Of a stretch of DNA of 64,000 nucleotides, positions 1 to 64,000 are shown piece by piece. A program made the translations under genes and the position numbers. The notes beneath the pieces are model-generated. The model ran no database searches and was not told the DNA's origin. It was given only the letters and a program-made list of their open reading frames with translations. Source of the stretch: Methanoregula boonei 6A8 (lineage in GTDB: Archaea; Halobacteriota; Methanomicrobia; Methanomicrobiales; Methanospirillaceae); contig NC_009712.1 in assembly GCF_000017625.1 (NCBI RefSeq), positions 2,418,001 through 2,482,000 of the forward strand, read 5' to 3'. Each line of letters starts with the position of its first letter. Within the stretch, counting starts at the first letter, position 1.

Positions 1-29
1 CTATCTCCCGTGCTCTTATTTATGCCTGT

Positions 30-1988
30 TTACCCGTGAATGCCCGGCCGGTCCGGGTATACGGCGATAAAGAAGGTAAAGACAACAAGGGCAATGATCA
101 GGAGGACACAGGAGTGCTTGACCCCGGCGGCGAGCGAGGCCTCGCCCATCTGGCCGGCGATCAGACCCGAGAAGAGCGCCTGGATCAGGCAGGCATGGTA
201 GAGGAGCCGGTCAAAGGATTTGACCGGTACTGACCCAAGACCGGAGAGCGGGCCTGATCCCGAAATCCCCGCGGTCCCGATATGGGCAAGTACCGGCAGG
301 AACTGTGTAGAGAGAACGGCAACGACAAAGAGGAAAACGAAGAACGAGAGGTATACGATCGCCGTATAGATGAACATCTCGGCAAGGCGCTCTTTTTTGA
401 GGGTCTCGCTCATCTTTGCATCGCTTGCGGCAATCGCAAGCACCTCGCCGATCTGCCCGGTCATCTCGCTTGCCTTGGTGATGAGGGTCACGGTCCGGGC
501 AATGGACGCGGTGCTGATCCGCTGCTCAAAGCGCATCAGCGCCTCGGAAAAGTTCGCACCCCAGTCCATGTCCCTTTTTATCCGCCGGATCTCGTAGCTG
601 AGAAGGCCAAGGTTTGTGTTGACCATAATCCCGATTGCCTGTGCAATCGTGAGGCCGACCCGGTTGATCCCGGCCATCCGCTCCAGGAAATCCGGGATCA
701 TTGACTGGATCCCCTTGACCTTGTGAGACCAGATCTCATAAAATATGGCGTAGGGAATAAGGACGATCAAAAGGGCAATCACGAGATGAGCGTTCATCAC
801 CTCCATGAAGATTTCCGGATCCGCATAGTACGGGATATTCAGTAACACCAGTACGATGTAGAGTATCGCTATCGGGACGGTGATGTAGAGGGTATGGTTG
901 ACATCGTTGACAAAACTCTCAAAGGGATGACGGATGTAATGGGTGAGCGTCCGGACCTTGTCGTACATATGGAGCTGGTCAAAGAGAGGTTCCTCCCCTC
1001 CCTTTTTCTCCCGTAAGACATCCGAATACGTGTTGAGCTCCTTTACCCGTGTATACCTCTCGGCCTTCTCCGCTCTTCCCGATACAACGTCAATGAGCAG
1101 GATAAAGATAAACGACCCGATCGGCATGATCGCATAGACTACCAGGGAGAGCTGGAGAACGGCAGAACCCCCCATCATGCCCATGACCACCATGATGATG
1201 ATCAGAAAAAGCGGGCCGGCAACAAAGAGGGTCACGTACGACTCGGCAACCATGGAAAGGAGGGTCAGGAACTGTTTCTGCTCAAACCGGGCCTCTTCCT
1301 GGTACAGCCTCACCCGGCTCGCGAGGAATTCCGAGAGATCCCCCCCGCTCTCGATCACCGAGAGAAGATCTTCGAGAAAATCCTTGAGCTTTGCAGAGGG
1401 TGTGGTACTGGAGAGATGCCGCATGGCGGTGAGCATATCAGAGCCGAAATAGTCCACATCCCGGGTGATCTGCCGGAACTCGAGCGCCACTTCCCCATAG
1501 ATGGGGGCGTTCTCGGAGAGGGCGTAAAAGATCGACATCAGCTCAGCCCCGCCCCGGCGCATTGCGTACATATAGGCAACAGCGTTGTGCAGCGTCAGGT
1601 TGATCTTGATACTCCGGTTGTTCTTCTCGATGTGGGGGAGGCGGAGCAGGAGAAGGTAGGCGATGTACGCCCCAAAAGCAAAAGAGACTGCAACACTGAC
1701 CGAGACTACTACCGTGGGACTGGAAAGGAACGCAAGACTTTCAGGGAGCTGGAGGTTGAGAACGTTATAGACTCCTCTCCCGGACCGGACCTCCTGGGCA
1801 AAAAACTCACTCACGATGTACCCGAGGATCGCAAAGATGATACCGGAAACAACCGAGATCCTCACAGACTTCCAGAGGTACTGCTCGAGCGTCAGGCCGG
1901 AACGCGACGAGACCAGGTCAGCATGGACGCTGTGGTACCGGATCGGGTCGCGCAGCAGCCATTTCTGGAGGGAGTGCCGGAAGTTCAT
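30..1988 (-). CDS. FlaJ/TadC-like pilus platform protein (two T2SSF domains)
   Basis: Inner-membrane platform protein of an archaeal type IV pilus or secretion machine, 652 residues. Two T2SSF-type helical domains are visible, about residues 133-265 and 435-570, each followed by strongly hydrophobic segments; further membrane segments lie near 45-60, 90-118 and 370-420. The start ATG overlaps the TGA of the upstream secretion ATPase (TGATG), so the two are translationally coupled and form an E-F pair. Family knowledge: the platform anchors the ATPase at the membrane and drives pilin insertion. No pilin lies next to it here; one could lie downstream beyond base 1. It is distinct from the platform at 34.9-36.7 kb, though both carry two domains in one chain. 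Confidence 0.88.
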   Translation of the reverse strand: MNFRHSLQKWLLRDPIRYHSVHADLVSSRSGLTLEQYLWKSVRISVVSGIIFAILGYIVSEFFAQEVRSGRGVYNVLNLQLPESLAFLSSPTVVVSVSVAVSFAFGAYIAYLLLLRLPHIEKNNRSIKINLTLHNAVAYMYAMRRGGAELMSIFYALSENAPIYGEVALEFRQITRDVDYFGSDMLTAMRHLSSTTPSAKLKDFLEDLLSVIESGGDLSEFLASRVRLYQEEARFEQKQFLTLLSMVAESYVTLFVAGPLFLIIIMVVMGMMGGSAVLQLSLVVYAIMPIGSFIFILLIDVVSGRAEKAERYTRVKELNTYSDVLREKKGGEEPLFDQLHMYDKVRTLTHYIRHPFESFVNDVNHTLYITVPIAILYIVLVLLNIPYYADPEIFMEVMNAHLVIALLIVLIPYAIFYEIWSHKVKGIQSMIPDFLERMAGINRVGLTIAQAIGIMVNTNLGLLSYEIRRIKRDMDWGANFSEALMRFEQRISTASIARTVTLITKASEMTGQIGEVLAIAASDAKMSETLKKERLAEMFIYTAIVYLSFFVFLFVVAVLSTQFLPVLAHIGTAGISGSGPLSGLGSVPVKSFDRLLYHACLIQALFSGLIAGQMGEASLAAGVKHSCVLLIIALVVFTFFIAVYPDRPGIHG

Positions 1989-3700
1989 CAGAGTACCTGT
2001 CTGAGATCGTCGTTGTGGGCGAGTACGTCCGCACGGTTGATATTATAATTATGGAAGAGTGAGGCAACTGATATGTAGTCGCGGATCCCCTGCGCATGCA
2101 TGGCATCGAGGAGGCTTTTCCTTACGGTGATCTCATAATCGAGTTCTTCCCGTGTCCATCCTCGTTTTGTGGCGATCATGCTGTAAATCTGGGATCGACC
2201 CGTATAGATGGTCCGGTCATGGACTGGATCGTACTGAAAGACATTGTTGACCCGGAGGTTCCCGGTAGCAGGATCGATTCCGGCAATCTCGACAACCTCC
2301 TGGACCCGCCGCACCCTTTCTGTACCGCGGTAGATGAGGGCCTGAACACAAATGACGTTCAATGCCTGGACCATGTTACGCGGCACGTTGAGCGGCGCGC
2401 TCTCCAGACGGTGGATGGCCGCATCGATGCTTCCTGCATGCATGGTGGAGAACGTGGTGTGGCCGGTATTCATTGCCTGGAAAAGCGTCTGTGCCTCAGG
2501 ACCCCTGACTTCCCCGACAAGAATGTACTCCGGCCGCTGCCGCATTGCAGCCCGGAGAAGATCGAACATGCTGATGGCATTGCCGCCCTCAGTGAGCGCC
2601 TCGCGGGTGACGCTAGCGATCCAGTTGTCATGATAGAGAGTGATCTCCCGCGTATCTTCGATGCTGACCACCTTGGCAATGGGGGGGATAAACAGTGAGA
2701 CTGCATTGAGCGATGTGGTCTTCCCTGATGCAGTTCCCCCGATAAAGAGCAGGCTCATACCGTTTTCAATGGCAAGCCAGAAGTACACCAGCTCGTCGCT
2801 GGAGAATGTCCCGTACTCCATAAGCTCAATGGGAGAAAACGGGTCTTCGCGGAACTTGCGTATGGTAAAGGAGGTTCCCCGGGTAGTTACCTCGGTCCCG
2901 AGCGTCAGCTGGAGCCGCGAACCGTCCGGAAGGGTGGCATCCAGCAGGGGGGAGCCGGTAGAGATGTGTTTTCCCGAACGCTGGGCAAGGGTGATTGCAA
3001 GCGAATTCAAGACCGTGGCCTCGAACGCGATGTTGGTCTTGATATTCCGGTGTTTCCGGTGGTACAGGAAGATCGGGATCCGGCTGCCATCGCATGAAAT
3101 ATCCTCGAGGTTGGGATCTTTCATGAGCGGATCGATACGCGACCAGCCGATGAAATTCCGGATCAGGTAGTATTCGATCTTGAAATGTGCGGACTCATCA
3201 AGGACAAGGCCATAGTCGTCGAGGAGGCCATGCACCTTTGAGAGGAGGATTTTCTTCCGATCTGTTTTTACCTCATCTGAGGTCAGGATCAGGACATCAA
3301 GGAGGTCTTCATGGAGGCGTTCGAGCAGCTCGTACTCAAACTCCGAGAGCGGCGGTTCGAAGAGGAGGTACTCGGTCTGGTTGGTCTTCCGGTTGAGAGC
3401 GATATACACAAGGGTCAGGCCCTCTTCAATCCAGTACTGGTCGAGAAGATCGTAGCCGGCGGGGATCTCGGCCTTCACAAGCGGGCCGTGCCGTGCAGGA
3501 TCGTACTCCTCCTCTGGCAGTTTATCACGGCCTTTAAGGAACCGGAAATAATGCCGGTAGCTCGCCTCGCGGATGCCGGATGACTGCAGGGCGGTGCCGG
3601 TATCTCCCGCCAAAGGTTGCGGGGTACCTGCACCCTTCACGGCCATCCCGGCCCGGGACCGGTATTCCCGGAGTCTGGTAAAAAGATCTGAAACCTTCAT
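1988..3700 (-). CDS. Type II/IV secretion system ATPase (GspE/FlaI/TadA family)
   Basis: Hexameric motor ATPase powering pilus assembly with the platform encoded directly downstream. It shows the Walker A GGTASGKTTS, an Asp box around VSIEDTREI and the Walker B region ILVGEVRG followed by the family-typical QAMNTGH and HAG histidine boxes. The frame is open up to 3961, but that extension is not protein-like and crosses the TATA box; the ATG at 3698-3700 (MKVSDLF, 570 residues) has a GAGG-type ribosome site about 9 nt upstream and gives the normal family length. The 3' end overlaps the platform gene by one base. A TATA-like ATTTATATG on the minus strand (3754-3763) fits a leader of about 30 nt. 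Confidence 0.9.
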   Translation of the reverse strand: MKVSDLFTRLREYRSRAGMAVKGAGTPQPLAGDTGTALQSSGIREASYRHYFRFLKGRDKLPEEEYDPARHGPLVKAEIPAGYDLLDQYWIEEGLTLVYIALNRKTNQTEYLLFEPPLSEFEYELLERLHEDLLDVLILTSDEVKTDRKKILLSKVHGLLDDYGLVLDESAHFKIEYYLIRNFIGWSRIDPLMKDPNLEDISCDGSRIPIFLYHRKHRNIKTNIAFEATVLNSLAITLAQRSGKHISTGSPLLDATLPDGSRLQLTLGTEVTTRGTSFTIRKFREDPFSPIELMEYGTFSSDELVYFWLAIENGMSLLFIGGTASGKTTSLNAVSLFIPPIAKVVSIEDTREITLYHDNWIASVTREALTEGGNAISMFDLLRAAMRQRPEYILVGEVRGPEAQTLFQAMNTGHTTFSTMHAGSIDAAIHRLESAPLNVPRNMVQALNVICVQALIYRGTERVRRVQEVVEIAGIDPATGNLRVNNVFQYDPVHDRTIYTGRSQIYSMIATKRGWTREELDYEITVRKSLLDAMHAQGIRDYISVASLFHNYNINRADVLAHNDDLRQVL

Positions 3701-3918
3701 GCGTCCATCCTCGCGTGGTACCCCGTATTTCTGTTTATAGTTCGGCAGACACTCATATAAATAGTGTTTCCAAAGGAAACGTCGGCCAAACGGGCAGCGA
3801 TACGGGAGGGCGTTTGCGGCGATTCCGGCACCGACTCGTCGCAGAATGACAGATATCTTTATCTGTGCGCCCATGAGAGTTTTAGAAAAAAACGGCAAGA
3901 AGATATACGGAGTACCGG
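3701..3918. promoter_or_regulatory. Divergent promoter region of the pilus ATPase and KaiC-like genes
   Basis: Gene-free 218-base spacer between the minus-strand secretion ATPase and the plus-strand KaiC-like pair. An AT-rich box, catataaata at 3754-3763, is placed to serve the minus strand. The plus-strand side has only weak AT-rich candidates (tatctttatc at 3853-3862 and an A-run near 3885). No clear operator palindrome is seen. Confidence 0.5.
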
Positions 3919-4746
3919 ATGCAGGAATCACAGGAAACCAGAATGCCCACCGGGATCGCATCGCTCGATCCTATCCTTGATGGGGGCGTCCCGCCGGGAA
4001 CCCTGACCCTCCTTTTTGGCGATATCGGGGCCGGACACTACGAATTTGCCTACAGCTCCACGGTAAACTCCCTTGCAGAGATGCACCGGGTTCCCGGGGC
4101 CGGTATCCTGTACCCCAAAAAGATCCTGTACATCACGTTTACCCGGCTGGAGGCCGATATCAGGCGCGAGATCGTCCAGTCGTTTCCCACCGGTTCAGTG
4201 CCCGGCGGGATGGAGGGGATCGCGTTTGAGGATCTCTCGGATCTCTATTTCGACCGGAGCATTGTGCCGGACTCCTGGTACAGCCGCAGTGATACGCTGA
4301 CCCGGCTCCAGAAGCGCTCCGAACATGCCAACATCTTCATGCGGCTCACGGAAATATTTGCGGCAGCAGAGCCGGAGACTATGATCATCCTCGATTCGAT
4401 CACCGATATTGCAACCCAGACAAACCTTCCCAATCTCTGGGCAGACCTGACCGGTTTTCTCCGGGGCCTCCAGCGGTTTGCAAAGACAAAACGCCTGGCC
4501 ATCTACCTGCTGCTCAGCCGGGGGATCATCGAACAGGCAAAGGAGATCGAACTGGCCGATATCGCCGATGCCGTATTTTTGTTCCGGTGGGAGGAGAGCA
4601 CCGGCTCGCGGCGCCAGCGGGTGATGTATTTCGAGAAGTTCCGGGGGGTCATGCCGCATCTCGAAGAGCAGGACCTGGTGAAATTTGCCGTCAGGATCTC
4701 CACCACCGGGGGATTTGAAGTGAGCAATATCAGGATGGTCATATGA
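3919..4746 (+). CDS. KaiC/RAD55-like ATPase with degenerate P-loop
   Basis: RecA-fold protein of the KaiC/RAD55/FlaH group, 275 residues. The family entry motif GIASLDPILDGG is intact at 12-23, but the Walker A reads GDIGAGHY (34-41): the Lys and Thr/Ser of GKT/GKS are replaced by His-Tyr. A Walker B-like TMIILDSITDI is present near residue 155. It probably binds nucleotide poorly, as a regulatory partner of the intact paralogue whose ATG overlaps its TGA (ATGA). By analogy, FlaH is a KaiC-like partner of the archaellum motor, and this pair diverges from a pilus motor operon; that functional link is inference. Start chosen at MQESQET, the first ATG after the intergenic spacer. Confidence 0.8.
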   Translation: MQESQETRMPTGIASLDPILDGGVPPGTLTLLFGDIGAGHYEFAYSSTVNSLAEMHRVPGAGILYPKKILYITFTRLEADIRREIVQSFPTGSVPGGMEGIAFEDLSDLYFDRSIVPDSWYSRSDTLTRLQKRSEHANIFMRLTEIFAAAEPETMIILDSITDIATQTNLPNLWADLTGFLRGLQRFAKTKRLAIYLLLSRGIIEQAKEIELADIADAVFLFRWEESTGSRRQRVMYFEKFRGVMPHLEEQDLVKFAVRISTTGGFEVSNIRMVI

Positions 4747-5441
4747 ACAGCGACAGGGTGAAAATGGGAATCCCCGGGCTTGACGAAATGCTCGGAGGCG
4801 GGCTGCTTGCAGGGAACATCTGTGCCGTCATCGGGACGTACGGTACCGGAAAAACTACCTTTTCGCTGAACTTTATCTGGGACGGGCTTAAACGGGGCGA
4901 GCGGGCGATCTATATCAGCCTCGAAGAACGGGAGGACCGCCTGCTCCAGTACATGAAACAGAAAGGCTGGGACGTGGAGCCGTACCTCAACAAATCCCTC
5001 TTTATCATCAAGCTCGACCCAACGGATTTCAACCTCGCGAACAACCGGATCAAAAACGAGCTCCCCAACCTGATCAGCGAGGTAAAGGCGAGCCGGGTGG
5101 TGATCGATCCGATCTCGCTCTTTGAAGACCTTTTTTCAAGCGATGCCGAAAGGCGGCGCGAAATGTTCCGGTTTATCGACGGGCTGCGGGAAAAGAATTG
5201 CACCATGATGATGACCTCCGAGACCAACAGCGACAATGTCTTTTCGAGCCGTCACGGACTCATCGAATACCTGGCAGATACGGTCATCCTGCTCCGCTAT
5301 GTCCGCTCAAGCGATCTCACCGATGTCTACCTGGCGCTTGAAGTGGTCAAGATGCGGATGTCGTCTCATTCCCGGGAGATCAAGCCTTACGCGATCGAGC
5401 AGACGCAGGTCACGGTCTTCTCGGAAGCAAACGTGTTTTGA
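4743..5441 (+). CDS. KaiC/RAD55-like ATPase (intact P-loop)
   Basis: RecA-fold ATPase of the KaiC/RAD55 type, 232 residues, single domain. GIPGLDEMLGGG (9-20), Walker A GTYGTGKT (31-38) and a Walker B-type hydrophobic strand ending in Asp (SRVVIDPIS) are all present. It overlaps the degenerate paralogue upstream by four bases, so the two are probably made in fixed ratio and may form a mixed ring. The order (dead subunit first, live subunit second) and the position beside a pilus motor operon suggest a FlaH-like or signalling role, but this is inferred. No kinase or circadian function should be assumed from the KaiC name. Confidence 0.85.
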   Translation: MNSDRVKMGIPGLDEMLGGGLLAGNICAVIGTYGTGKTTFSLNFIWDGLKRGERAIYISLEEREDRLLQYMKQKGWDVEPYLNKSLFIIKLDPTDFNLANNRIKNELPNLISEVKASRVVIDPISLFEDLFSSDAERRREMFRFIDGLREKNCTMMMTSETNSDNVFSSRHGLIEYLADTVILLRYVRSSDLTDVYLALEVVKMRMSSHSREIKPYAIEQTQVTVFSEANVF

Positions 5442-5484
5442 AGCCGTACATTCCGTTACGGCCCTTCCCTTTTTTCTCACCGTG

Positions 5485-5871
5485 TTACCCTGCAAGGTAA
5501 CCCAGGATATGAGGGATGAGCACCGAGGTATTGTTAAGGACGACAATTGTGTACATCACGATCAGCGCTGCATACAATGCCATGCCCGATCCTTTTATTC
5601 GGGCCTCTGCATTGAGTGCAACGGGGATAATACAGAGGACAATGCCTATTTTGAGAAGAATGTGCAGGGCCGGGGTTGTAACAATCCCCGTCATTACTGG
5701 GTTGAGTTCCATCCCGCCCATATGCAGGATGAGCTGAGTGGTCAGGATGTCAAGGAGGAAAAGGTCTGCAAGGACAAGCGAGAGCAGAATGATCCATGTA
5801 AATACCCCGGTACCTGGCCCTACATTCCGGGGGAAGAGACCGATATCGGCCTGTATGAGGTCTTCCGCCAT
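5485..5871 (-). CDS. Small polytopic membrane protein, DUF5658-like
   Basis: A 128-residue membrane protein with about four hydrophobic segments (roughly 25-45, 60-75, 74-92 and 100-125). The pattern D-x5-T-x-L near 41-50, a GG-x-ELNP motif and a following histidine and lysine (P-ALHILLK) resemble small DUF5658-type membrane proteins found in methanogens. Function is unknown. It is convergent with the KaiC-like pair and has its own upstream AT-rich region with a GTTAAC box at 5911-5916. A second, less similar protein with an SIDYALTFYLAG segment occurs at 63.0 kb. Confidence 0.7.
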   Translation of the reverse strand: MAEDLIQADIGLFPRNVGPGTGVFTWIILLSLVLADLFLLDILTTQLILHMGGMELNPVMTGIVTTPALHILLKIGIVLCIIPVALNAEARIKGSGMALYAALIVMYTIVVLNNTSVLIPHILGYLAG

Positions 5872-6282
5872 ATTTCACAATTGATGGCACCATATTAAAT
5901 ATTTTTCTTTGTTAACATAAGCGATATCCTTTGATTTTATGAGAAATTCTCGCGTATTTGATGCATATTTGGAGATATAAGTACATATTTGTTGGTTAAT
6001 ACCTTTCTTTTGTCAAGAGACTTAAGTTAATTTTTATGCCTCACGAGCCACCATGGAATAGGTACAGCGGCAAACAGTCATGCAGCAAGGAGAGAGAACT
6101 CAGTAGATTTCCCGCGGATAGTTCCCCAGAGTAAAGTCTCAAGGCAACAGAGAGACTGAAAAACTGGGATCCTTTCACCAACCATAGGAAAGGATTCGGA
6201 AAGAAGATCAAAAATGCCGTATCCTTAAAAATCAGATGTGGGATCGTTTTCCCGGACCGATTCTATGATCTTCAGAGACAGA
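5872..6282. other. Intergenic region, AT-rich on the left
   Basis: About 410 bases without a convincing gene. The left half is AT-rich and holds tttgttaac (5908-5916), shared with two other upstream regions in this window (10891-10899 and, in variant form, 26060-26067), and several TATA-like stretches suited to the minus-strand gene ending at 5871. The right half (6100-6282) has mixed composition and no recognisable feature. Confidence 0.4.
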
Positions 6283-6855
6283 TCAAGCAGATTTTCTAGG
6301 GATGACCGTGTAGTACGATTCACCGGCACAGTTCCTGCAGAATACAGCTCCATCCCGGACAATCTGCCGGTTATCGGAGATCTGCTCTCCGCATACACTG
6401 CACACTGCATTCCCCACGGGAAGCCCGGGGAGATCTTCCCGGGGGATGGCAAGCCGGACCTGTTCAATCTTCAGGATCTCTTCTTCGGGAATACAGGAGA
6501 GTACCGTGATGAGCTCTTTTCGATCGATCTTGTCATGTTCGGCCCGGTTCTTCTCGTGGACCGAGACACGGATAGTTTTTCCGGTCGTGGTATTTACAAA
6601 CGTTGCAGCGAATTTCCCGAAATCCTTGTGTTTGAGACTGCGGTGGCCCAGGGAACAGCCGGTAATGGCCTGGACGGCATCGGTGCCGCACCGGTCGATC
6701 TCCATGAACACGATCAGGTTGTGAATCGGTTCGTGGGGATTTATCCCCACTTCGCGGAGGCCGGCGAGGGTAAGCCGTGTCCCAAGAACAATGCCGGGGC
6801 AGACGTGCCCGTGGAACTCTTTTGCTTTGTTGAATAGTATGTCGTAGTCGCTCAT
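6283..6855 (-). CDS. FmdE-family protein with C-terminal zinc finger
   Basis: Protein of the FmdE family, named after a protein copurifying with molybdenum formylmethanofuran dehydrogenase; the real biochemical role of the family is not settled. The N-terminal signature EFHGHVCPG (about 13-21) and a later DRCGTDAV are characteristic. The C-terminus carries a Cys4 finger (CSVC, then CRNC), typical of the longer family form. I prefer the ATG at 6853-6855, which puts the family motif at the usual distance from the N-terminus and has AGGA about 11 nt upstream; a GTG at 6874-6876 overlapping the methyltransferase stop (GTGA) is the alternative. Last gene of a minus-strand operon with two methyltransferases; FmdE-like genes often accompany metal or cofactor uptake genes. 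Confidence 0.85.
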   Translation of the reverse strand: MSDYDILFNKAKEFHGHVCPGIVLGTRLTLAGLREVGINPHEPIHNLIVFMEIDRCGTDAVQAITGCSLGHRSLKHKDFGKFAATFVNTTTGKTIRVSVHEKNRAEHDKIDRKELITVLSCIPEEEILKIEQVRLAIPREDLPGLPVGNAVCSVCGEQISDNRQIVRDGAVFCRNCAGESYYTVIPRKSA

Positions 6856-6872
6856 TTCGGTCACTATCCTTG

Positions 6873-7832
6873 TCACGGGGTATTCCGGGATTTACGGGAT
6901 CCCGAACCCCGGATATTTGTTGATTTCACCGCAGATTGTCCCTGCGTCCACCAGATGTGGGCCCCCAGAGTCTCGCCCCCCAGTACAAAACCGTCTCCTT
7001 CCTCACGCAATACGGACTGGAAATAATTCCGGACAGTCTCCTCGTGGGCGGTTGTTGAGCATTTCAGTCTCCCGGAAAACTCAGCAACTGCATCGTCAAC
7101 GGACGCGTAGACTGACGGAGGAAATTTCGTCTCAACTTCGAGGTTGGCATAGATACCCATCTCGCAAAGCACCTGCCAGAGCCAGTCTGCTGTAGGCTCA
7201 CCGGGAAATTCCCCGCCATGAAGAAGCGGCCAGAGATCCCTGTTTACCTGAACCCATGCAGGAGGGGTCATGAACCAGAAAAGATGGATGGTCCCGGCAC
7301 AGCACTCCACCATCTTTGCCAGGGCTTTACCGATATCCATCATGGTCAGTGAATATGAGGCAATGACGACATCGAACGGTTCCCCGAGTTCCTGTACCGT
7401 GATATCTTCCCAGCGCTTGGGGATTACTCTGATATCTTCGGCATTCCGCTCGCGCATGTTTTCGGCAAGAGCTTCCCGCATAACCGGTGACGGTTCAACC
7501 GCCGTGACTCGGCACCCCCGGGCCGCAAGCGGCACTGCGTAGGTTCCCGGCCCGGTCCCGATATCAAGAACACGGGCTCCTTTTGGAACACTAAGGGCGG
7601 CTGCACGGGTCTCATCATCCCTGTCATGCTTTTTTCTGCCTTTCATATAAACGGCATTGATCATCTCCTTGTTTGCCCAGAACTGCCGGGCATTCCCATA
7701 TACCGGGACAGCGCAATGAGCCAGTTTCAGCTGCCGCCACTGCTCCCTCCAGAAGAATGGATCACGGGGAAAGGGTGAAGATCCCGATAGTGGGGAGGTG
7801 AAAAGACGTTCCGGCTTTATGGATTTGGGCAT
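6873..7832 (-). CDS. Class I SAM-dependent methyltransferase (paralogue 1)
   Basis: Rossmann-fold methyltransferase of 319 residues. Motif I VLDIGTGPG (88-96) and the acidic strand-2 end VTAVEPSP are clear. A further roughly 140 residues after the catalytic core are shared with the neighbouring paralogue at 7886-8761, including a HLFWFMT stretch matching HIFWFLT there, the GEPTAD-x-LWQVL block, and a C-terminal LGAHIWW. The substrate is unknown. The gene overlaps or abuts the FmdE-like gene downstream and follows the paralogue by 53 bases. The N-terminal 25 residues are poorly conserved, so the start is less certain; the ATG used is the first after the paralogue. Confidence 0.87.
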   Translation of the reverse strand: MPKSIKPERLFTSPLSGSSPFPRDPFFWREQWRQLKLAHCAVPVYGNARQFWANKEMINAVYMKGRKKHDRDDETRAAALSVPKGARVLDIGTGPGTYAVPLAARGCRVTAVEPSPVMREALAENMRERNAEDIRVIPKRWEDITVQELGEPFDVVIASYSLTMMDIGKALAKMVECCAGTIHLFWFMTPPAWVQVNRDLWPLLHGGEFPGEPTADWLWQVLCEMGIYANLEVETKFPPSVYASVDDAVAEFSGRLKCSTTAHEETVRNYFQSVLREEGDGFVLGGETLGAHIWWTQGQSAVKSTNIRGSGSRKSRNTP

Positions 7833-7885
7833 TTTTTACATAACCCCTTCTTTGTTTGGAGATTTCATCTGCATTCGATTACCGG

Positions 7886-8761
7886 CTACTGATCTACTGC
7901 AGCCCACCAGATGTGGGCACCGAGCGCCCGGCCATTCAAGAAATATCCTTTTTCGCTTTTTGCCAGTGTCCGGGCGAAGTATGTGCGGAGGATTGCATCC
8001 TGTTCCGCGGTCGTGCAGTTCATGCGATCGTGGAATTCCGTGACCGCCTCTTCGATGGAGGGATAGTACGCCGGGTTGCACCCGCCCTCAACCGAGAGAT
8101 GTGCATAAATCCCCATTTCATAGAGCACCTGCCAGAGGCAGTCCGCAGTTGGCTCACCGTAAAATGCGGTGCCATGGATCTCTTTCCATACCCCGGCATT
8201 GACCTGCGCCCAGAGCGGCTGGGTCAAAAACCAGAAGATATGGGTGGTGCCACGGCAGGCATGCTGCATTTTTAGAACGGCCTCACCGATATCGGCAACC
8301 ATGAGACTGTAGGATGCGATGACTGCATCGTACGGCTCACCGAGATCTTCCCGTGTCACATCCTCCCATCGCTTTGGGATCAGGGTGATCTCCCGGGTTT
8401 TCTGCCCTCGCTGGTACTCGGTAAGGGCTTCTCCCATCAGGGGTGAGGGTTCCACTGCGATGACTTCGCACCCGCGTGCAGCAAGAGGCACGCTGAGAAC
8501 CCCAGTTCCGGCCCCGATTTCAAGAACCCGTGAGCCATTTTTTATTCCCATTCCATTGATCCGGGTCTCTGCCTGCTCCCTCCATTCGTTAAGATCACCG
8601 ATAAAATGTTTTTTTATTCCTTTTTTATCATTCCAGAAACTGTTGTCTTCACTTTTCCGTGATTCAAGCAGGGCCAGACGCTGCGCTTTCCACCGGTCGC
8701 GCCAGTATGTCCGCTCTTGGGTCACCGCCGAACAGGTTGGCAGAACGAGATCCGGGATCAT
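7886..8761 (-). CDS. Class I SAM-dependent methyltransferase (paralogue 2)
   Basis: Second copy of the same methyltransferase type, 291 residues, with motif I VLEIGAGTG (79-87) followed by VIAVEPSP. Matching blocks run along the whole length of paralogue 1 (RWEDVT/RWEDIT, DAVIASYSL/DVVIASYSL, EMGIYAHL/EMGIYANL), so the pair arose by tandem duplication and has since diverged considerably. A family-specific C-terminal domain of about 120 residues, ending in LGAHIWW, may contact the substrate. Lies in a minus-strand series with the radical SAM fusion upstream and the FmdE-like gene downstream. Substrate unknown; a role in modifying a small metal-binding molecule or tetrapyrrole is only inference. 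Confidence 0.87.
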   Translation of the reverse strand: MIPDLVLPTCSAVTQERTYWRDRWKAQRLALLESRKSEDNSFWNDKKGIKKHFIGDLNEWREQAETRINGMGIKNGSRVLEIGAGTGVLSVPLAARGCEVIAVEPSPLMGEALTEYQRGQKTREITLIPKRWEDVTREDLGEPYDAVIASYSLMVADIGEAVLKMQHACRGTTHIFWFLTQPLWAQVNAGVWKEIHGTAFYGEPTADCLWQVLYEMGIYAHLSVEGGCNPAYYPSIEEAVTEFHDRMNCTTAEQDAILRTYFARTLAKSEKGYFLNGRALGAHIWWAAVDQ

Positions 8762-8815
8762 ATCCGAATAATTGTATTGATTTCGGTATTTATTAAATAC
8801 AATGATTAAACATTT

Positions 8816-8998
8816 TCAGGCAAGGTCGAGAGTCTTCATCCGTTTCTCCAGCGCGAGTTCCTGTACTAGGAATGCGATCTGCTCATCGGTAAACTCGTCC
8901 CGGATAGAATCCGCATAAAAATACAGGTAATCATCTGCGCTAAACACGGTATCGAAATCAGACTCCGGGGTTTTGTCGCAACTTCTTACCTCCGTCAT
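8816..8998 (-). pseudogene. N-terminal fragment of a class I methyltransferase
   Basis: A 60-residue frame whose last residues, DDYLYFYADSIRDEF then MKTLDLA, match the start of a class I SAM methyltransferase up to the first half of motif I (LDLxCGxG). The frame stops exactly where the glycine-rich loop should continue, and the DNA downstream (8762-8815) is AT-rich and does not encode the rest in any frame I could follow. I therefore call it the remnant of a third methyltransferase, truncated by deletion, rather than a functional small protein. It sits just upstream of two full-length methyltransferases of a different subfamily. A retained function for the peptide cannot be excluded. Confidence 0.55.
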
Positions 8999-9094
8999 TT
9001 CAAAACTCCTGCATCTCCTTTATCCTGATTCCAGGTTTTCCTGTGAGGTCCATTGGTTGATCGCGTCATTTGCGAAACGGTAAGAACCTGCTTT

Positions 9095-10795
9095 TTATGA
9101 AAGTGTACCTTCCATCTCACGCTCATACCGCTCCTGCTCACCGGCAAGCGAGTAGCGGAACTGCGCCGGGTGGAGGCAGTTTGCTACATCCATGAGACCC
9201 AGTGCCCAGCTTATTGTCCCGTCCGCATGACTGCTGTTGAGCATATACACACGATTCGTATCAAGTGCCCGGCAGTGAATCCCGAGATCCCGGCAGGTTG
9301 TAATAAAATCGGAAACCGGGGGGGCAAAATGGCCTGATACGAGGATTACCTCCGGGTCAAGCCGGTTGATTTCCTCGACGGAATATTCGGGATTTTTACT
9401 TTCCGTGAAGCCGAGCTCGCGGTTGAGGCTTCTCCCCCCTGCAATCTCGATCAGCTGGTTTACCGGCTTTGCCGCGTATAGCGGGAAGAGCGGGTGGCTG
9501 AGCACTGCGTAAACCCGGGGCTTCCCGGTAACCGGCGCTTTTTCCTGCACTTCGTCCCTCACATCCAAGATGTACCGGGCGAGCCGGTCCGCCCGCTCTT
9601 CCCGGTGAACGAGCGTTGCAAGGTACCGGACCATATCGAGATATGCATCTATGCTGCCGGTGTGGGTGGAAAAATCGGTGAGATAGCCGTTTGTAATCAG
9701 CGTGTTTGAAACACGGTCAATTACTTTTTCATCGGTGACCCCGAGGGTAGCGAGAATACCGCTTGCGACCCGCGCCCCCATGATTGAGCGATATCCCCCA
9801 AGAACCTGGACTTCTCCTTCGAATATCGGATCGATCGTACCCGTACACGGGAACCGGTATCCGCAGCTGCATATACCGTCAGGATGACAGGATAGTACCC
9901 GTGCTGCCATGGGCCCAAAGAAGACCCGGTGGATGAGAATTTTCCCGCAGACCGGGCACCGGGTGTCGAGCTCCGTTGTCGCGGGGGTATTGAACAGGTA
10001 CACGTGATCAAGGTAGTTCCGCAGGGTCGTGCAGAGTGCTTCCCCTTGTGCCCGCGTCGGGGCGATCGGCTCGAGATCCGGATGCGTCGCCATGAAACGC
10101 ATGACCTGGAAGGGAATGGATGGCGAGATCGCACGGACACGCTCTGCGGCCCCGGTAACTTCCTGCTCCCTCCCATTAAGGTACATGACCGAGACCTCTA
10201 CGGATATGCCATTATCGTACAGGATCTTCAGGTTCCGGTAGACCGGGGCGGATGATACGGCACCGCATTCCCGGTACCGCTCATCCGATGATCCCTTGAG
10301 GCCGATGTTGACAAAATCCAGGTACGGGAGCAGGCTTTGCAGGGTCTCCGGTGTCATGTAGCCATTGCTGGAGCAGCCGACAAGGAGCCCCGCGCTCTTT
10401 GCTGCCTTTGCGACCCGGAGAAACGTGGGAAAGGACACGGCAGGTTCGTTGAGACAGAACGTGATACCCCGGCAGGAATACTCCCGGGCAATCGACAGGA
10501 TCTCCTCCGGGGGATGCGGGACAAGTACCTCCTGCAGAGTCCCGGGCCGGGTGGTCTGGAACTCTGAGATACAGCCGTCACAGGCAAAGTTACAGCCCAT
10601 GGTACTGATCAACAGGAAGATACCGTTCGGGTAAAAGTGGATCATCGGGATGGATTCGCTGGAGACCGGGTAGATATTGAGATACCGGTCCGGGTAATTT
10701 TCCGTGATCGCACCCATACTGTTCCGGTACATCCGGCAATACCCGTTCTGTCCTTCCTGCATATCGCAGGCCCGTTCACAATAGCCGCATCTCAT
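9095..10795 (-). CDS. Radical SAM enzyme fused to a BtuF/TroA-like binding domain
   Basis: A 566-residue fusion. Residues 3-20 hold a cysteine cluster (C3, C6, C10, C20) like that before PflA/AmmeMemoRadiSam-type enzymes; the radical SAM cluster motif CNFACDGC is at 68-75. After the SAM barrel come two cysteine pairs and further cysteines (CPVC ... CSCG ... C, about 285-325), a likely zinc ribbon or extra iron-sulphur site. The last 150 residues or so look like a helical-backbone metal-receptor (BtuF/TroA) domain, including the typical EEINRLDPEVILVSG step. There is no signal peptide, so this binding domain would be cytoplasmic, which is unusual. The ATG at 10793-10795 is preferred over the frame opening at 10855 because the cysteine cluster begins at once and AGGGAA lies upstream. 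Neighbours: DUF364 protein, methyltransferases, FmdE-like protein. Substrate unknown. Confidence 0.82.
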   Translation of the reverse strand: MRCGYCERACDMQEGQNGYCRMYRNSMGAITENYPDRYLNIYPVSSESIPMIHFYPNGIFLLISTMGCNFACDGCISEFQTTRPGTLQEVLVPHPPEEILSIAREYSCRGITFCLNEPAVSFPTFLRVAKAAKSAGLLVGCSSNGYMTPETLQSLLPYLDFVNIGLKGSSDERYRECGAVSSAPVYRNLKILYDNGISVEVSVMYLNGREQEVTGAAERVRAISPSIPFQVMRFMATHPDLEPIAPTRAQGEALCTTLRNYLDHVYLFNTPATTELDTRCPVCGKILIHRVFFGPMAARVLSCHPDGICSCGYRFPCTGTIDPIFEGEVQVLGGYRSIMGARVASGILATLGVTDEKVIDRVSNTLITNGYLTDFSTHTGSIDAYLDMVRYLATLVHREERADRLARYILDVRDEVQEKAPVTGKPRVYAVLSHPLFPLYAAKPVNQLIEIAGGRSLNRELGFTESKNPEYSVEEINRLDPEVILVSGHFAPPVSDFITTCRDLGIHCRALDTNRVYMLNSSHADGTISWALGLMDVANCLHPAQFRYSLAGEQERYEREMEGTLS

Positions 10796-10984
10796 GATTG
10801 ATTCCCTTCCCTGTCTTCGGGTACGGTCACGAAATTTTGTCGGAATCGCCGGCAAAGGGATTCCCTCAACCCTACGTTTGATAATTATTATTTGTTAACT
10901 TTACTGAAAAGTTTAACTTATACTGGGAAAACCCTCAAAACCCACGCAATATAATAAAAAACAGGGCGGCACAAAACGCAGAAA
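10796..10984. promoter_or_regulatory. Promoter region of the radical SAM gene with shared AT-rich motif
   Basis: Gene-free spacer upstream of the minus-strand radical SAM fusion. It contains aattattatttgttaa (10883-10898), which differs at a single position from aattatcatttgttaa at 26052-26067, upstream of the pilin operon. Position, about 90-110 bases upstream of the start codon in both cases, suggests an operator or promoter element; this is inference from two sites. Confidence 0.4.
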
Positions 10985-11845
10985 TTACCGCTGCCGGGTG
11001 AGGGTCTTCTCCGCAGATTTTCCAAAGAAATGATACCCTGATCCGCCCTCGGCTATCGTATCGAGCAGCCGGTCCGGATCGGTAACAACATCTCCTCCCA
11101 GCACCGTGACACCGCGCCGGAAGAATGCGGCGGGGAGCATACTCGCGGTCGGTCCCACGACAACGATCTCTGCACCGGGCCGTGCCGAGGCAAGAAGGGG
11201 TTCGAGCGTGTTGTTCAGAAGGGTTGTGCCGGTAATGACAAGCATGTCGGCCCTGCGGATCTCTGCATCTGCTTTCCCTGGTGGGATGGCAAACGGCAAT
11301 TCATCGGGTTTGAGGGTACGCAGATCGAGTTCGAGAATCCCAAACGGTTTTCCCCGGACTTTCAGGCGCTTAATAATCGGTACAAGCGCTCCGACAACCA
11401 CCACATATCCCATTTCCGGCAGAAGGAGAGTTTCGAGTGCATCTTTCCCTGCATCGGTCACGCAAGCATCATCAGGCCGGCGTTTCCTGCAGGACTCCGC
11501 GAGGGCATTGATGACAGCAACGCCAACCGCTTTTTTCAGGGGCGGGGCCCCGGCCAGATCCCGGATAAAATCCGCGGCGGGTTTCCCGGTAAATTTTCCC
11601 GGGTACGGCATTGCCCGGGCAGAGCTCGGGCAGCAGACAGCATCCGGGATCTCCTTTATGGGAGTAAAGCAGATCCCACCGGAGCCGTCGCTAAGTTTGA
11701 TGCCGGTAAAGAAGATCCCGATGACAACCCGTTCGATTGTGATCGTTTCAAAATTGCTGCCGAGAATATCCCGGATCTCCGTAAGGGTCTCCTCCAAGAT
11801 CGAACCGGGCCGGGAAAAGAGGGTGGAATCAGTAACGGGCATCAT
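10985..11845 (-). CDS. DUF4213/DUF364 putative heavy-metal chelation protein
   Basis: 286-residue protein with the two-domain layout of the DUF4213/DUF364 family, annotated in protein-family databases as putative heavy-metal chelation. The N-terminal part includes a GICFTP segment; the C-terminal Rossmann-like part has GYVVVVGALVPIIKRLK, a following acidic strand (ILELD), ADMLVITGTTLLNNTLE and VVVGPTASMLP, the usual order in this family. Cytoplasmic, no signal peptide. It follows the response regulator by 18 bases and so may be cotranscribed with the two-component system; the radical SAM fusion follows after its own promoter spacer. These genes recur near metal transport or metallocofactor genes, which fits this locus. 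The exact ligand cannot be read from the sequence. Confidence 0.8.
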   Translation of the reverse strand: MMPVTDSTLFSRPGSILEETLTEIRDILGSNFETITIERVVIGIFFTGIKLSDGSGGICFTPIKEIPDAVCCPSSARAMPYPGKFTGKPAADFIRDLAGAPPLKKAVGVAVINALAESCRKRRPDDACVTDAGKDALETLLLPEMGYVVVVGALVPIIKRLKVRGKPFGILELDLRTLKPDELPFAIPPGKADAEIRRADMLVITGTTLLNNTLEPLLASARPGAEIVVVGPTASMLPAAFFRRGVTVLGGDVVTDPDRLLDTIAEGGSGYHFFGKSAEKTLTRQR

Positions 11846-11863
11846 GGTAACCGGGTTTACCCT

Positions 11864-12529
11864 TTACCGGTACCGGGGCTTCGGCACCGGCTCGCGGGAG
11901 GCTTTTTTGATCTCCTCTTTGATCTGCCGGTGGCGTGCCTCCTGGGTTTTGAGATGGCCCTCAAGGTTTTTTAGTGCCTGGAGGATGTTGTCACTGACCG
12001 GGACAGGCGGTTTGTCGGGCTTGTAGGTATTTTCAAGGATTGTAAGGAAGCGCCGGTTGACTTCAATGCTCTTTGCGAGCCGGGCATATTCGCTGATAAC
12101 CTCGCCATCAATCCCGCACCGACGGGCCCTTTCCACATCCGAAAGGATGGCCTGCCGGCGGCGGAGCACATGTTCGATCGTATCGTAGAGCTCGAAATTG
12201 GTGATCGGCTTGAGAACGTAATCCTCGATAAGGACACTGTACTGCTCTGCCTGTGCCGGGGTAAGCAGTTTTGAGGTGAGCATAAGAACGGGAAGATCCA
12301 ACGTGGCCGGATCTTCCTTGATCTTTTCAAGCGTAGTCCAGCCGTCCATGGGCGTCATCATGACGTCGAGGAGGAGGAGATCCGGCATTGTTGTGGCTAA
12401 GAGATCCAGGCATTCCTGGCCACTGTGCGCGACAAGGGGACAGTAACCTCCCTCTTTAAGCATCGTAACAAATACGTCAGCAACATGCCGGGTATCGTCT
12501 ACCACAAGAATCGTGTACATGTCCACCAT
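11864..12529 (-). CDS. Response regulator, receiver domain plus helical C-terminus
   Basis: 221 residues. The receiver domain occupies about 5-125, with the acidic pair D11-D12, phosphorylatable D55 (LLLLDVMM), a Thr in LMLTS and a Lys in VLKPI. The remaining roughly 95 residues are charged and helical, with no DNA-binding motif that I recognise, so output is probably through protein contact rather than direct transcription control. Its ATG overlaps the TGA of the upstream histidine kinase by one base (TGATG), making the two a cognate pair. ATG at codon 4 is an alternative start. The DUF364 gene lies 18 bases downstream, linking the pair to that locus. Confidence 0.88.
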   Translation of the reverse strand: MVDMYTILVVDDTRHVADVFVTMLKEGGYCPLVAHSGQECLDLLATTMPDLLLLDVMMTPMDGWTTLEKIKEDPATLDLPVLMLTSKLLTPAQAEQYSVLIEDYVLKPITNFELYDTIEHVLRRRQAILSDVERARRCGIDGEVISEYARLAKSIEVNRRFLTILENTYKPDKPPVPVSDNILQALKNLEGHLKTQEARHRQIKEEIKKASREPVPKPRYR

Positions 12530-15234
12530 CAGTCCGGATTTACCTGTTGTTGCCCGATCCCGGGGCTTTTTGACCGGGAGGAGTTCACCGGGTAGTTCGG
12601 GGTATCGGTGAGCCGGTATCCGCCCGGGGGAACTGTAATCTCAAACCGGGCGCCCCGGCCCGGTTCGCCGGTCTCCTGGATGGAAATATTTGTGATCGAA
12701 AGGATCTCCCGGCACAAAAAGAGACCAAGCCCGGTGTTCTTCCCAAACCCTTTCTCAAAAATCTTACTTTTCTCCTCACTGGGGATCCCGACACCATTAT
12801 CCTCCCAGGAAAGGACCAGCCGGTCGTCATTGTGGCGGGACGAGACCCGGATCTCCGTTACGGTCTGGCCGTGCCGGATTGAATTATCCAAAAGGTTGAA
12901 GAAGACTTTTTCAAGAAGCGGATCCGCATAGAGTTCGACATCGGCAAGATCTACGGTTAGCACAATTGTTTCGGGGATCTGGAGATGCCGGATGAGCGTA
13001 CTCACCTCCAGCCATTTCGGTTCGGCGATCCCGAAATTCTGGTACATCTGGGTATCTGAGATCAGGTGCTGGATCGCAGTCGTGATGTCTTCGAGCTTGG
13101 TGAAATAATAGGAAAGCGCAGGGTTCTGGAACTTCATGCGCAGGATTGTAACGTACCCGAGCAGGGCCGAGACATTATTGAGGATATCGTGCCGGGTGAT
13201 ACTTGCCATCAGGTTGAGCTGGTGGTTTGCCTGTAAGAGCGCAGTCTCCGCCTTTTTATGTTCCGTGATATCGTAAAAGATCGTGGCAAACCGGTCCTTT
13301 CCCGGAGAACACACCGATACACGGAAATGTTTCTGGAGTTCCGGGAAATACCGCTCGAACGTTTCCGTTTTGCCGGTAGCTGCTACCCGGGCGTAGATGT
13401 CCAGGTGCGGGGGCTCCGGGGTGTTGTAGGCTTCGCGGCTGGTCTTCCCGATTACGGACGAACGGCTGGCGCCAAGTGTGCGCCAGACCGCATCATTTGC
13501 CTTAAGGATCCGGTAATCCGACGCGGTGCTGCCACCGGAATACACGATCTCGCAAAGGGCAACCGGCTCATCCATATGGTCGAAGAGAAGACGGAACTCT
13601 TCGTCTCCTTCCTTAAGGGCACCCTCAAGGGTCCGGCTTCCCGTCGTATCCCGCAGGGACAGGAAATGGGCAATTTTTCCCTCGTACAGGACCACGGTCC
13701 CGGAACTTTCCACGGGGATCAGGTTCCCCTGGGCTGAAAGCATGGTGTAGTTTGCCGGGCCGGTGCCGGATCCCCGTGATGCCTGCACGAATTCCTGCGC
13801 CAGTGCATCCCGGGATTCCGGTGCGATAAAATCCATGACCGTTCTGCCGATCAGTGAGGCGCTGTCCGGGGTCTCAAAAATCCGGGCCGCAGCACTGTTG
13901 GCAAAGAGGATCGAACCCCCGAAATCCACAACAAGAACGGGTTCACGCGAGTGCCCGGCAAGCAGCCGGAACTTCTCTTCATATTCCTGGACTTTTAGTT
14001 CGGCTTTTTTCCGTGCAGAAATGTCCAGGAAGATCCCTGCGTAGCTCTGTTCGTTCCCGCGTACGGACCGGTTTCCCATCCCCCAGATCCAGATAGTCTC
14101 CCCCGATGGTTTAATAAACCGACCCTCGAAGTTCCACGATGCGCCATCCTCCTGTGCCCCATCGGTAGCCGAGGTAAAACGTTCCCGGTCATCCGGGTGC
14201 ATGTGCCGGGCAACCCAGCTAAAGAAATCCCCATCCGAACGATCGAACCCGAGAATGTTTTCGCTTGCGGGCCGGTTGATAAAATGGACCTCGTTTTCCC
14301 CGGAGGGGCGGGAGCAGTACTGGTACACGACTCCGGGGAGAGAGGCGACAACCTCCTCTATCTTCTGCCAGTGGTCACCAGGCTCTTCCCGTGCTGCAGG
14401 AACCTCATGCGATACACCGGCATGCCGGGGATCCGGCAGTTCCAGGACAGGAAGAGAGAGCGATTCAATGGCACCGATGACCGATCCGTTCTGGTCCCGG
14501 AGGGGCATGGCCCTGCAGGACAGTTTAATGGAGGAAAGCCGGGGAATCTTCAGCCGGGTTTCGGATGCAAGGATACCTCCTTCGCATTCTTCAAGGAGAG
14601 GGTAATAGTTCCCGGCATCTGCATCGGACCGGAAAATAAGATCGACAAGGGACGGCCGCGGTTCTCCATACAGCACCCGGGAATATTCGTACTTTCCCTT
14701 GCCAAGGATCTCCGGTGCCGGTACCCCGGTCAATGTTTCCATTGCATGGTTCCAGCCGATAAGGGTACCCTCCTTATCGATCGCAAAGGTGGCATCGGGG
14801 AAAAAATTGATCAGCTCGGCCACAAGGATGCCAGGACTGGCCGGGACATTCCGGGGAGTACGCCGTTCTATTGCAAGTTTGATCCGGTTTTCCAGCCGGG
14901 CAAACTGCAACCGTGCATCCTCGCCTTTCCGGAGGTAAAAATCCACGCCGTCATCTATTGCCTGGATGGCCACGTCCTCCCTCCCTTTACCGGTAAAGAG
15001 GATAAAGGGGAGGTCGCCAAAGGTTGTTCGGACATTCCGGAGGAATTCAAGGCCATCGATCCCCGGCATCTGGAAATCGGATATGACGGCATCGTACTGC
15101 CGTACTTTTAAGGCGTCAAGGCCTTCCTGGACAGATTGTTTTGTATCAACGGAAAACTCACCCCGGTACTCCAGGAAGAGCCGGGTCAGCTCAAGGAGGG
15201 TTGCTTCATCGTCAACATAAAGAACGGAAATCAT
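12529..15234 (-). CDS. Hybrid sensor histidine kinase (receiver, four PAS, kinase core)
   Basis: 901 residues, apparently cytoplasmic. The order is unusual but common in methanogens: an N-terminal receiver (1-120, phosphoacceptor D53, K103), PAS domains near 136-255, 290-410, 420-535 and 545-660, then the phosphoacceptor helix around H682 (RHDILNNVSALLGY), N-box with N780/N784, DNGVGIP (812-818) and GLGLFL (835-840). It should autophosphorylate on H682 and pass phosphate to the coupled response regulator, while the N-terminal receiver takes input from another kinase. One of the PAS domains may bind a redox or metal cofactor, but no ligand residue can be assigned here. It heads the operon that continues into the response regulator and the DUF364 protein. 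Confidence 0.92.
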   Translation of the reverse strand: MISVLYVDDEATLLELTRLFLEYRGEFSVDTKQSVQEGLDALKVRQYDAVISDFQMPGIDGLEFLRNVRTTFGDLPFILFTGKGREDVAIQAIDDGVDFYLRKGEDARLQFARLENRIKLAIERRTPRNVPASPGILVAELINFFPDATFAIDKEGTLIGWNHAMETLTGVPAPEILGKGKYEYSRVLYGEPRPSLVDLIFRSDADAGNYYPLLEECEGGILASETRLKIPRLSSIKLSCRAMPLRDQNGSVIGAIESLSLPVLELPDPRHAGVSHEVPAAREEPGDHWQKIEEVVASLPGVVYQYCSRPSGENEVHFINRPASENILGFDRSDGDFFSWVARHMHPDDRERFTSATDGAQEDGASWNFEGRFIKPSGETIWIWGMGNRSVRGNEQSYAGIFLDISARKKAELKVQEYEEKFRLLAGHSREPVLVVDFGGSILFANSAAARIFETPDSASLIGRTVMDFIAPESRDALAQEFVQASRGSGTGPANYTMLSAQGNLIPVESSGTVVLYEGKIAHFLSLRDTTGSRTLEGALKEGDEEFRLLFDHMDEPVALCEIVYSGGSTASDYRILKANDAVWRTLGASRSSVIGKTSREAYNTPEPPHLDIYARVAATGKTETFERYFPELQKHFRVSVCSPGKDRFATIFYDITEHKKAETALLQANHQLNLMASITRHDILNNVSALLGYVTILRMKFQNPALSYYFTKLEDITTAIQHLISDTQMYQNFGIAEPKWLEVSTLIRHLQIPETIVLTVDLADVELYADPLLEKVFFNLLDNSIRHGQTVTEIRVSSRHNDDRLVLSWEDNGVGIPSEEKSKIFEKGFGKNTGLGLFLCREILSITNISIQETGEPGRGARFEITVPPGGYRLTDTPNYPVNSSRSKSPGIGQQQVNPD

Positions 15235-15433
15235 GTCCTTACCTTGGGAGACGGCTGCTGCTTACCCGGGCCAAAACAATAATGAAACTCATTGTTCTTT
15301 TCCTAAAATAAAGTGCCACTGGTTAAAGGCGCTGCGCCAATCTCTATTGCACCCAATACTTTTTATCCCAATCACTGTATCTTGGTCCCACAAATCATTG
15401 TTAATCCCTATTTCCCCCCAGACTCAATATGCC

Positions 15434-17305
15434 TTACGGTTTCATCTGGCCAATCAGCTGCTCGACCTCTCTGACCTGTGCTGCGGATTCCGGCGGTGCC
15501 ATCTGGACAAACTTCCCAAAACAGCGGACTGCATCCCGATCTTTCCCTAAAATCCCGTACGCGGTTCCTTTGTTGAGCCAGGCATCTGCGTAATCCGGCT
15601 TCAGCGTGATTGCATGATCGTACGCTGACACGGCCTCTTCGAATTTACCGCGCCGGGCAAGCGACTCCCCTTCGCAATACCATTTTTCCGCCTCGCGCGG
15701 CCGGGATGTGTTTTCCCGGGGCAGATTTGGCAGGGGGGTTTCAAACGCAAGCGCAGTCTCAAACCGGCCCAGGGGGGCAGGAGATCCCCCGGTAGAGTAC
15801 CACGCATCGGTATCTTCCGGATCCACGGTACAGACATGCCGGAACGCGGATACCGCCTCGTCAAACCGGCCAAGCTCGGCAAGCGCGTCACCCTTGTTAT
15901 TCCAGATCTTTACATCCGCGGGGGCAAGTTCAAGTGCGCGGGTATACGCTGTTACCGCTTCTTCGAGCCGGCCAAGCTCGGCAAGCAAAACCCCCTTGTT
16001 GTTCCATGCCCGGGCATCGCCGGGAGAAAGTTCAAGTCCCCGGGAATACGCTGACACTGCCTCTTTTAGCCGGCCGCACCGGGCAAGTAAAGTCCCCTTG
16101 TTGTTCCATACCCGGGCATCATTGGGAGACAGTTCGAGCGCCCGGGCATATGCAGACACCGCCTCGTCAAACCGGCCAAGTTCTGCGAGGAAATCCCCTT
16201 TGTTGACCAGCGACTGGATGTTCTCCGGCTCAAGGAGGATCGAGCATTCAAAGGCGGTTACAACCTCATCGAAACACGCTGAGTCCGGCTCAACAAATAC
16301 CTCCCGGGTGCTGTTCCAATCGTTATGCGCCCAGGAATCCTTCCTGCCGATGACTGCGTACTCTTCCCCGGTCAGCTCCCTGAAGACCCGCTTTAGTTCG
16401 TTTTTTATTTCCCCGAAATCGGCATACCTGTCCTCCGGCCGCCGTTTCATGCATCTCCCGATCAGCCGGTCCAGGCTCTCCGGTACCTTCGGATTTGAGG
16501 ACAGGGGGCGCTCGGGGCACCCGCAGAAGATCTCATCTGGCCCATAGAAAGGCATCTTTCCCGTTGCCATCACGTAGAGCAGGACACCAAATGCATAGAT
16601 ATCGGATTTTGTGGATGCTGTACCGTGAAAAGAAAAGTTCTCCTTGATTTTTTGCGGGAATAATTCCGGGGGTGTAAAAGAAAAAGTCCCGGTATCGGCA
16701 GGATATTTCCCATGTACAATTCGGGGATCCTGGGGAAATGATTGTGCTATACCGAAATCCCGGATCTTATAGCAGTGTCCGAACCTGAAGACGGGATTTT
16801 TCTGCACCATCACGCTGGAAGGCCTGATGCTGCCATGAAACGTCTCCAGCTTCTCATGGGCATATTCCATACCCGTACAGAACTGGATGGCGAAGTCCAG
16901 CGTTTTTTCGAGAGGAAAAGATTTCAGGTACTGCCTGAGGACCCCGTTCCCGGTATATTCAGAAAACAACAGGGGCCTGCCATCGACCATCTCTACAAAA
17001 TCGGCAAAAACGATATTGGTATGGTGACCGAGGCTCACCCACTCGTCTGCCCCGTCCATGAAGTCTTGGACGGCACCCGCATCATTCACGAGATTATCCG
17101 GTACGGTTATGATCGAGAGTGTTTTCTTTGCTGTTTGGTCCCGTGCAGTATAGGTAACATACTGGTCGCTTTTGGTTATTTCCAGGAGTTCATAACGGTT
17201 TTTTACGAGATACCCGGCAGTCCAGGCTCGGGACGAGGCAGGGTGGCTCCGGGGGGGGTCCTCGCTCTCAAAAAAGAGATCAACAATTTTTTGACGCCAA
17301 CCCAT
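15434..17305 (-). CDS. Protein kinase-like domain with TPR repeats; probable pseudokinase
   Basis: 623 residues: a eukaryote-type Ser/Thr kinase fold (about 36-335) followed by about seven or eight tetratricopeptide repeats (345-615). Catalytic residues are partly lost: the HRD loop reads HGS (157-159), and the strand that should carry the ATP-binding Lys reads LSIITV. The DFG motif survives (183-185), as does an activation-segment-like PPELF and the DIYAFG helix. This pattern suggests a pseudokinase that scaffolds partners through its TPRs. The TPR part is encoded by near-identical 102-base units, visible as a DNA repeat. It stands alone on the minus strand with 200-base spacers on both sides. 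Confidence 0.82.
   Translation of the reverse strand: MGWRQKIVDLFFESEDPPRSHPASSRAWTAGYLVKNRYELLEITKSDQYVTYTARDQTAKKTLSIITVPDNLVNDAGAVQDFMDGADEWVSLGHHTNIVFADFVEMVDGRPLLFSEYTGNGVLRQYLKSFPLEKTLDFAIQFCTGMEYAHEKLETFHGSIRPSSVMVQKNPVFRFGHCYKIRDFGIAQSFPQDPRIVHGKYPADTGTFSFTPPELFPQKIKENFSFHGTASTKSDIYAFGVLLYVMATGKMPFYGPDEIFCGCPERPLSSNPKVPESLDRLIGRCMKRRPEDRYADFGEIKNELKRVFRELTGEEYAVIGRKDSWAHNDWNSTREVFVEPDSACFDEVVTAFECSILLEPENIQSLVNKGDFLAELGRFDEAVSAYARALELSPNDARVWNNKGTLLARCGRLKEAVSAYSRGLELSPGDARAWNNKGVLLAELGRLEEAVTAYTRALELAPADVKIWNNKGDALAELGRFDEAVSAFRHVCTVDPEDTDAWYSTGGSPAPLGRFETALAFETPLPNLPRENTSRPREAEKWYCEGESLARRGKFEEAVSAYDHAITLKPDYADAWLNKGTAYGILGKDRDAVRCFGKFVQMAPPESAAQVREVEQLIGQMKP
15820..16235 (-). repeat. 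102-base tandem repeat inside the TPR-coding region
   Basis: Four consecutive units of 34 codons share stretches such as ccggccaagctcggcaag and the gcctc...cttgttattcca / cttgttgttcca blocks at 102-base spacing, giving protein units containing AWNNKG/VWNNKG, LAELGR and EAVSAY. High nucleotide identity between units points to recent unit duplication or gene conversion. It is coding, not a CRISPR array or intergenic repeat. Confidence 0.8.
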
Positions 17306-17522
17306 CGCCGATCAAAGGTAAATTCCTTTTTCAGAGACAATATATCTTTTGATGTAAATGCCAGAATAATGCCAGAAAAATAAAATAAAAGGCCGACTTG
17401 AAATAGTTCTCCCCACTCATCAGGGGAATATGCCAGTAAGTGTATAATTGTCACACAGGGGTAACGATGTATGAAATTATCACAGAAGATTATTTTAACC
17501 CCTGCACCAGATACACAAAAAC
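17306..17522. promoter_or_regulatory. Divergent spacer between kinase-TPR and membrane-protein genes
   Basis: About 217 AT-rich bases with divergent genes on both sides. TATA-like stretches are found near 17340-17350 (tatatctttt) and 17485-17495. No inverted repeat of note was seen. Confidence 0.35.
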
Positions 17523-18047
17523 ATGGGTACTGATCTCCTGACAATTATTGTCTTTACTGTACCGATCTTTATCTCCCTTGAATTTATTCTCGTGATTATC
17601 CCCGCCTTGATGAATCGGGCAAAAGTCAAACAGAAGCTTCAGTCCCCACCCGATATCCCTGATATTCTCTGCAGGCCCCTCACTCCGGAAGATCGGCTCC
17701 TCATGCGGTCCTGGTATGTAGACCGGAGCGATTCCCGCAGTTATATCCGGCAGCCGCTAAACATTTACCCGTCGTCAGTACCTTTCAGGAAGGCACAAAA
17801 AGGCAGTACCGGTTCGGATATTCCCCTGCAGGCCGCACCAGGAGCAACAGGTCCGGGACCGGCTAATGATTGGATGGCCATCAACAAGGCCAACGGGAAG
17901 ATCCAGAATGCAAACAATGCCATTGTGAATGCAAACCGGGCAATAAGCGAGGCAAATGCGGCAATCGAGCGGGCAAACGTCGCAGACCTGGCATGGATGG
18001 ACTCGCTTGCAGATATCGATCCGCTTGTTTTAGTGGCAAAAAGATAA
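17523..18047 (+). CDS. Membrane-anchored protein with coiled-coil C-terminus, unknown
   Basis: 174 residues. One strong membrane segment lies near 6-30 (LLTIIVFTVPIFISLEFILVII), then a Pro-rich linker, then a C-terminal helical stretch (about 120-160) dominated by the alternation Ala-Asn-x-Ala (NKANGKIQNANNAIVNANRA), which predicts a coiled coil. No enzyme motif. It may be a scaffold or an envelope spacer protein; this is not established. ATG at 17523 begins just before the membrane segment. The next gene on this strand is 870 bases away. Confidence 0.6.
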   Translation: MGTDLLTIIVFTVPIFISLEFILVIIPALMNRAKVKQKLQSPPDIPDILCRPLTPEDRLLMRSWYVDRSDSRSYIRQPLNIYPSSVPFRKAQKGSTGSDIPLQAAPGATGPGPANDWMAINKANGKIQNANNAIVNANRAISEANAAIERANVADLAWMDSLADIDPLVLVAKR

Positions 18048-18919
18048 TTTTTACAAAGACACCACCGCAAAAATACTATAATATTTTTCTCTGGCCGGGT
18101 TTTGATAAGTCGACGATTGATTTGATATTATTACAGAGGTGAAAAATCCCTCATAAACCGCGAAACTTATCAGGATCCCATTATCCAAGAAAAGATCTTA
18201 ATGAAGGAGTAACATCCGGACATTTCTGGAAAAGTCAATATGGACTTCGTGCGCAAGCAGTGGATTCCTGAAATTGATGTAAGGGAATTAATGAGATAAT
18301 AACCGATTAATCGGGAATTTGTAAAAAAAGATAGAGTCGCGAGTTGGCAATTCCGAGAAAAATTCACCAATGTCATCGAACATTCCAGGAAAAATTTGGC
18401 AACGTTATCGATAATATTTTCCAAAAAAATCCGGTTGAGATCCGGCGTTTGCGGGAAAATTCCTGTCCAGCCCGTGAGAGGTGTACTGATCCTCCAGAGA
18501 TATAATCCGGGTTATGCCATTCCGGGCCCGTATGGGCCACGTTTTAAAAAAGCCTAAATTGGCTCTATTTTTTAAATCGGATAAAAAAATTGTTTGTTTT
18601 TTCGCGTTTTTGGGCCGCTTATGGGCATTATATGGGGCTCAATTCGGGCGTATTTTGGTTTAAAAAAAAGGCTTATTAAGGTGAGAAATTTCGAGAGGGA
18701 CAATCAGATGAGGTTACGGGCTTATTTTTTTAGGGTCGGGATAAGCTGCCCTGTCAGTGCTATTCCCGTGGTCGATCTTTTCCAAGAACAGGAAAACCGG
18801 CCATCAGGAAATCTTCTCCCACCAACACTCACTCTATCACGTACTTTATCTAATTTTCCGTGAAAAGTAATCCAGAATAGTTGATACACGGCCATTCCAT
18901 CGGCCAGGAAAAGAAATAC
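18048..18919. other. Long AT-rich intergenic region with a possible decayed gene
   Basis: About 870 bases of lower GC than the surroundings and no intact gene. On the plus strand one frame from 18126 to 18554 is open except for three internal TAA codons (18210, 18297, 18300); its longest piece, 84 codons from 18303, has no start codon. The pieces read like protein (for example VNMDFVRKQWIPEIDVRELM) but match no family I recognise. Variants of ttccaggaaaa recur four or five times between 18221 and 18465 with about 30-36 base spacing. Either an eroded acquired gene or AT-rich filler; the upstream promoter of the next operon must lie in the right end. Confidence 0.3.
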
Positions 18920-20161
18920 ATGGACGAGAATCCCGAGGATCCGATCTACATCATCCCGGATCATTCCATCCGGTCAGTGCTCAACCGGTACCCAGAATTA
19001 GAGCATCTCTTTGAATCCTACGGTCTTGCCGAACTCAAAGATGCTCCGAGCCGATCGAAAAACGCAGTGTACCTCACCCTTGCCGATGCGCTCTGTGACA
19101 AAAAAATCGATTGTATCGGGTTTATAGCTCTCGCAAAGGAACATGTTGTCGCATACCGCACGCCCAAGAACAAAACGCTTGCTGCCCGTAGCTACAACCA
19201 GCGTGACCTGCAGTTTCTGGGTCTCATGCCCTGCCCGGTCAAGATCCCTTTTGATTCTGCGTTTGCGCAGTTTATATCCCGTAAGTGGCGCGGGAACCCC
19301 CCGTTCTCGTACCTCATCGAGTCCAACGCGAACAACCAGCTTGCCTACTATAACCACATCCCGGCATTTAAGAACCTTTCCGATATGCCGGATATCGTAA
19401 TCTCCCCGGGCCTGAACGGGTACTATCACCGGTTTTTCTTTGACCATTTCCGAAAGAAAAAGTATTTTTCCGATGTCATGGAACACGCGGATATACCCTA
19501 TGATAACTTCGATCTCCGCGACCCGGATGGGTACTACTCAATGCTGGGCGCAAACATCGATGTCATGGTAGTAGACAATACCAGGATCGGGGACCGGAAG
19601 ATCCCAGAGCGCTGGACCGATCTGCTCCTGCCGGAATTCCAGGAATCTGTTGCGATCCGTGGACAGGACGGGTTTTTCTGCGAGACCGTGCTCCTCACGC
19701 TCTACAAGGAGACCGGCCTTTCCGGCGTTCGCACGCTTGCCCGGTCGATCGCCTCCGCGGTTCATCCTGCGCAGATGGTCAAAAATGCCGGCTCAAAGGC
19801 CGGTGGGGCAGCAGTCTCGATCATGCCGCTTTTCTTTGCCAACCTTGCAAAGAAAACAAAGGATGTCACCATTGTCTGGCCTGATGACGGCGCCATTGTA
19901 AGCCCCGTTACCATGATTGTCAAACGAAAACACCGAGAGGATCTTGATCCACTCATCTCGTATCTTGCCGGAAAAGAGACCGGATCGCTTCTCTCTGGCG
20001 TACACTTCCCGAGCATGGCAGCAGGTGCCGCGCCGTGCGTCCCCCGTGATGCCGCTTTCAACTGGATCGGCTGGGATTACATACGGGAGCACGATATCGG
20101 CGAGGAGACCGAGATGCTTGGCCGCGAATTTGCTGCGATCTATAACGGAAAATCCCCATGA
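18920..20161 (+). CDS. Cytoplasmic binding-protein-fold protein with DUF1858-like N-terminus
   Basis: 413 residues. The first 45 or so residues resemble a DUF1858-type module (DHSIRSVLNRYPELEHLFESYGL). The rest has the look of a type 2 extracellular solute-binding protein as in iron or thiamine ABC importers (MPDIVISPGLNGYYHRFF, NIDVMVVDNTRIGDRKIPERWTDLL, and a late GLSGVRTLARSIASA segment), yet there is no signal peptide or lipobox. Start at the ATG 18920, preceded by AGGAAAAG; an upstream in-frame start at 18881 would add 13 unlikely residues. Its TGA overlaps the ATG of the GTPase (ATGA), and an ABC ATPase follows, but no permease gene is present. Function unknown; an intracellular ligand or metal carrier is possible. 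Confidence 0.75.
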   Translation: MDENPEDPIYIIPDHSIRSVLNRYPELEHLFESYGLAELKDAPSRSKNAVYLTLADALCDKKIDCIGFIALAKEHVVAYRTPKNKTLAARSYNQRDLQFLGLMPCPVKIPFDSAFAQFISRKWRGNPPFSYLIESNANNQLAYYNHIPAFKNLSDMPDIVISPGLNGYYHRFFFDHFRKKKYFSDVMEHADIPYDNFDLRDPDGYYSMLGANIDVMVVDNTRIGDRKIPERWTDLLLPEFQESVAIRGQDGFFCETVLLTLYKETGLSGVRTLARSIASAVHPAQMVKNAGSKAGGAAVSIMPLFFANLAKKTKDVTIVWPDDGAIVSPVTMIVKRKHREDLDPLISYLAGKETGSLLSGVHFPSMAAGAAPCVPRDAAFNWIGWDYIREHDIGEETEMLGREFAAIYNGKSP

Positions 20162-20862
20162 AACTGATCACCGTTGCCGGCCCGCCTTCGTCCGGGAAAA
20201 CTGCGGTCATCCTCCATATCATAAAAGCAGCGCAGGCTGCCGGGGTCCGTGCAGGTGTGGCCAAATTTGACTGTATCTCGTCTGATGACCCGGCAACTTA
20301 CCGGAAAGCGCAGATCCCGGTGAGCACCGGTTTATCGGGAGGTCTCTGCCCCGATCATTTCTTTGTGGCAAACATCGAAGCCTGCGTAATATGGGGAAAA
20401 CGTGAGGGGTTCGATCTCCTGGTCACGGAAAGCGCCGGTCTCTGCTGCCGGTGCTCGCCTCATATCCGGGGCATTACAGCACTTTGCGTCATCGATGTCC
20501 TTTCCGGGGTAAACACGCCAAAAAAGATTGGGCCTATGCTCAAACTCGCAGATATTGTTGTGATCACCAAGGGCGATATCGTTTCCCAAGCCGAACGCGA
20601 GGTCTTTACCTTTCGGGTCTCGCGTTCGAATCCCCGGGCCGGGATCGTGATGATGAACGGCCTCACTGGCCAGGGAAACACGAGCCTGATGCGGCACCTT
20701 CACGAAATCCCGGACGCGGACTCGCTTGAAGGCTCGGAACTCCGGTTTGCAATGCCGGCTGCGCTCTGTTCCTACTGCCTAGGGGAGACCCGGGTGGGCG
20801 ACACCTACCAGATAGGAAATGTCCGCCGGATGGAGTTTCCTTCCGGGAGCGGGGAACAATGA
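20158..20862 (+). CDS. HypB/CobW-type P-loop GTPase
   Basis: 234 residues of the SIMIBI-class G3E GTPase group (HypB, UreG, CobW), which help load metals into enzymes. Walker A GPPSSGKT is at 8-15, a switch-like LLVTESAGLCCRCSPH carries a C-C-x-C cysteine cluster that could bind metal, VITKGD is the guanine-recognition loop, and a second cysteine pair CSYC lies near the C-terminus. Cytoplasmic. It overlaps the upstream binding-protein-fold gene by four bases. The same frame continues past its TGA (20860-20862) into the ABC ATPase-coding region without a recognisable start, so the two could represent one split polypeptide. Specific client enzyme unknown. Confidence 0.83.
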   Translation: MKLITVAGPPSSGKTAVILHIIKAAQAAGVRAGVAKFDCISSDDPATYRKAQIPVSTGLSGGLCPDHFFVANIEACVIWGKREGFDLLVTESAGLCCRCSPHIRGITALCVIDVLSGVNTPKKIGPMLKLADIVVITKGDIVSQAEREVFTFRVSRSNPRAGIVMMNGLTGQGNTSLMRHLHEIPDADSLEGSELRFAMPAALCSYCLGETRVGDTYQIGNVRRMEFPSGSGEQ

Positions 20863-20970
20863 GGGGGTGGCGGTACGGGAATTGCTGAGGTCCGGTCGCT
20901 CACGATCACCGGTGGCAGGGACAAGTCCGGGCAGGAAGAGGGTGGTGCAATCACCTGCCGGGCTGGCGAA

Positions 20971-21657
20971 GTGACCTGCATTGTAGGTCCTACCGGCTCG
21001 GGAAAGAGCCGGTTTTTAGCTGACATCGAGTCGCTTGCGCAGGGCGACACGGTTACCGGGCGCCGTATCCTCATCAACGGTGCTCCCGTTGCCCCATCAG
21101 CTGTACAATCCACGGGGCAGAAACTGGTGGCCCAGCTCTCGCAGCAGATGAATTTTGTTGTGGACCTTTCCGTAGAAGAGTTCCTTTTGCTCCATGCAGA
21201 ATCCCGGCTCAGCCCGGATCCGGACGGGATAGTCCGGGCCATACTTGTAGCAGCAAACAATTTGAGCGGTGAGAAATTTACCGGGAGTGTATCGGTCACC
21301 CAGCTGAGCGGCGGGCAGTCCCGGGCGCTGATGATTGCCGATACTGCCCTCCTGAGCTCCTCGCCCATTGTCCTCATCGACGAGATCGAGAACGCTGGGA
21401 TAGACCGGAGAAAAGCGCTCGAACTTCTGGTACAAAAGGAGAAGATCACGTTTATTGCCACGCACGACCCCGTGCTCGCCCTCATTGGATCCCGGCGCCT
21501 CTGGTTCCGGGACGGCGGCATTGCCGGGATCATAGTGCCCGACAAACAGGAGCGGGAATCGGCAGCATATGTCCGGCAGATGGATGAGCAGTGGGCCCGG
21601 TGGCGCGAGATGATAAGGAACGGGAAGTTACTTCATATCGATCCTGACGGCAGATAA
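20971..21657 (+). CDS. ABC-type ATPase; true N-terminus probably upstream of the GTG used
   Basis: ATP-binding cassette protein with Walker A GPTGSGKS, a Q-loop QLSQQMNF, signature LSGGQ, Walker B IVLIDEIE and H-loop THD. From the first conventional start, GTG 20971, it has 228 residues, but that begins only four residues before the Walker A and removes the first strand. The frame stays coding-like back to 20863 (AEVRSLTITGG and GGAITCRAGE read as a normal ABC N-terminus), directly after the TGA of the GTPase gene. No ATG, GTG or TTG exists in frame there; an ATT at 20881 follows a GAGGGGG ribosome-site-like stretch. Either a non-standard start, readthrough of the TGA, or an assembly error. 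No membrane partner is encoded nearby. Confidence 0.8.
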   Translation: MTCIVGPTGSGKSRFLADIESLAQGDTVTGRRILINGAPVAPSAVQSTGQKLVAQLSQQMNFVVDLSVEEFLLLHAESRLSPDPDGIVRAILVAANNLSGEKFTGSVSVTQLSGGQSRALMIADTALLSSSPIVLIDEIENAGIDRRKALELLVQKEKITFIATHDPVLALIGSRRLWFRDGGIAGIIVPDKQERESAAYVRQMDEQWARWREMIRNGKLLHIDPDGR

Positions 21658-21717
21658 ATACACGGGCGATTCCCAAAAGGGAATTTAATTACAGCGATCT
21701 ACAAAAGAGGGATATAT

Positions 21718-22494
21718 TCAGGTATTGCCAAAGGCGTCTTTGTGCGCTACGATATAATCCATGAATGATGCTGCCTCTTTTGGATGACCGGATGTTTTCA
21801 GAAGCACGATGTAATTGTCCATGCCGTACTGGGGTAGGGGAACTTCGGAGAGATTATCACCGGTTCTTGCCTGCTGCATGGAGTAATCCGACATCCAGAT
21901 ACTGGTTGCATCTGCCGAAGAATTGGCAACTGCTGCATATGCCTCGGGAACCCCTGATACCATGAACGGTGTTACGGAAGCATTCGCGTCGGCAACAATA
22001 TACCCTGCAAGACATCCTCCCGGGGCCGCGTATTTAGTCTGGTTGACCATCGCAACCCTCTTCCCGGATATATCTGCGAGAGAGTGGATCGCGCTTCCCT
22101 GAGGGACTACGAGAACTGCTTCAGTGGTATAGAGATAGTCACTATTGACCACAAAACCGCCTGACAGGAGGGTCTCTAATCCTGTCAGGTTGAACAGGGG
22201 ATACTGCTTTTCTATAATGATCAGGTCTGGGGTCTGATTTCCACTGAGGATTTCGTCAACCATAGCCTGCCGGCCTTTCACACTGATCAGGTTGATCTGC
22301 GTGGTGTGACTTTTGCCGTAATCCGTGGCCAGATGGGTCAGGGTGGAGCTCATACCCTGATCGTACGGCATCATCACGGTGAGTACAACTGGCGAAGATC
22401 CCGGGACAGTGGACGTTGTTGCATAGAGTGCGATCCCGACACAGACCACACAGATTGCAACAAGACCAATGATTAAAAGGCGATCCCGTGACAA
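21718..22494 (-). CDS. Periplasmic substrate-binding protein (type 2 fold)
   Basis: 258 residues. One N-terminal membrane segment or signal anchor (about 5-27), no lipobox cysteine, then a type 2 periplasmic-binding-protein fold: PVVLTVMMPYDQGMSSTL, TPDLIIIEKQYPL, AIHSLADISGKRVAMVNQTK and a C-terminal KEAASFMDYIVAHKDAFG, as in anion (molybdate, sulphonate-type) receptors. No permease or ATPase gene adjoins it on this strand; the ATPase operon at 20.2-21.7 kb is convergent with it. The start overlaps the end of a small upstream membrane-protein gene by 22 bases. Ligand unknown. Confidence 0.75.
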   Translation of the reverse strand: MSRDRLLIIGLVAICVVCVGIALYATTSTVPGSSPVVLTVMMPYDQGMSSTLTHLATDYGKSHTTQINLISVKGRQAMVDEILSGNQTPDLIIIEKQYPLFNLTGLETLLSGGFVVNSDYLYTTEAVLVVPQGSAIHSLADISGKRVAMVNQTKYAAPGGCLAGYIVADANASVTPFMVSGVPEAYAAVANSSADATSIWMSDYSMQQARTGDNLSEVPLPQYGMDNYIVLLKTSGHPKEAASFMDYIVAHKDAFGNT

Positions 22495-22688
22495 GACTGA
22501 ATTCCTTTCAGCGGGATGATGTTATACTTTACCAGCAACAATACGAGCACAATCCCGGCGGCGACTGCTGCTGCTCCCGCAACAAACAGGGTCGGGTTTC
22601 CGGATGCGGCAGAATAGATCGTTGTCTCGGTCATGCCGCCACAGGTGTTTCCAATGCACATAGTTAACAGAATGTAATTTGTAACCAT
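22473..22688 (-). CDS. Small single-pass membrane protein upstream of binding protein
   Basis: 71 residues with one strong membrane segment (about 34-54, LFVAGAAAVAAGIVLVLLLV) and a short basic tail. Internal ATGs at codons 10 and 19 are alternative starts; codon 19 (22634) would leave the membrane segment intact. Overlap with the binding-protein gene suggests coupling, so it may anchor or accompany that receptor. Not recognised as a family member. Confidence 0.5.
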   Translation of the reverse strand: MVTNYILLTMCIGNTCGGMTETTIYSAASGNPTLFVAGAAAVAAGIVLVLLLVKYNIIPLKGIQSCHGIAF

Positions 22689-22968
22689 ATGTTTTAAATT
22701 TTATGACAGGTAGTTGCAATTCTTTGGTGAACTTTTCAGATAGCCAAAACAAAAGTTTTCGGTAACTGAATTAACACACCTGAATTATGGATGATTTGGA
22801 GAGAAAACTGGTCTTTTTTTGCCGGGTATGGAAATGGTCTGGCAGAAAATTATTTTGCAAAAATGGGAAAAATAGTGTTTCCATGACGAGACAAAATATG
22901 TTCCAGTCATGGTAACCGGCTTAATAGCCAAGTATGTCGTTATCCGATCTTTTTTCACTTACTACAAA
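22689..22968. other. Intergenic spacer, nothing specific seen
   Basis: About 280 AT-rich bases between the small membrane-protein gene and the last pilin gene, all on the minus strand. A T-run precedes 22960 and scattered A/T tracts occur, but no clear TATA/BRE pair, terminator hairpin or repeat could be assigned. Confidence 0.3.
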
Positions 22969-23553
22969 TCAGGGCTTAATCGGAATTTTCACCTTTGAGA
23001 CCATCTGGCCGGTGGTTGTATCAACCTCTATGATGATATCCTTACCCACATTGGCTGGGTTCATAAGGGATTCTGCCCACCATGTAGGCCACTGTGAACC
23101 ATGACCCGTTGTGGCAAACAGCATCCCCGCCCCGCTCTGCGATCCGATAATCTGCAGGTTGGTCACATTAATATACATCGATGAGCCCGGAGCAAATGCC
23201 GGAACACCAATAGTCCCATCGGTAACATTCAGCCATGCATTGCCGTTTGCATCGGTGATCAATGATTTGTTCAAAATTACCGCAGTCCTGTCCAGACCTT
23301 CGCCGAATTCACTGCTCGGTGTAAGGGTAATGACAAGCTGCTTTGTAGTGAGCGTGTCCCCACCATTGTGGTACAGGACGAGACCGCTGGACTGGCTGAA
23401 GCTTCCCTGGATAGTTGCCTGCGGGGGCTTATCGCTCGTCTTTGCCATGCCACCGGCAAAGGCGCTGACAAGTGCAGCGATGATGATCGTCACTACGAGC
23501 ATCAGCATCACGCCAACAACCGGAGAGACCGCATTTTCTCTTGAATGTTTCAT
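22969..23553 (-). CDS. Archaeal type IV pilin-like protein, type B, copy 2
   Basis: 194 residues with an archaeal DUF1628 (pilin N-terminal) signature: a short charged leader, then AVSPVVGVMLMLVVTIIIAA (9-28) and SAFAGG. The hydrophobic helix would be retained in the membrane and, after leader processing by the archaeal prepilin peptidase, polymerise. The exported domain starts with PPQATIQGSFSQSSGLVLYHNGGD, closely matching the 24.4-25.1 kb protein (APQATIQATYSQSGGMTITHAGGD), so these two are duplicates. It is the last gene of a four-pilin run and lies 4 bases after the type A copy. It may be an adhesin or minor pilin rather than the main filament subunit. Confidence 0.85.
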   Translation of the reverse strand: MKHSRENAVSPVVGVMLMLVVTIIIAALVSAFAGGMAKTSDKPPQATIQGSFSQSSGLVLYHNGGDTLTTKQLVITLTPSSEFGEGLDRTAVILNKSLITDANGNAWLNVTDGTIGVPAFAPGSSMYINVTNLQIIGSQSGAGMLFATTGHGSQWPTWWAESLMNPANVGKDIIIEVDTTTGQMVSKVKIPIKP

Positions 23554-23557
23554 GATT

Positions 23558-24418
23558 TCATCCCTCCACGATCACGTTCTTCTGCAGGATCGTCTTTCCG
23601 GTGGGTATATGGATGACCCTGACCGAGACCGTGTCCCCGGGCATGAGAACGTTCCAGTTGCTGCCGAGAACCGCCATCATTTCATCGGTTTCGCCGGGCT
23701 GGAAGTTGTAGGTTGCACCGTCACCCCCATAGGAGTATGAATAGGGTGCGGTGTTGATCCCGTAGCCTACGGGGAAAGCTGTTCCGGCCTGATCTCCTAC
23801 GGGTCCCTCTCCCTGGCCGAACGGTTCTGCATACATGGTGGTACCTGACACGAGGTTATAATTCCCAAACCATTGTTGGGCACTGCCCCTTGAGTCGCCA
23901 GGTGCAAGATTGTACGAGCTACCCAGTGTGGCTCCTGCCGGCGGGTCGTACGGCTGCCATGGCCACGAGGTTCCATTGACACCTGTTCCGTATCCCAGGG
24001 GGGAGTTAAACTGCCAGACTCCGTATTCCATGAATGTGCATGGCTGGTACGTCAGGTTCGTGTTGGTAGTCCCGGGCAGAATCGTTGCACCGCCGGTTAC
24101 CTGGGTTCCGTTACTTAGCGTTTTACTCCACAAAGTTACAATCTTGAGATTCTGGGTTGAGATACCCGATTCCACACCAATGACCTTGGCGGAGAAATGG
24201 CTTCCCGACCAATAGCCGTTGTTGGCAATACTAATATCCATGTCAAGGGTCGGGGCCTTCTGGTTGTTACCGCCAATCAGTCCGCCGGAAAACCCGCTGA
24301 CCACCGCTGCGATGATGATCGTGACCACGAGCATCAGCATCACGCCTACCACCGGGGAGACAGCCCAGTCATTTCCTGATTTTATGTTTTTTCCCTTTTG
24401 TGCACGTGCGATATACAT
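23558..24418 (-). CDS. Archaeal type IV pilin-like protein, type A, copy 2
   Basis: 286 residues. Pilin signature AVSPVVGVMLMLVV begins at residue 19, followed by VSGFSGGLIGGNNQKAPTLDMDI. The large exported domain is rich in Gly, Tyr, Asn and Trp and ends with VSVRVIHIPTGKTILQKNVIVEG, which aligns with the end of the type A copy 1 at 25.1-25.9 kb (VNVRIIHIPSGKAIFDKDVV). Longer than a standard pilin (typically 120-170 residues), suggesting a surface-exposed sensor or adhesive domain. Follows the type B copy 1 gene by 17 bases. Confidence 0.85.
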   Translation of the reverse strand: MYIARAQKGKNIKSGNDWAVSPVVGVMLMLVVTIIIAAVVSGFSGGLIGGNNQKAPTLDMDISIANNGYWSGSHFSAKVIGVESGISTQNLKIVTLWSKTLSNGTQVTGGATILPGTTNTNLTYQPCTFMEYGVWQFNSPLGYGTGVNGTSWPWQPYDPPAGATLGSSYNLAPGDSRGSAQQWFGNYNLVSGTTMYAEPFGQGEGPVGDQAGTAFPVGYGINTAPYSYSYGGDGATYNFQPGETDEMMAVLGSNWNVLMPGDTVSVRVIHIPTGKTILQKNVIVEG

Positions 24419-24435
24419 GGTTGTCCGACCTCCCT

Positions 24436-25143
24436 CTACGGCGTGATCGTCACGTCGGTCCGCGATATCGTGTCGCCACTCTGGTCAGATACAGTGAGCG
24501 AGAACGTCTTTCCAACATTGTTCGGGTTCACAAATACGAGGTTCCAGAATGCAGTCTTTGATCCGTCGTAGCCCCAGCCGGTGCCCAGCCATTTTATGGC
24601 ATATACGTCATTATTTCCCGTACATGCATAGGAATCCCCAATGTATCCGTATGTACCGGAATAAGATGACCCCCTGTCGCATGGGGCCACCGCAGGCTGG
24701 AAATACTGGGGATCGATGTAGGTCCGGTTGATATACAGGGAGTCGCCGGCCTTGAATGAGGTAAGATTCGAGGTACCATCCGGATTTTTCAAAGCATTGC
24801 CGTTTGCATCCGTAATAATAGATGTGTTGAGCACCTGCGTAGTCACGGCACTGAGGCCCTGTCCGAACTCCGGGTTATCCGAGACCGTAAACATTAGGGA
24901 CGTTGCTGCAAGCGGATCGCCACCCGCATGGGTGATCGTCATACCTCCGGACTGGCTGTATGTGGCCTGGATCGTTGCCTGCGGTGCTTTCTTCTGACCT
25001 GATATCATGCCCCCGGCAAACCCGCTGACCACTGCCGCAATGATGATCGTCACCACAAGCATCAGCATTACACCGACCACAGGGGATACCGCGTGATCGC
25101 CGTACTTTTTCTGAGTATAAGATTTTTCCTGTCTCATGGTCAC
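24436..25143 (-). CDS. Archaeal type IV pilin-like protein, type B, copy 1
   Basis: 235 residues. Leader of about 17 residues, then AVSPVVGVMLMLVVTIIIAA and VSGFAGGMISGQKKAPQATIQ. Shares with the shorter copy at 23.0-23.5 kb the blocks AVTTQVLNTSIITDANGNA / AVILNKSLITDANGNA and a late NPNNVGKTFSL / NPANVGKDIII. An extra Cys-containing insertion (APCDRGSSYSGTYGYIGDSYAC) may form a disulphide. Its start overlaps the stop of the type A copy 1 gene by four bases, indicating that A and B are made as a pair. Confidence 0.85.
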   Translation of the reverse strand: MTMRQEKSYTQKKYGDHAVSPVVGVMLMLVVTIIIAAVVSGFAGGMISGQKKAPQATIQATYSQSGGMTITHAGGDPLAATSLMFTVSDNPEFGQGLSAVTTQVLNTSIITDANGNALKNPDGTSNLTSFKAGDSLYINRTYIDPQYFQPAVAPCDRGSSYSGTYGYIGDSYACTGNNDVYAIKWLGTGWGYDGSKTAFWNLVFVNPNNVGKTFSLTVSDQSGDTISRTDVTITP

Positions 25144-25955
25144 GCCGCCCCTGTCACTACGACATCCTTATCGAAGATCGCTTTGCCACTGGGGATATGA
25201 ATGATCCGCACATTCACGATATCTCCGGGCCGTAGGTTCTCCCATCCAAGACCAAGTACTGCCTGTGTGGGATCGACATAGCTTGAAGTGAAATAGTTGC
25301 TGGAGTAGGCAAACGGTGAACTTACCCCATAACCGTTTGTACTGCTAGTTGCTCCCGCTTCACCACCAACATAGGCCCAGCTTACGGCCCCGGATGGCTG
25401 TGCGTAGAGGTTGGTCCCCGACTGCAGGGAATAGTTACCGAAATTCTGCAGGAATGTCGGCATCGTAGGGTTAACATCACTGATCGTTGTCGATCCATTA
25501 ATGCCAGCACCGAACCCGAACGGTGCTATAGCATTATAGGTGCCAGTCCCAGCCATGTGATTGGCATTCAGGGTCAGGGGAACGGATGTGTTGCCGCCCG
25601 TGAATGTCGCACCAATGGCAGTATTACTCGCTACAGAACCTGAAGGATATCCCGGATCATACTTTTTGGTAGTCGACCACGAGGTAACGATCTTGAGATC
25701 CTTGGTCTGGATAGGGTCGCTGACACCGGTCACGGTCGCAAAGAACCCGCTCCCGACCCAGCTCCCCATGTTGATAATCTTCACATTCATGGAGAGGGTC
25801 GGGGCCTTCTGGGTGCTCCCCCCAACCAATCCCCCGGCAAACCCGCTGACCACTGCCGCAATGATGATCGTCACCACAAGCATCAGCATCACCCCAATAA
25901 CCGGCGAGACTGCCACGTCTCCATTTTTTTTCGATATACGTTTCAGATAATGCAT
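25140..25955 (-). CDS. Archaeal type IV pilin-like protein, type A, copy 1
   Basis: 271 residues and first gene of the four-pilin operon. The signature AVSPVIGVMLMLVVTIIIAA starts at residue 15, followed by VSGFAGGLVGGSTQKAPTLSMNV. The exported domain is Ser/Thr/Gly/Asn-rich, as is usual for glycosylated archaeal surface proteins, and ends IPSGKAIFDKDVVVTG. The promoter region upstream contains an inverted repeat at 26049-26072. Likely exported and assembled by one of the pilus machines in this window (for example the one at 34.4-38.8 kb), though which one cannot be told from sequence. Confidence 0.86.
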   Translation of the reverse strand: MHYLKRISKKNGDVAVSPVIGVMLMLVVTIIIAAVVSGFAGGLVGGSTQKAPTLSMNVKIINMGSWVGSGFFATVTGVSDPIQTKDLKIVTSWSTTKKYDPGYPSGSVASNTAIGATFTGGNTSVPLTLNANHMAGTGTYNAIAPFGFGAGINGSTTISDVNPTMPTFLQNFGNYSLQSGTNLYAQPSGAVSWAYVGGEAGATSSTNGYGVSSPFAYSSNYFTSSYVDPTQAVLGLGWENLRPGDIVNVRIIHIPSGKAIFDKDVVVTGAA

Positions 25956-26048
25956 GTTTTCCCTCTTCAGAGATCTATATGCAGTGGTGGATCAATTTCA
26001 TGGGATCAAACCACCATGCCAGCACTGCTATTGTAATTGTCAATATTT

Positions 26049-26072
26049 AACAATTATCATTTGTTAATTGTT
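26049..26072. promoter_or_regulatory. Inverted repeat upstream of the pilin operon
   Basis: Perfect 8-base arms aacaatta and taattgtt separated by 8 bases, about 95 bases upstream of the first pilin start. It overlaps the aattatcatttgttaa motif that recurs before the radical SAM gene. A further pair tgtcaa (26038) / ttgaca (26072) flanks it. Operator role is inferred. Confidence 0.45.
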
Positions 26073-26396
26073 TGACATTTATAATCATTTAAACTATTCA
26101 TCAAAGAATCAGCTGTGGAAAGAGGGGCGTTATATACTTACGAGAAAAAATCCGGGTACTGGCCAATAATGACCCCCCGGGGCCCGATTGGGTACCGAAT
26201 GATACAAAGTTCAACCAAAAATACCCTTTACAGAGCACCGCTAAAAGGATAATATAATCCCCCACAATTTGGCCAGTTTTTGATTTTCGCCACAAGTCGC
26301 GGGGATAATTTTCGTGGTGGACAAAATGATCCCGGTTTTGTGTTCGCCACCTGACCTCGAGGGAAAAAAGCCCGGTTAGGCCCCGGATTGAGGAGC

Positions 26397-26427
26397 AAAA
26401 CCGTAGGCCTGAGGGCTGCGCGGTTTT
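26397..26427 (+). ncRNA. Possible structured element upstream of the ABC importer operon
   Basis: aaaaccg (26397-26403) pairs exactly with cggtttt (26421-26427) around a 17-base loop that can itself pair (aggcc with gggct, one mismatch). It lies in a compositionally odd stretch (26281-26440) about 150 bases before the importer start and upstream of the probable TATA box, so it may be a terminator-like or independent RNA rather than a leader riboswitch. Not recognised as a known RNA family. Confidence 0.3.
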
Positions 26428-26443
26428 ATCCCACAGGGAACGA

Positions 26444-26462
26444 GATAATTGACAAAATTATC
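26444..26462. promoter_or_regulatory. Palindromic operator candidate before the importer promoter
   Basis: gataatt-gacaa-aattatc: perfect 7-base arms around 5 bases, ending about 20 bases upstream of the TATA-like ctatatac (26481-26488). This spacing is suitable for control of the peptide/nickel-type importer operon. It does not match the NikR consensus I know. Role inferred. Confidence 0.45.
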
Positions 26463-26480
26463 GGGATTGTAAATTCATTA

Positions 26481-26488
26481 CTATATAC
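26481..26488 (+). promoter_or_regulatory. TATA box of the ABC importer operon
   Basis: ctatatac in an AT-rich stretch; a transcript starting about 25 bases downstream would carry a leader of roughly 70 bases ending in ctgaggacacctg before the ATG at 26579, with GAGG as ribosome site. Confidence 0.5.
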
Positions 26489-26578
26489 TCTTTTAAAAAA
26501 TTAAAGAAAAATAGTTAAATAACTCCGGCTGCGATTGATCACTGCGATTCCATAGTTACCTAATCCTGAGGACACCTG

Positions 26579-28237
26579 ATGAAAAGTACAGTACTCTCCG
26601 AAACAAAGACATACCGTGCCGGTATTATTTATGCCCTCTGTATGTCGGGCATCCTGGTTTTCTGTCTTGTTGCCGGATGCACGAACAGCGTTTCAACGTC
26701 CCCAGATACCGGAAACCTGACCGGCGTCCCTGCCAATGATGTCATCATCCCGGTCGATTCCCCATCATCGCTCATGTACACCAGCAACATGCAGAAAGGC
26801 GGTGTCCCGGGAAGCTCGCTTATTTACGAAGGGCTTGTGATTAAGGACCGGAACGGCATCTTCGATCCCGCGCTCGCACAGAGATGGAGTGTCTCACCGG
26901 ATGCAAAGACCTGGACATTCGACCTTGTACAGAACGCTACATGGAGCGACGGCGTTCCTTTCACCTGCAACGAGGTCAAGTTCACCAACGATTACATGAA
27001 AGCCAACAACCTGACCATGGGTTACGTTCTCTCTGACGTACAGTCCGTGGAATGCCCTGACAATTACACGGCAGTCTTCAACCTCAAGACCCCGTACTCC
27101 GCATTCCTCGACCAGATCTCAAGAACCCCGGGGATCACCATCTCGCCTGCGCATATCTGGCAGAACATCTCCGATCCCCAGCATTACAAGGACAACCAGA
27201 TGATCGGGACCGGGCCGTTTGTCTTTGCCCAGGCAGCTCCCGGGTATTACCAGTTTTCCACCAATGAAAATTACCACGGGCGGGTTCCCACTATCCCCGG
27301 TGTGGTTCTCAAGGTGATCACAAACGCCGACAGCCAGGTTCTCGCGCTCAAAAACGGCGAGATCGATGTGGTCTCCGGCCTCACTCCCGCCGTTGCCCAG
27401 AGCCTGTCCGGCAATGCTAACATCTCCATCTACTCGATCAACGACACCGGAGCCTGTGAAGTTGCATTCAACATGGCCCAGTACCCGGCAAACATCTCCG
27501 CGTTCCGGCACGCGATGAGCCACGCGATCGACCGGGATACCATCAGTTCCCTCTTTGGCACCGGCCGGCCCACGGAGACAACCTTCCTGATCCCGGATCT
27601 CGCCGGGGATTACGTTAACCCGGCCGATGTCGGGATGTACAACTATAACCTGACCGAGGCGCAGGAACTCCTCGCACAGGCCGGTTTTGTCAGGAACGCA
27701 AACGGGGTCCTCATTGGACCCGATGGTAACCCCGTCACCATCACCATCCCCCTGGGCACCAAAGGCGCCGATGTGAACGATAAGATCATTGCGGTCCTCA
27801 AGAACGACTGGGCACAACTCGGGATCAGCGTGAGCACCCTCAATTACCAGGACGCCACCCAGTACCGCAACGCGGTCAATGCCAACCCGGTCTTTATTGA
27901 CTCCTTCCCGGTCCTCCTCCACGATGACCCGGATGCACTGGGCAATTTTGCGGTCACTCCCCTGCAGGAGACCAACTACTACAACTACAATGACCCTGAG
28001 TACAACCGCCTCGTTGCCCGGGTAAAGAATACCACGGACCCGGTTGAGGTAAAGGAGATGACATACCAGCTTCAGGATCTTCTGGCCCAGGATATCCCCA
28101 CGGTACCCGTTGCTACCACGGATACCCTGGTGGCATACCGGTCGGACCGGTTTGTCGGCTGGGACATCGGGCCCGGATACCACAGCACCATGGACCCAAG
28201 AGTCCTCGAAAACCTCACACCGGTACAGCAGACATAA
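26579..28237 (+). CDS. Substrate-binding lipoprotein of a peptide/nickel-type ABC importer
   Basis: 552 residues. An N-terminal signal ends in a lipobox LVAGC (residue 34), followed by a Ser/Thr-rich linker, so the protein is probably lipid-anchored outside the cytoplasmic membrane. The body is a family 5 binding protein (DppA/OppA/NikA): LIYEGLVIKDRNGIFDPALAQRW, WTFDLVQNATWSDGVPFT and the GTGPFVF block are classic. It captures the ligand for the two permeases and two ATPases encoded directly downstream. Ligand could be peptides, nickel chelates or other small molecules; the sequence does not decide. A 175-base spacer follows before the permease genes. Confidence 0.9.
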   Translation: MKSTVLSETKTYRAGIIYALCMSGILVFCLVAGCTNSVSTSPDTGNLTGVPANDVIIPVDSPSSLMYTSNMQKGGVPGSSLIYEGLVIKDRNGIFDPALAQRWSVSPDAKTWTFDLVQNATWSDGVPFTCNEVKFTNDYMKANNLTMGYVLSDVQSVECPDNYTAVFNLKTPYSAFLDQISRTPGITISPAHIWQNISDPQHYKDNQMIGTGPFVFAQAAPGYYQFSTNENYHGRVPTIPGVVLKVITNADSQVLALKNGEIDVVSGLTPAVAQSLSGNANISIYSINDTGACEVAFNMAQYPANISAFRHAMSHAIDRDTISSLFGTGRPTETTFLIPDLAGDYVNPADVGMYNYNLTEAQELLAQAGFVRNANGVLIGPDGNPVTITIPLGTKGADVNDKIIAVLKNDWAQLGISVSTLNYQDATQYRNAVNANPVFIDSFPVLLHDDPDALGNFAVTPLQETNYYNYNDPEYNRLVARVKNTTDPVEVKEMTYQLQDLLAQDIPTVPVATTDTLVAYRSDRFVGWDIGPGYHSTMDPRVLENLTPVQQT

Positions 28238-28412
28238 CGGATCGCCATGGCGGGCAGGATCAAAAGGCATATCCTCTTTTTGGCTTGCCACGCATGTTTT
28301 TCACCGGGAATGTACGCACATCCCTGACCCTGCCAGACTCCTCTCGTTAAAAAAAAGGATTTATCACGATGACCGGCGACAGGCACAAAGAACGACAGGG
28401 TGACACCGGCAC
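28238..28412 (+). other. Spacer between binding protein and permease, with short coupled frame
   Basis: 175 bases. Near its end a 15-codon frame (ATG 28369, preceded by AAGGA) terminates in a TGA that overlaps the ATG of the first permease (ATGA). It could act as a leader peptide for translational coupling, which would reduce permease output relative to binding protein; it may equally be chance. No clear internal promoter or terminator was found. Confidence 0.3.
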
Positions 28413-29396
28413 ATGATCAGCGGAAACTATCTTCTCCGCCGCATCTGTTACAGCGGGGCATCGTTTTTTGTCTGCATGACCATCACTTTCTTCCTTCTTC
28501 ACCTCATGCCCGGGGACTATATCACCAACTACCTTCTCTCCCTTTCTAACCAGATCCCTCAGGCAGCAGTCGACCAGTTCCGCCACCAGTTCGGCCTCGA
28601 TCTCCCGCTCACCCAGCAGTACGCTCTCTATATTGTAAACATCCTCCACGGGCAATGGGGGTATTCCTATGCGTACGGCCAGCCGGTCTTTTCCATGATC
28701 ACCGAGAAACTCGGCTGGTCACTGATCCTTCTTGTGCCGGCAACGATTCTCGGTATCCTTATCGGGACAATTATCGGGGCATGGTCGGGATGGAGATCCG
28801 GGGGAAAACAGGATCTTGCGATCTTCAATGTCATGATCGTGATCCGGGCAATTCCGGAGTTCTGGTGGGCGATCATGGCCGTGATGGTCTTTGCCTTTTA
28901 TCTTCGGTGGTTCCCCCTGGGAGGGTACACCAGTATCAGCGTGCTCTCCACCGGCCTCTCCATCCCCGACCTGCTGTACCATGCGATCCTTCCCATCGCC
29001 CTGATGACCTTTTTTATAGCCACCGGGAACTACTACGTGATGCGCAACTCGATGATCGCGGTCATCGGGGAGGACTACATCACCACCGCCCGGGCAAAAG
29101 GACTCGATGAGCGGAATATCCTCTGGCGCCACGCGCTCAAAAACGCCCTGCTGCCCATGGTGACCATCACCACCTTCCAGTGCGCTGCGATCATCATGGG
29201 AAACGTCTTTGTCGAGACGGTCTTTTCCTGGCCGGGGATAGGTTTTCTGACCACCGAAGCGCTCACGAACCGCGATCTGCCGCTGCTCGAAGGCATTTTC
29301 CTCCTCGACTCCCTTATGACCATCGGCGCGATGCTCGTGGCTGATATCTTATCTTCCATGATCGATCCCCGGATCAGGATGGGGAACGATGAGTAG
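28413..29396 (+). CDS. ABC importer permease, DppB/OppB/NikB type
   Basis: 327 residues with about six membrane helices. The N-terminal FFVCMTITFFLLHLMPGD and the cytoplasmic coupling loop EDYITTARAKGLDERNILWRHALKNALLP (EAA motif) identify the first permease of peptide/nickel importers. It overlaps the second permease by 8 bases. It forms the membrane channel with that protein. Full family length. Confidence 0.92.
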   Translation: MISGNYLLRRICYSGASFFVCMTITFFLLHLMPGDYITNYLLSLSNQIPQAAVDQFRHQFGLDLPLTQQYALYIVNILHGQWGYSYAYGQPVFSMITEKLGWSLILLVPATILGILIGTIIGAWSGWRSGGKQDLAIFNVMIVIRAIPEFWWAIMAVMVFAFYLRWFPLGGYTSISVLSTGLSIPDLLYHAILPIALMTFFIATGNYYVMRNSMIAVIGEDYITTARAKGLDERNILWRHALKNALLPMVTITTFQCAAIIMGNVFVETVFSWPGIGFLTTEALTNRDLPLLEGIFLLDSLMTIGAMLVADILSSMIDPRIRMGNDE

Positions 29397-30210
29397 GAAG
29401 ATCCTCCTCTGGGTTGGCATCGCGGTCCTGTGCATCTACATCGGGATTGCGCTGGCCGCTCCGCTGATCGCACCGCAGGGCCCTTCTGCGATTACAGGAA
29501 AACCGCTCCAGCCCCCGGACAACCAGCACCTGTTTGGGACAAATCAGGTTGGACAGGATATCCTTGCGCAACTGGTCTTTGGTGCCCGCGTTACCCTGCT
29601 CTATGGTTTCTGCTCGGCCCTCCTTGCCGTAACGATCAGTACGAGCATTGGGATCGTGCTCGGGTATTACGGCGGGATCGTGGACGAAATCGCCTGCCGG
29701 GTCATCGACGTTATCATGCCAATTCCCATGTTTGTCCTGCTCATTGTCCTGACTACGTTCTTTTCCCCGGGGATCGTCCAGGTCAGCCTGCTCATGGGCC
29801 TGATGGGCAGTATCTACGGTATCCGCATCATGCGGGCTCAGGTACTCTCGGTAGCCCGGACCAGTTTCGTGGAGGGGGCCCGGGCTATCGGTGCCTCGGA
29901 TATCCGGATCATGTCCAGGCATATCCTTCCAAACGTCATGCCGCTGGTGATGGTCAAATTCGTGTCCTCGTCCCAGCAGCTCCTCCTCATGGGCGTTGGA
30001 CTGAGTTTTATTGGTATGTGGGACACCACGACCGTGGACTGGGGGACAATGATCCAAAACGCGTACTCTCAGGGCGGCCTTGCGCTCGGCCTCTGGTGGT
30101 GGATCCTGCCACCCGGGATAGCGGTGATCGGGATATCCCTTGCCCTTGCGATGATCGGGTACAGTTTCGAGGAGAGGTTTAATCCCCGCGTGGAGGTGAA
30201 CCGGATATGA
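29389..30210 (+). CDS. ABC importer permease, DppC/OppC/NikC type
   Basis: 273 residues, about five or six membrane helices. Typical features: N-terminal helix, the APQGP-x-AITGKPLQPPDNQHLFGTNQVGQDIL block (family HxxGTDxxGRD region), and the EAA loop FVEGARAIGASDIRIMSRHILPN. Start overlaps permease 1, and its TGA overlaps the ATG of the first ATPase (ATGA). Pairs with permease 1 to form the translocation path. Confidence 0.92.
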   Translation: MSRKILLWVGIAVLCIYIGIALAAPLIAPQGPSAITGKPLQPPDNQHLFGTNQVGQDILAQLVFGARVTLLYGFCSALLAVTISTSIGIVLGYYGGIVDEIACRVIDVIMPIPMFVLLIVLTTFFSPGIVQVSLLMGLMGSIYGIRIMRAQVLSVARTSFVEGARAIGASDIRIMSRHILPNVMPLVMVKFVSSSQQLLLMGVGLSFIGMWDTTTVDWGTMIQNAYSQGGLALGLWWWILPPGIAVIGISLALAMIGYSFEERFNPRVEVNRI

Positions 30211-31202
30211 ACGTATCCGGCCAGAACGGATATTCTGAAGGGAAATATCCGGAGGCAGATGTGATGGAACTGATCCACATTACCGGATTAAAGGTCGTCT
30301 TCTCCACCCGATCCGAAGAGATCAGGGCCGTGGATATAGTTGATCTTTCCATCGATGAGGGGGACGCTCTCTGCCTGATCGGAGAATCCGGGTGCGGGAA
30401 AACGGTCATGGGCATGGCTGCGATCGGCATTCTTCCTAAAAATGCCGGGATCACCGGTTCCATCCGGTACGGAGGACAGGATCTGGTAGCTGCACCGGAA
30501 CGCTCAATGAAGCAGATCCGGGGACGCGAGATCGCCATGATCTCCCAGAATTCCGCAAACGCCCTCAACCCGGTGATGAAAGTGGGCGACCAGATCGCCG
30601 AACCCCTTCTCATCCACCGGCTTTGTTCCCAAAAAGAGGCGCGGGAAAAAACCCTTCAGCTGCTGGAGTCACTCGGGTTTGAGAACCCCACTCAGGCTTT
30701 CGACCGCTACCCCCATGAGTTCTCAGGAGGGATGCGGGAGCGGATCCTGATCGCCATTGCACTTATCTGCAATCCCCGCGTCATTATCGCCGACGAGCCG
30801 ACCGCGGGGCTGGATGCACAGGTCAAAACCCAGATCCTGGGGCTGATTAAAAACCAGGTTACAAACGGCCGGACCCTGTTTTTGATCACGCACGACATGG
30901 GAGCGGCAGCGTTTCTCAGTAACCGGCTTGCCGTGATGTACGCCGGTGAAATCCTTGAGATTGGGCCGACAAAAGAAGTGCTTGCCCTGCCCCTCCACCC
31001 TTACACCCAGGGCCTGCTTGCCTCTCTTCCTTCAGCCGGGCTCCACCCGATCCCGGGCGTAAGTCCATCCCCCGCTCACTTCCCCGCCGGCTGCCGGTTC
31101 TCGGATCGGTGCCCGGCAGTACAGGAACGGTGCCGGGCAGAGCATCCCGTGATGATCGCAGCCCGGGATTCCCGACAGGTCAGGTGTTTCCTGTATGATT
31201 GA
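30207..31202 (+). CDS. ABC importer ATPase, DppD/OppD type
   Basis: 331 residues. Walker A GESGCGKT, Q-loop region ISQNSANALNP, signature FSGGMRERI, Walker B VIIADEPTAGLD and H-loop THDMGAAA are present, followed by a C-terminal extension with cysteines (CRFSDRCPAVQERC), the iron-sulphur/zinc-type tail of OppD-like proteins. The ATG at 30207 overlaps the permease stop; ATG at codon 20 (30264, MELIHIT) aligns better with the family N-terminus and is an alternative. Energises the importer together with the next ATPase. Confidence 0.9.
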   Translation: MNVSGQNGYSEGKYPEADVMELIHITGLKVVFSTRSEEIRAVDIVDLSIDEGDALCLIGESGCGKTVMGMAAIGILPKNAGITGSIRYGGQDLVAAPERSMKQIRGREIAMISQNSANALNPVMKVGDQIAEPLLIHRLCSQKEAREKTLQLLESLGFENPTQAFDRYPHEFSGGMRERILIAIALICNPRVIIADEPTAGLDAQVKTQILGLIKNQVTNGRTLFLITHDMGAAAFLSNRLAVMYAGEILEIGPTKEVLALPLHPYTQGLLASLPSAGLHPIPGVSPSPAHFPAGCRFSDRCPAVQERCRAEHPVMIAARDSRQVRCFLYD

Positions 31203-32016
31203 TCTTGAGGGGATCACCAAGATCTACCCGCGCGGATTTCTCCGCCGGCAAAAGAGCGTAGCGGTCAATAATGTCACCCTCTCGATTAAAAAAGGGGAGA
31301 CGCTGGGCCTTGTCGGGGAGAGCGGAAGCGGGAAGTCATCACTTGGACGGATCGCACTCAGGCTGATCGAGCCAACGAGCGGCACGGTCCGATTTGAGGG
31401 TACCGATCTGACAAAGCTCTCCGGGAGAGAGATCCGGAAGTTCCGGCCGCGGATGCAGATCCTCTTCCAGGATCCCGACACCGCTCTCGATCCCCGCATG
31501 ACGGTACGGCAGAGCGTGGCAGAGCCGCTTGCGATCTGGAACTGTATGGGAAAAGAGGAGATGGGGGACCGGATCGCCGGCCTGCTGGAACTGGTCGGGC
31601 TCACCCCTGATCTTATCGACCGGTACCCGTTTGAAATTTCAGGAGGTCAGAAGCAGCGGGTGGCACTGGCCCGGGTCCTGACCCTGAATCCCGAATTTCT
31701 CGTTGCCGATGAACCCACCGCAGCGCTCGACCTCTCGGTGCAGGCGCAGGTGCTCAGCCTGATCAAAAACATCCAGAGGAAAACAAATCTTACCCTCCTG
31801 TTCATCTCCCATGATCTCCAGGTAATCGGGCAGATGAGCAACAGGGTTGCGGTAATGCACCAGGGCTCGATCGTTGAGCACGGGACCGTTGAGGATATCC
31901 TGAATAATCCGCAGGATGCCTATACCCGGCAACTGGTTGCGGCAGCACGGGAGAGCGAGGCATGGCTGGGAAAAACAAGGGAGACCCAGGGGATTTACCA
32001 ATGCAAAAAAGATTGA
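31195..32016 (+). CDS. ABC importer ATPase, DppF/OppF type
   Basis: 273 residues with Walker A GESGSGKSS, Q-loop LFQDPDTALDPRMTV, signature ISGGQKQRV, Walker B LVADEPTAALD and H-loop SHDLQVI. The ending is shorter than in OppD and lacks the cysteine tail. Overlaps the preceding ATPase by 8 bases and closes the five-gene importer operon. The next gene is a pilin with its own promoter. Confidence 0.9.
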   Translation: MIDLEGITKIYPRGFLRRQKSVAVNNVTLSIKKGETLGLVGESGSGKSSLGRIALRLIEPTSGTVRFEGTDLTKLSGREIRKFRPRMQILFQDPDTALDPRMTVRQSVAEPLAIWNCMGKEEMGDRIAGLLELVGLTPDLIDRYPFEISGGQKQRVALARVLTLNPEFLVADEPTAALDLSVQAQVLSLIKNIQRKTNLTLLFISHDLQVIGQMSNRVAVMHQGSIVEHGTVEDILNNPQDAYTRQLVAAARESEAWLGKTRETQGIYQCKKD

Positions 32017-32209
32017 CTGGATCTTTCGAGGAATTGATCACGCCCGGTCCTACCCCCATTCAGATAAGACACCATGGTCGAAGGGAGGAATAGTGAATAC
32101 AACAACGAGGAGAGATTTAATTAGAGTGGTTTACTTTATCAAAAATTAAGGTAAATATAACCCACACGGAAAGTTGGACAATGTCCCGGATGAGATGGGG
32201 AGATCCTGT

Positions 32210-32935
32210 ATGACCGACAATGATAATCGCACCTTCGAGGTGCCCCGTAGTAAAAATGCACGGGTTTCACAACAGAAACTGTACCACGGCACAAATGCTG
32301 TTTCACCGGTTGTCGGGGTCATGCTCATGCTTGTTGTCACAATCATCATCGCGGCGGTTGTATCGGGATTCTCCGGGGGATTTATGGAAACTCCAAGGCC
32401 GACGCCCACGGCCATGTTTGATGTGCACATATACGCTCATGAGGGACTGACGGTAAATTCATTGCCTGAAGTATATAGCCCGGATATCACCATCACCGAG
32501 ATCAGCGGGGATGCCCTGCCGACAAAGGATCTCAAAATCACGACCACATTTACCAACAATACAGGAGCAATTTTTGCAGGAAACCTGAGCGGTGAAGTCG
32601 CAATTCGCTGTGCGGGCCAGTACAGCGGTGTGCTGGTTTTACCAGGAAGTAACCCGATAAGCTCGGTTATCAGCAGTTCAACCGGGGGAAATCCCCTCTG
32701 GTTCGGGGATCCATCCGCAGTTCTTACTCCCGGGCAGAGCCTGACAACCGCTGTGCAGGTGTGTGGCAGCGGGAATTCCCCCGTCGATAATCCGGGCTTG
32801 GACTACCTTTTCGGAGTCAACAACATTGCGGACCTGGAGAATTCCGGTTTTGGCCAAGGCTCTGTTGTGGAAATCAGGATCTTCTATACCCCGGGAGGGG
32901 TTATTCTCTTTGACAAGCTCATCAACGTAGAATGA
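32210..32935 (+). CDS. Archaeal type IV pilin-like protein, third type A-like copy
   Basis: 241 residues from the ATG 32210, which has a GGGGAGAT ribosome site upstream; a TTG at 32174 and an ATG at 32195 are alternatives. After a long leader (about 28 residues) comes AVSPVVGVMLMLVVTIIIAA and VSGFSGGFM, nearly identical to the four pilins at 23.0-25.9 kb. The domain end VVEIRIFYTPGGVILFDKLINVE matches the type A copies. It lies on the opposite strand, separated from them by the importer operon, so the importer may have been inserted into, or the pilin moved away from, a former pilin block. Confidence 0.83.
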   Translation: MTDNDNRTFEVPRSKNARVSQQKLYHGTNAVSPVVGVMLMLVVTIIIAAVVSGFSGGFMETPRPTPTAMFDVHIYAHEGLTVNSLPEVYSPDITITEISGDALPTKDLKITTTFTNNTGAIFAGNLSGEVAIRCAGQYSGVLVLPGSNPISSVISSSTGGNPLWFGDPSAVLTPGQSLTTAVQVCGSGNSPVDNPGLDYLFGVNNIADLENSGFGQGSVVEIRIFYTPGGVILFDKLINVE

Positions 32936-33492
32936 TCGCGGATCCTTATGAGGGGGGCATCTTTTCCCGGGATTATCCCTTCTTAAAACGCATTTTTGGG
33001 AGAATCCTTAAGAATGCGACCCGTACTTTTTTCCGGAAACAGGGCTCCCGACCATGTGAACAGAGAAAGTCGCGGCAATCTCTTTTGCGATCGGTCAGTC
33101 CGACCAATTTTTTTTCAGGGCACACAGTGGGGGCAGGGGGCAATTAATTTTTTTTCGGTGGGGGTGGCAGATCGTGATGATGGGGCGGGGCGATCGTTTT
33201 CCGGCATTGCTCACACATGCCCCAGACGGTTCTAGAGCTATGTGGCAAGGGCCTGGGGATCTGGAGGGTATGAAGGGGCTGCTGCCCCCATTCTCCCGCA
33301 GGCGATGCCTCCTGCCTCAAGGAATCCGTCCTTGGCGGGGCACGGCGATGAGGATAAAAACCGGAAAAACCGCACTCGCCTAGCGAGACCCCGGCAAGAA
33401 AGCCGAGGGAATCGCGGCGGAGCAGGGAGATGTTGAGATCCTGAAAAAATGACTCCCATGGAACACTGGGTAGTTTGCGACAAAAAAGTAAG
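32936..33492. other. Intergenic region with strong short hairpins
   Basis: About 555 bases without a convincing gene. T-rich runs at 33110-33117 and 33149-33156 could end the pilin transcript. A GC-rich segment, 33230-33440, has ggggc-tgct-gcccc (33275-33288) and caagga-atccg-tccttg (33318-33334), both hairpins, then A-rich stretches. The composition differs from the flanking genes and could be a small structured RNA or a remnant of a mobile element; nothing diagnostic was recognised. Confidence 0.3.
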
Positions 33493-34437
33493 TCAGTGAG
33501 CCCCTACGGTCACCTGCATAATAGTGAGGTTAACGTTTGGGGGGGTGGAAGTCTGATTGGTCAGAGTATAATAGGGAGTGGAATAGGGAGGATCAGGCTG
33601 AGAAATATATCCAACATTATAAGGACAGCTGCTCATTACATCAGTGAGGCTTGCATTCAAGGCTATTACTGATATATTGCCGAATGGTGACCCATCCGAG
33701 CTGATTGCAATGCCTGTAATTGGTTGCAAAATCACCGGTGTTGCAGTTGATGTCAGAGTCAGGAACCCGTACCCGTTGCTGCTGATAGAGTTCCTGGAGG
33801 AAGCGCTGATATTAACTACAATAAGAGAGATAGCCGAGCAGTTCCCTGCCCCCGCGGTCAGGTTTGGCGTATACCCGGCACCCCCTAATGAAGATGCAAA
33901 TTCATTCAGCGGCGAACCCGTGGCATTGACACCATTGAATATATCGGTCATATTGTAATAGTCAAGAGGCGTCGAGAGCGTCCCTCTGTTTTTGGTCACA
34001 TTAGTGTAGCCGTACTGCCACATGTATCCCTGATTCTGCCAGAAATTGCTGACCGGTTCGTAGGAGAAATTGATCATGGTTCCATTCACGACAGGGAGAA
34101 GATCGCCATTTTCATCGGCAAATGTGAGGGTATACACCGGGTTGTCCTCATCCTGTACCTGCAACGCTCCACTCGATTTGAGTTCGTTGACCAAGGTATC
34201 CCCCCCGCCAAGCGGAACCGGCTCGCTGAAACTAAGGTGATCTTGATGAGATGAGGCTGCAAAATAGAGATCTGATGAGAACCGCACAAAAGAGGTCTCG
34301 ACATTATGGAGGTGGTCGATCTCTGCGGACTGTTTCATTGACGGAACATAGATTGCATTCCAGAGAGAATAGAACGTGACAATCGCTGCAAGGATCAGCA
34401 TCACGGCAATGATCGGAGCAACTGCATCATCTTTCAT
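33493..34437 (-). CDS. Archaeal pilin-like surface protein
   Basis: 314 residues. Very short leader (MKDDAVAPIIAVMLILAAIVTFYSLW) matching the archaeal pilin N-terminus, with the hydrophobic helix at 6-27. The exported part is Asn/Ser/Thr-rich with many N-glycosylation-type sequons (NVT, NLT, NAS), ends in a Tyr/Pro-rich stretch, and has few cysteines. The start overlaps the stop of the smaller pilin upstream (ATGA). Last gene of the lipoprotein-ATPase-platform-pilin-pilin operon, so it is likely exported by that machine. Probably a minor or tip pilin because of its size. Confidence 0.78.
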   Translation of the reverse strand: MKDDAVAPIIAVMLILAAIVTFYSLWNAIYVPSMKQSAEIDHLHNVETSFVRFSSDLYFAASSHQDHLSFSEPVPLGGGDTLVNELKSSGALQVQDEDNPVYTLTFADENGDLLPVVNGTMINFSYEPVSNFWQNQGYMWQYGYTNVTKNRGTLSTPLDYYNMTDIFNGVNATGSPLNEFASSLGGAGYTPNLTAGAGNCSAISLIVVNISASSRNSISSNGYGFLTLTSTATPVILQPITGIAISSDGSPFGNISVIALNASLTDVMSSCPYNVGYISQPDPPYSTPYYTLTNQTSTPPNVNLTIMQVTVGAH

Positions 34438-34901
34438 GGCTGCCCACCACTGACGACACCTGAAAAGAGCACGGCCCGGTCCGTGGCAAGCGTAACTGTT
34501 GCATTATTGTCCAGAGTCCAATCGGAAATAACGGTGATATTACTACCGAGATCAAATGACTGGGTATCGTTCGATTCTGCGGGATCCGGGACAAATATGA
34601 AACCGGTAGTGTTTGCAGAAGTAAACTGCCCATAAAAATCTGCTGACGGGTCCGAAATAATGACCTTGAGCGCATTTACTTTCACCCAATCGCCGCCTTT
34701 GTGCCAGAAAGTGATGTTTCCGGGCCCGTAAGTACCGTCACTCATCATGATCGTAACCGACGGACTTCTTTCAGAAGGCAGGTAATTGGGAAGCTGGGAG
34801 GTAAAAACCGCAGCGAGGATCAACACGAGAGCGATCATAAGCATCTCACCAACCACTTCCGAAACTGCCTGAATTCTGCTACTGTTTTTCTGCCGTGTCA
34901 T
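34434..34901 (-). CDS. Archaeal type IV pilin-like protein of the second pilus operon
   Basis: 155 residues from ATG 34901, which is preceded by GAGGTG; a GTG at 34913 overlapping the platform stop (GTGA) is the alternative. The N-terminus QAVSEVVGEMLMIALVLILAAVFTSQL has the pilin pattern with a Glu five residues into the helix (VVGEML), like canonical archaeal pilins. The exported domain contains the HKGGDWVKVNALKVIISD block typical of DUF1628-type proteins. Size is that of a main pilin subunit. Coupled to the platform gene upstream and the large pilin downstream. Confidence 0.82.
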   Translation of the reverse strand: MTRQKNSSRIQAVSEVVGEMLMIALVLILAAVFTSQLPNYLPSERSPSVTIMMSDGTYGPGNITFWHKGGDWVKVNALKVIISDPSADFYGQFTSANTTGFIFVPDPAESNDTQSFDLGSNITVISDWTLDNNATVTLATDRAVLFSGVVSGGQP

Positions 34902-34909
34902 CTCCCACC

Positions 34910-36742
34910 TCACACGATAAATACGAACATGGCCACTGCTGCCGCGAGTAGGACAATACTGTGCTTGAACCCTGCTAGGATGCTGTTTGAGCTGAACTGG
35001 CCGGCCATGATGCCGGAGAAGAGGCCGAGGGCGATCGCGATATCAAACATCTCCGTCACGTTCTGGGCAATATTAAAATTGAGATTGAACGAGGAAAAAC
35101 TGGACATAAAGGGCCCGTTGAGTTGGTACGCCGTGTAGAGGTAGATCCCAAACGAGAGGTAGATGATCATCACGTAGACGATGGCAGTGTTGGCCCGCTC
35201 GCTCCTGAGTTTGAGGTAGTGCTCAAAATCCGTAATGGCGATAACGAAAATGTCCCTGAGGTTCGAGGTGACCTCGCTTGCCTTCACGAGCAGCGATATG
35301 GCACGTTTGACCGAGATAACACCAATCCGCTCTTCCATCCGGACAAGTGCTGAGTTGACATACGCCCCCGTACTGACATCCCGGGAAACGATCGCGAGCT
35401 CCGAGCTCAGCAGGCCCAGCTTCGCATTTGAGATCCGGTGGATCGCATCCGGCAGCGTCAGGCCGATATCGATCATATCGGAAAGTTCCCGCAGGAACTC
35501 AGGAATGTTATTCTCGACATTGATCACGTACCAACGCCGTCCTTCGTACGCAAGGGAAACCGGGGCCATAAAGCCAATTGCAATCAGGCAGACGCCGCCT
35601 TCATACGCGTTCTTCGGAAAGAGGGCATTCATGCCACCGGATGCAAGTGTGAGGGCGAATATCCCGGCACATGTGACTCCCGCGATCAGGCTGTAATTGT
35701 AGTTGGAGATGTAGGTCCGGAACGGATGCCGGAGCAGGTTATAGATCCGGCGCTCCTGCCGTTTGGCTTCGAGGGACCGGAGAAACGCTTGGTCTTCCTG
35801 AAAAGGATACTCATCGGCCGAAATCCCGAAACTCAATCCGGTATCGGCCATCTCCCTTCTGGTAACTTCCAGGTTCTCTGGGGGCAGCATGAGCGAAAGC
35901 ATCCAGATCATAATAATAGCCCCTACCGGGATGACGAGATACATGAAGGGAACAAGCCAGGTCATTGTCGCAGCGCTGGTCATTCCCTGCGCCACGATCA
36001 TAATAATGAGCGCGATAGGGCCCGCCACGAAGGCCGAGACATAGACCTCCGCCATGATCTCGATGGTCTTAAGCAGCAGGTCAAGTTCCCTCTTGGCCTG
36101 TTCGTGAAAGAATTCGGTCTTTGCAGAGAGGTACGCGGTAATATCACCGCCGCTTTCATAAACCACCCCGAGATCGTTGACGAAATCCCGGAACAGAGGT
36201 GAGGGAGTGGTCTTCTGGAGATTGTGTAGCGCGGTGATCAGGTCGTCGCCGAAGAGTTCTACGTCCCGAACCACCTGCCCGAATTCAAGCGAGACCTCAT
36301 TAAACATCGCTTTCTCTTCGTAGATCCTCTTTACGACCTCGAATGGCGACATCGTGGTAGAGAGGGCCTGCATATACGAGACTGCATACGGCAGGTCAAG
36401 ATCGATTTTCGATTTCCTACCGCGTGCGATCATCACGGGATAATAGACCTGAAAGAGGTACATTCCCGGTACACAAAGGGCAAACAGAAAGATCCAGAAA
36501 ATGAGCGGGGGAATCAGCGCAAAGAGGCCAAAATCATAGCCGGTGAACTGGACAAATCCGAAAAATGCAAAAAAGATCAGGGTGGTGGCAGCGGAGTTGA
36601 TCCGGGTCGTTCGAAGGTACTGTTCAGCAGTGTAAGATAGATGGGCAGACCGGAGGTCGCGGTTCAGGTTTGTCCCAAGGATGACAAGTTCCGCGTTCTG
36701 GAGCGACACCCCGGCCCGTTTCAGAAATGCAGGGACGGCCAT
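34910..36742 (-). CDS. FlaJ/TadC-like pilus platform protein (second system)
   Basis: 610 residues from the ATG 36742, one base after the ATPase stop and behind TTGGGGAA; the frame is open further up but that part overlaps the ATPase gene and is not family-like. Two T2SSF domains are visible (about 95-230 and 405-545 in this numbering, for example YAVSYMQALSTTMSPFEVVKRI and EFLRELSDMIDIGLTLPDAI) with several membrane helices between and after them. Works with the adjoining ATPase to assemble the two pilins encoded downstream. About the same architecture as the platform at 30-1988, with low overall identity. Confidence 0.88.
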   Translation of the reverse strand: MAVPAFLKRAGVSLQNAELVILGTNLNRDLRSAHLSYTAEQYLRTTRINSAATTLIFFAFFGFVQFTGYDFGLFALIPPLIFWIFLFALCVPGMYLFQVYYPVMIARGRKSKIDLDLPYAVSYMQALSTTMSPFEVVKRIYEEKAMFNEVSLEFGQVVRDVELFGDDLITALHNLQKTTPSPLFRDFVNDLGVVYESGGDITAYLSAKTEFFHEQAKRELDLLLKTIEIMAEVYVSAFVAGPIALIIMIVAQGMTSAATMTWLVPFMYLVIPVGAIIMIWMLSLMLPPENLEVTRREMADTGLSFGISADEYPFQEDQAFLRSLEAKRQERRIYNLLRHPFRTYISNYNYSLIAGVTCAGIFALTLASGGMNALFPKNAYEGGVCLIAIGFMAPVSLAYEGRRWYVINVENNIPEFLRELSDMIDIGLTLPDAIHRISNAKLGLLSSELAIVSRDVSTGAYVNSALVRMEERIGVISVKRAISLLVKASEVTSNLRDIFVIAITDFEHYLKLRSERANTAIVYVMIIYLSFGIYLYTAYQLNGPFMSSFSSFNLNFNIAQNVTEMFDIAIALGLFSGIMAGQFSSNSILAGFKHSIVLLAAAVAMFVFIV

Positions 36743-36743
36743 C

Positions 36744-38822
36744 TCATTCCCCAAGGTCTGCGATAGCGTTTGCGAGATCAATGATGTCCGGAGTGGGTAC
36801 GTCAACGGCGATCTTAAGGAACTCTTCGCGCCTCCTGAGTTCGTCTGCCACCTGTTCCGTTGACCAGTTTCCCATTGCGGCGATCTCATCAAGAACTTTC
36901 GACTTCATTCCTGTTTTACGGAACTGCTGGCTAGCCGTATCCCACTCGAATAGTTTGACCGGGATGATATTTCCCTGATCGTCAACAGAGATCTCATGAA
37001 TTGCTGAACAGCGCCGTACCCGCATGCTGCCAAAAGTGAATACTGCCTGGTTGACCACGATGTCGAGCGCGGTGAACATCACCGGCGGAACATTGATCGG
37101 TTCGTGGGTGAGCCGGTTGATAGCCTCCTGGACACTGCCGGCATGGATGGTGGAGAGCGTCGCGTGGCCGGTGTTCATTGCCTGGAAGAGCGTCTGGGCC
37201 TCCTTGCCCCGCACCTCCCCGACAATAATGTACTCGGGCCGCTGGCGCATGGAGGACTTCAGCAGCGAGAAGAGATCCACGTCCCCATGCGCTCCTGGCA
37301 TGGTCAGCTCCCGTGTCTGGGTAGCCAGCCAGTTCTTGTGAGGGAGCTGGATCTCCCGGGTATCCTCAAGAGAGACTATCTTTGAATTGAGGGGAATGAA
37401 CAGAGAGAGGGCATTCATGGTCGAGGTCTTGCCGCTTGCTGTCCCACCTGCGATAATCAGGCTTCTCCGGTGCTCGATCACCAACCAGAGAAAGGCAAGG
37501 ATCTCGCTGTTATACGTCCCGAATTTTATCAGGTCCAGCGGAGTCATCGGATCGCTGCGGAATTTCCTTATAGTAAAGGAGCTGCCGTTGGTTGAGATGA
37601 CATTGCTGTAGGTGACTTGGACCCGCGAACCGTCAGGAAGGGCAGCATCTACCATCGGGTTGGTAAGCGAGATCTGCTTGTTGGCTTTCTGGGCGAGTTT
37701 GAGGACGAACTGGTTGAGTTCACCTTTCCGGAAGGTAACGCTCGTTCTCAGGCTTCCATGGACACGGTGGAAGACAAAAACCGGCAGATTTTCCCCATTG
37801 CAGCTGATGTCTTCAAGCGCCGGGTCATGCATGAGCGGTTCGAGGATCCCAAAACCCGAAAGATCGCGGTGAAGATAATACTCGAGAATGGGGAGGCGCT
37901 CATGGCTGATCGAGGGATCGTTCTCATGAAGGATCTTCCAGACGTTTTCCCGGCTGAGCAGGTCCTGAGGGGATTTTTCCGGGTTGTCAAAGACAATGAC
38001 ATCGCGCAAATAGTTGTAGGTCTCCTGGAGGACAATTTTCTCCCGGGGGGAAAGTGCCGGCTCGACCACCGTGTACACAAAACCGAGGTTTCCCTGCCGG
38101 GCAAGTTTGACATACGCAAAGGGGGACTCGACCCAGTACACATCAAGGATCGCGGTACTTTGTTTTTCCGGGAGATCTCCTCCCGGTTCCAAGGGGGTGA
38201 GGGCAAAGGTCCGAGCAGACTGACCGGTTGGGTTCTGGATAGGAATCCCGTACTGCCGGCTCTCTGGCAGCAACGCCATCATCTTTTCCGGGATAAACCT
38301 GAATCCGGCTGCAAGCCCGACAGTCACAAGCATGACCAGCGAAATGAGACCAGAGGCCACAAGGAGTGCCAGCGGCAGATCCACAAAGAGTGCAGTATAC
38401 CCCGTCGCGACTGCTACGATAAAAATGGCAAGGATCCCCGCATCGCCGCGGTCGGTCCGGTTCCCCAAGAGCCGGACCAACCGAAGACACGGCGCCGGAA
38501 GACCGGAGATTTTTCCTCCTTTTGCCATTTTCGAACCTGCAGGCTCTGTAATTTCCTGTATCGGCCGATCATGAGGTGGGAAGAAACGCGCCCGTACACC
38601 GGCTACAAAAAGGATCAGTGCGGCCAGTGAGACAACAGACAGGATGCCCATCAGGAGAATGGGCAGATCTACAAAAAGGACACCGACACCGGTCGCCGCC
38701 GATGCAAGCCCTGTCGAAACAAGGAGCAGGCTGCCCCGGGCTGAATGCTGGGAAAACGCGGCAATGGTTTTCCGGTAAGATGTTCCGAGGTTTTCCGATA
38801 AAGACTGGAATTCAGGACTCAT
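36744..38822 (-). CDS. Secretion ATPase with an N-terminal duplicated membrane module
   Basis: 692 residues. The C-terminal 470 residues are a standard GspE/TadA-like ATPase: GGTASGKTST, VSLEDTREI, IIVGEVRGKEAQTLFQAMNTGH and HAG are present. Unlike the family, the first 180 residues contain four predicted membrane helices in two repeated pairs: ATGVGVLFVDLP (43-54) with its following helix to 80, and ATGYTALFVDLP (139-150) with its helix to 175. This would anchor a normally cytoplasmic motor permanently to the membrane. The ATG has GAGG nine bases upstream and is well placed after the lipoprotein gene. It drives the adjoining platform and pilins. Confidence 0.88.
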   Translation of the reverse strand: MSPEFQSLSENLGTSYRKTIAAFSQHSARGSLLLVSTGLASAATGVGVLFVDLPILLMGILSVVSLAALILFVAGVRARFFPPHDRPIQEITEPAGSKMAKGGKISGLPAPCLRLVRLLGNRTDRGDAGILAIFIVAVATGYTALFVDLPLALLVASGLISLVMLVTVGLAAGFRFIPEKMMALLPESRQYGIPIQNPTGQSARTFALTPLEPGGDLPEKQSTAILDVYWVESPFAYVKLARQGNLGFVYTVVEPALSPREKIVLQETYNYLRDVIVFDNPEKSPQDLLSRENVWKILHENDPSISHERLPILEYYLHRDLSGFGILEPLMHDPALEDISCNGENLPVFVFHRVHGSLRTSVTFRKGELNQFVLKLAQKANKQISLTNPMVDAALPDGSRVQVTYSNVISTNGSSFTIRKFRSDPMTPLDLIKFGTYNSEILAFLWLVIEHRRSLIIAGGTASGKTSTMNALSLFIPLNSKIVSLEDTREIQLPHKNWLATQTRELTMPGAHGDVDLFSLLKSSMRQRPEYIIVGEVRGKEAQTLFQAMNTGHATLSTIHAGSVQEAINRLTHEPINVPPVMFTALDIVVNQAVFTFGSMRVRRCSAIHEISVDDQGNIIPVKLFEWDTASQQFRKTGMKSKVLDEIAAMGNWSTEQVADELRRREEFLKIAVDVPTPDIIDLANAIADLGE

Positions 38823-38831
38823 ACCGGAACC

Positions 38832-39632
38832 TCAAGGGGATGGCGTTGCCATTACCGACGATGAATTGGTGATCGATGGACCGGTGATTATAGAGACCGT
38901 AGCACTGCAATACATCCCGTTCATAATGATCTGGAATTGTCCTACCCTGTATACTGGGATGTATCGTGGTCCGGGTTGCTGACAGACATTATCGTTGGGA
39001 GCCCAACTGTAGGTGTTACTGACCGAACTCTGGCCACTGCCACAGCCATTATTATTGACATTCCCCCCGGTGTTCGAACTGTATAGCCCGCCGTACCCGT
39101 CTTCCGCAACAACCTTGCCGGTTGTGTTGTCAACCACGGTGATCGTCATGTACGGGCGGTTTACTGGAACAGTCACTGAACCCCGACAGGAATCCGGATC
39201 CTTGAGGCAATCATTTTCCGGGGAGACTGTGAAGACAATATACAACGGTCCTTGCGGAACATTTACCAGAAGTCCGACAGGGTAGCCATTCATGGTGTAC
39301 GTCTTGGTAAATTCAGGTGGTTGGTTAAGGAAGGATAGATAGTCGAGCGCAGTCCCGTTGATAGGGGTTGCATTAGGGAACACATACTCACTCGGTGTTT
39401 GTGCGGGAGAAAACTCTGTTACTGAGTTTGTTGCCTGAGGAGAGGGGACGCTCCCCGAAACGGATGTTGACAAACCCGGAGATACGACACCAGAAGAACC
39501 AGAGGGGGATTCTGTGATTCTCCCGGCAGATTCTCCCGCAAGAGCGTTCTGCGCGAGTTTGATACAACCGGCGGAGCTGACCAGAAGTACCAGTATGAGC
39601 AACAACGCCAGGCAAGTAAGATTATATTTCAC
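38832..39632 (-). CDS. Lipoprotein of unknown function, first gene of pilus operon
   Basis: 266 residues starting at GTG (39630-39632). Signal peptide LALLLILVLLVSSAGC gives a lipobox cysteine at 23; a Ser/Thr/Pro linker follows to about residue 95. The exported domain has several cysteines (DCLKDPDSC and three more further on) and ends near ITGPSITNSSS. No family was recognised. It lies 10 bases upstream of the pilus ATPase, so it is likely part of the second pilus system, perhaps as a surface-associated accessory or secretion substrate. Confidence 0.68.
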   Translation of the reverse strand: MKYNLTCLALLLILVLLVSSAGCIKLAQNALAGESAGRITESPSGSSGVVSPGLSTSVSGSVPSPQATNSVTEFSPAQTPSEYVFPNATPINGTALDYLSFLNQPPEFTKTYTMNGYPVGLLVNVPQGPLYIVFTVSPENDCLKDPDSCRGSVTVPVNRPYMTITVVDNTTGKVVAEDGYGGLYSSNTGGNVNNNGCGSGQSSVSNTYSWAPNDNVCQQPGPRYIPVYRVGQFQIIMNGMYCSATVSIITGPSITNSSSVMATPSP

Positions 39633-39966
39633 TATTACAACTCTACTTGTGTTTTATTAACTATTTTTCCTCTTGCAATGGTATCCTAAGGTAACATATC
39701 GTCATTCGCCGACAGAAAGACTACACCCCTTTTCGTATCCTTCTGAGCCAATCCTTTTAATGATACGTCAGCGATGGATCGGATCATTGTTTATATTATT
39801 ACGTTAACTTTTTATGATTATTAAATATAACTTTTTGAGTTTTGCAAAATGAGCCGTCTTATCTTAGAACAATATACCCAACACGCGGTTCCCCGGATTA
39901 ATCCTCATACAGAAATGAGATCGCACTAGAATCCCAGAAAAAATCGCGGTGATCGGAGAGGCCTAT
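39633..39966. promoter_or_regulatory. Promoter region of the second pilus operon
   Basis: About 330 AT-rich bases. An AT block around 39790-39835 includes attattacgttaactttt, a looser version of the GTTAAC motif seen near 5911 and 10894. It lies 150-180 bases upstream of the lipoprotein start. On the right, the segment 39840-39966 belongs to the 3' flank of the BofA-like gene. No other feature seen. Confidence 0.35.
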
Positions 39967-40230
39967 TTAGATCGTCACACCGAAAATATTGAGCAGCACG
40001 AGCACGAGCACACCCGGCAGGCCTCCGACACCGCAGACAAGAAGCGTCGGGAGGTCATACCCGAGATCGGGCCGGCCCACCCACTGCATGACGTGGAGGA
40101 AATTCAGGAAAAACAAAAGGATGAGGCCGAGAACTGCATTGATCACCAGCACGGCCATTTTTTTAATCAGGTAATACGCGATGGCAAGTATGGCGACAAT
40201 CAGGACAACGGCAAGGAGAATATCGCTCAT
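39967..40230 (-). CDS. BofA-family small membrane protein
   Basis: 87 residues, three hydrophobic segments (about 3-22, 26-48, 62-85). The central part INAVLGLILLFFLNFLHV and the ending LLVCGVGGLPGVLVLVLLNIFG match the BofA (pro-sigma-K processing inhibitor) family; the G-x-x-G-x-x-G-V-L-x-V-x-L core is clear. In sporulating bacteria BofA holds an intramembrane protease inactive; archaea have no sigma K, so here it probably serves another membrane protease or membrane complex. It is the last gene of a minus-strand run after LonB, TldD and PmbA, two bases after the PmbA stop. Confidence 0.75.
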   Translation of the reverse strand: MSDILLAVVLIVAILAIAYYLIKKMAVLVINAVLGLILLFFLNFLHVMQWVGRPDLGYDLPTLLVCGVGGLPGVLVLVLLNIFGVTI

Positions 40231-40232
40231 AG

Positions 40233-41543
40233 TTATTTACCAATGACCCGTGCCTTATTAATTCTTACCGGCGGCAGGATATAGGATCCTACGGCCCGGC
40301 TCTCTTTTCCCAGAGCGGCAACATTATGGAGAAGATCGAAGAAGTTACCGGTGAGCATCGCCCCCCGGACCGGTTCTGTGAGTTCGCCGTCCCTGACCTG
40401 GAACGGGTTGGACATCTCAACCGAGAAATCTCCGCTCAGCGGATTTGCCGTGTGTGCACCCACAACGCTGTGGACATAGATTGCAGGTTCGTCAAATACC
40501 GCATCACGCTTCCCGTCCACGATCAAATTGTGGTGGCCGATTGCAGGAAGACCGGCAAACCCACCCCGAACGGCACTCCCGGTGGACTGCACGCCGGCCC
40601 GGTACGCAGTCTTGAGATCATACGCAAAGCCGGAAAGCACTCCGTCTTTTATAAAATCGATCCTCTGCGTAGGTGTACCTTCGGCATCAAACCACGTGCT
40701 CCCGGCAGCATTGCTCCGGTGCGGATCATCAAAGAGAGAGAGGCCCGGCGAGGCAACCGCTTCTCCGATCTTCCCGGCAAGCTTCGATCTGCCCTGCAGC
40801 ACATTGCGCCCGGAAAGCGCCGGGATAAAGATTCCTGAGAGCAGATCAGCAAACGCCATAGGAGAGAGGACGATATCATACTCTCCCGAGGGGATATCCT
40901 TACCGCCCGCGGAGCGGAATGCAAGGAACGCTGCCTGCTCCCCAACATGCACGGGGTCTGCCATCGCTTTCGAACATACATGGTCGAATTCATATCCCGT
41001 GGACTGGCCGCTGATCATCTCAAGCGAAAGCGAAAGATCCGACTGTCGGGCTGTGTAGTGGACACCATGGCTGTTGGCGAGCGTAATCTGGCCGGTCCCC
41101 ACACTTGCTCCCCCCGAAGTGACCGTGGCATCCGGGTATTTTGTCGCCCCTTCCAGCATTCCGTTGAGCATTTCCTGGGCTGTTGCCGGATCGACAACAA
41201 GACCGGGATCCCAGGCAAAATCCGTTTTGGGAAGTGCAGCCGGGTCAGGCAGCCCGTTCCACACCTGCGGCGTGGCGAGCCGGCCCCCGGCTATAGCCGC
41301 ATCAAGGCATGCCTCCCACTGCAACGGGTCATTGGTGCTTGAAGAGCCAATCCGTCCCTTATGGATGGTGCGGATGCACAGGCCGGACTCGACAGAAGAG
41401 GAGCAGAGGCTCACGCGGCGCTGCTTGAGATCGGCAGATACGGATGTACCGGAGAACAGGTATACCTCGAGCTCGTCAACTTTCTTTTCGCCCTGCCGGA
41501 ATAACTCCTCAATCCACGCCACTGCCACCCACCACCGCATCAC
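40233..41543 (-). CDS. pmbA: PmbA/TldE-family protease partner
   Basis: 436 residues of the TldE/PmbA family, the non-catalytic partner of TldD: no HExxxH motif, but the family blocks (ELEVYLFSGTSVSADLKQRRVSLCSSS, RNVLQGRSKLAGKIGEAVASPGLSLFDDP, GAHTANPLSGDFSVE) are present. Together with TldD it forms a heterodimeric metalloprotease that cleaves unfolded or modified peptides. The frame opens with ATG 41543, overlapping TldD by 35 bases; GTG at 41528 or 41522 (VAWIEEL) gives a family-like N-terminus and may be the true start. Coupled to tldD upstream and the BofA-like gene downstream. Confidence 0.9.
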   Translation of the reverse strand: MMRWWVAVAWIEELFRQGEKKVDELEVYLFSGTSVSADLKQRRVSLCSSSVESGLCIRTIHKGRIGSSSTNDPLQWEACLDAAIAGGRLATPQVWNGLPDPAALPKTDFAWDPGLVVDPATAQEMLNGMLEGATKYPDATVTSGGASVGTGQITLANSHGVHYTARQSDLSLSLEMISGQSTGYEFDHVCSKAMADPVHVGEQAAFLAFRSAGGKDIPSGEYDIVLSPMAFADLLSGIFIPALSGRNVLQGRSKLAGKIGEAVASPGLSLFDDPHRSNAAGSTWFDAEGTPTQRIDFIKDGVLSGFAYDLKTAYRAGVQSTGSAVRGGFAGLPAIGHHNLIVDGKRDAVFDEPAIYVHSVVGAHTANPLSGDFSVEMSNPFQVRDGELTEPVRGAMLTGNFFDLLHNVAALGKESRAVGSYILPPVRINKARVIGK

Positions 41544-42849
41544 GCAGGAGCACCAGCGGGGCCCCGTCGCTCACCGGCACACTCTGCCCGCCCTTCCCGC
41601 AATACCCCGGGTGCATGATCCTCTTTTTGCCGCACAAGGTAATCCCGTGGAGCGTTGTCAGGATCTCTCCTGAAAGGGAAACATCCCGGACCATCTTTGT
41701 GCGTTCCCCGTTCTCGATAAGGTAACCGTACTCCGCGTTGAACTGGAAGACACCCCGGCCCGGGTCAACCTGGCCGCCCCGCGAGCCAACCAGGTAGATC
41801 CCGTCTTTGCATTCTGAAAAAATTTCATCATCCGTTGCGTCGCCGGTCTCGATGAATGTGTTGCTCATCCGGACGAGCGGGGGTTCCCCGGGCATGGCAC
41901 GGGCATGGCCGGCGATACCGTTTCCTACCGCGGCAAGCGTCTGCCGGTTGTGGAGAAATGCATTCACTTTCCCGGCCCGGATGATCTCGGTCCTGCCCGA
42001 AGCGATCCCTTCCGCATCAATGGGCTCAAAGCCGAACTCGTGCAGGGAGGGATCATCTACGATCGTGAGCCGGTCGTCACCGATCTTCTCTCCGGTCCGT
42101 CCTTTGAGAACGGAATTGCCCTCTTCAATAAGATCGCCTTCACTTGCGTGACCCACGGCTTCGTGAGCAAAAACCCCGGCCAGTTCCGGATCCAGGATGG
42201 CATGCATCTTCCCGCCTTTTGCTGCACCGGCGTCCAGCAGGGCAATCGCGGTTGTAGCGGCTTTCCTGCCCATGTCCTCCCGGTGCCTCAGGTTGAAGCC
42301 ATGGATGGTGTGATCCGGTTCGTACCCCATCTGGACCGTCCCGTTGCGGGATGCTACGGCCATTACGGAAAACCCCGACCGGCAGATCTCGTACCGGAAC
42401 TCATTTTCCGAGCTGTCCAGGAACCAGACGTTCTCAATTCTTTCGAGGTAATTTGCACGCCGGCTGGTCACAAGCGGCTGGTCTGCGGCTTTTTCTATGG
42501 CGAGGAGGAGAGAGGCTTTCTCTTCGATTCCCACGTCACGGCAATCTTCTTTTACCGGCGGGACGGGGCGCAGGGTCCGGGGACCATCACCCAGGTTGAC
42601 GGTATCATCGGCAAGGTGCGCAAGCTTCCGGGCGGAGGCCAGCAGTTCGTTGAATTTTTTGCCGGGCTCATGGGAATAATTGTCAAATTCAAGAATTCCC
42701 CATCCCTTGGGACCAAGGACCCGGATCACAGCCTTGTTGAAAAAAACGGTACCGGCTGACTCGATCACACCTTTGTCCACGTCAATGTGGGTCGACTGGC
42801 CGCGGACCTGGCGCAGGTCATAGTACCGGATGCCGGAGGGTTCGGTCAT
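41509..42849 (-). CDS. tldD: TldD-family metalloprotease
   Basis: 446 residues. Zinc-binding HEAVGH (HExxxH, near residue 232) and the following [14 protein letters not shown] and [14 protein letters not shown] are diagnostic. Acts with PmbA/TldE in a shielded cavity on short or unfolded peptides; in bacteria the pair processes microcins and antitoxins, and its archaeal role is general peptide turnover or maturation of modified peptides. The ATG overlaps the LonB stop (ATGA), and the PmbA gene overlaps its 3' end, so all three are one transcript. Confidence 0.93.
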
Positions 42850-44834
42850 GCCGTGGTTGTATTGATCACCGGGGCCTCGGCAAAGGCCGAGGTGGAACGG
42901 ACTGCCATCTTCTTGAGTTTGGAGAGGAAGCCGTCCATGTTCTCGGGGACAAGCGCATGCTTGAGCACTTCATCGATAGTGTCAACCGGGATGATCGTTA
43001 TCTTCGATTTGTACTGTTCTTCGATCAGGACATCGTTGATGTTCATCCTCGGGATGAGCACGGTCTTGATCCCGGCTTTTGCCGCAGCCTCGATCTTGTA
43101 GGTAACGCCACCAACCGGGAGCACATCGCCCCGGACAGAGAGCGACCCGGTCATGGCAAGGTCCTGCCGGACGGGTATTCCCTCGATCGCGCTGATTACA
43201 GCGGTTGCCACACTGATGGATGCAGAATCTCCCTCTATACCCATGTACGTGCCGATGAACTGGATGTGGATATCGATATTTTTCACATCCTTGCCGGTGA
43301 ACTTTTTGAGAATGGCGCTGACATTCTTGATGGACTCCTGCGCAATCTCCTTTAAGAGACCGGTGGCAATCACTTCACCGCCTTCCTTCCCGATCGCAGG
43401 GGTTACTTCAGCCATAATGGGCAGGACCGAGCCGGCGTCGCTGCCGGTGACGGCAAGGCCGTTCACCCGCCCGACCCGGGTCCCTTCAACCACGGTCATC
43501 TCGTATTCACGGAGGTGACGGGTAACCTCATCGGAAACCTGGTCCTCGATCGACCGGGCCGTCTTCTTTGCTGTGATGACATGGGCCGCGGTGGTCAGCG
43601 TTGCCCCTTCCTGCCGGGCAATGTCACCGGCAACCCGGATCAGGCCGCCCATATCACGGAGCTTCAGGGTCAGGTGACCCTTGCGGTTGGAGCGTCTGCG
43701 GGCCTCGCGGATAATTTCGTCAATGGCACTCTTATCGAAGTGCGGGATCTTCCCATCGTTCTTGACTTCCTGAGCGATGAACCGGATGTATTTCTGCTGG
43801 TTTTCCGGTGTGTCTTCCATGCTTTCGGCCATGTAGACTTCGTACCCATAGCCGCGGATACGGGACCGCAGCGCCGGGTGCATACCCTGGATTGCATCAA
43901 GGTTGCCGGCTGCGACCATCACAAACCGGCAGGGGACGGGCTCGGTCCTGACCATGGCACCACTCGAGCGCTCGCTCTGGCCGGTAATAGGAAATTCCCC
44001 TTCCTGGAGTGCGGTCAGGAGATTCTGCTGGGAGTGGGGATCAAGCGTGTTGATCTCATCGATGAAGAGTACCCCGCAGTTAGAACGGTGGATCGCCCCT
44101 GCCTCCACGCGGTCGTGGGCAGGAGTCTCAAGGCCGCCGCTCTGGAACGGGTCATGCCGTACATCGCCCAGCAATGCCCCGGCATGCGAGCCGGTCCCGT
44201 CAATGAACGGTGCGTTGCTCTTCACATCGTTTGCAACAAGCAGCTTGGGCACCATCGCTTCCTCGCGGGGCATCGTATACCGGAGCGCCATAAAGACAAA
44301 CGCGGCCGCGATGATCCCCATGAGCCACTGCATGGTGATAAACGCATATCCAATGATGCCGATGATGAGGATCAGGAGAAGGGTGTTCCTGAACTGGACC
44401 TTTTTCTTGGCCTCGATCTTGTGGGCAGCAACGATCTGCTTGCCACGGCCTGCCGCTACGGTCCGTATGATAGGGTTGTTGGGATCATCGGAGTTCGGGT
44501 ACACCATGATGTCCTGAAGCTCCTCTTTTGGCAGGAGCTCGGCCATTGCCTTGGCAAGCATCGACTTGCCGGTCCCCGGGCTCCCGATCATCATAACGTG
44601 ACGGCGCTGGGTTGCCGCTTTCCGGATAACCTCGACCGCACGCTCCTGGCCGATCACCTGGTCAATGAGCTTGGGCGGAACCTCGATCTGGGAGGATGCT
44701 CCCTCCACCTGATGTGCAGCCTGGGCCGGTGCCGTAGGCCCGGTTCCTGCCGGTCCTGCAACAGCGGATTCCTGCTGGGGGGACCCTGGAGCATTGATCT
44801 CCTGAACCGGTTCTTCTGGTTTTGCATTTTCCAT
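42846..44834 (-). CDS. lonB: Membrane-anchored archaeal Lon protease (LonB)
   Basis: 662 residues. Extended Pro/Ala/Gln-rich N-terminus, Walker A GSPGTGKS (84-91), two membrane helices inserted in the AAA domain (about 150-185), Walker [10 protein letters not shown], and a C-terminal Lon protease domain with the Ser of GDSASIS and a Lys in [10 protein letters not shown] as the catalytic dyad. It degrades abnormal and regulatory proteins at the membrane, the essential archaeal counterpart of FtsH/Lon. It heads a transcript with tldD, pmbA and a BofA-like gene. A TATA box (gcatatatc, 44867-44875) precedes the ATG by 33 bases and gives a short leader. Confidence 0.95.
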
Positions 44835-44866
44835 TGGAAATTAAACCCCTTTTTACCCTTCAGTGT

Positions 44867-44877
44867 GCATATATCTT
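44867..44877 (-). promoter_or_regulatory. TATA box of lonB
   Basis: On the minus strand aagatatatgc, centred about 38 bases before the lonB ATG, which implies a leader of about 10 bases. The rest of the spacer to 45034 must contain the prs promoter; aaaaataatac near 44956-44966 is the best candidate. Confidence 0.55.
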
Positions 44878-45034
44878 GACGCATGATAGTTTAAGTACTT
44901 TCAGCAGTTTGCAACATATGCTGTTACTCACATTAGAGAATCAATGAAAGCAGGGCAAAAATAATACGAACAGCAGGGTGTAATAGTAAGGCAGGAAGCT
45001 CGTTCCTCTCACCCCCGGGGACAGGTCTGTTACC

Positions 45035-45880
45035 ATGAAAGTGATCAGCACGGAAAAATCTCAGGTCCTTGCCGCCCGGATCGCGGAAGCCCTGGGCGCA
45101 GCGACTGCCGATGTGAAATTCGCCCGGTTCCCGGATGGCGAGCTGTACCTTGCAGCGGGCGCACTTGACGATGAGACCGTCATTGTCGGCAGTGTGACCG
45201 ACAATGATGCCCTTGTCCAGCTGCTCCTGTTGATCGACGCCTGTGAGGGTTCAGACATCCATCTCGTCCTTCCGTACATGGCCTACGCCCGCCAGGACAA
45301 GAAGTTCAAGGATGGCGAACCGATCAGCGCCCGTGCAATTGCCCGCGTTTTTGGGCGGAATGTAGCCGACTGCATCACGGTCAACATCCACGAGCCGGAC
45401 GTGCTGAAATACTTTGGCGTGCCCACGCAGAACCTCTCACTTGCCCGGGATGTCGGGGCATACATCAGTTCCCTCGGCCTTGATAACCCGCTTATCCTTG
45501 CCCCTGACGATGGGGCACTCTCCTTTGCAAAGGGCGTTGCAGCTGCGGGAGGCTGGGACTGCGACAGCTTGGAGAAGACCCGGCTTTCCGGCTCAGAGGT
45601 AAGGATTGCACCCAAGAATCTCTCTTCCGCATCCCGTTCCGTGGTTATTGTCGATGATATTATTTCCACCGGCGGTACCATTGTCACTGCTGCCGGCATG
45701 CTGTACCAGCAGGGGGCAACTGAGGTCTACGCTGCCTGTGTTCACGGGGTCCTGATCGGCGGAGCATATGTGCGCCTCAAGGCGAGCGGAATAAAAGAGA
45801 TCTCCTGCAGCGACACAATCGAGCGGGCCTGCAGCTGGTTCTCGGCTGCTGATTGTATTGCGTCTGCCATCAGGAAGTAA
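45035..45880 (+). CDS. prs: Ribose-phosphate pyrophosphokinase
   Basis: 281 residues, the archaeal length. Makes PRPP from ribose-5-phosphate and ATP for purine, pyrimidine, histidine and cofactor synthesis. The FPDGELYL block, MAYARQDKKFKDGEPISARAIA (ATP-binding flexible loop) and PRPP-binding loop VIVDDIISTGGT are intact. The TAA is followed at once by the ATG of the nob1 gene, and gfcR follows soon after, so PRPP supply is co-encoded with a PRPP-sensing regulator. Confidence 0.95.
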   Translation: MKVISTEKSQVLAARIAEALGAATADVKFARFPDGELYLAAGALDDETVIVGSVTDNDALVQLLLLIDACEGSDIHLVLPYMAYARQDKKFKDGEPISARAIARVFGRNVADCITVNIHEPDVLKYFGVPTQNLSLARDVGAYISSLGLDNPLILAPDDGALSFAKGVAAAGGWDCDSLEKTRLSGSEVRIAPKNLSSASRSVVIVDDIISTGGTIVTAAGMLYQQGATEVYAACVHGVLIGGAYVRLKASGIKEISCSDTIERACSWFSAADCIASAIRK

Positions 45881-46369
45881 ATGACAGGGCAGGACATCAT
45901 AGGGCAAAAGGGCACAAAATGCATCCTTGATTCCTCGGTCTTTTTTGCGGATTACCCGGTGCAGGGCGAGTGCTACACTACACCTTTGGTGGTGGATGAG
46001 CTTCTGGACCTCAAAAGCAAATGCCGGTACGACCTGCTTGTTGCAGCCGGGCTCCGGGTACAGGCCCCGGAGGCCGGCGATCTTCTCCGGGTAAGGGAGA
46101 CCGCACGAAAAACCGGTGATCTTCCGGTGATATCGGCGACAGACTGCGACGTGCTTGCGCTTGCACTTGGCCTTTCTGCCACGATCCTCACTGACGATTT
46201 TGCGATCCAGAACGTGGCGGCAACCCTCAAAATTACGGTGCAGCCGCTCCGGCAGCGGGCGGCAAAACCGATCGCATGGAAGTACCGGTGCAGCGGCTGC
46301 GGCCGTTACTACAAGACCGACGGCGAGTGCCCGGTCTGCGGCGCAACAATCAAACGAAAACTTAAATAG
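45881..46369 (+). CDS. nob1: Nob1-like rRNA endonuclease (PIN domain and zinc ribbon)
   Basis: 162 residues. PIN nuclease domain with acidic residues in [27 protein letters not shown] and LTDDFAIQ, then a zinc ribbon CSGC...CPVC and a basic tail IKRKLK. Nob1 makes the final cut at the 3' end of 16S rRNA during small-subunit maturation. Starts directly after the prs stop. Normal archaeal length. Confidence 0.93.
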
Positions 46370-46389
46370 ATTACCACAAATCTTTTTTC

Positions 46390-46995
46390 ATGTCTTCCCT
46401 TGACGATCTGATTGCCCGGGCAAAACTCCTTTTATCCGAGGGTCACAGCCCCGGCCAGATTGCAGACGAGCTCTCACTCTCCATGGAAACGGTGACCTGG
46501 CTGTTGACCCAGGCAAATGGCGGATCGGCAGCACCAAAAGACGTTCATATTGACTGGACCGCAGTGAGCAGCCAGGCACCCCTGCTCGATGGGATTGCCC
46601 TCATGCTGCTGAACCGGTATTACGGTGCACAGAAAGACCCGGCCGCAGCATCTGCAGACGTGATCGTGGGCATTGCCCTCTCGGGGATTCCTCTTGCAAC
46701 GGTAATCTCGGTCCAGGAGGCTGCACAGCTTGCCATCTATCATCCTGCCAAGCAGAACGCAAGCGAGCACCCGGTTGGCTCGATCAGCGGGAACTTTGCA
46801 CCTGTGGCAAAGGAACGCTGCATCATTGTCGATGATGTGATCACATCGGGAAACACGATGAGGGAAGTTGTCAAATATCTCAAGAAGCACGGGGCAGTCC
46901 CGGTCGCTATCTGGGTTATCTTCGATAAGCGCGGCATCAGGGATATTGACGGGGTTCCGGTCTACTCGCTCTTCAAGATATCAAGGATCGACTAA
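46390..46995 (+). CDS. gfcR: GfcR-type transcription regulator (PRT fold)
   Basis: 201 residues. An N-terminal helix-turn-helix ([29 protein letters not shown], about 10-38) followed by an orotate-phosphoribosyltransferase-like domain with the PRPP loop [13 protein letters not shown]. In haloarchaea GfcR senses sugar-phosphate status and activates glycolytic genes; in methanogens it is annotated similarly or as OPRT-like regulator. Position after prs fits a PRPP-sensing role. It lacks the additional residues needed to be confident of true OPRT catalysis. Confidence 0.88.
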
Positions 46996-47113
46996 CCACA
47001 TTTTTCTGATCAAAGAGTTACAGGAATCCCATTGCGCGATCAGCAGTCTGTTTTTATCGATGCCCGCGATCCTGATCGGCTCGCCGCAGACGCAACAGAA
47101 CCCTTTACAGAAT

Positions 47114-47123
47114 GATATATATA
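47114..47123 (+). promoter_or_regulatory. TATA box of the thermosome gene
   Basis: gatatatata in the 170-base spacer; the expected transcription start is near 47145, leaving a short leader with gagg (47153-47156) seven bases before the ATG at 47164. A strong, canonical archaeal promoter, as expected for an abundant chaperonin. Confidence 0.7.
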
Positions 47124-47163
47124 GAAGTTCAATTCCACCTTTTACAGCATTAGAGGATCACCT

Positions 47164-48756
47164 ATGTTATCTGGTCAACCAATCATCATTCTCAAAGACA
47201 ATGTAGACCGTAATACCGGCAAGGAGGCACAGCGCTCGAATATCATGGCCGCAAAAGCGATTGCCGGAGCGGTCCGGACCACCCTTGGCCCCCGCGGCAT
47301 GGACAAGATGCTCGTCGGATCAACCGGCGACATTGTTATCACCAACGACGGTGCAACCATCCTCCAGGAGATCTCGGTCCAGCACCCCGGTGCAAAGATG
47401 GTCATCGAAGTGGCAAAGACCCAGGACGACGAAGTCGGCGACGGGACCACCACCGCGGTGGTCATTGCCGGCTCGCTCATGGAACAGGCAGAGTACCTCC
47501 TGGAGCAGGGTATTCACCCGACCGTGATCGCACAGGGCTACCGCCTGGGCATGGAAAAGGCACTCGAGATCACCGTGTCACTCTCGCACAAGGTCGATCC
47601 CAAGGACCGGAAAACCCTTGTAAAGATCGCTGACACTGCGATCACCGGAAAGTCCATCGAATCGGTCAAGGGAAAACTCGACGGCATCATCGTTGACGCC
47701 GTGATGGCCATTGCAGAGAAGACAAACGGCAAGTACCTCGCTGATGAAGACGATGTAATGATCAAGAAGCAGAAGGGCCGGGCCATGGACGATGCCGAGC
47801 TTGTCCGTGGAGTGATCCTTGACAAGAAACGCGTAAGCGAAGACATGCCAAAGAAGGTCTCCGGGGCAAAGGTCGCACTTATCGCAACTCCTTTGGAAAT
47901 CACAAAAACCCAGGTGAAGGCAAAGATCAAGATCTCAAGTGCCGACCAGATTGCGGCCTTCTCCGAGCAGGAACGGGCAACCTTAAAGAAACTCGCTGAC
48001 GCGATTGTGGATTCCGGCGCAAACGTGGTCTTCTGCCAGAAGGGTATCGCAGACCCGGTCCAGTTCTTCCTTGCAAAGAACGGCATCTATGCAGTTGAGG
48101 ACGTCCCCGAAAAAGACCTCAAGTACGCTGCCCGGGCACTCGGTGCAAATATCGTGAACAAGCCCGACGACCTGACCGCAAAGGATCTCGGCCATGCAGA
48201 GGTTGTCGAAGAGGACAACGATATCGATGTCACCAGGATCTCAGGCTGCAAGAACCCCAAGACGATCACCATCCTGCTGAGGGGTACAAGCGACTACCTG
48301 CTCGACGAGCTCGAGCGTGCAGTGGTTGACGGAACCCGCGTTGTTATGGACGCGATCGAGGACGGAACCTTTGTCGTTGGTGGCGGTGCAGTCGAGACCG
48401 AACTTCTCATGAAAATCCGGGAGTACGCCGAAACCGTCGGGGGCCGGGTCCAGCTGGCAATCGAAGGGTATGCAAAGGCATTCGAGACAATCCCCCGCAC
48501 CCTTGCAGAGAACTCAGGCTACAACCCCATTGACAAGCTCGTTGCACTCAAGAACGCCCATGCAAAGGGCAAGAAGAGTGCAGGACTCAATGTCTATACC
48601 GGGGAAATCGTGGATATGGCAGCGGAAGGCGTCATCGAACCGCTCCGGTCAAAGCGCCAGTCTATTGAGAGTGCATCCGAAACGGCCATCATGCTGATCC
48701 GCGTGGACGACATGATGATCACCCAGAACAAGCCGGCTATGCCCCCCATGGCATAG
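47164..48756 (+). CDS. thsA: Thermosome (group II chaperonin) subunit
   Basis: 530 residues. Folds proteins in a double-ring ATP-driven cage with a built-in lid. Typical blocks are all seen: [25 protein letters not shown] (variant with SN at its start), [44 protein letters not shown] and SGYNPIDKL. The C-terminus, NKPAMPPMA, is shorter than the Gly-Met tails of some thermosomes. Monocistronic; a T-rich stretch, tttttgtggtttctttt (48780-48796), may end the transcript. Confidence 0.96.
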
Positions 48757-48899
48757 ATCCGGATAAAATATCACTTCCATTTTTGTGGTTTCTTTTAAGC
48801 CGGGGATCTGCATGCAATCTCTGTGCACCACCCCGTATAGGCCGAAAGAAGAGAGATAACTATTAGTGGCATTGCAAAGAAAATAATCTAAAAACCGGT

Positions 48900-48984
48900 G
48901 CCGAGGTAGTCTAGCCCGGGAAGGCGGTAGCCTCGAAAGCTACTGGCGCTTCGCGCCTCGGGAGTTCAAATCTCCCCCTCGGCG
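48900..48984 (+). tRNA. tRNA-Ser (anticodon CGA)
   Basis: 85-base class II tRNA. The acceptor stem gccgagg (48900-48906) pairs with cctcggc (48977-48983) with discriminator G; the anticodon arm gtagc-ctcgaaa-gctac places CGA in the loop; there is a long variable arm (ggcgc-ttc-gcgcc); and the T arm is gggag-ttcaaat-ctccc. CCA is not encoded. A T-rich tail (ttcttttaaaaacgattttt) follows. Reads UCG codons. Confidence 0.96.
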
Positions 48985-49175
48985 TTCTTTTAAAAACGAT
49001 TTTTCATTCGGGGTTTCTTCATCAGCACCCGCTGACAGGAGAGAACGGCCAGTCCAAAATCCCTTTTGGCTCGTGATCTCGTTTGTGTGATTTCGCCACA
49101 GGTTATGCCTTCGATGAAGAAATCTATATATATTTTATGATTTTAGTATATACTTAATCAAGAAACTCTATTCAC
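48985..49175. promoter_or_regulatory. tRNA terminator and promoter of the phospholipase-like gene
   Basis: The left end holds T-tracts suited to terminate the tRNA. At 49145-49154 is the palindrome agtatatact; its centre is about 26 bases before the ATG at 49176, implying a leaderless transcript. ctatatatatttta lies at 49124-49137. The same two elements recur together at 54709-54738. Confidence 0.5.
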
Positions 49176-49892
49176 ATGGTCCGCACTGTTGAGAACTGGA
49201 CAGAAACGACACATCTTGACCTCACCGATATTGCAGCGCTCCGCATGGGACTTTCCCGTTCCCAGCGGGAGGTGCTCTGTTCGAGCATAATGGTGCCGGA
49301 CCGGTGGGGAACGCTGGAGAAGATACGCCATTACATGCCGCTTTGTTCCATCTTTGCCGGTGAACTGACACGGGATGCCATCCGAACCGTGCGACGGGTC
49401 CCCGACCAGATGGCAGGGCTGGAAAAACTCGGCTATGCGATGCACTTCCTCCAGGACGCAGGAAACCCATGGCACGGCCGGCCTCTTCTCCCTTCGTGCC
49501 AGAAAAACCATACGATGTACGAAGAGTATGTGGCACGGAATATGCGGGATGGGTTTTGTTTCCGTAACTCTCTTTTGGATACACCGGACCGGTGGATCCT
49601 CCACCCCCTCTTCACCGAAAGGATTGGGGAGGGGGCTGCGTACCTGGCCAGGCATGCAGTAAGACATTTCGCCTTTCTGGATACCTGCATCCGGACCGAC
49701 CGGAAATGGCAGGAGAGCGAGGAGGTTGCCCGGGTGACCCGGTCCCTTCTTGCTGCATGCCTGCAGATGTGCGAGACACAGATCCATTCGTTTTCGATCC
49801 GGGCAGAGTCTCAGGCAGTTCGATCGATCCGCCTGCCGGTTGCGGTAACCTGGACATTCCTTGGATCCGATGAACGGAGACTTGCGATCTAA
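49176..49892 (+). CDS. Zinc-dependent phospholipase C/P1-nuclease-like protein
   Basis: 238 residues. A helix bundle with the metal-ligand pattern H90-x3-D94-x5-H100 (MHFLQDAGNPWH) and H112-x4-E117 (HTMYEE) resembles zinc-dependent phospholipase C and S1/P1 nucleases, where such residues hold a three-zinc cluster. There is no signal peptide, unlike bacterial secreted enzymes, so it would act inside the cell unless exported otherwise. Substrate could be phospholipid or nucleic acid. Start is the ATG placed 26 bases after a palindromic TATA. The glycosyltransferase-like gene follows after 24 bases, so they may be cotranscribed. Confidence 0.7.
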   Translation: MVRTVENWTETTHLDLTDIAALRMGLSRSQREVLCSSIMVPDRWGTLEKIRHYMPLCSIFAGELTRDAIRTVRRVPDQMAGLEKLGYAMHFLQDAGNPWHGRPLLPSCQKNHTMYEEYVARNMRDGFCFRNSLLDTPDRWILHPLFTERIGEGAAYLARHAVRHFAFLDTCIRTDRKWQESEEVARVTRSLLAACLQMCETQIHSFSIRAESQAVRSIRLPVAVTWTFLGSDERRLAI

Positions 49893-49916
49893 ACAATCTG
49901 TGAAGGTGAAAAACAG

Positions 49917-51005
49917 ATGGGATCCGTATTTGTATCTCCCTTAAACTGGGGGCTTGGCCATGCATCGCGAGACCTGCCCATTATCCGCGAACTGCTCCGT
50001 TGCGGGCACGAGGTCACTATTGGTGCCAGCGGAAATGCCCTTGCATTTCTTAAAAGGGAATGCCCGGAATGCAGTTTTATCCTGTTCGAGGACTACCCGG
50101 TTCCCCACAACAACGGCATGATATTTTTGCCAACCTATACGGCATACATTCCCACACTCATTAACGCTTATGTTTCAGAGCGCAGAAAGGCAGAAAAAAT
50201 ATTTTCGCAAAATGCGTTCGATCTCATCATCAGTGATTCGCGATCGGGCGTCTATTCCGACAGGATCCCGTCGATCCAGATCACCCACCAACTCCACCAG
50301 AGCCTGCCCCTCATTGCCTGGCCGCTTGAACTGCTTGGGGTGTACATACAGGCGGATGCATTTTCCAAGTTTGAACGGATTGTAGTGCCGGACAATGAAC
50401 CAGACAAGGAAGCCCTCGCAGGAAAACTCTCCCGCACCACACTTGTTCCCAGCCTCCGCGACAGGATCTATTATTGCGGAATTCTGGCAAGCGTGAAAAA
50501 AGAACCGACAAAAAAAGATATTGACTATCTTGTCGTCATCTCCGGCATGGAGCCCCAGCGGACGGCTCTTGAAAAGATCTTACTCAGGCAGGTTTCCCAT
50601 CTCCCCGGGAAAAAAGTGGTGCTGCTGGGAAAACCCTCAGTTGACCAGAAAAAAATCCTGGATGATAGAACGGAGATCTACTCGTTCATATCCGGCGAAG
50701 AAAAATCCCGGCTCATGTCACGGGCCCGGTTTATTATCTGTCGTTCGGGGTATACCACCATGATGGATATCGCCGAGGCAGGAATAAAAAATGGGCTCTT
50801 TATCCCGACACCCGGGCAGTGGGAGCAGGAGTACCTCTCCCGTTATTACGAAGACGAGGGGTGGTTTCTCTCCCGGAGCCAGTACGGGCTCAGGCTCGCC
50901 CGGGACGTGGCCCGGGCCGACAAATTTTCCGGATTTCCCGCGATGGTGACAACAGACGAGAACGTCCGCCGGTTGTACCGGGACGTGTTTTCAGAGTATC
51001 TCTAA
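49917..51005 (+). CDS. MurG-like (GT28-type) glycosyltransferase
   Basis: 362 residues with the GT-B two-domain look. N-terminal SPLNWGLGHASRDLPIIREL resembles the GxGGH-type acceptor loop of MurG-family enzymes. The C-terminal donor-binding half includes KKVVLLGKPS, then RARFIICRSGYTTMMDIAEAG and IPTPGQWEQEYLSRYYEDEG, matching the UDP-sugar site region. It probably transfers a sugar to a lipid or surface polymer; the sugar is unknown. Ribosome site AAGGTG lies upstream. The adjoining upstream gene encodes a phospholipase-like protein, suggesting lipid or envelope metabolism, by inference. Confidence 0.8.
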   Translation: MGSVFVSPLNWGLGHASRDLPIIRELLRCGHEVTIGASGNALAFLKRECPECSFILFEDYPVPHNNGMIFLPTYTAYIPTLINAYVSERRKAEKIFSQNAFDLIISDSRSGVYSDRIPSIQITHQLHQSLPLIAWPLELLGVYIQADAFSKFERIVVPDNEPDKEALAGKLSRTTLVPSLRDRIYYCGILASVKKEPTKKDIDYLVVISGMEPQRTALEKILLRQVSHLPGKKVVLLGKPSVDQKKILDDRTEIYSFISGEEKSRLMSRARFIICRSGYTTMMDIAEAGIKNGLFIPTPGQWEQEYLSRYYEDEGWFLSRSQYGLRLARDVARADKFSGFPAMVTTDENVRRLYRDVFSEYL

Positions 51006-51023
51006 ACAAGGAGTGAGTAACAA

Positions 51024-51317
51024 ATGCAGACACAATCTCATGAAATGACTGTACAGGATCAGGGCAGCAGGGAACCGGCTGCCCTTGTAGCCCGGACTAT
51101 GGACACGCTCGCCCTTACCTGGAGCATCGGGATTGGTATCGGCTACCTTTTTCTTATCTCGTTGATCTGCTGGATCGGGTACCGCTGTTTTCTTGTCTAC
51201 CATGCCGGTATTTCCGGAGACTACCCGTTTATCACCGCAGAACTCGGAACTGATCTGCTCATAGTTGCTGCGTATTTTGGCATCGCACTTGTCCTCCGGA
51301 AAATGGGTTATATCTGA
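51024..51317 (+). CDS. Small membrane protein, unknown
   Basis: 97 residues with two membrane helices (about 31-53 and 73-90) and a polar 25-residue N-terminus. AGGAG lies ten bases before the ATG. It follows the glycosyltransferase by 18 bases and is probably in the same transcript. No family recognised. Confidence 0.6.
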   Translation: MQTQSHEMTVQDQGSREPAALVARTMDTLALTWSIGIGIGYLFLISLICWIGYRCFLVYHAGISGDYPFITAELGTDLLIVAAYFGIALVLRKMGYI

Positions 51318-51340
51318 TATTGGCGGGCCGGAAAGGTACA

Positions 51341-51372
51341 AAAATATATATTTTTTCACCAAGTCTATATAG
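51341..51372 (+). promoter_or_regulatory. Palindromic TATA region before the zinc-ribbon gene
   Basis: aaaaatatatattttt (51341-51356) is a perfect 16-base palindrome; ctatatag follows at 51365-51372, 66 bases before the GTG start of the next gene. The second element and its flank match 60257-60283 before a histidine kinase gene. Confidence 0.45.
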
Positions 51373-51430
51373 TTTGAAGACAAAATACTGATCGGAAGAA
51401 CGCACGTATTCCTCTTCCGGAGCGATTCCC

Positions 51431-51772
51431 GTGATCAGTTCATACCGAATCCACCAGGAACAGATTAAAAAAGTTGAAGAGAGCCTGAGAGCACCCTACC
51501 GGCGCACCCGGACAGGACAGGGCGTTTATGAAATTCCGGGCTGGGCAACGGTACAGGAAAAACAACCGCTCGCACGGGGCTCCATCCAGCTCCGGCAGCA
51601 GAGTATGCTCCGAGGGAAGCGGTCACAAAAACCGGAGTCCCCGAACCTGCCGCCACCCCCGGTTCCTGCGATGAGATGTGTGCGGTGCAATTCCCGTATT
51701 CATGAGATGGACTACCTCTATACAAAAAAGACCGGGTTGTGCATTCCCTGCTGGGAAGAACAGGAGGCATAA
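51431..51772 (+). CDS. Small zinc-ribbon protein, unknown
   Basis: 113 residues from a GTG start. N-terminal charged and Gln-rich region, Pro-rich linker (LPPPPVPA), then a C-terminal Cys4 ribbon (CVRC near 83 and CIPC near 104). It could bind nucleic acid or protein; no closer family. The short basic protein gene follows one base after its stop, so they are a pair. Confidence 0.6.
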   Translation: MISSYRIHQEQIKKVEESLRAPYRRTRTGQGVYEIPGWATVQEKQPLARGSIQLRQQSMLRGKRSQKPESPNLPPPPVPAMRCVRCNSRIHEMDYLYTKKTGLCIPCWEEQEA

Positions 51773-51773
51773 T

Positions 51774-51929
51774 ATGGCAATAAAAAAGAAGAAAGCATAC
51801 AAGGCCCCGGCATCTCCTGTAGTAAAGGAGTCATTTTCCGGCCGGACCGGGACCGGTACGCCCGCACCTGAGAATCTCCTTGACCGGGTAAAAGCCTATT
51901 TCATTCCTGGCAAAATTGCCGAAACGTAA
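51774..51929 (+). CDS. Short basic protein, unknown
   Basis: 51 residues beginning MAIKKKKAYKAPASP, ending with a hydrophobic-acidic tail (LDRVKAYFIPGKIAET). The frame is open upstream over the zinc-ribbon gene, but the ATG at 51774 with AGGAGG nearby (51761-51766) is the sensible start. Basic N-terminus suggests nucleic-acid or ribosome contact. Not recognised. Confidence 0.55.
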   Translation: MAIKKKKAYKAPASPVVKESFSGRTGTGTPAPENLLDRVKAYFIPGKIAET

Positions 51930-52048
51930 AGAGCCGGTTTCCCCGGAGATGCACAAAATTGGGGGAGAGATCTTGCCTTCATCCCGATCCATCCAAAAGG
52001 AAAATGCCTGCAGCCAATTTGATGCGATTGTTGCAGGCAGGAAAAACG

Positions 52049-53083
52049 TTATTTTCCGGAAGATTTCCGGCGCAGCGACTGGTCTTCTTCCACAATGTAG
52101 TTGATCACGTTCTCGGAGATATCTGCTGAGTATTCTCCGGCCCTCCGTATGCTTTCGGAGATATAGCCAACCGAGATCGCCGCGATGGTGTCCTGCTTGA
52201 ACGCCATATTGCTGATGTCCCCGCAGACATGTTCCAGCGCCGAGACCGACTCGATGGTCTTGTGGGCCTCACGGATATCCGCATTGAAAAATGAGATGAT
52301 GCTCTTGTCAAAGATCTGCATGGAAAGGATACTGGCTTTCTTGAGGGCTGCCACAACCTTTGGATCGAGATCGGCATCCAGCACCGGCTGGGCGTTCTCT
52401 GCAATCCGTACGGCGTGATCCCCGATCCGCTCGATGATCTTGCCGATCAGGTGGTAATACATGGCCATGCCCACCGGGACCTCCATCTTCCTTGAAAGGG
52501 AGGGGTTCTGCATGATCATGTTGGTCTGGCGGGCGATCAGCCAGTTAAGCCGGTCTGAGTCCATATCCCGGTTGATCACGTCACTGGCAAGGGTGTGGTT
52601 GTGCGTCTCGAGTGCAGTAATCGCATCCTCGTGCATGTTTCTTACGATGACAAACATCCTCTTGATGGTGTTGTCAAAGGGCATCTCAGCGGGATTGAGG
52701 AGATCCTTTATCGTAATGAGAGTGTCCGTCTCCTCTACAACCTCCTGCCCGATGGTCATCTGGGTAAAATCCCGCACAACGGTCCGGACAAACGGGGGAA
52801 AACGCTGCTTCGAGCTGATCCGGATCGCGGTAAACCCGGTGATATATGTCCCAATCAGGATCCGGAAGAGAAACGAGGGGTCCGTGATATGCCCGATATC
52901 GATCTCCTTGACCCGCTGGATCGGCTCATCGGTGGTTTTCTTCGTGACCAGCAGCGTTCCGTCCGGCTGCGCAATCAACCCGACAGGATCGTTTTTCTTA
53001 ATCCGCATTTCCTGCACCCAGTCTTTGGGCAGCGTAACAACAAACGATGACCCCCCGGTCATCTGTACCCGGCGTATTTCCAT
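52049..53083 (-). CDS. PhoU-type regulator with AbrB/SpoVT N-terminus
   Basis: 344 residues. The N-terminal 45 residues form a SpoVT/AbrB-like DNA-binding strand (RRVQMTGGSSFVVTLPKDWVQEMRIKKNDPV). The rest has two helical PhoU-type repeats (for example MFVIVRNMHEDAITALE and IGKIIERIGDHAVRIAENAQ). Archaeal proteins of this build are annotated as phosphate-uptake regulators; they probably bind DNA and sense the phosphate transporter. No pst genes are in the window. Divergent from the phosphatase-like gene, with the two promoters in the shared 149-base spacer. Confidence 0.87.
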   Translation of the reverse strand: MEIRRVQMTGGSSFVVTLPKDWVQEMRIKKNDPVGLIAQPDGTLLVTKKTTDEPIQRVKEIDIGHITDPSFLFRILIGTYITGFTAIRISSKQRFPPFVRTVVRDFTQMTIGQEVVEETDTLITIKDLLNPAEMPFDNTIKRMFVIVRNMHEDAITALETHNHTLASDVINRDMDSDRLNWLIARQTNMIMQNPSLSRKMEVPVGMAMYYHLIGKIIERIGDHAVRIAENAQPVLDADLDPKVVAALKKASILSMQIFDKSIISFFNADIREAHKTIESVSALEHVCGDISNMAFKQDTIAAISVGYISESIRRAGEYSADISENVINYIVEEDQSLRRKSSGK

Positions 53084-53232
53084 CCTGATTCCACCTCACG
53101 AATAGAGTGATATGATAAATATGCTCAACTCTGTTTTCTTTTTCTTCGTATATATAACTGCATAGTTTATGTCGAAAAACTGTATATGAATTTAAGATAA
53201 TAGTCCGGTGGAATATCAAAAGCGGTGAATAC
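53084..53232. promoter_or_regulatory. Divergent promoter: PhoU-type regulator and phosphatase-like gene
   Basis: tatataac (53150-53157) is TATA-like for the minus strand and gtatatgaat (53184-53193) for the plus strand. Between them catagttt ... aaaactgtat is an imperfect inverted repeat that could be an operator for the PhoU-type AbrB protein. Confidence 0.45.
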
Positions 53233-53742
53233 GTGAGAGCAGATACGAAAAATCAGACGGTTATCTTTGTCTGCTCTTTTAATTCGGTCAGGTCGCCCAT
53301 TGCAGAAGGGTTTCTCCGTGAGAAAGGCGCCGGGAAATACAGCGTTTGTTCAGCAGGCATTGCACCGATCCGGGTGCGCCCCGGCGCAATCAGGGTCATG
53401 CAGGAGATAAATATCGATATTTCCGGCCACACCCCTGCTTCCCTCTATCAGTACCGGAATCAGGAGTATGACTACGTAGTCACTCTCTGCGATAATGTCC
53501 GTACGACGGCCCAGGAAGTACTGCAGGGAGGGGACAGGTTTATTCACCGGAACTTCGTCAGCCCCCAGGAGATCGGGAAACCACCTGACGAAACTCTTGC
53601 AGATTACCGGCGGGTGCGGGATGAGATCGGGCTCTGGATCGAAGAGATCTTCCCGCAACCAGGGCAGGATTTCCCGAAGGGTACCGGTATAAATAGCCCG
53701 GATCGGGCAACGACACAACAGCGTACATACGGACCACCGTAA
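53233..53742 (+). CDS. Low-molecular-weight phosphatase/arsenate-reductase-fold protein
   Basis: 169 residues from GTG. The P-loop CSFNSVRS (C14-x5-R20) at the N-terminus is that of LMW protein-tyrosine phosphatases and thioredoxin-type arsenate reductases. The later region FVSPQEIGKPPDETLADYRRVRDEI lines up with ArsC FDDP...RVRDEI, but the general-acid Asp of the DP step is replaced (VSP). Catalysis may therefore be weakened, or the acid supplied elsewhere. A 30-residue C-terminal tail is extra and Gln/Pro-rich. Role in arsenate resistance or in phosphate signalling cannot be decided; divergent partner is PhoU-like. Confidence 0.78.
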   Translation: MRADTKNQTVIFVCSFNSVRSPIAEGFLREKGAGKYSVCSAGIAPIRVRPGAIRVMQEINIDISGHTPASLYQYRNQEYDYVVTLCDNVRTTAQEVLQGGDRFIHRNFVSPQEIGKPPDETLADYRRVRDEIGLWIEEIFPQPGQDFPKGTGINSPDRATTQQRTYGPP

Positions 53743-53783
53743 ATGAAGATCCAAAAAAACAGGGCCAAAATCAGGGAGGGGAA

Positions 53784-53978
53784 ATGACCTATACCTCATC
53801 ATCGAACATGCTCAACCTGGACGGGCCGCTCATCCAGATATTTCTGGGATTCCTGCTCGCAATCATCGGGTGTGTCCTCATGATAAGCGCACCGGAATAT
53901 TCGGAAGTTTCGTACCTTCTTTTCCTTATCGCAGGAGCTCTGGTAGCGCTCTCCATGATCTTCCTTGCGAGTGCCTGA
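53784..53978 (+). CDS. Small two-helix membrane protein, unknown
   Basis: 64 residues; helices near 14-34 and 42-62 around a short acidic loop. GGAGGGG lies about six bases before the ATG at 53784, a strong ribosome site. Possibly cotranscribed with the phosphatase-like gene 41 bases upstream. No family recognised. Confidence 0.6.
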   Translation: MTYTSSSNMLNLDGPLIQIFLGFLLAIIGCVLMISAPEYSEVSYLLFLIAGALVALSMIFLASA

Positions 53979-53999
53979 AAAGAATCGTAACAATAGAGG

Positions 54000-54027
54000 T
54001 TTTCAAATAAATATATACATTTGAAAA
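54000..54027 (+). promoter_or_regulatory. TATA box inside a perfect inverted repeat
   Basis: ttttcaaat (54000-54008) and atttgaaaa (54019-54027) are perfect 9-base arms flanking aaatatatac, a TATA box. A protein on this repeat would exclude TBP, so it is a repressor operator candidate for the membrane-protein gene at 54113. A second palindrome tgcccgggca (54043-54052) follows near the expected transcript start. Confidence 0.6.
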
Positions 54028-54112
54028 ATAACTATGTTGATAGTGCCCGGGCATAGCCCGAATATCCAGCTAGCACAGATACCGTGAGCTGGCAACCAAA
54101 CGTATCGTACCC

Positions 54113-54640
54113 GTGAAGATCATGTACCGACTGACTTCGAAACTGACCACAAACCCGATAAACCAAAGCGGGCTGATCGCGGGTGCGATCGGAGGAGAGT
54201 CCATTGTCCTTGTGGTTCTGGTCAACACCCTTCTTATCAGGGCATTTGCACAGGGTAATCTCCCTCCCACCGATATGAAAGTAGTAGCATGGAACGCTAC
54301 CTATCCGTTTCTCATAATAGCTATCTTTGAAGGCTGGGGGGTTTTTGCTGCATGGCTCTCTTTTTCATCGATACGTAACAGAAATGAGGCTTTCCTTGCC
54401 GGATTTATCTCCGGCGTTATGATAGGGATCCTTCTTGAGGTGATGTGGGTGGCACAGCTTCTCAGTCTGCTCTCTCATCAGTTAATCCCCTATTCTGGCA
54501 CGATAGCAGGGTACGGGAACGTACTGGTCACTGTCGCAGCCCTCATTCTTTTTGTCCTGCTGGGGGGAATACTCTCCGGGTTTGGCTCGTATATTTTCTA
54601 CCTGTTCAGGGCTTCTCCCGTCGATAGGTCTCCGGCGTAA
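54113..54640 (+). CDS. Polytopic membrane protein, unknown
   Basis: 175 residues with four membrane helices (about 17-44, 64-83, 93-119, 131-165) and little else. The start may be GTG at 54113 or ATG at 54122. Gly-rich helix faces (SGLIAGAIGG, LAGFISGVMIG) suggest packing into an oligomer. No enzyme motif or known family. Controlled by the palindromic TATA upstream. Confidence 0.62.
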   Translation: MKIMYRLTSKLTTNPINQSGLIAGAIGGESIVLVVLVNTLLIRAFAQGNLPPTDMKVVAWNATYPFLIIAIFEGWGVFAAWLSFSSIRNRNEAFLAGFISGVMIGILLEVMWVAQLLSLLSHQLIPYSGTIAGYGNVLVTVAALILFVLLGGILSGFGSYIFYLFRASPVDRSPA

Positions 54641-54790
54641 TGGAATCCGGGAATCTGCCCGCCCGATAATGAAGCCGCCCGGAAACAGCGCCGGTACATC
54701 CCCGAAAAACTATATAGAAATTATTTTAAGTATATACTGCAAGTACAAACTATGTGCTTATGCCTTCAGCCTTACCGGCACAACACGAGC

Positions 54791-54919
54791 ATGTGTCTTG
54801 ATGACCAGACACCGCCAGAAGAACCAGAACGAATAAAACCCGACATGATGACAGACAACCGGGGTCAGACCTACATGGCCGTGAGAAACTGCGACCTTGA
54901 CCGGTTCAGTGTGAAATAA
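54791..54919 (+). CDS. Very small acidic protein, unknown
   Basis: 42 residues, MCLDDQTPPEEPERIK... ending in CDLDRFSVK; an ATG at 54752 would add 13 residues. The palindromic TATA element agtatatact lies at 54729-54738, after ctatatag (54709-54716), the same pair as before the 49176 gene, which supports real transcription. A second small frame follows 19 bases later. Function unknown. Confidence 0.4.
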   Translation: MCLDDQTPPEEPERIKPDMMTDNRGQTYMAVRNCDLDRFSVK

Positions 54920-54938
54920 TTCTGCGGGTGTGATCCCG

Positions 54939-55148
54939 ATGGACTCCCAGACAGAACCGCTCGATCTCCTCCCCGGGACAGCTATACCGGTATGCGATTA
55001 TTTCAGTTCCCGCGGACGATCCCCCCGAAATCCCCATCCCGATGATCTCAAAGGGCTGCGCGACTGGGTTTGTGCAAAACATGCTGAAGAGATAAAAACC
55101 AGAAGCACCGGTCTCCGGGTATATTTGGCACCCTGGCGGATAGGATAA
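54939..55148 (+). CDS. Small protein, unknown
   Basis: 69 residues, MDSQTEPLDLLPGTAIPVC..., basic with a helical centre (DDLKGLRDWVCAKHAEEIK). Preceded by GGGTGTGATC, close to the archaeal ribosome-binding consensus. Probably cotranscribed with the tiny gene before it. Codon use is like the neighbourhood; no homologous family recognised. Confidence 0.42.
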   Translation: MDSQTEPLDLLPGTAIPVCDYFSSRGRSPRNPHPDDLKGLRDWVCAKHAEEIKTRSTGLRVYLAPWRIG

Positions 55149-55262
55149 CAAAGAACTTGCTCGTCAGGTGCATTAAAAAAGATCTGTGGGGGATTTGCGT
55201 GGTGCAAATCAATGAAACGCCTCAAGAAGACTGATCTTCTTGATACTCTATAATTTTCACAT

Positions 55263-55274
55263 AATATATATAAA
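55263..55274 (+). promoter_or_regulatory. TATA box of the third pilus platform operon (leaderless)
   Basis: aatatatataaa centred about 22 bases before the ATG at 55290, so transcription should begin at or just before the start codon, giving a leaderless message. No ribosome site is visible before this ATG, consistent with that. Confidence 0.65.
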
Positions 55275-55289
55275 TAAGTTTCGATTATC

Positions 55290-56192
55290 ATGGCTGCGGA
55301 ATCGGACAGTTTTGAGAAGTTTTTTGAGATGTACAAGCGCTTCTGCTACACGTTCGGCCGCTCCTTTGATCGCAACCCGAACCGTGATATCATCAAGCTG
55401 ATCTACCAGGCAGATCTCGAAATGACACCGGGAATGTTCACATCCCTATGGATAGTTTCCACAATCCTTGTCGGTTCTGTCATGGTACTGGTCGCTTCTA
55501 TCATCTTTCTCGTTCCCCAGAGCCCGTTTGCCATACCCAGCCCGGCACCTTATATCCTGCTCTTTGCCCTGATTGGATCGGCAGCAATTGCCATTGGCTT
55601 TCCCTTCTACCTGCAGAACCAGATAGAGAACAAAAAAAGGGATATCGATACCCAGATCCCCTATGCCCTTGCCTTCATGTCGATCCTTGCCAGTTCGGGC
55701 GCTACCCCGCTGGATATCATCAGGAGGATTGCACGGGAGGATTACGGGCAGATCTCAAACGAGTTCCGCAAGGTGCTCTTCCGGGTGGATATCCTCGGAG
55801 AGGACGTGGTAACGGCCATGAACGGCCTTGTGCAGAACACGCCGTCCGATCTGTTCCGGGACATCTGCATCGATATAACCAACATCATCTACGGCGGTGG
55901 CGGGCTGAAATCTTACCTGGAGACCAAGTCAAAAGAACTCATGGCAATCCGGCGCCAGACCTATAAGGAGTTCGTGGAGTCCCTTGCCGTATTCGGGGAA
56001 GGATACCTTGGTGGGGTTGTTATGACGATCACCCTCGCCATCCTGGGAGTTGTGATCTCAGGGGCGCTGGGCATCCAGCTGGGCCCGTTCTCTGCGCATG
56101 ACATGTTTAACTACCTGATCTACCTGCTGATCCCGCTCATCAACGTGGTCTTCCTGCAGATGCTTGCCGTGAAATATTCGACCAATCCCTGA
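55290..56192 (+). CDS. Single-domain pilus platform protein, first half
   Basis: 300 residues with one T2SSF domain (about 122-250; YALAFMSILASSGATPLDIIRRI and DITNIIYGGGGLKSYLETKSKEL) between membrane helices at 50-75, 88-110 and 225-290. It corresponds to the N-terminal half of FlaJ/TadC-like proteins; the matching C-terminal half is the next gene, 6 bases downstream. It should pair with that protein as a heterodimeric platform. No secretion ATPase gene is near, so the motor is encoded elsewhere or shared with another locus. Confidence 0.85.
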   Translation: MAAESDSFEKFFEMYKRFCYTFGRSFDRNPNRDIIKLIYQADLEMTPGMFTSLWIVSTILVGSVMVLVASIIFLVPQSPFAIPSPAPYILLFALIGSAAIAIGFPFYLQNQIENKKRDIDTQIPYALAFMSILASSGATPLDIIRRIAREDYGQISNEFRKVLFRVDILGEDVVTAMNGLVQNTPSDLFRDICIDITNIIYGGGGLKSYLETKSKELMAIRRQTYKEFVESLAVFGEGYLGGVVMTITLAILGVVISGALGIQLGPFSAHDMFNYLIYLLIPLINVVFLQMLAVKYSTNP

Positions 56193-56198
56193 TCTGCC

Positions 56199-57551
56199 AT
56201 GCCAACATCCACCCCCGCCCGAAGTAAGAAAGAGGAACTCCACGAGATTATCGAGCGGATACGGATCAAGTACAACCCGCCGCGGGAACTCTTCACGATT
56301 GCCATACCGGTAGCGATTGCATTACTGGTTGTCCTGACCGCGTTCCTGATGGGCTATACCCTGCATACCACTACAAAACAGCAGGCATCCACCGCGACAA
56401 GTGACAAAGAGAAAGCCCTGCAGGCCTACCTTGCACAAATGAACGCAGGGACCGGCAATGCCACCGGTGCTGCGGCTACATCTTCAAATCCTGCCGCACC
56501 GACCATGGGACTTGACGAGGTGATGGTCTTTGCCCTGATCATTGCCATCCTCCCTTACTCCATTGATATAACCCTCCAGAAACGCTCAACGCGTAAAAAG
56601 GAGGAGCTCTATACTGAGTTCCTCTTCAAGCTCTCCGAACTGATGCGGGGGGGGCTTGACCCGGTTAAGGCGGTAAAAGAGCTTGCAAAGACGGATCTGG
56701 GAGTTCTGACCCCGCATATCCGCATTGCCTCGACTTCGATGACCTTCGGGAAATCCTTTGAGGAGTCGATGAAGGCGATGGCCCAATCGCTCCACTCAGA
56801 CCTGATCCGCCGCTACACCATGCTTGTAGTGCAGGCTTCCTACTCCGGCGGATCGGTAGCCGACCTGATCCTCAAGGCATCCGAGGACATGCGGAGCATC
56901 ATCTCCATCGAACGGGAAAAAGAGGGAAATCTCCACCAGTACGTGATGATCTTCTACTTTGCGCAGGCAATCATCATATTCATCGTTTATATCCTGACGA
57001 CAAGCCTGCTCCCGTTCGTGGAGCAGCTGGGCGCCACCCAGATGTTTGGCAAGACAGACATCGGGAACATCGATTTTGCACGCGGATTTTTCCACATGAT
57101 CATCCTCAACTCCCTTTTCGGGGGGCTGATCATCGGAAAGATCAGCGAAGGAGATGCACGGTATGGTCTCAAACACGTGGTGGTGCTTGTAGCCGTTGGA
57201 TACATAGCGTCAGCCCTCTTCATCCTTCCCCCACCAGTTACACAAACCGGACCGCAGGTCAATATTACGGTTGTTTCTGGGGGCGATCAGACCGGCCTTG
57301 CAAACCTCGGCCTCAAGGATCCAATTGTCTTCAAAATCACCGATACAAGCGGTAATCCTGTAAACAGTACTCAGGTTGCATTTAGTATAACGCCCAGCGG
57401 AAGCGTAAATCCCACAACAGATACATCGGATGATAATGGGCTCGTCCAGGTAAAGCCAGTGATGGGATCGGATACCGGAACCTATGTAATTGCCGCGAAA
57501 GCAAATGGCGTGACTCTGAATGTACCGATAACCGTTACCAACGGAGGATAA
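56199..57551 (+). CDS. Single-domain pilus platform protein with C-terminal Ig-like domain
   Basis: 450 residues. Membrane helix at 30-52, an Ala/Thr/Ser-rich linker (65-105), helix 107-128, a T2SSF domain (about 138-260; LFKLSELMRGGLDPVKAVKELAKTDLG and MLVVQASYSGGSVADLILKAS), helices near 252-275, 292-315 and 325-345, then a 100-residue beta-rich tail (VNITVVSGGDQTGLANLGLKDPIVFKITDTSGNPVNSTQV...) of the bacterial Ig-like type. The tail would be outside the membrane and is not known from ordinary platform proteins; it may bind pilins or the S-layer. Immediately followed by a lipoprotein gene. Confidence 0.83.
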   Translation: MPTSTPARSKKEELHEIIERIRIKYNPPRELFTIAIPVAIALLVVLTAFLMGYTLHTTTKQQASTATSDKEKALQAYLAQMNAGTGNATGAAATSSNPAAPTMGLDEVMVFALIIAILPYSIDITLQKRSTRKKEELYTEFLFKLSELMRGGLDPVKAVKELAKTDLGVLTPHIRIASTSMTFGKSFEESMKAMAQSLHSDLIRRYTMLVVQASYSGGSVADLILKASEDMRSIISIEREKEGNLHQYVMIFYFAQAIIIFIVYILTTSLLPFVEQLGATQMFGKTDIGNIDFARGFFHMIILNSLFGGLIIGKISEGDARYGLKHVVVLVAVGYIASALFILPPPVTQTGPQVNITVVSGGDQTGLANLGLKDPIVFKITDTSGNPVNSTQVAFSITPSGSVNPTTDTSDDNGLVQVKPVMGSDTGTYVIAAKANGVTLNVPITVTNGG

Positions 57552-57556
57552 TTTTC

Positions 57557-58024
57557 ATGGAAAGAAAAATTCCAACAGCAATGTGTTGTTTTGCAATCGG
57601 ATTACTCGTACTGATCCTCGCATGTGGCTGTCTAACCACAAAACCATCCGGGCTGAGCGAAAATCCATCCCTACAGCCTGATCCTGAAACCGGTCTCATC
57701 GCGTGGATGGAGGCAATAAATACCCATGATGTCACAGGATTGTACAATCTCGCACCCGAAGAGATACGTGATCAGGTTTCACTCGATCAATTTGAAAAAG
57801 CCAACATGAATAACTCACTTATGACACAGGATAAAGCAATCGCAGGTTATAAAATACTCAACGAGACCGGGAACGCTACAATGACAAACATCAGAGTGGA
57901 GTTGTTGCTGCGCCAGAATGTATCCGCAGATTCGGTACAGACAGAGACAATTCCCCTGTACCTGAATTTCGAGGAATGGTATGAGAAGGGGGAATGGAAG
58001 GTATGGACCCTTCCATGGTCATAA
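57557..58024 (+). CDS. Small lipoprotein with NTF2-like look, unknown
   Basis: 155 residues. Signal peptide with lipobox LACGC (C25 or so), a short linker and a domain starting LIAWMEAINTHDVTGLYNLAPEEIRDQV, reminiscent of the NTF2-like DUF4878/lumazine-binding type domains found in lipoproteins. Lies 5 bases after the platform-Ig gene and is likely the third member of that transcript. Function in pilus or envelope unknown. Confidence 0.65.
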   Translation: MERKIPTAMCCFAIGLLVLILACGCLTTKPSGLSENPSLQPDPETGLIAWMEAINTHDVTGLYNLAPEEIRDQVSLDQFEKANMNNSLMTQDKAIAGYKILNETGNATMTNIRVELLLRQNVSADSVQTETIPLYLNFEEWYEKGEWKVWTLPWS

Positions 58025-58074
58025 TTTTTTCCTGTTTTTCGCTCTGCTTTTTTCTGAAAACCAAAACAATAACA

Positions 58075-58623
58075 TCAGTTCCCCTGCACAAAGTGATGAC
58101 ACTTTGGACAGACCCAGCCAACTGCTATCATCTCTCCCTTCTCCGGGGAAAATGCCTGGATCATCGGTGTGCCGCACGGGCAGACCGGCCTGCTTGCGGT
58201 TGCCTGCTGCTCCATGAAACGATCGAACCGGCGCTTCTTATAGAGGGCGCTCTCGATCCCGGCAAAAAGTTCCCGGGTATTGATGGGCTTGACCAGGTAC
58301 CCGCTTGACTCAGTCATAACAACGCGCCGGATGGTCTCATCGTCACTGTACGCGGTAAGAAAGATGATCGGCGTCCCGAACTGGCCCTTGATCTTCTGGG
58401 CCGCCTCGATCCCATCCATCCCGCCCTGCAGGCGGATATCCATCAGGATCACGTCCGGGTGCTGTTCCCCCGTCAGGGTGATTGCTTCCTCACCACTCAG
58501 CGCGATGCCTACGACCAAGTACCCGATCCGCCGGAGGGTCTCTTCCAGGGTCATGGCCACCAGCCCTTCATCTTCCACGATCAGGATTCTCTTTTCCGCA
58601 GGGTTTGCAGGACTTTTCAGCAT
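58075..58623 (-). CDS. Response regulator with C-terminal zinc-ribbon-like domain
   Basis: 182 residues. Receiver domain 10-130 with acidic E17-D18, phosphoacceptor D62 (VILMDIRLQ), Thr in FLTAYS and Lys in LVKPI. The last 35 residues have two cysteine pairs (CPCG ... CPKC), a ribbon not usual for response regulators, which may bind RNA, DNA or metal. Divergent from the sensor kinase at 58709, a likely cognate partner since both start in the same 85-base spacer. TATA-like aaatatagtc (minus, 58652-58661) precedes the start. Confidence 0.85.
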   Translation of the reverse strand: MLKSPANPAEKRILIVEDEGLVAMTLEETLRRIGYLVVGIALSGEEAITLTGEQHPDVILMDIRLQGGMDGIEAAQKIKGQFGTPIIFLTAYSDDETIRRVVMTESSGYLVKPINTRELFAGIESALYKKRRFDRFMEQQATASRPVCPCGTPMIQAFSPEKGEMIAVGWVCPKCHHFVQGN

Positions 58624-58708
58624 GGTTAAAGAAGTACTCTTTTGGCAGGAGACTATATTTAGTTGTCTTTAATATAGAGACGAGCTCAAACATATTTATC
58701 AGAAGCCC

Positions 58709-60127
58709 ATGGATGATCCGATGAATCCCGATCCGGTACAACAAGGCGGGATCAACCCGTTTGTGCAGATCCCCGAAGATCCCAAGACCATGCGCCTGCT
58801 GATTGTCCTTATTGCAGCGGCAACCGTTATTATCGGTGCCATCAGCCTTTCAGAGGGAATAGGGGACCTTTACCCGTACCTCTTCCTGCTGCCCATCGTA
58901 ATGACCGCATATTTCTTCCCCCGGTACGGGATTGCGGCCTCCGTCATTATGGGACTTTCCCTGGTACTTCTCAATATTATCTTTCTGGGAAACAACCTGC
59001 ACGTGCTCTCCCTTGCCTGCTTTACGTTTGCGGTATTTTTAGGCATCGGGGGAATCGTGACCATGCTCTCGGAGAATATTGCCGGGTTAAAAAAACGGTA
59101 CCAGGATATATTTGCAATGTCCGAGGCAGGAATGATCATCTTTGACCGGGAGACCGGGAAAATTACCGAGGCAAACCCCAGTTTTCTTACGCCTCTTGGC
59201 TATACATCCCCCCAATCCGGCATTCCCCTGTTCAGCGAGTTCTTTGAGCGCCCGGAGCAGTACCGTGAACTCACCGGGGATGTGGTTGCAACAGGAAGGG
59301 TTACCGACAGGAAGTACCTGCTGAAAACTGCATCGGGGACCCTGCGCCAGTTCCAGGTGTCTGCATGCGTATTCTTCGGGCAATTCATCCTGTGCACATT
59401 TGCCGATTTTACGGAGCGCAGGAGGTACGAGGATACCCTGCGCCAGTCACTTGCCGAAAAAGAGATCCTAATCAAGGAAGTGCACCACCGGGTCAAGAAC
59501 AACATGCAGGTGATCATGAGCCTGCTCGAGTTAAATGCCCTCAAGGCGGAAAACGAACGCGAACGATCGCAGTATGCCGAGATGCAGGGCAGGGTCATGA
59601 CCATGGCGCTGATCCATGAAAAACTGTACCAGTCCCCGGTTGCCGGTTCGATCAATGCGCAGGATTACTTTTCAGACCTGTTAAAAAACATTGTTTCAGC
59701 TTCTGCAACACCGGGAGTACGCTGCGTGGTCAAGGCATCGGGAATATTTCTTGATATTGACCGGGCAATTCCCTGCGGCCTTATCATAAACGAACTGGCT
59801 ACCAATTCGCTCAAATACGCGTTCCGGGAAATTGCCAAGGCAGAACTTCACCTGACCCTTGGAGAAGGAGGGGATGGCGTATGTACATTGATATTTTTTG
59901 ATAACGGTTCCGGCCTTCCGCCAACGTACAGGACGGCCGGAGAGGAAACCCTGGGAATCCGGCTGATCCATATGCTGGTGCGGCAGCTCCGGGGAGAGAT
60001 CCTCATGACAAACCATGATGGGACGCATGTCCGCATACAGTTCCCGCTCAGTTCTCACGAGCTTGAATCCCATACCGTTTCGTGCGATCAGATCGCAGAA
60101 CAGACTACCATCTCGCGGTGGGCATAA
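58709..60127 (+). CDS. Membrane histidine kinase, HisKA_2/HWE-like
   Basis: 472 residues. Four membrane helices (about 29-48, 55-70, 74-95, 97-119), a PAS domain (130-235), then a histidine-kinase core of the HisKA_2 type with the sequence KEVHHRVKNNMQVIMSLL, where the first or second His (259/260) is the phosphoacceptor. N-box INELATNSLKYAF and a DNGSGLP/GIRLIHML G-box are present. Should sense a membrane or redox signal and act on the response regulator encoded divergently. Start ATG 58709, preceded by the TATA-like aatataga. Confidence 0.9.
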   Translation: MDDPMNPDPVQQGGINPFVQIPEDPKTMRLLIVLIAAATVIIGAISLSEGIGDLYPYLFLLPIVMTAYFFPRYGIAASVIMGLSLVLLNIIFLGNNLHVLSLACFTFAVFLGIGGIVTMLSENIAGLKKRYQDIFAMSEAGMIIFDRETGKITEANPSFLTPLGYTSPQSGIPLFSEFFERPEQYRELTGDVVATGRVTDRKYLLKTASGTLRQFQVSACVFFGQFILCTFADFTERRRYEDTLRQSLAEKEILIKEVHHRVKNNMQVIMSLLELNALKAENERERSQYAEMQGRVMTMALIHEKLYQSPVAGSINAQDYFSDLLKNIVSASATPGVRCVVKASGIFLDIDRAIPCGLIINELATNSLKYAFREIAKAELHLTLGEGGDGVCTLIFFDNGSGLPPTYRTAGEETLGIRLIHMLVRQLRGEILMTNHDGTHVRIQFPLSSHELESHTVSCDQIAEQTTISRWA

Positions 60128-60323
60128 AACCGCGGATGCGGAAGACCCGGCTCAAAAAGAGGGGAAAACAATCTCCCCCTACCGGAGAAAGATGGTCAGG
60201 CCCTCATGCAAACCGGTCCTGCAGTAGAGGGCTTGATTGATCCACAATCAATATTACTATATAGTCTAAAGAAGAAATTATGATATAAGGTAAAATAAAG
60301 ATTACATACCCTAGAGTTTCCCG
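60128..60323. promoter_or_regulatory. Spacer with ctatatag promoter element
   Basis: ctatatag at 60257-60264 lies 67 bases before the next start. It and its flank match 51365-51391 with about 20 identities in 27 positions, pointing to shared control. The left half of the spacer has nothing remarkable. Confidence 0.45.
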
Positions 60324-62102
60324 ATGAAGGTCCGTACACGCTCCCGGCTGATCCTGGCAGCCATGGCATTTATTTTTCTTATCGGCCTTAGTTTCATCAC
60401 CCAGTTTGTGATTCTTGATTCGTTCCGCTCTATAGAAAAGCAGCAGATGTCGGCAAACGTGGAAAGGGTCATTGCAAACCTGAACGATCAGGAAAAGATC
60501 GTTTCTGCCAATTGCAGGGACTGGGCAGGCCGGGATGATACGTATGCTTTTGCCGGGGCCGCGGGATCATCGGGGAATTCAAGTGCCTTTAACCAGCCAC
60601 TTCTGCTGGGGACGCTCGATGTCGATTACCTGCTCATCTACAATACTTCCGGGGATCTCGTCTTTTCCGAAGGCGCCTTAAACCCGGATGGGACAGAAGA
60701 AGTCGTTCCGCAGCAGCTTGATGGAATTATCAAAGACAGTATTATTCCCGCGGGCGTCCCCGGAGGAGTATCAGGAAGGCACGGAGCATCCTTCCTGAAT
60801 GGTGCCCCGGTCATTCTTGCCGGATATTCCATCAAGGGAAGCAACCAGTCTGCACCCTCGCGGGGAACCCTCGTGATGGTCCGGGTCCTCAACAGCAAGA
60901 GGATCGGGGATATGGAAAGTGTCCTCCAGATTCCGGCATTTACCTTAGCCCCGGCTTCATCCGGGGTCAGCTTTGGCACGTTCAGTGATACAGACCTGCA
61001 AAAGATGAAGAAAGGAGGAATCGTCAGCCAGCCGGTCAATAACAGCCTGATGGGCGGTACGGCAATGATCTCCGGTATCGAGGACAGGCCGACTTTCCTG
61101 GTGGTGCAGGTATTCACGGATCGCATGGTCTATTCGGACGTTCAGACGTCGATCCTGATCATTGCAGCATCCATTGTCGCCCTGAGCGCGATATTTATCA
61201 TAGCAGTACAGTTTTTACTCCAGCGCTTCGTGCTCGGGCCACTCAGTGCTCTGGACAATGATATGCAGATTATCGGCAGGTCCGGTGATCTCTCGCGCCG
61301 CATCCCGGAAAAGGGCGACGAGGAGATCGTTTCGGTTACCCGGGCCTTTAACCAGATGCTTGCAGATCTTGAAGAAAACCAGGAGGAACTTTCTGTTGCA
61401 CAGGATGAGCTTGCGCAGCATAACCGTAAGCTTGAGGAACTCAACCGGAAGGCCAACCTGTATCTTGATATTTACCTTGATGTGATAACCTACGAGATCC
61501 TGAATTCGATCATGGGCCTCCGGGGATATGCCGAGTACCTCACCGAGACTGCCGGGGAGAAGGAAAAACGGTTCCTCAAAAAGATTGTTGAGCTGGCCCA
61601 GAAGAGCAGCAATGTAATTCGAAACATCGAGACCATCAGCCGCATTTACAAGATGCAGCCCGGCGTCGTTGCAGTCAATCTTGAAGAGATCATAAGAAAA
61701 GAGGCCGCAACCCGCCCGGATATCCAAATCTCTGTTACGAATTGCAACCGCAGGGTACTCGCAAACGATATGCTCGGGGTCGTGTTTGACAACCTGTTTT
61801 CAAACAGCCTCAAATTCGGGGGAGCAGGCGTAGCCATAGAAATTTCCGCCACGGACAATGAACAGGGCGTGCTTGAGATATCCGTGGCCGACAACGGACC
61901 GGGAATCCCTGATGAGATGAAGCCGGGAATCTTTGATCGGTTTGCCAAGGATTCCAAGACCCGGAGCAGCTATGGCCTGGGGCTTCATATCGTTAAAATG
62001 CTCATGGACGGGTACGGCGGCCGGATTTGGGCAGACGACAGGATACACGGTGATCCCTCTTCGGGTGTTGCAATACGGTTTACCCTGAACCTTGCCGAGT
62101 GA
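60324..62102 (+). CDS. CHASE4-HAMP sensor kinase lacking the phosphoacceptor histidine
   Basis: 592 residues. Helix 8-31, an extracytoplasmic CHASE4-like domain (about 45-270; it contains the CRDWAGRDDTYAF signature), helix 277-300, HAMP 300-355 and a kinase core. The site equivalent to H in archaeal RHDILN reads TYEILN, so Tyr390 replaces the phosphoacceptor His. The ATP-binding lobe is intact: N490/N494, DNGPGIP (523-529) and GLGLHIV (551-557). It may act as a pseudo-kinase, a phosphatase or an ATP-driven partner of another kinase. It has a shared-type promoter upstream. Confidence 0.88.
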   Translation: MKVRTRSRLILAAMAFIFLIGLSFITQFVILDSFRSIEKQQMSANVERVIANLNDQEKIVSANCRDWAGRDDTYAFAGAAGSSGNSSAFNQPLLLGTLDVDYLLIYNTSGDLVFSEGALNPDGTEEVVPQQLDGIIKDSIIPAGVPGGVSGRHGASFLNGAPVILAGYSIKGSNQSAPSRGTLVMVRVLNSKRIGDMESVLQIPAFTLAPASSGVSFGTFSDTDLQKMKKGGIVSQPVNNSLMGGTAMISGIEDRPTFLVVQVFTDRMVYSDVQTSILIIAASIVALSAIFIIAVQFLLQRFVLGPLSALDNDMQIIGRSGDLSRRIPEKGDEEIVSVTRAFNQMLADLEENQEELSVAQDELAQHNRKLEELNRKANLYLDIYLDVITYEILNSIMGLRGYAEYLTETAGEKEKRFLKKIVELAQKSSNVIRNIETISRIYKMQPGVVAVNLEEIIRKEAATRPDIQISVTNCNRRVLANDMLGVVFDNLFSNSLKFGGAGVAIEISATDNEQGVLEISVADNGPGIPDEMKPGIFDRFAKDSKTRSSYGLGLHIVKMLMDGYGGRIWADDRIHGDPSSGVAIRFTLNLAE

Positions 62103-62159
62103 ACTCACACTGGCCTGCAGAGAGGGAAAACCATAGGGAGGTAATAAAAAAACGCACGT

Positions 62160-62774
62160 TCACCCGTGCCGCTCCCGCGTATCGATCAGGAACCCCTCTT
62201 CGCTGACCGTGAAGGGAAGCATCTTTTCCAGGAGACCGGCGCCCTGCATCTTGGGGATGTTGAGATAGCGTTTGAGCTTGTCACCTTCGGAAATCGTGGT
62301 AATCTGTACAACTCCGTCTGCCATTGCCCGCATCAGGGCTTCGTGACGCTCTGAGAGAACGCCGCGATCTATGAGCAGGAGAAAGACCCGCCCGGTCTTT
62401 GCCGCAGCACTGATGCGGGAGATCCCCTCGCGAAGCTCAGCAAGCGGCGAATCGAGGAAGTAAAGGGAAAACTGGTCCACGATCACCATATCTCCCTTAC
62501 CATGAAGCGTAATGGCATCCAGAAGAGTACCCGGAGCAGTCCCATGCATCTCCTCCTCAACGAAAAATCCTTTGGCCGGCAGGATACGCATGCGGGTCAT
62601 ATCATTTTTGATATCATCCGCTGACCGGATCGTGACATAGCACACTTCTTTTCCGGCACCTGCAGCATCAGCGGCAATATACTGGGCATAGACCGATTTT
62701 GCGAGCCCTGTTTCTTCTTCGATCAGGATCACGCTCTTCTGTGGAAAAATATCCATGCCGTGTACAGCTGCCAT
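62160..62774 (-). CDS. KaiC/RAD55-like protein with degenerate P-loop
   Basis: 204 residues. RecA-like fold with VILIEEETGLAKSVYAQYIA, where Walker A GxxxxGK[ST] appears as EEETGLAKS (the first Gly changed to Glu but Lys-Ser retained), and a Walker B-like MVIVDQFSLYFL. A short N-terminus and acidic middle distinguish it from the paired proteins at 3.9-5.4 kb. Possibly a FlaH-like partner of the third pilus platform, although five genes lie between them. The + strand genes flank it on both sides, so it has its own promoter. Confidence 0.72.
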   Translation of the reverse strand: MAAVHGMDIFPQKSVILIEEETGLAKSVYAQYIAADAAGAGKEVCYVTIRSADDIKNDMTRMRILPAKGFFVEEEMHGTAPGTLLDAITLHGKGDMVIVDQFSLYFLDSPLAELREGISRISAAAKTGRVFLLLIDRGVLSERHEALMRAMADGVVQITTISEGDKLKRYLNIPKMQGAGLLEKMLPFTVSEEGFLIDTRERHG

Positions 62775-63042
62775 TACCTATCGTTTGCATGTCCCCGCTC
62801 ATAAGGGCTTTCCAAGAGGTTACAAACAACCAGATCCAAAACTGATTATTACTGGATTGGGCAGAAACCGGTTATTGCGGCCGAAATCCAGAATATTCCC
62901 TGATTACCGATATGATATCATGCAAACGACATTAAAACAGTTTTTTCTTATACAGAAAATTTATATATCAAAGACTCAAACTATAATGTATCCCCCACAG
63001 AGATCCACTCATACAAGGGCGAGTCTTTGTAATGCAACCATC

Positions 63043-63489
63043 ATGCAGACCATTACTGCCCTCGCACGGCGCATCTGGGATGCGCCTGCGTACATTGCTG
63101 TCGTTCCCCCGCTTGCGGTAAGTATCGACTACGCCCTGACTTTTTATCTTGCCGGCAACACCGGCATGATCCTCCAGTGGGAGGCAAGTCCGCTTGTGCG
63201 GTTTGCCGTTGCCCACAACAGTATGGCGCTCTATTTCCTTGCGCTCGTTGTCTTTTACTACGCTGCCGCGTATGCCGTGCTCCGCATCCTGCACCCGACC
63301 GGTTTTTACCGGTACGGGGTCGGACTGGTCCTGCTGGTGAGCCTGACCCATGTACTGGGAGGCATCTCGTGGCAGCTGAAAAACTCGTGGTACTCCTACG
63401 GGATAGCGGCCCTCTCGCTCCTGACCATAATCATAGCGATCTGCCTGTTCGGGTATGCCTTTTTCCGACAGTCCCGTTCATCCGCATGA
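63043..63489 (+). CDS. Polytopic membrane protein, unknown (DUF5658-like)
   Basis: 148 residues from the ATG 63043, with four helices (about 13-33, 50-74, 88-105, 115-140). The frame is open further upstream, but a TATA box (ttatatatc, 62961-62969) points to a transcript start near 62990 and the 63043 ATG gives a sensible N-terminus. SIDYALTFYLAG and a distant NSWYSYG are the only notable motifs. May be distantly related to the small membrane protein at 5.5-5.9 kb. Function unknown. Confidence 0.65.
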   Translation: MQTITALARRIWDAPAYIAVVPPLAVSIDYALTFYLAGNTGMILQWEASPLVRFAVAHNSMALYFLALVVFYYAAAYAVLRILHPTGFYRYGVGLVLLVSLTHVLGGISWQLKNSWYSYGIAALSLLTIIIAICLFGYAFFRQSRSSA

Positions 63490-63553
63490 AGATATCCTGA
63501 TTACCCCATATATCTCAATATTAATCGGATGCAGATATATTTTAGATTCAAAA

Positions 63554-63565
63554 AGAATATATTCT
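63554..63565 (+). promoter_or_regulatory. Palindromic TATA element agaatatattct
   Basis: A perfect 12-base palindrome containing the TATA core, 75-86 bases before the GTG start of the last gene. Similar in kind to the palindromic TATA boxes at 51341 and 54000. Confidence 0.4.
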
Positions 63566-63639
63566 GATCCTGACAGAATACTTCCCCGAGCAGGTAGTGC
63601 GGGTAAACTAAAAAGGACTGACCCGTAGGAACAAGGGAA

Positions 63640-63852
63640 GTGAATGAATCCGTGAGCAGAACAGAAACAAACCTGGACAAGATAAATCATACTGTTATTC
63701 CCGCAGCTGCCTGTCTCGCACTTCTCAGCGCAGGAAGCCTTTCGGTCTATGGGGAGTTCGATCTCGTAGTCCCGCTGATCGCCTCCATTTCGGCCGTTTG
63801 CATCCTTTACCTGGCGATCATGATTGCGGCCCGGCACACGGCCCCTTCATGA
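63640..63852 (+). CDS. Small two-helix membrane protein
   Basis: 70 residues from GTG (GTG at 63652 is an alternative); helices near 20-38 and 43-63. AAGGGA precedes the start. No family was recognised; one of several tiny membrane proteins in the 49-64 kb part of the window. Confidence 0.5.
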   Translation: MNESVSRTETNLDKINHTVIPAAACLALLSAGSLSVYGEFDLVVPLIASISAVCILYLAIMIAARHTAPS

Positions 63853-64000
63853 CACACCAGATATTGTTTTGAAATCTCCGCGAATCGGAAGTGCCCTTTT
63901 TGCAGATCCTCCTCTGTTTCGATGCGCAGATCCGGATCTTTTTCAAAGATCAATATCAGCCGTGCACGATAAACAGCAGTTGGTCTGAGTACATGAGCCA
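63853..64000. other. Window end; possible partial minus-strand gene
   Basis: 148 bases with no complete gene. On the minus strand a frame enters from the window edge and runs to a TAA at 63807-63809; its reading (LIFEKDPDLRIETEEDLQKG) is protein-like but it would overlap the end of the plus-strand small gene by 46 bases. A second minus frame stops at 63956. The next stretch of chromosome is needed to decide. Confidence 0.3.

Follow-up and report, generated by a model that had tools for sequence, protein, structure and literature searches.

The nearest solved fold to the radical SAM (rSAM) half of the enzyme described here is that of the pyruvate formate-lyase (PFL) activating enzyme (3c8f; TM-score 0.76 on the target), from which the enzyme differs in its additional N- and C-terminal cysteine clusters and in its receptor half; no glycyl radical enzyme was found among the genes scanned around its loci. 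Among NCBIfam models the best match is to the rSAM enzyme of the AmmeMemoRadiSam system (TIGR04337), which aligns with residues 1-314 and spans both an N-terminal cysteine motif and a C-terminal ribbon. The score of 108.9 bits lies below the cut-off of 220, on which ground membership of that family was rejected, and the enzyme also bears a half receptor that the family does not share. Class III solute-binding receptors, such as MolA HI1472 (3psa), the Sulfurospirillum deleyianum protein 4pag, IsdE and BtuF, have a backbone helix and C-lobe in common with it in both sequence and fold, but they are exported proteins with an N-lobe and are not joined to an enzyme. ChuW and HutW are anaerobic haem-degrading rSAM enzymes, of which ChuW frees iron from haem. 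Their genes, like that of the present enzyme, accompany a FecCD-type importer of a metal chelate. The likeness is one of logic only: they belong to another rSAM family and have no receptor domain. DUF364 proteins (Dhaf4260) have been linked to tungstate, molybdate and vanadate transport genes, with a proposed part in siderophore or pterin synthesis (PMC2954201); the gene next upstream of ours belongs to this family, as a separate gene that accompanies a minority of the fusions. Both domains of the enzyme are known, whereas their fusion, the halving of the receptor and a molybdenum/tungsten (Mo/W) link of this rSAM branch are not described in the literature searched, which spans few subscription papers and yielded no published account of an rSAM/receptor fusion.

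The window analyzed here is a stretch of 64,000 nucleotides from Methanoregula boonei 6A8, whose genome forms a single contig of 2,542,943 bases. An intact open reading frame on its minus strand (9095..10795, ATG at 10795) encodes a 566-aa rSAM/half class III solute-binding protein fusion; the features below lie on the same strand. The protein begins MRCGYCERAC, directly with a cysteine motif and with no leader or signal peptide, and has neither the signal peptide nor the lipoprotein anchor of exported Peripla_BP_2 (PF01497) proteins. This motif, C-x2-C-x3-C-x9-C (C3, C6, C10 and C20; residues 3-20, 10736..10789), stands ahead of the rSAM core (residues 63-208, 10172..10609), which matches Pfam Radical_SAM (PF04055) with an E-value of 1.9e-16 and 61.1 bits against a cut-off of 29.5 and contains the CxxxCxxC of C68, C72 and C75. 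AlphaFold predicts the full chain with a mean pLDDT of 85 and a pTM of 0.83, modelling the rSAM half as a partial TIM barrel that resembles PFL activase, QueE, MoaA and NifB. The core is followed by a ribbon-like Cys4 group, CPxC...CxC (C280, C283, C309 and C311; residues 280-311, 9863..9958), a putative Zn or FeS ligand, then by a GGY(R) motif and an all-helical stretch in place of the receptor N-lobe (residues 333-380, 9656..9799), and finally by the half receptor of backbone helix and C-lobe (residues 380-563, 9107..9658). Judged from its sequence, the protein is cytosolic, an rSAM enzyme joined to half of a metal-uptake receptor.

The receptor half matches Peripla_BP_2 at residues 373-521 (E-value 1.1e-9, 38.5 bits against a cut-off of 27.5), and the match spans just positions 88-233 of the 235 in the profile. 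Profile-profile comparison aligns residues 380-565 of the fusion with residues 159-350 of 365 in the true receptors encoded nearby (probability 99.9). A profile search of PDB sequences retrieved class III receptors only, the strongest matches beginning about one third or half of the way along the receptor chain. Foldseek placed the second half with the class III receptors 4pag, 4hn9, MolA 3psa, CeuE and IsdE, at partial coverage and query TM-scores of 0.47-0.62. In both AlphaFold models, that of the full chain and that of the C-terminal domain with 64 relatives (pLDDT 86.4), residues 336-378 form helices only, with no strands where the N-lobe sheet is expected; long backbone helices and an alpha/beta C-lobe follow, the EEINRLDPEVILVSG step belonging to the latter. 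The partial profile match, the alignment of residues 380-565 and the strandless models together indicate a receptor domain made of the backbone helix and C-lobe and not a whole one. The N-lobe is accordingly missing, about 50 helical residues of constant length taking its place; the two-lobed ligand cleft of PF01497 is not recovered, and the rSAM half may complete it. The initial annotation had seen the CxxxCxxC core at residues 68-75, extra cysteine clusters on both sides of it and the lack of a signal peptide, all of which hold. It had also read the C-terminal part as a BtuF/TroA-like receptor domain: the class III assignment stands, its completeness does not, and structure prediction of the full chain, proposed there as a check, gave the rSAM barrel and class III C-lobe with no other fold for the receptor part.

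The gene is present in 17 of 60 related genomes at full length and 38-65% identity, two of the 17 copies being split. A wider scan of named genomes, its reach limited by the two peptide patterns used, found at least 79 loci. The archaeal ones belong to Methanoregula, Methanospirillum, Methanoculleus, Methanolinea, Methanocalculus, Methanogenium, Methanofollis and Methanohalophilus; the bacterial ones belong to Desulfobacula, Desulfobacter, Desulfosarcina, Pelobacter/Desulfuromonas, Desulfovibrio, Sulfurospirillum, Seleniivibrio, Deferribacteraceae, Thiobaca, Chlorobium, Syntrophomonas, Pelotomaculum, Desulfosporosinus and Treponema, the Treponema record matching with its rSAM half alone before the contig ends. 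Most of these organisms are anaerobes. The patchy distribution over phyla suggests horizontal transfer of the island.

We compared 87 fusion sequences from Methanomicrobiales, Methanohalophilus and at least six bacterial phyla, a spread that answers the initial annotation's question of whether the fusion is conserved. The four N-terminal cysteines, the three of the rSAM motif and three of the four in the ribbon are invariant, and the fourth ribbon cysteine is kept in 86 of the 87; C141 and C177 are retained in 85 and 84 sequences, and G333-G334-Y335, P435, N458 and P543 are invariant. The distance from C311 to residue 380 is 69 or 70 aa in every fusion. A frameshift or assembly join as the origin of the protein is rejected by this fixed spacing and by the recurrence of the fusion in the 87 sequences and in 17 of the 60 related genomes. 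The only locus with a stop between the halves comes from one Methanoculleus MAG (L038:9032-10768, also L072), where an in-frame TAA leaves one ORF of 353 aa and another of 213 aa. The tree places the window protein in a clade with Methanoregula and Methanospirillum members that has full support, and gives the unfused rSAM relatives a clade of their own; in Desulfosporosinus (L127) a fused copy adjoins a recently unfused sister copy. Most other fusions possess a GWDFGSPRW loop in the C-lobe that the Methanoregula/Methanospirillum clade lacks, and the ligand of the M. boonei fusion may therefore differ from that of other fusions.

The genes around the fusion in the window follow one another on the same strand. 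Upstream by 190 bp lies a DUF4213/DUF364 protein with a putative role in heavy-metal chelation (10985..11845); downstream come a 60-aa ORF without a Pfam match (8816..8998), a class I SAM methyltransferase (7886..8761), its paralogue (6873..7832) and an FmdE-domain protein with a C-terminal C4 zinc finger, whose gene (6283..6876) shares 4 bp with that of the methyltransferase. The immediate window neighbours tested (DUF364, the two methyltransferases and FmdE) include neither AMMECR1 nor Memo; a paralogue of about 320 aa occurs in M. boonei. For the other loci, gene calls were made in this analysis and gene clusters were named from one or few representatives. Within 9 kb of the fusion, a methyltransferase is encoded at 51 of 70 distinct loci, a class III receptor at 39, a FecCD permease at 36 and an O-methyltransferase with a dimerisation domain at eight; the FecCD importer and receptor occur together near 32. 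One SAM methyltransferase family lies directly upstream of the fusion in 46 loci (near-duplicates counted), mostly with a 4-bp overlap. More than one rSAM gene is found in two operons (L099 and L127), and TonB receptors accompany the Gram-negative loci L105, L112, L123 and L132, with a weaker, probable match at L101. DUF364 and FmdE, whose constant presence near the fusion the initial annotation put up for checking, are within 9 kb of only ten and six of the 70 loci and were rejected as obligate partners; the usual partners are the methyltransferase and the FecCD-type importer with its receptor.

Several further genes in the window and at these loci are recorded here as observations in their own right. 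The window encodes a 623-aa protein whose sequence looks like a degenerate protein kinase domain of eukaryote type with TPR repeats behind it (15434-17305, minus strand) and two adjacent KaiC-type ATPases (3919-5441, plus strand), the first a weak match whose P-loop, GDIGAGHYE, is without the usual lysine. In Seleniivibrio, a 629-aa ORF adjoining the fusion locus (L103:5925-7814, minus strand) joins an ABC-transporter ATPase (residues 21-169) to Peripla_BP_2 (367-563), a possible second cytosolic receptor domain. Exported-looking proteins of 760 aa with two Peripla_BP_2 stretches (L050:7090-9372 and a like ORF in L052) adjoin an unfused rSAM gene. The same is true, in most of its loci, of a family of about 390 aa (c27; L134:9999-11159, L135:4330-5496, L099:6300-7472, L087:422-1594, also L050 and L052) for which no Pfam or PDB relative was found; in L134 and L135 it lies within an operon behind a P3-lacking Mo/W riboswitch. 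Sulfurospirillum loci L101, L102 and L110 have one or two truncated-haemoglobin-type genes (Bac_globin) beside a ModE-like gene. In Methanoculleus (L066, L070, L071, L072 and L082), the fusion adjoins genes of arsenic type: LMW phosphatase/ArsC type, ACR3-like SBF, DGC domain, DUF2703 and an ArsG-like permease.

The fusion family as a whole is linked to molybdenum and tungsten, and this linkage is well supported. Six Mo/W riboswitches (RF01055) were found, in L085, L127, L133, L134 (two) and L135, and two Moco-II RNAs in L112. The same genomes hold 76 copies of RF01055 in ~29.3 Mb, a density that predicts 0.35 copies for the 133.5 kb examined, so that the six found represent a ~17-fold excess (P ~2e-6). 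In 17 genomes, 10 TOBE genes lie within 10 kb of the fusion or of its unfused relative, where chance would give 0.67 (~15-fold, P ~3e-9). Both P values are optimistic since they treat related genomes as independent. The riboswitch stands directly before receptor genes in three cases: in L085 it heads the operon of receptor and fusion, and in L134 and L135 it heads operons of receptor, permease, ATPase and rSAM genes, where the rSAM gene is the unfused relative. The L127 copy is flanked by the fusion and by an O-methyltransferase gene that comes right after it. The aptamers of L085, L134 and L135 are missing P3, and the P3-lacking variant has been tied to the tungsten cofactor (Regulski et al., PMC2408646). 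Sulfurospirillum loci combine a ModE-like regulator with a single TOBE (Mop) gene, archaeal loci are near Mop, ModA/WtpA or ModB, and further loci have HTH-PBP_like regulators or a MoeA-type protein. Altogether, a Mo/W gene or riboswitch is nearby in 20 of the 70 loci.

The M. boonei locus itself has no Mo/W marker: the only RNA found in the window is a tRNA, with no Mo/W riboswitch, and the sole TOBE match of the genome is ~0.7 Mb away. Neither is there a FecCD importer beside the fusion, the only strong one in the genome being 1.46 Mb distant. These absences, together with the loss of the GWDFGSPRW loop in the clade, count against a Mo/W reading at the window. Its sister loci do have one: Mop lies near G017, G024 and G030 and near L057, L058, L060, L061 and L063. 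With no riboswitch, Mop or importer near the gene, we infer any role of the M. boonei fusion in Mo/W metabolism from its relatives.

SAM-using enzymes (the rSAM enzyme and several methyltransferases), found in company with chelate importers and Mo/W control, suggest a small molecule that carries Mo/W. Our tentative preference, which we hold at somewhat less than an even chance, is that the fusion is a cytosolic enzyme making or finishing such a molecule, with the half receptor holding it at the radical site. The fusion would belong to a pathway by which anaerobes acquire tungsten and molybdenum. Its half receptor, probably descended from the family of the partner importer's binding protein, would grip the metal carrier, either a Mo/W metallophore or the precursor of one. 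In place of the N-lobe, the rSAM barrel together with the helical insert would bring the ligand to the [4Fe-4S]/SAM site, where a 5'-deoxyadenosyl radical would modify it. One or more translationally coupled methyltransferases would finish the molecule, some loci adding an O-methyltransferase, DUF364 or a second rSAM enzyme, and the finished molecule would bring tungstate or molybdate back through TonB/FecCD-type importers. We infer this chemistry, the identity of the ligand and the sharing of the role by the M. boonei copy. A metal chelate held for the rSAM site had already been suggested in the initial annotation; it fits the evidence and is the leading idea here. The corrinoid-like substrate offered with it is not supported: no cobalamin or other metal riboswitch occurs in ~403 kb of bacterial fusion loci, as against the six Mo/W riboswitches and two Moco-II RNAs.

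The same genes could serve release and not synthesis. The half receptor would then take an imported Mo/W chelate, whether the cell's own, foreign or humic, from the importer on the cytosolic side, and radical chemistry with methylation would break the chelator and free the metal, much as ChuW does with haem. A receptor-derived domain would recognize an imported ligand, P3-lacking riboswitches would turn the genes on at low tungsten cofactor, and the importer is the commonest partner besides the methyltransferases. As for a metallophore cluster, importers and candidate synthesis enzymes are common at the fusion loci, while exporters are few, seen only with the Methanoculleus copies (ABC-2 type, L037/L039) and with Seleniivibrio (RND and EmrAB-TolC, L100/L103). 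This scarcity, the presence of a Mo/W marker at only ~30% of loci and the position of the L134 and L135 riboswitches before an unfused rSAM gene weigh against the preferred reading. Release is nevertheless unlikely: several methyltransferases, an O-methyltransferase, DUF364 and a second rSAM enzyme in one operon (L099, L127) resemble a synthetic pathway, and some copies, including that of the window, have no importer nearby. We favour synthesis over breakdown because several tailoring enzymes accompany the fusion.

Some ~70% of the loci are without a Mo/W marker, which leaves room for a different ligand, such as iron, cobalt/nickel, vanadium, or an arsenic or selenium compound, the Mo/W genes being incidental in part of the family. 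The arsenic-resistance genes beside the Methanoculleus copies count against a Mo/W reading there, and L132 adjoins a tetrapyrrole methylase gene. NifA-like regulators beside L100, L103 and L105, which score below the model cut-off, would fit nitrogenase metals, vanadium included. This is still quite improbable as an account of the family, since Mo/W signals from riboswitches, regulators, transporters and Mop recur above chance in unrelated phyla and the fusion loci revealed no riboswitch for another metal. It is more doubtful again that the enzyme handles Mo/W inside the cell, in cofactor maturation or metal insertion, with the half receptor holding a metal oxyanion and no chelator involved. 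The Mop, ModE and MoeA-like genes nearby are compatible with such a role, as is the appearance of MolA, a receptor binding bare molybdate, among the structural and profile matches, but the strong linkage is to FecCD/TonB importers, the usual carriers of bulky chelates, and no constant association with any one Mo/W enzyme is seen. Receptor domains in the cytosol can serve to sense ligands, yet a half receptor that merely switches the rSAM domain on ligand binding, with no substrate delivered, is scarcely credible given strictly conserved catalytic cysteines, co-transcription with enzymes and the lack of a signalling output domain.

The supply of molybdenum and tungsten to anaerobes in sulfidic habitats, where these metals are scarce thio-oxyanions, is poorly understood, and the literature searched contains no dedicated Mo/W carrier made by anaerobes. 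The fusion is shared by archaea and no fewer than six bacterial phyla and often has W/Mo genes as neighbours, which suggests that microbes living without oxygen have an undescribed means of making or processing such a carrier. The fuller proposal of a widespread anaerobic pathway for a dedicated W/Mo metallophore, in which an rSAM enzyme absorbed half of an uptake receptor and completes the cleft with its own active site, is possible but rather doubtful; if a metallophore were proved, the fusion family would be a new kind of system. In the fusion, half of a transport receptor has become part of an enzyme. The family connects a branch of rSAM enzymes with a Mo/W-linked pathway, along with DUF364, for which metal chelation has long been suspected, and offers a genetic handle on that pathway across methanogens, sulfate reducers, Sulfurospirillum, syntrophs and phototrophs.
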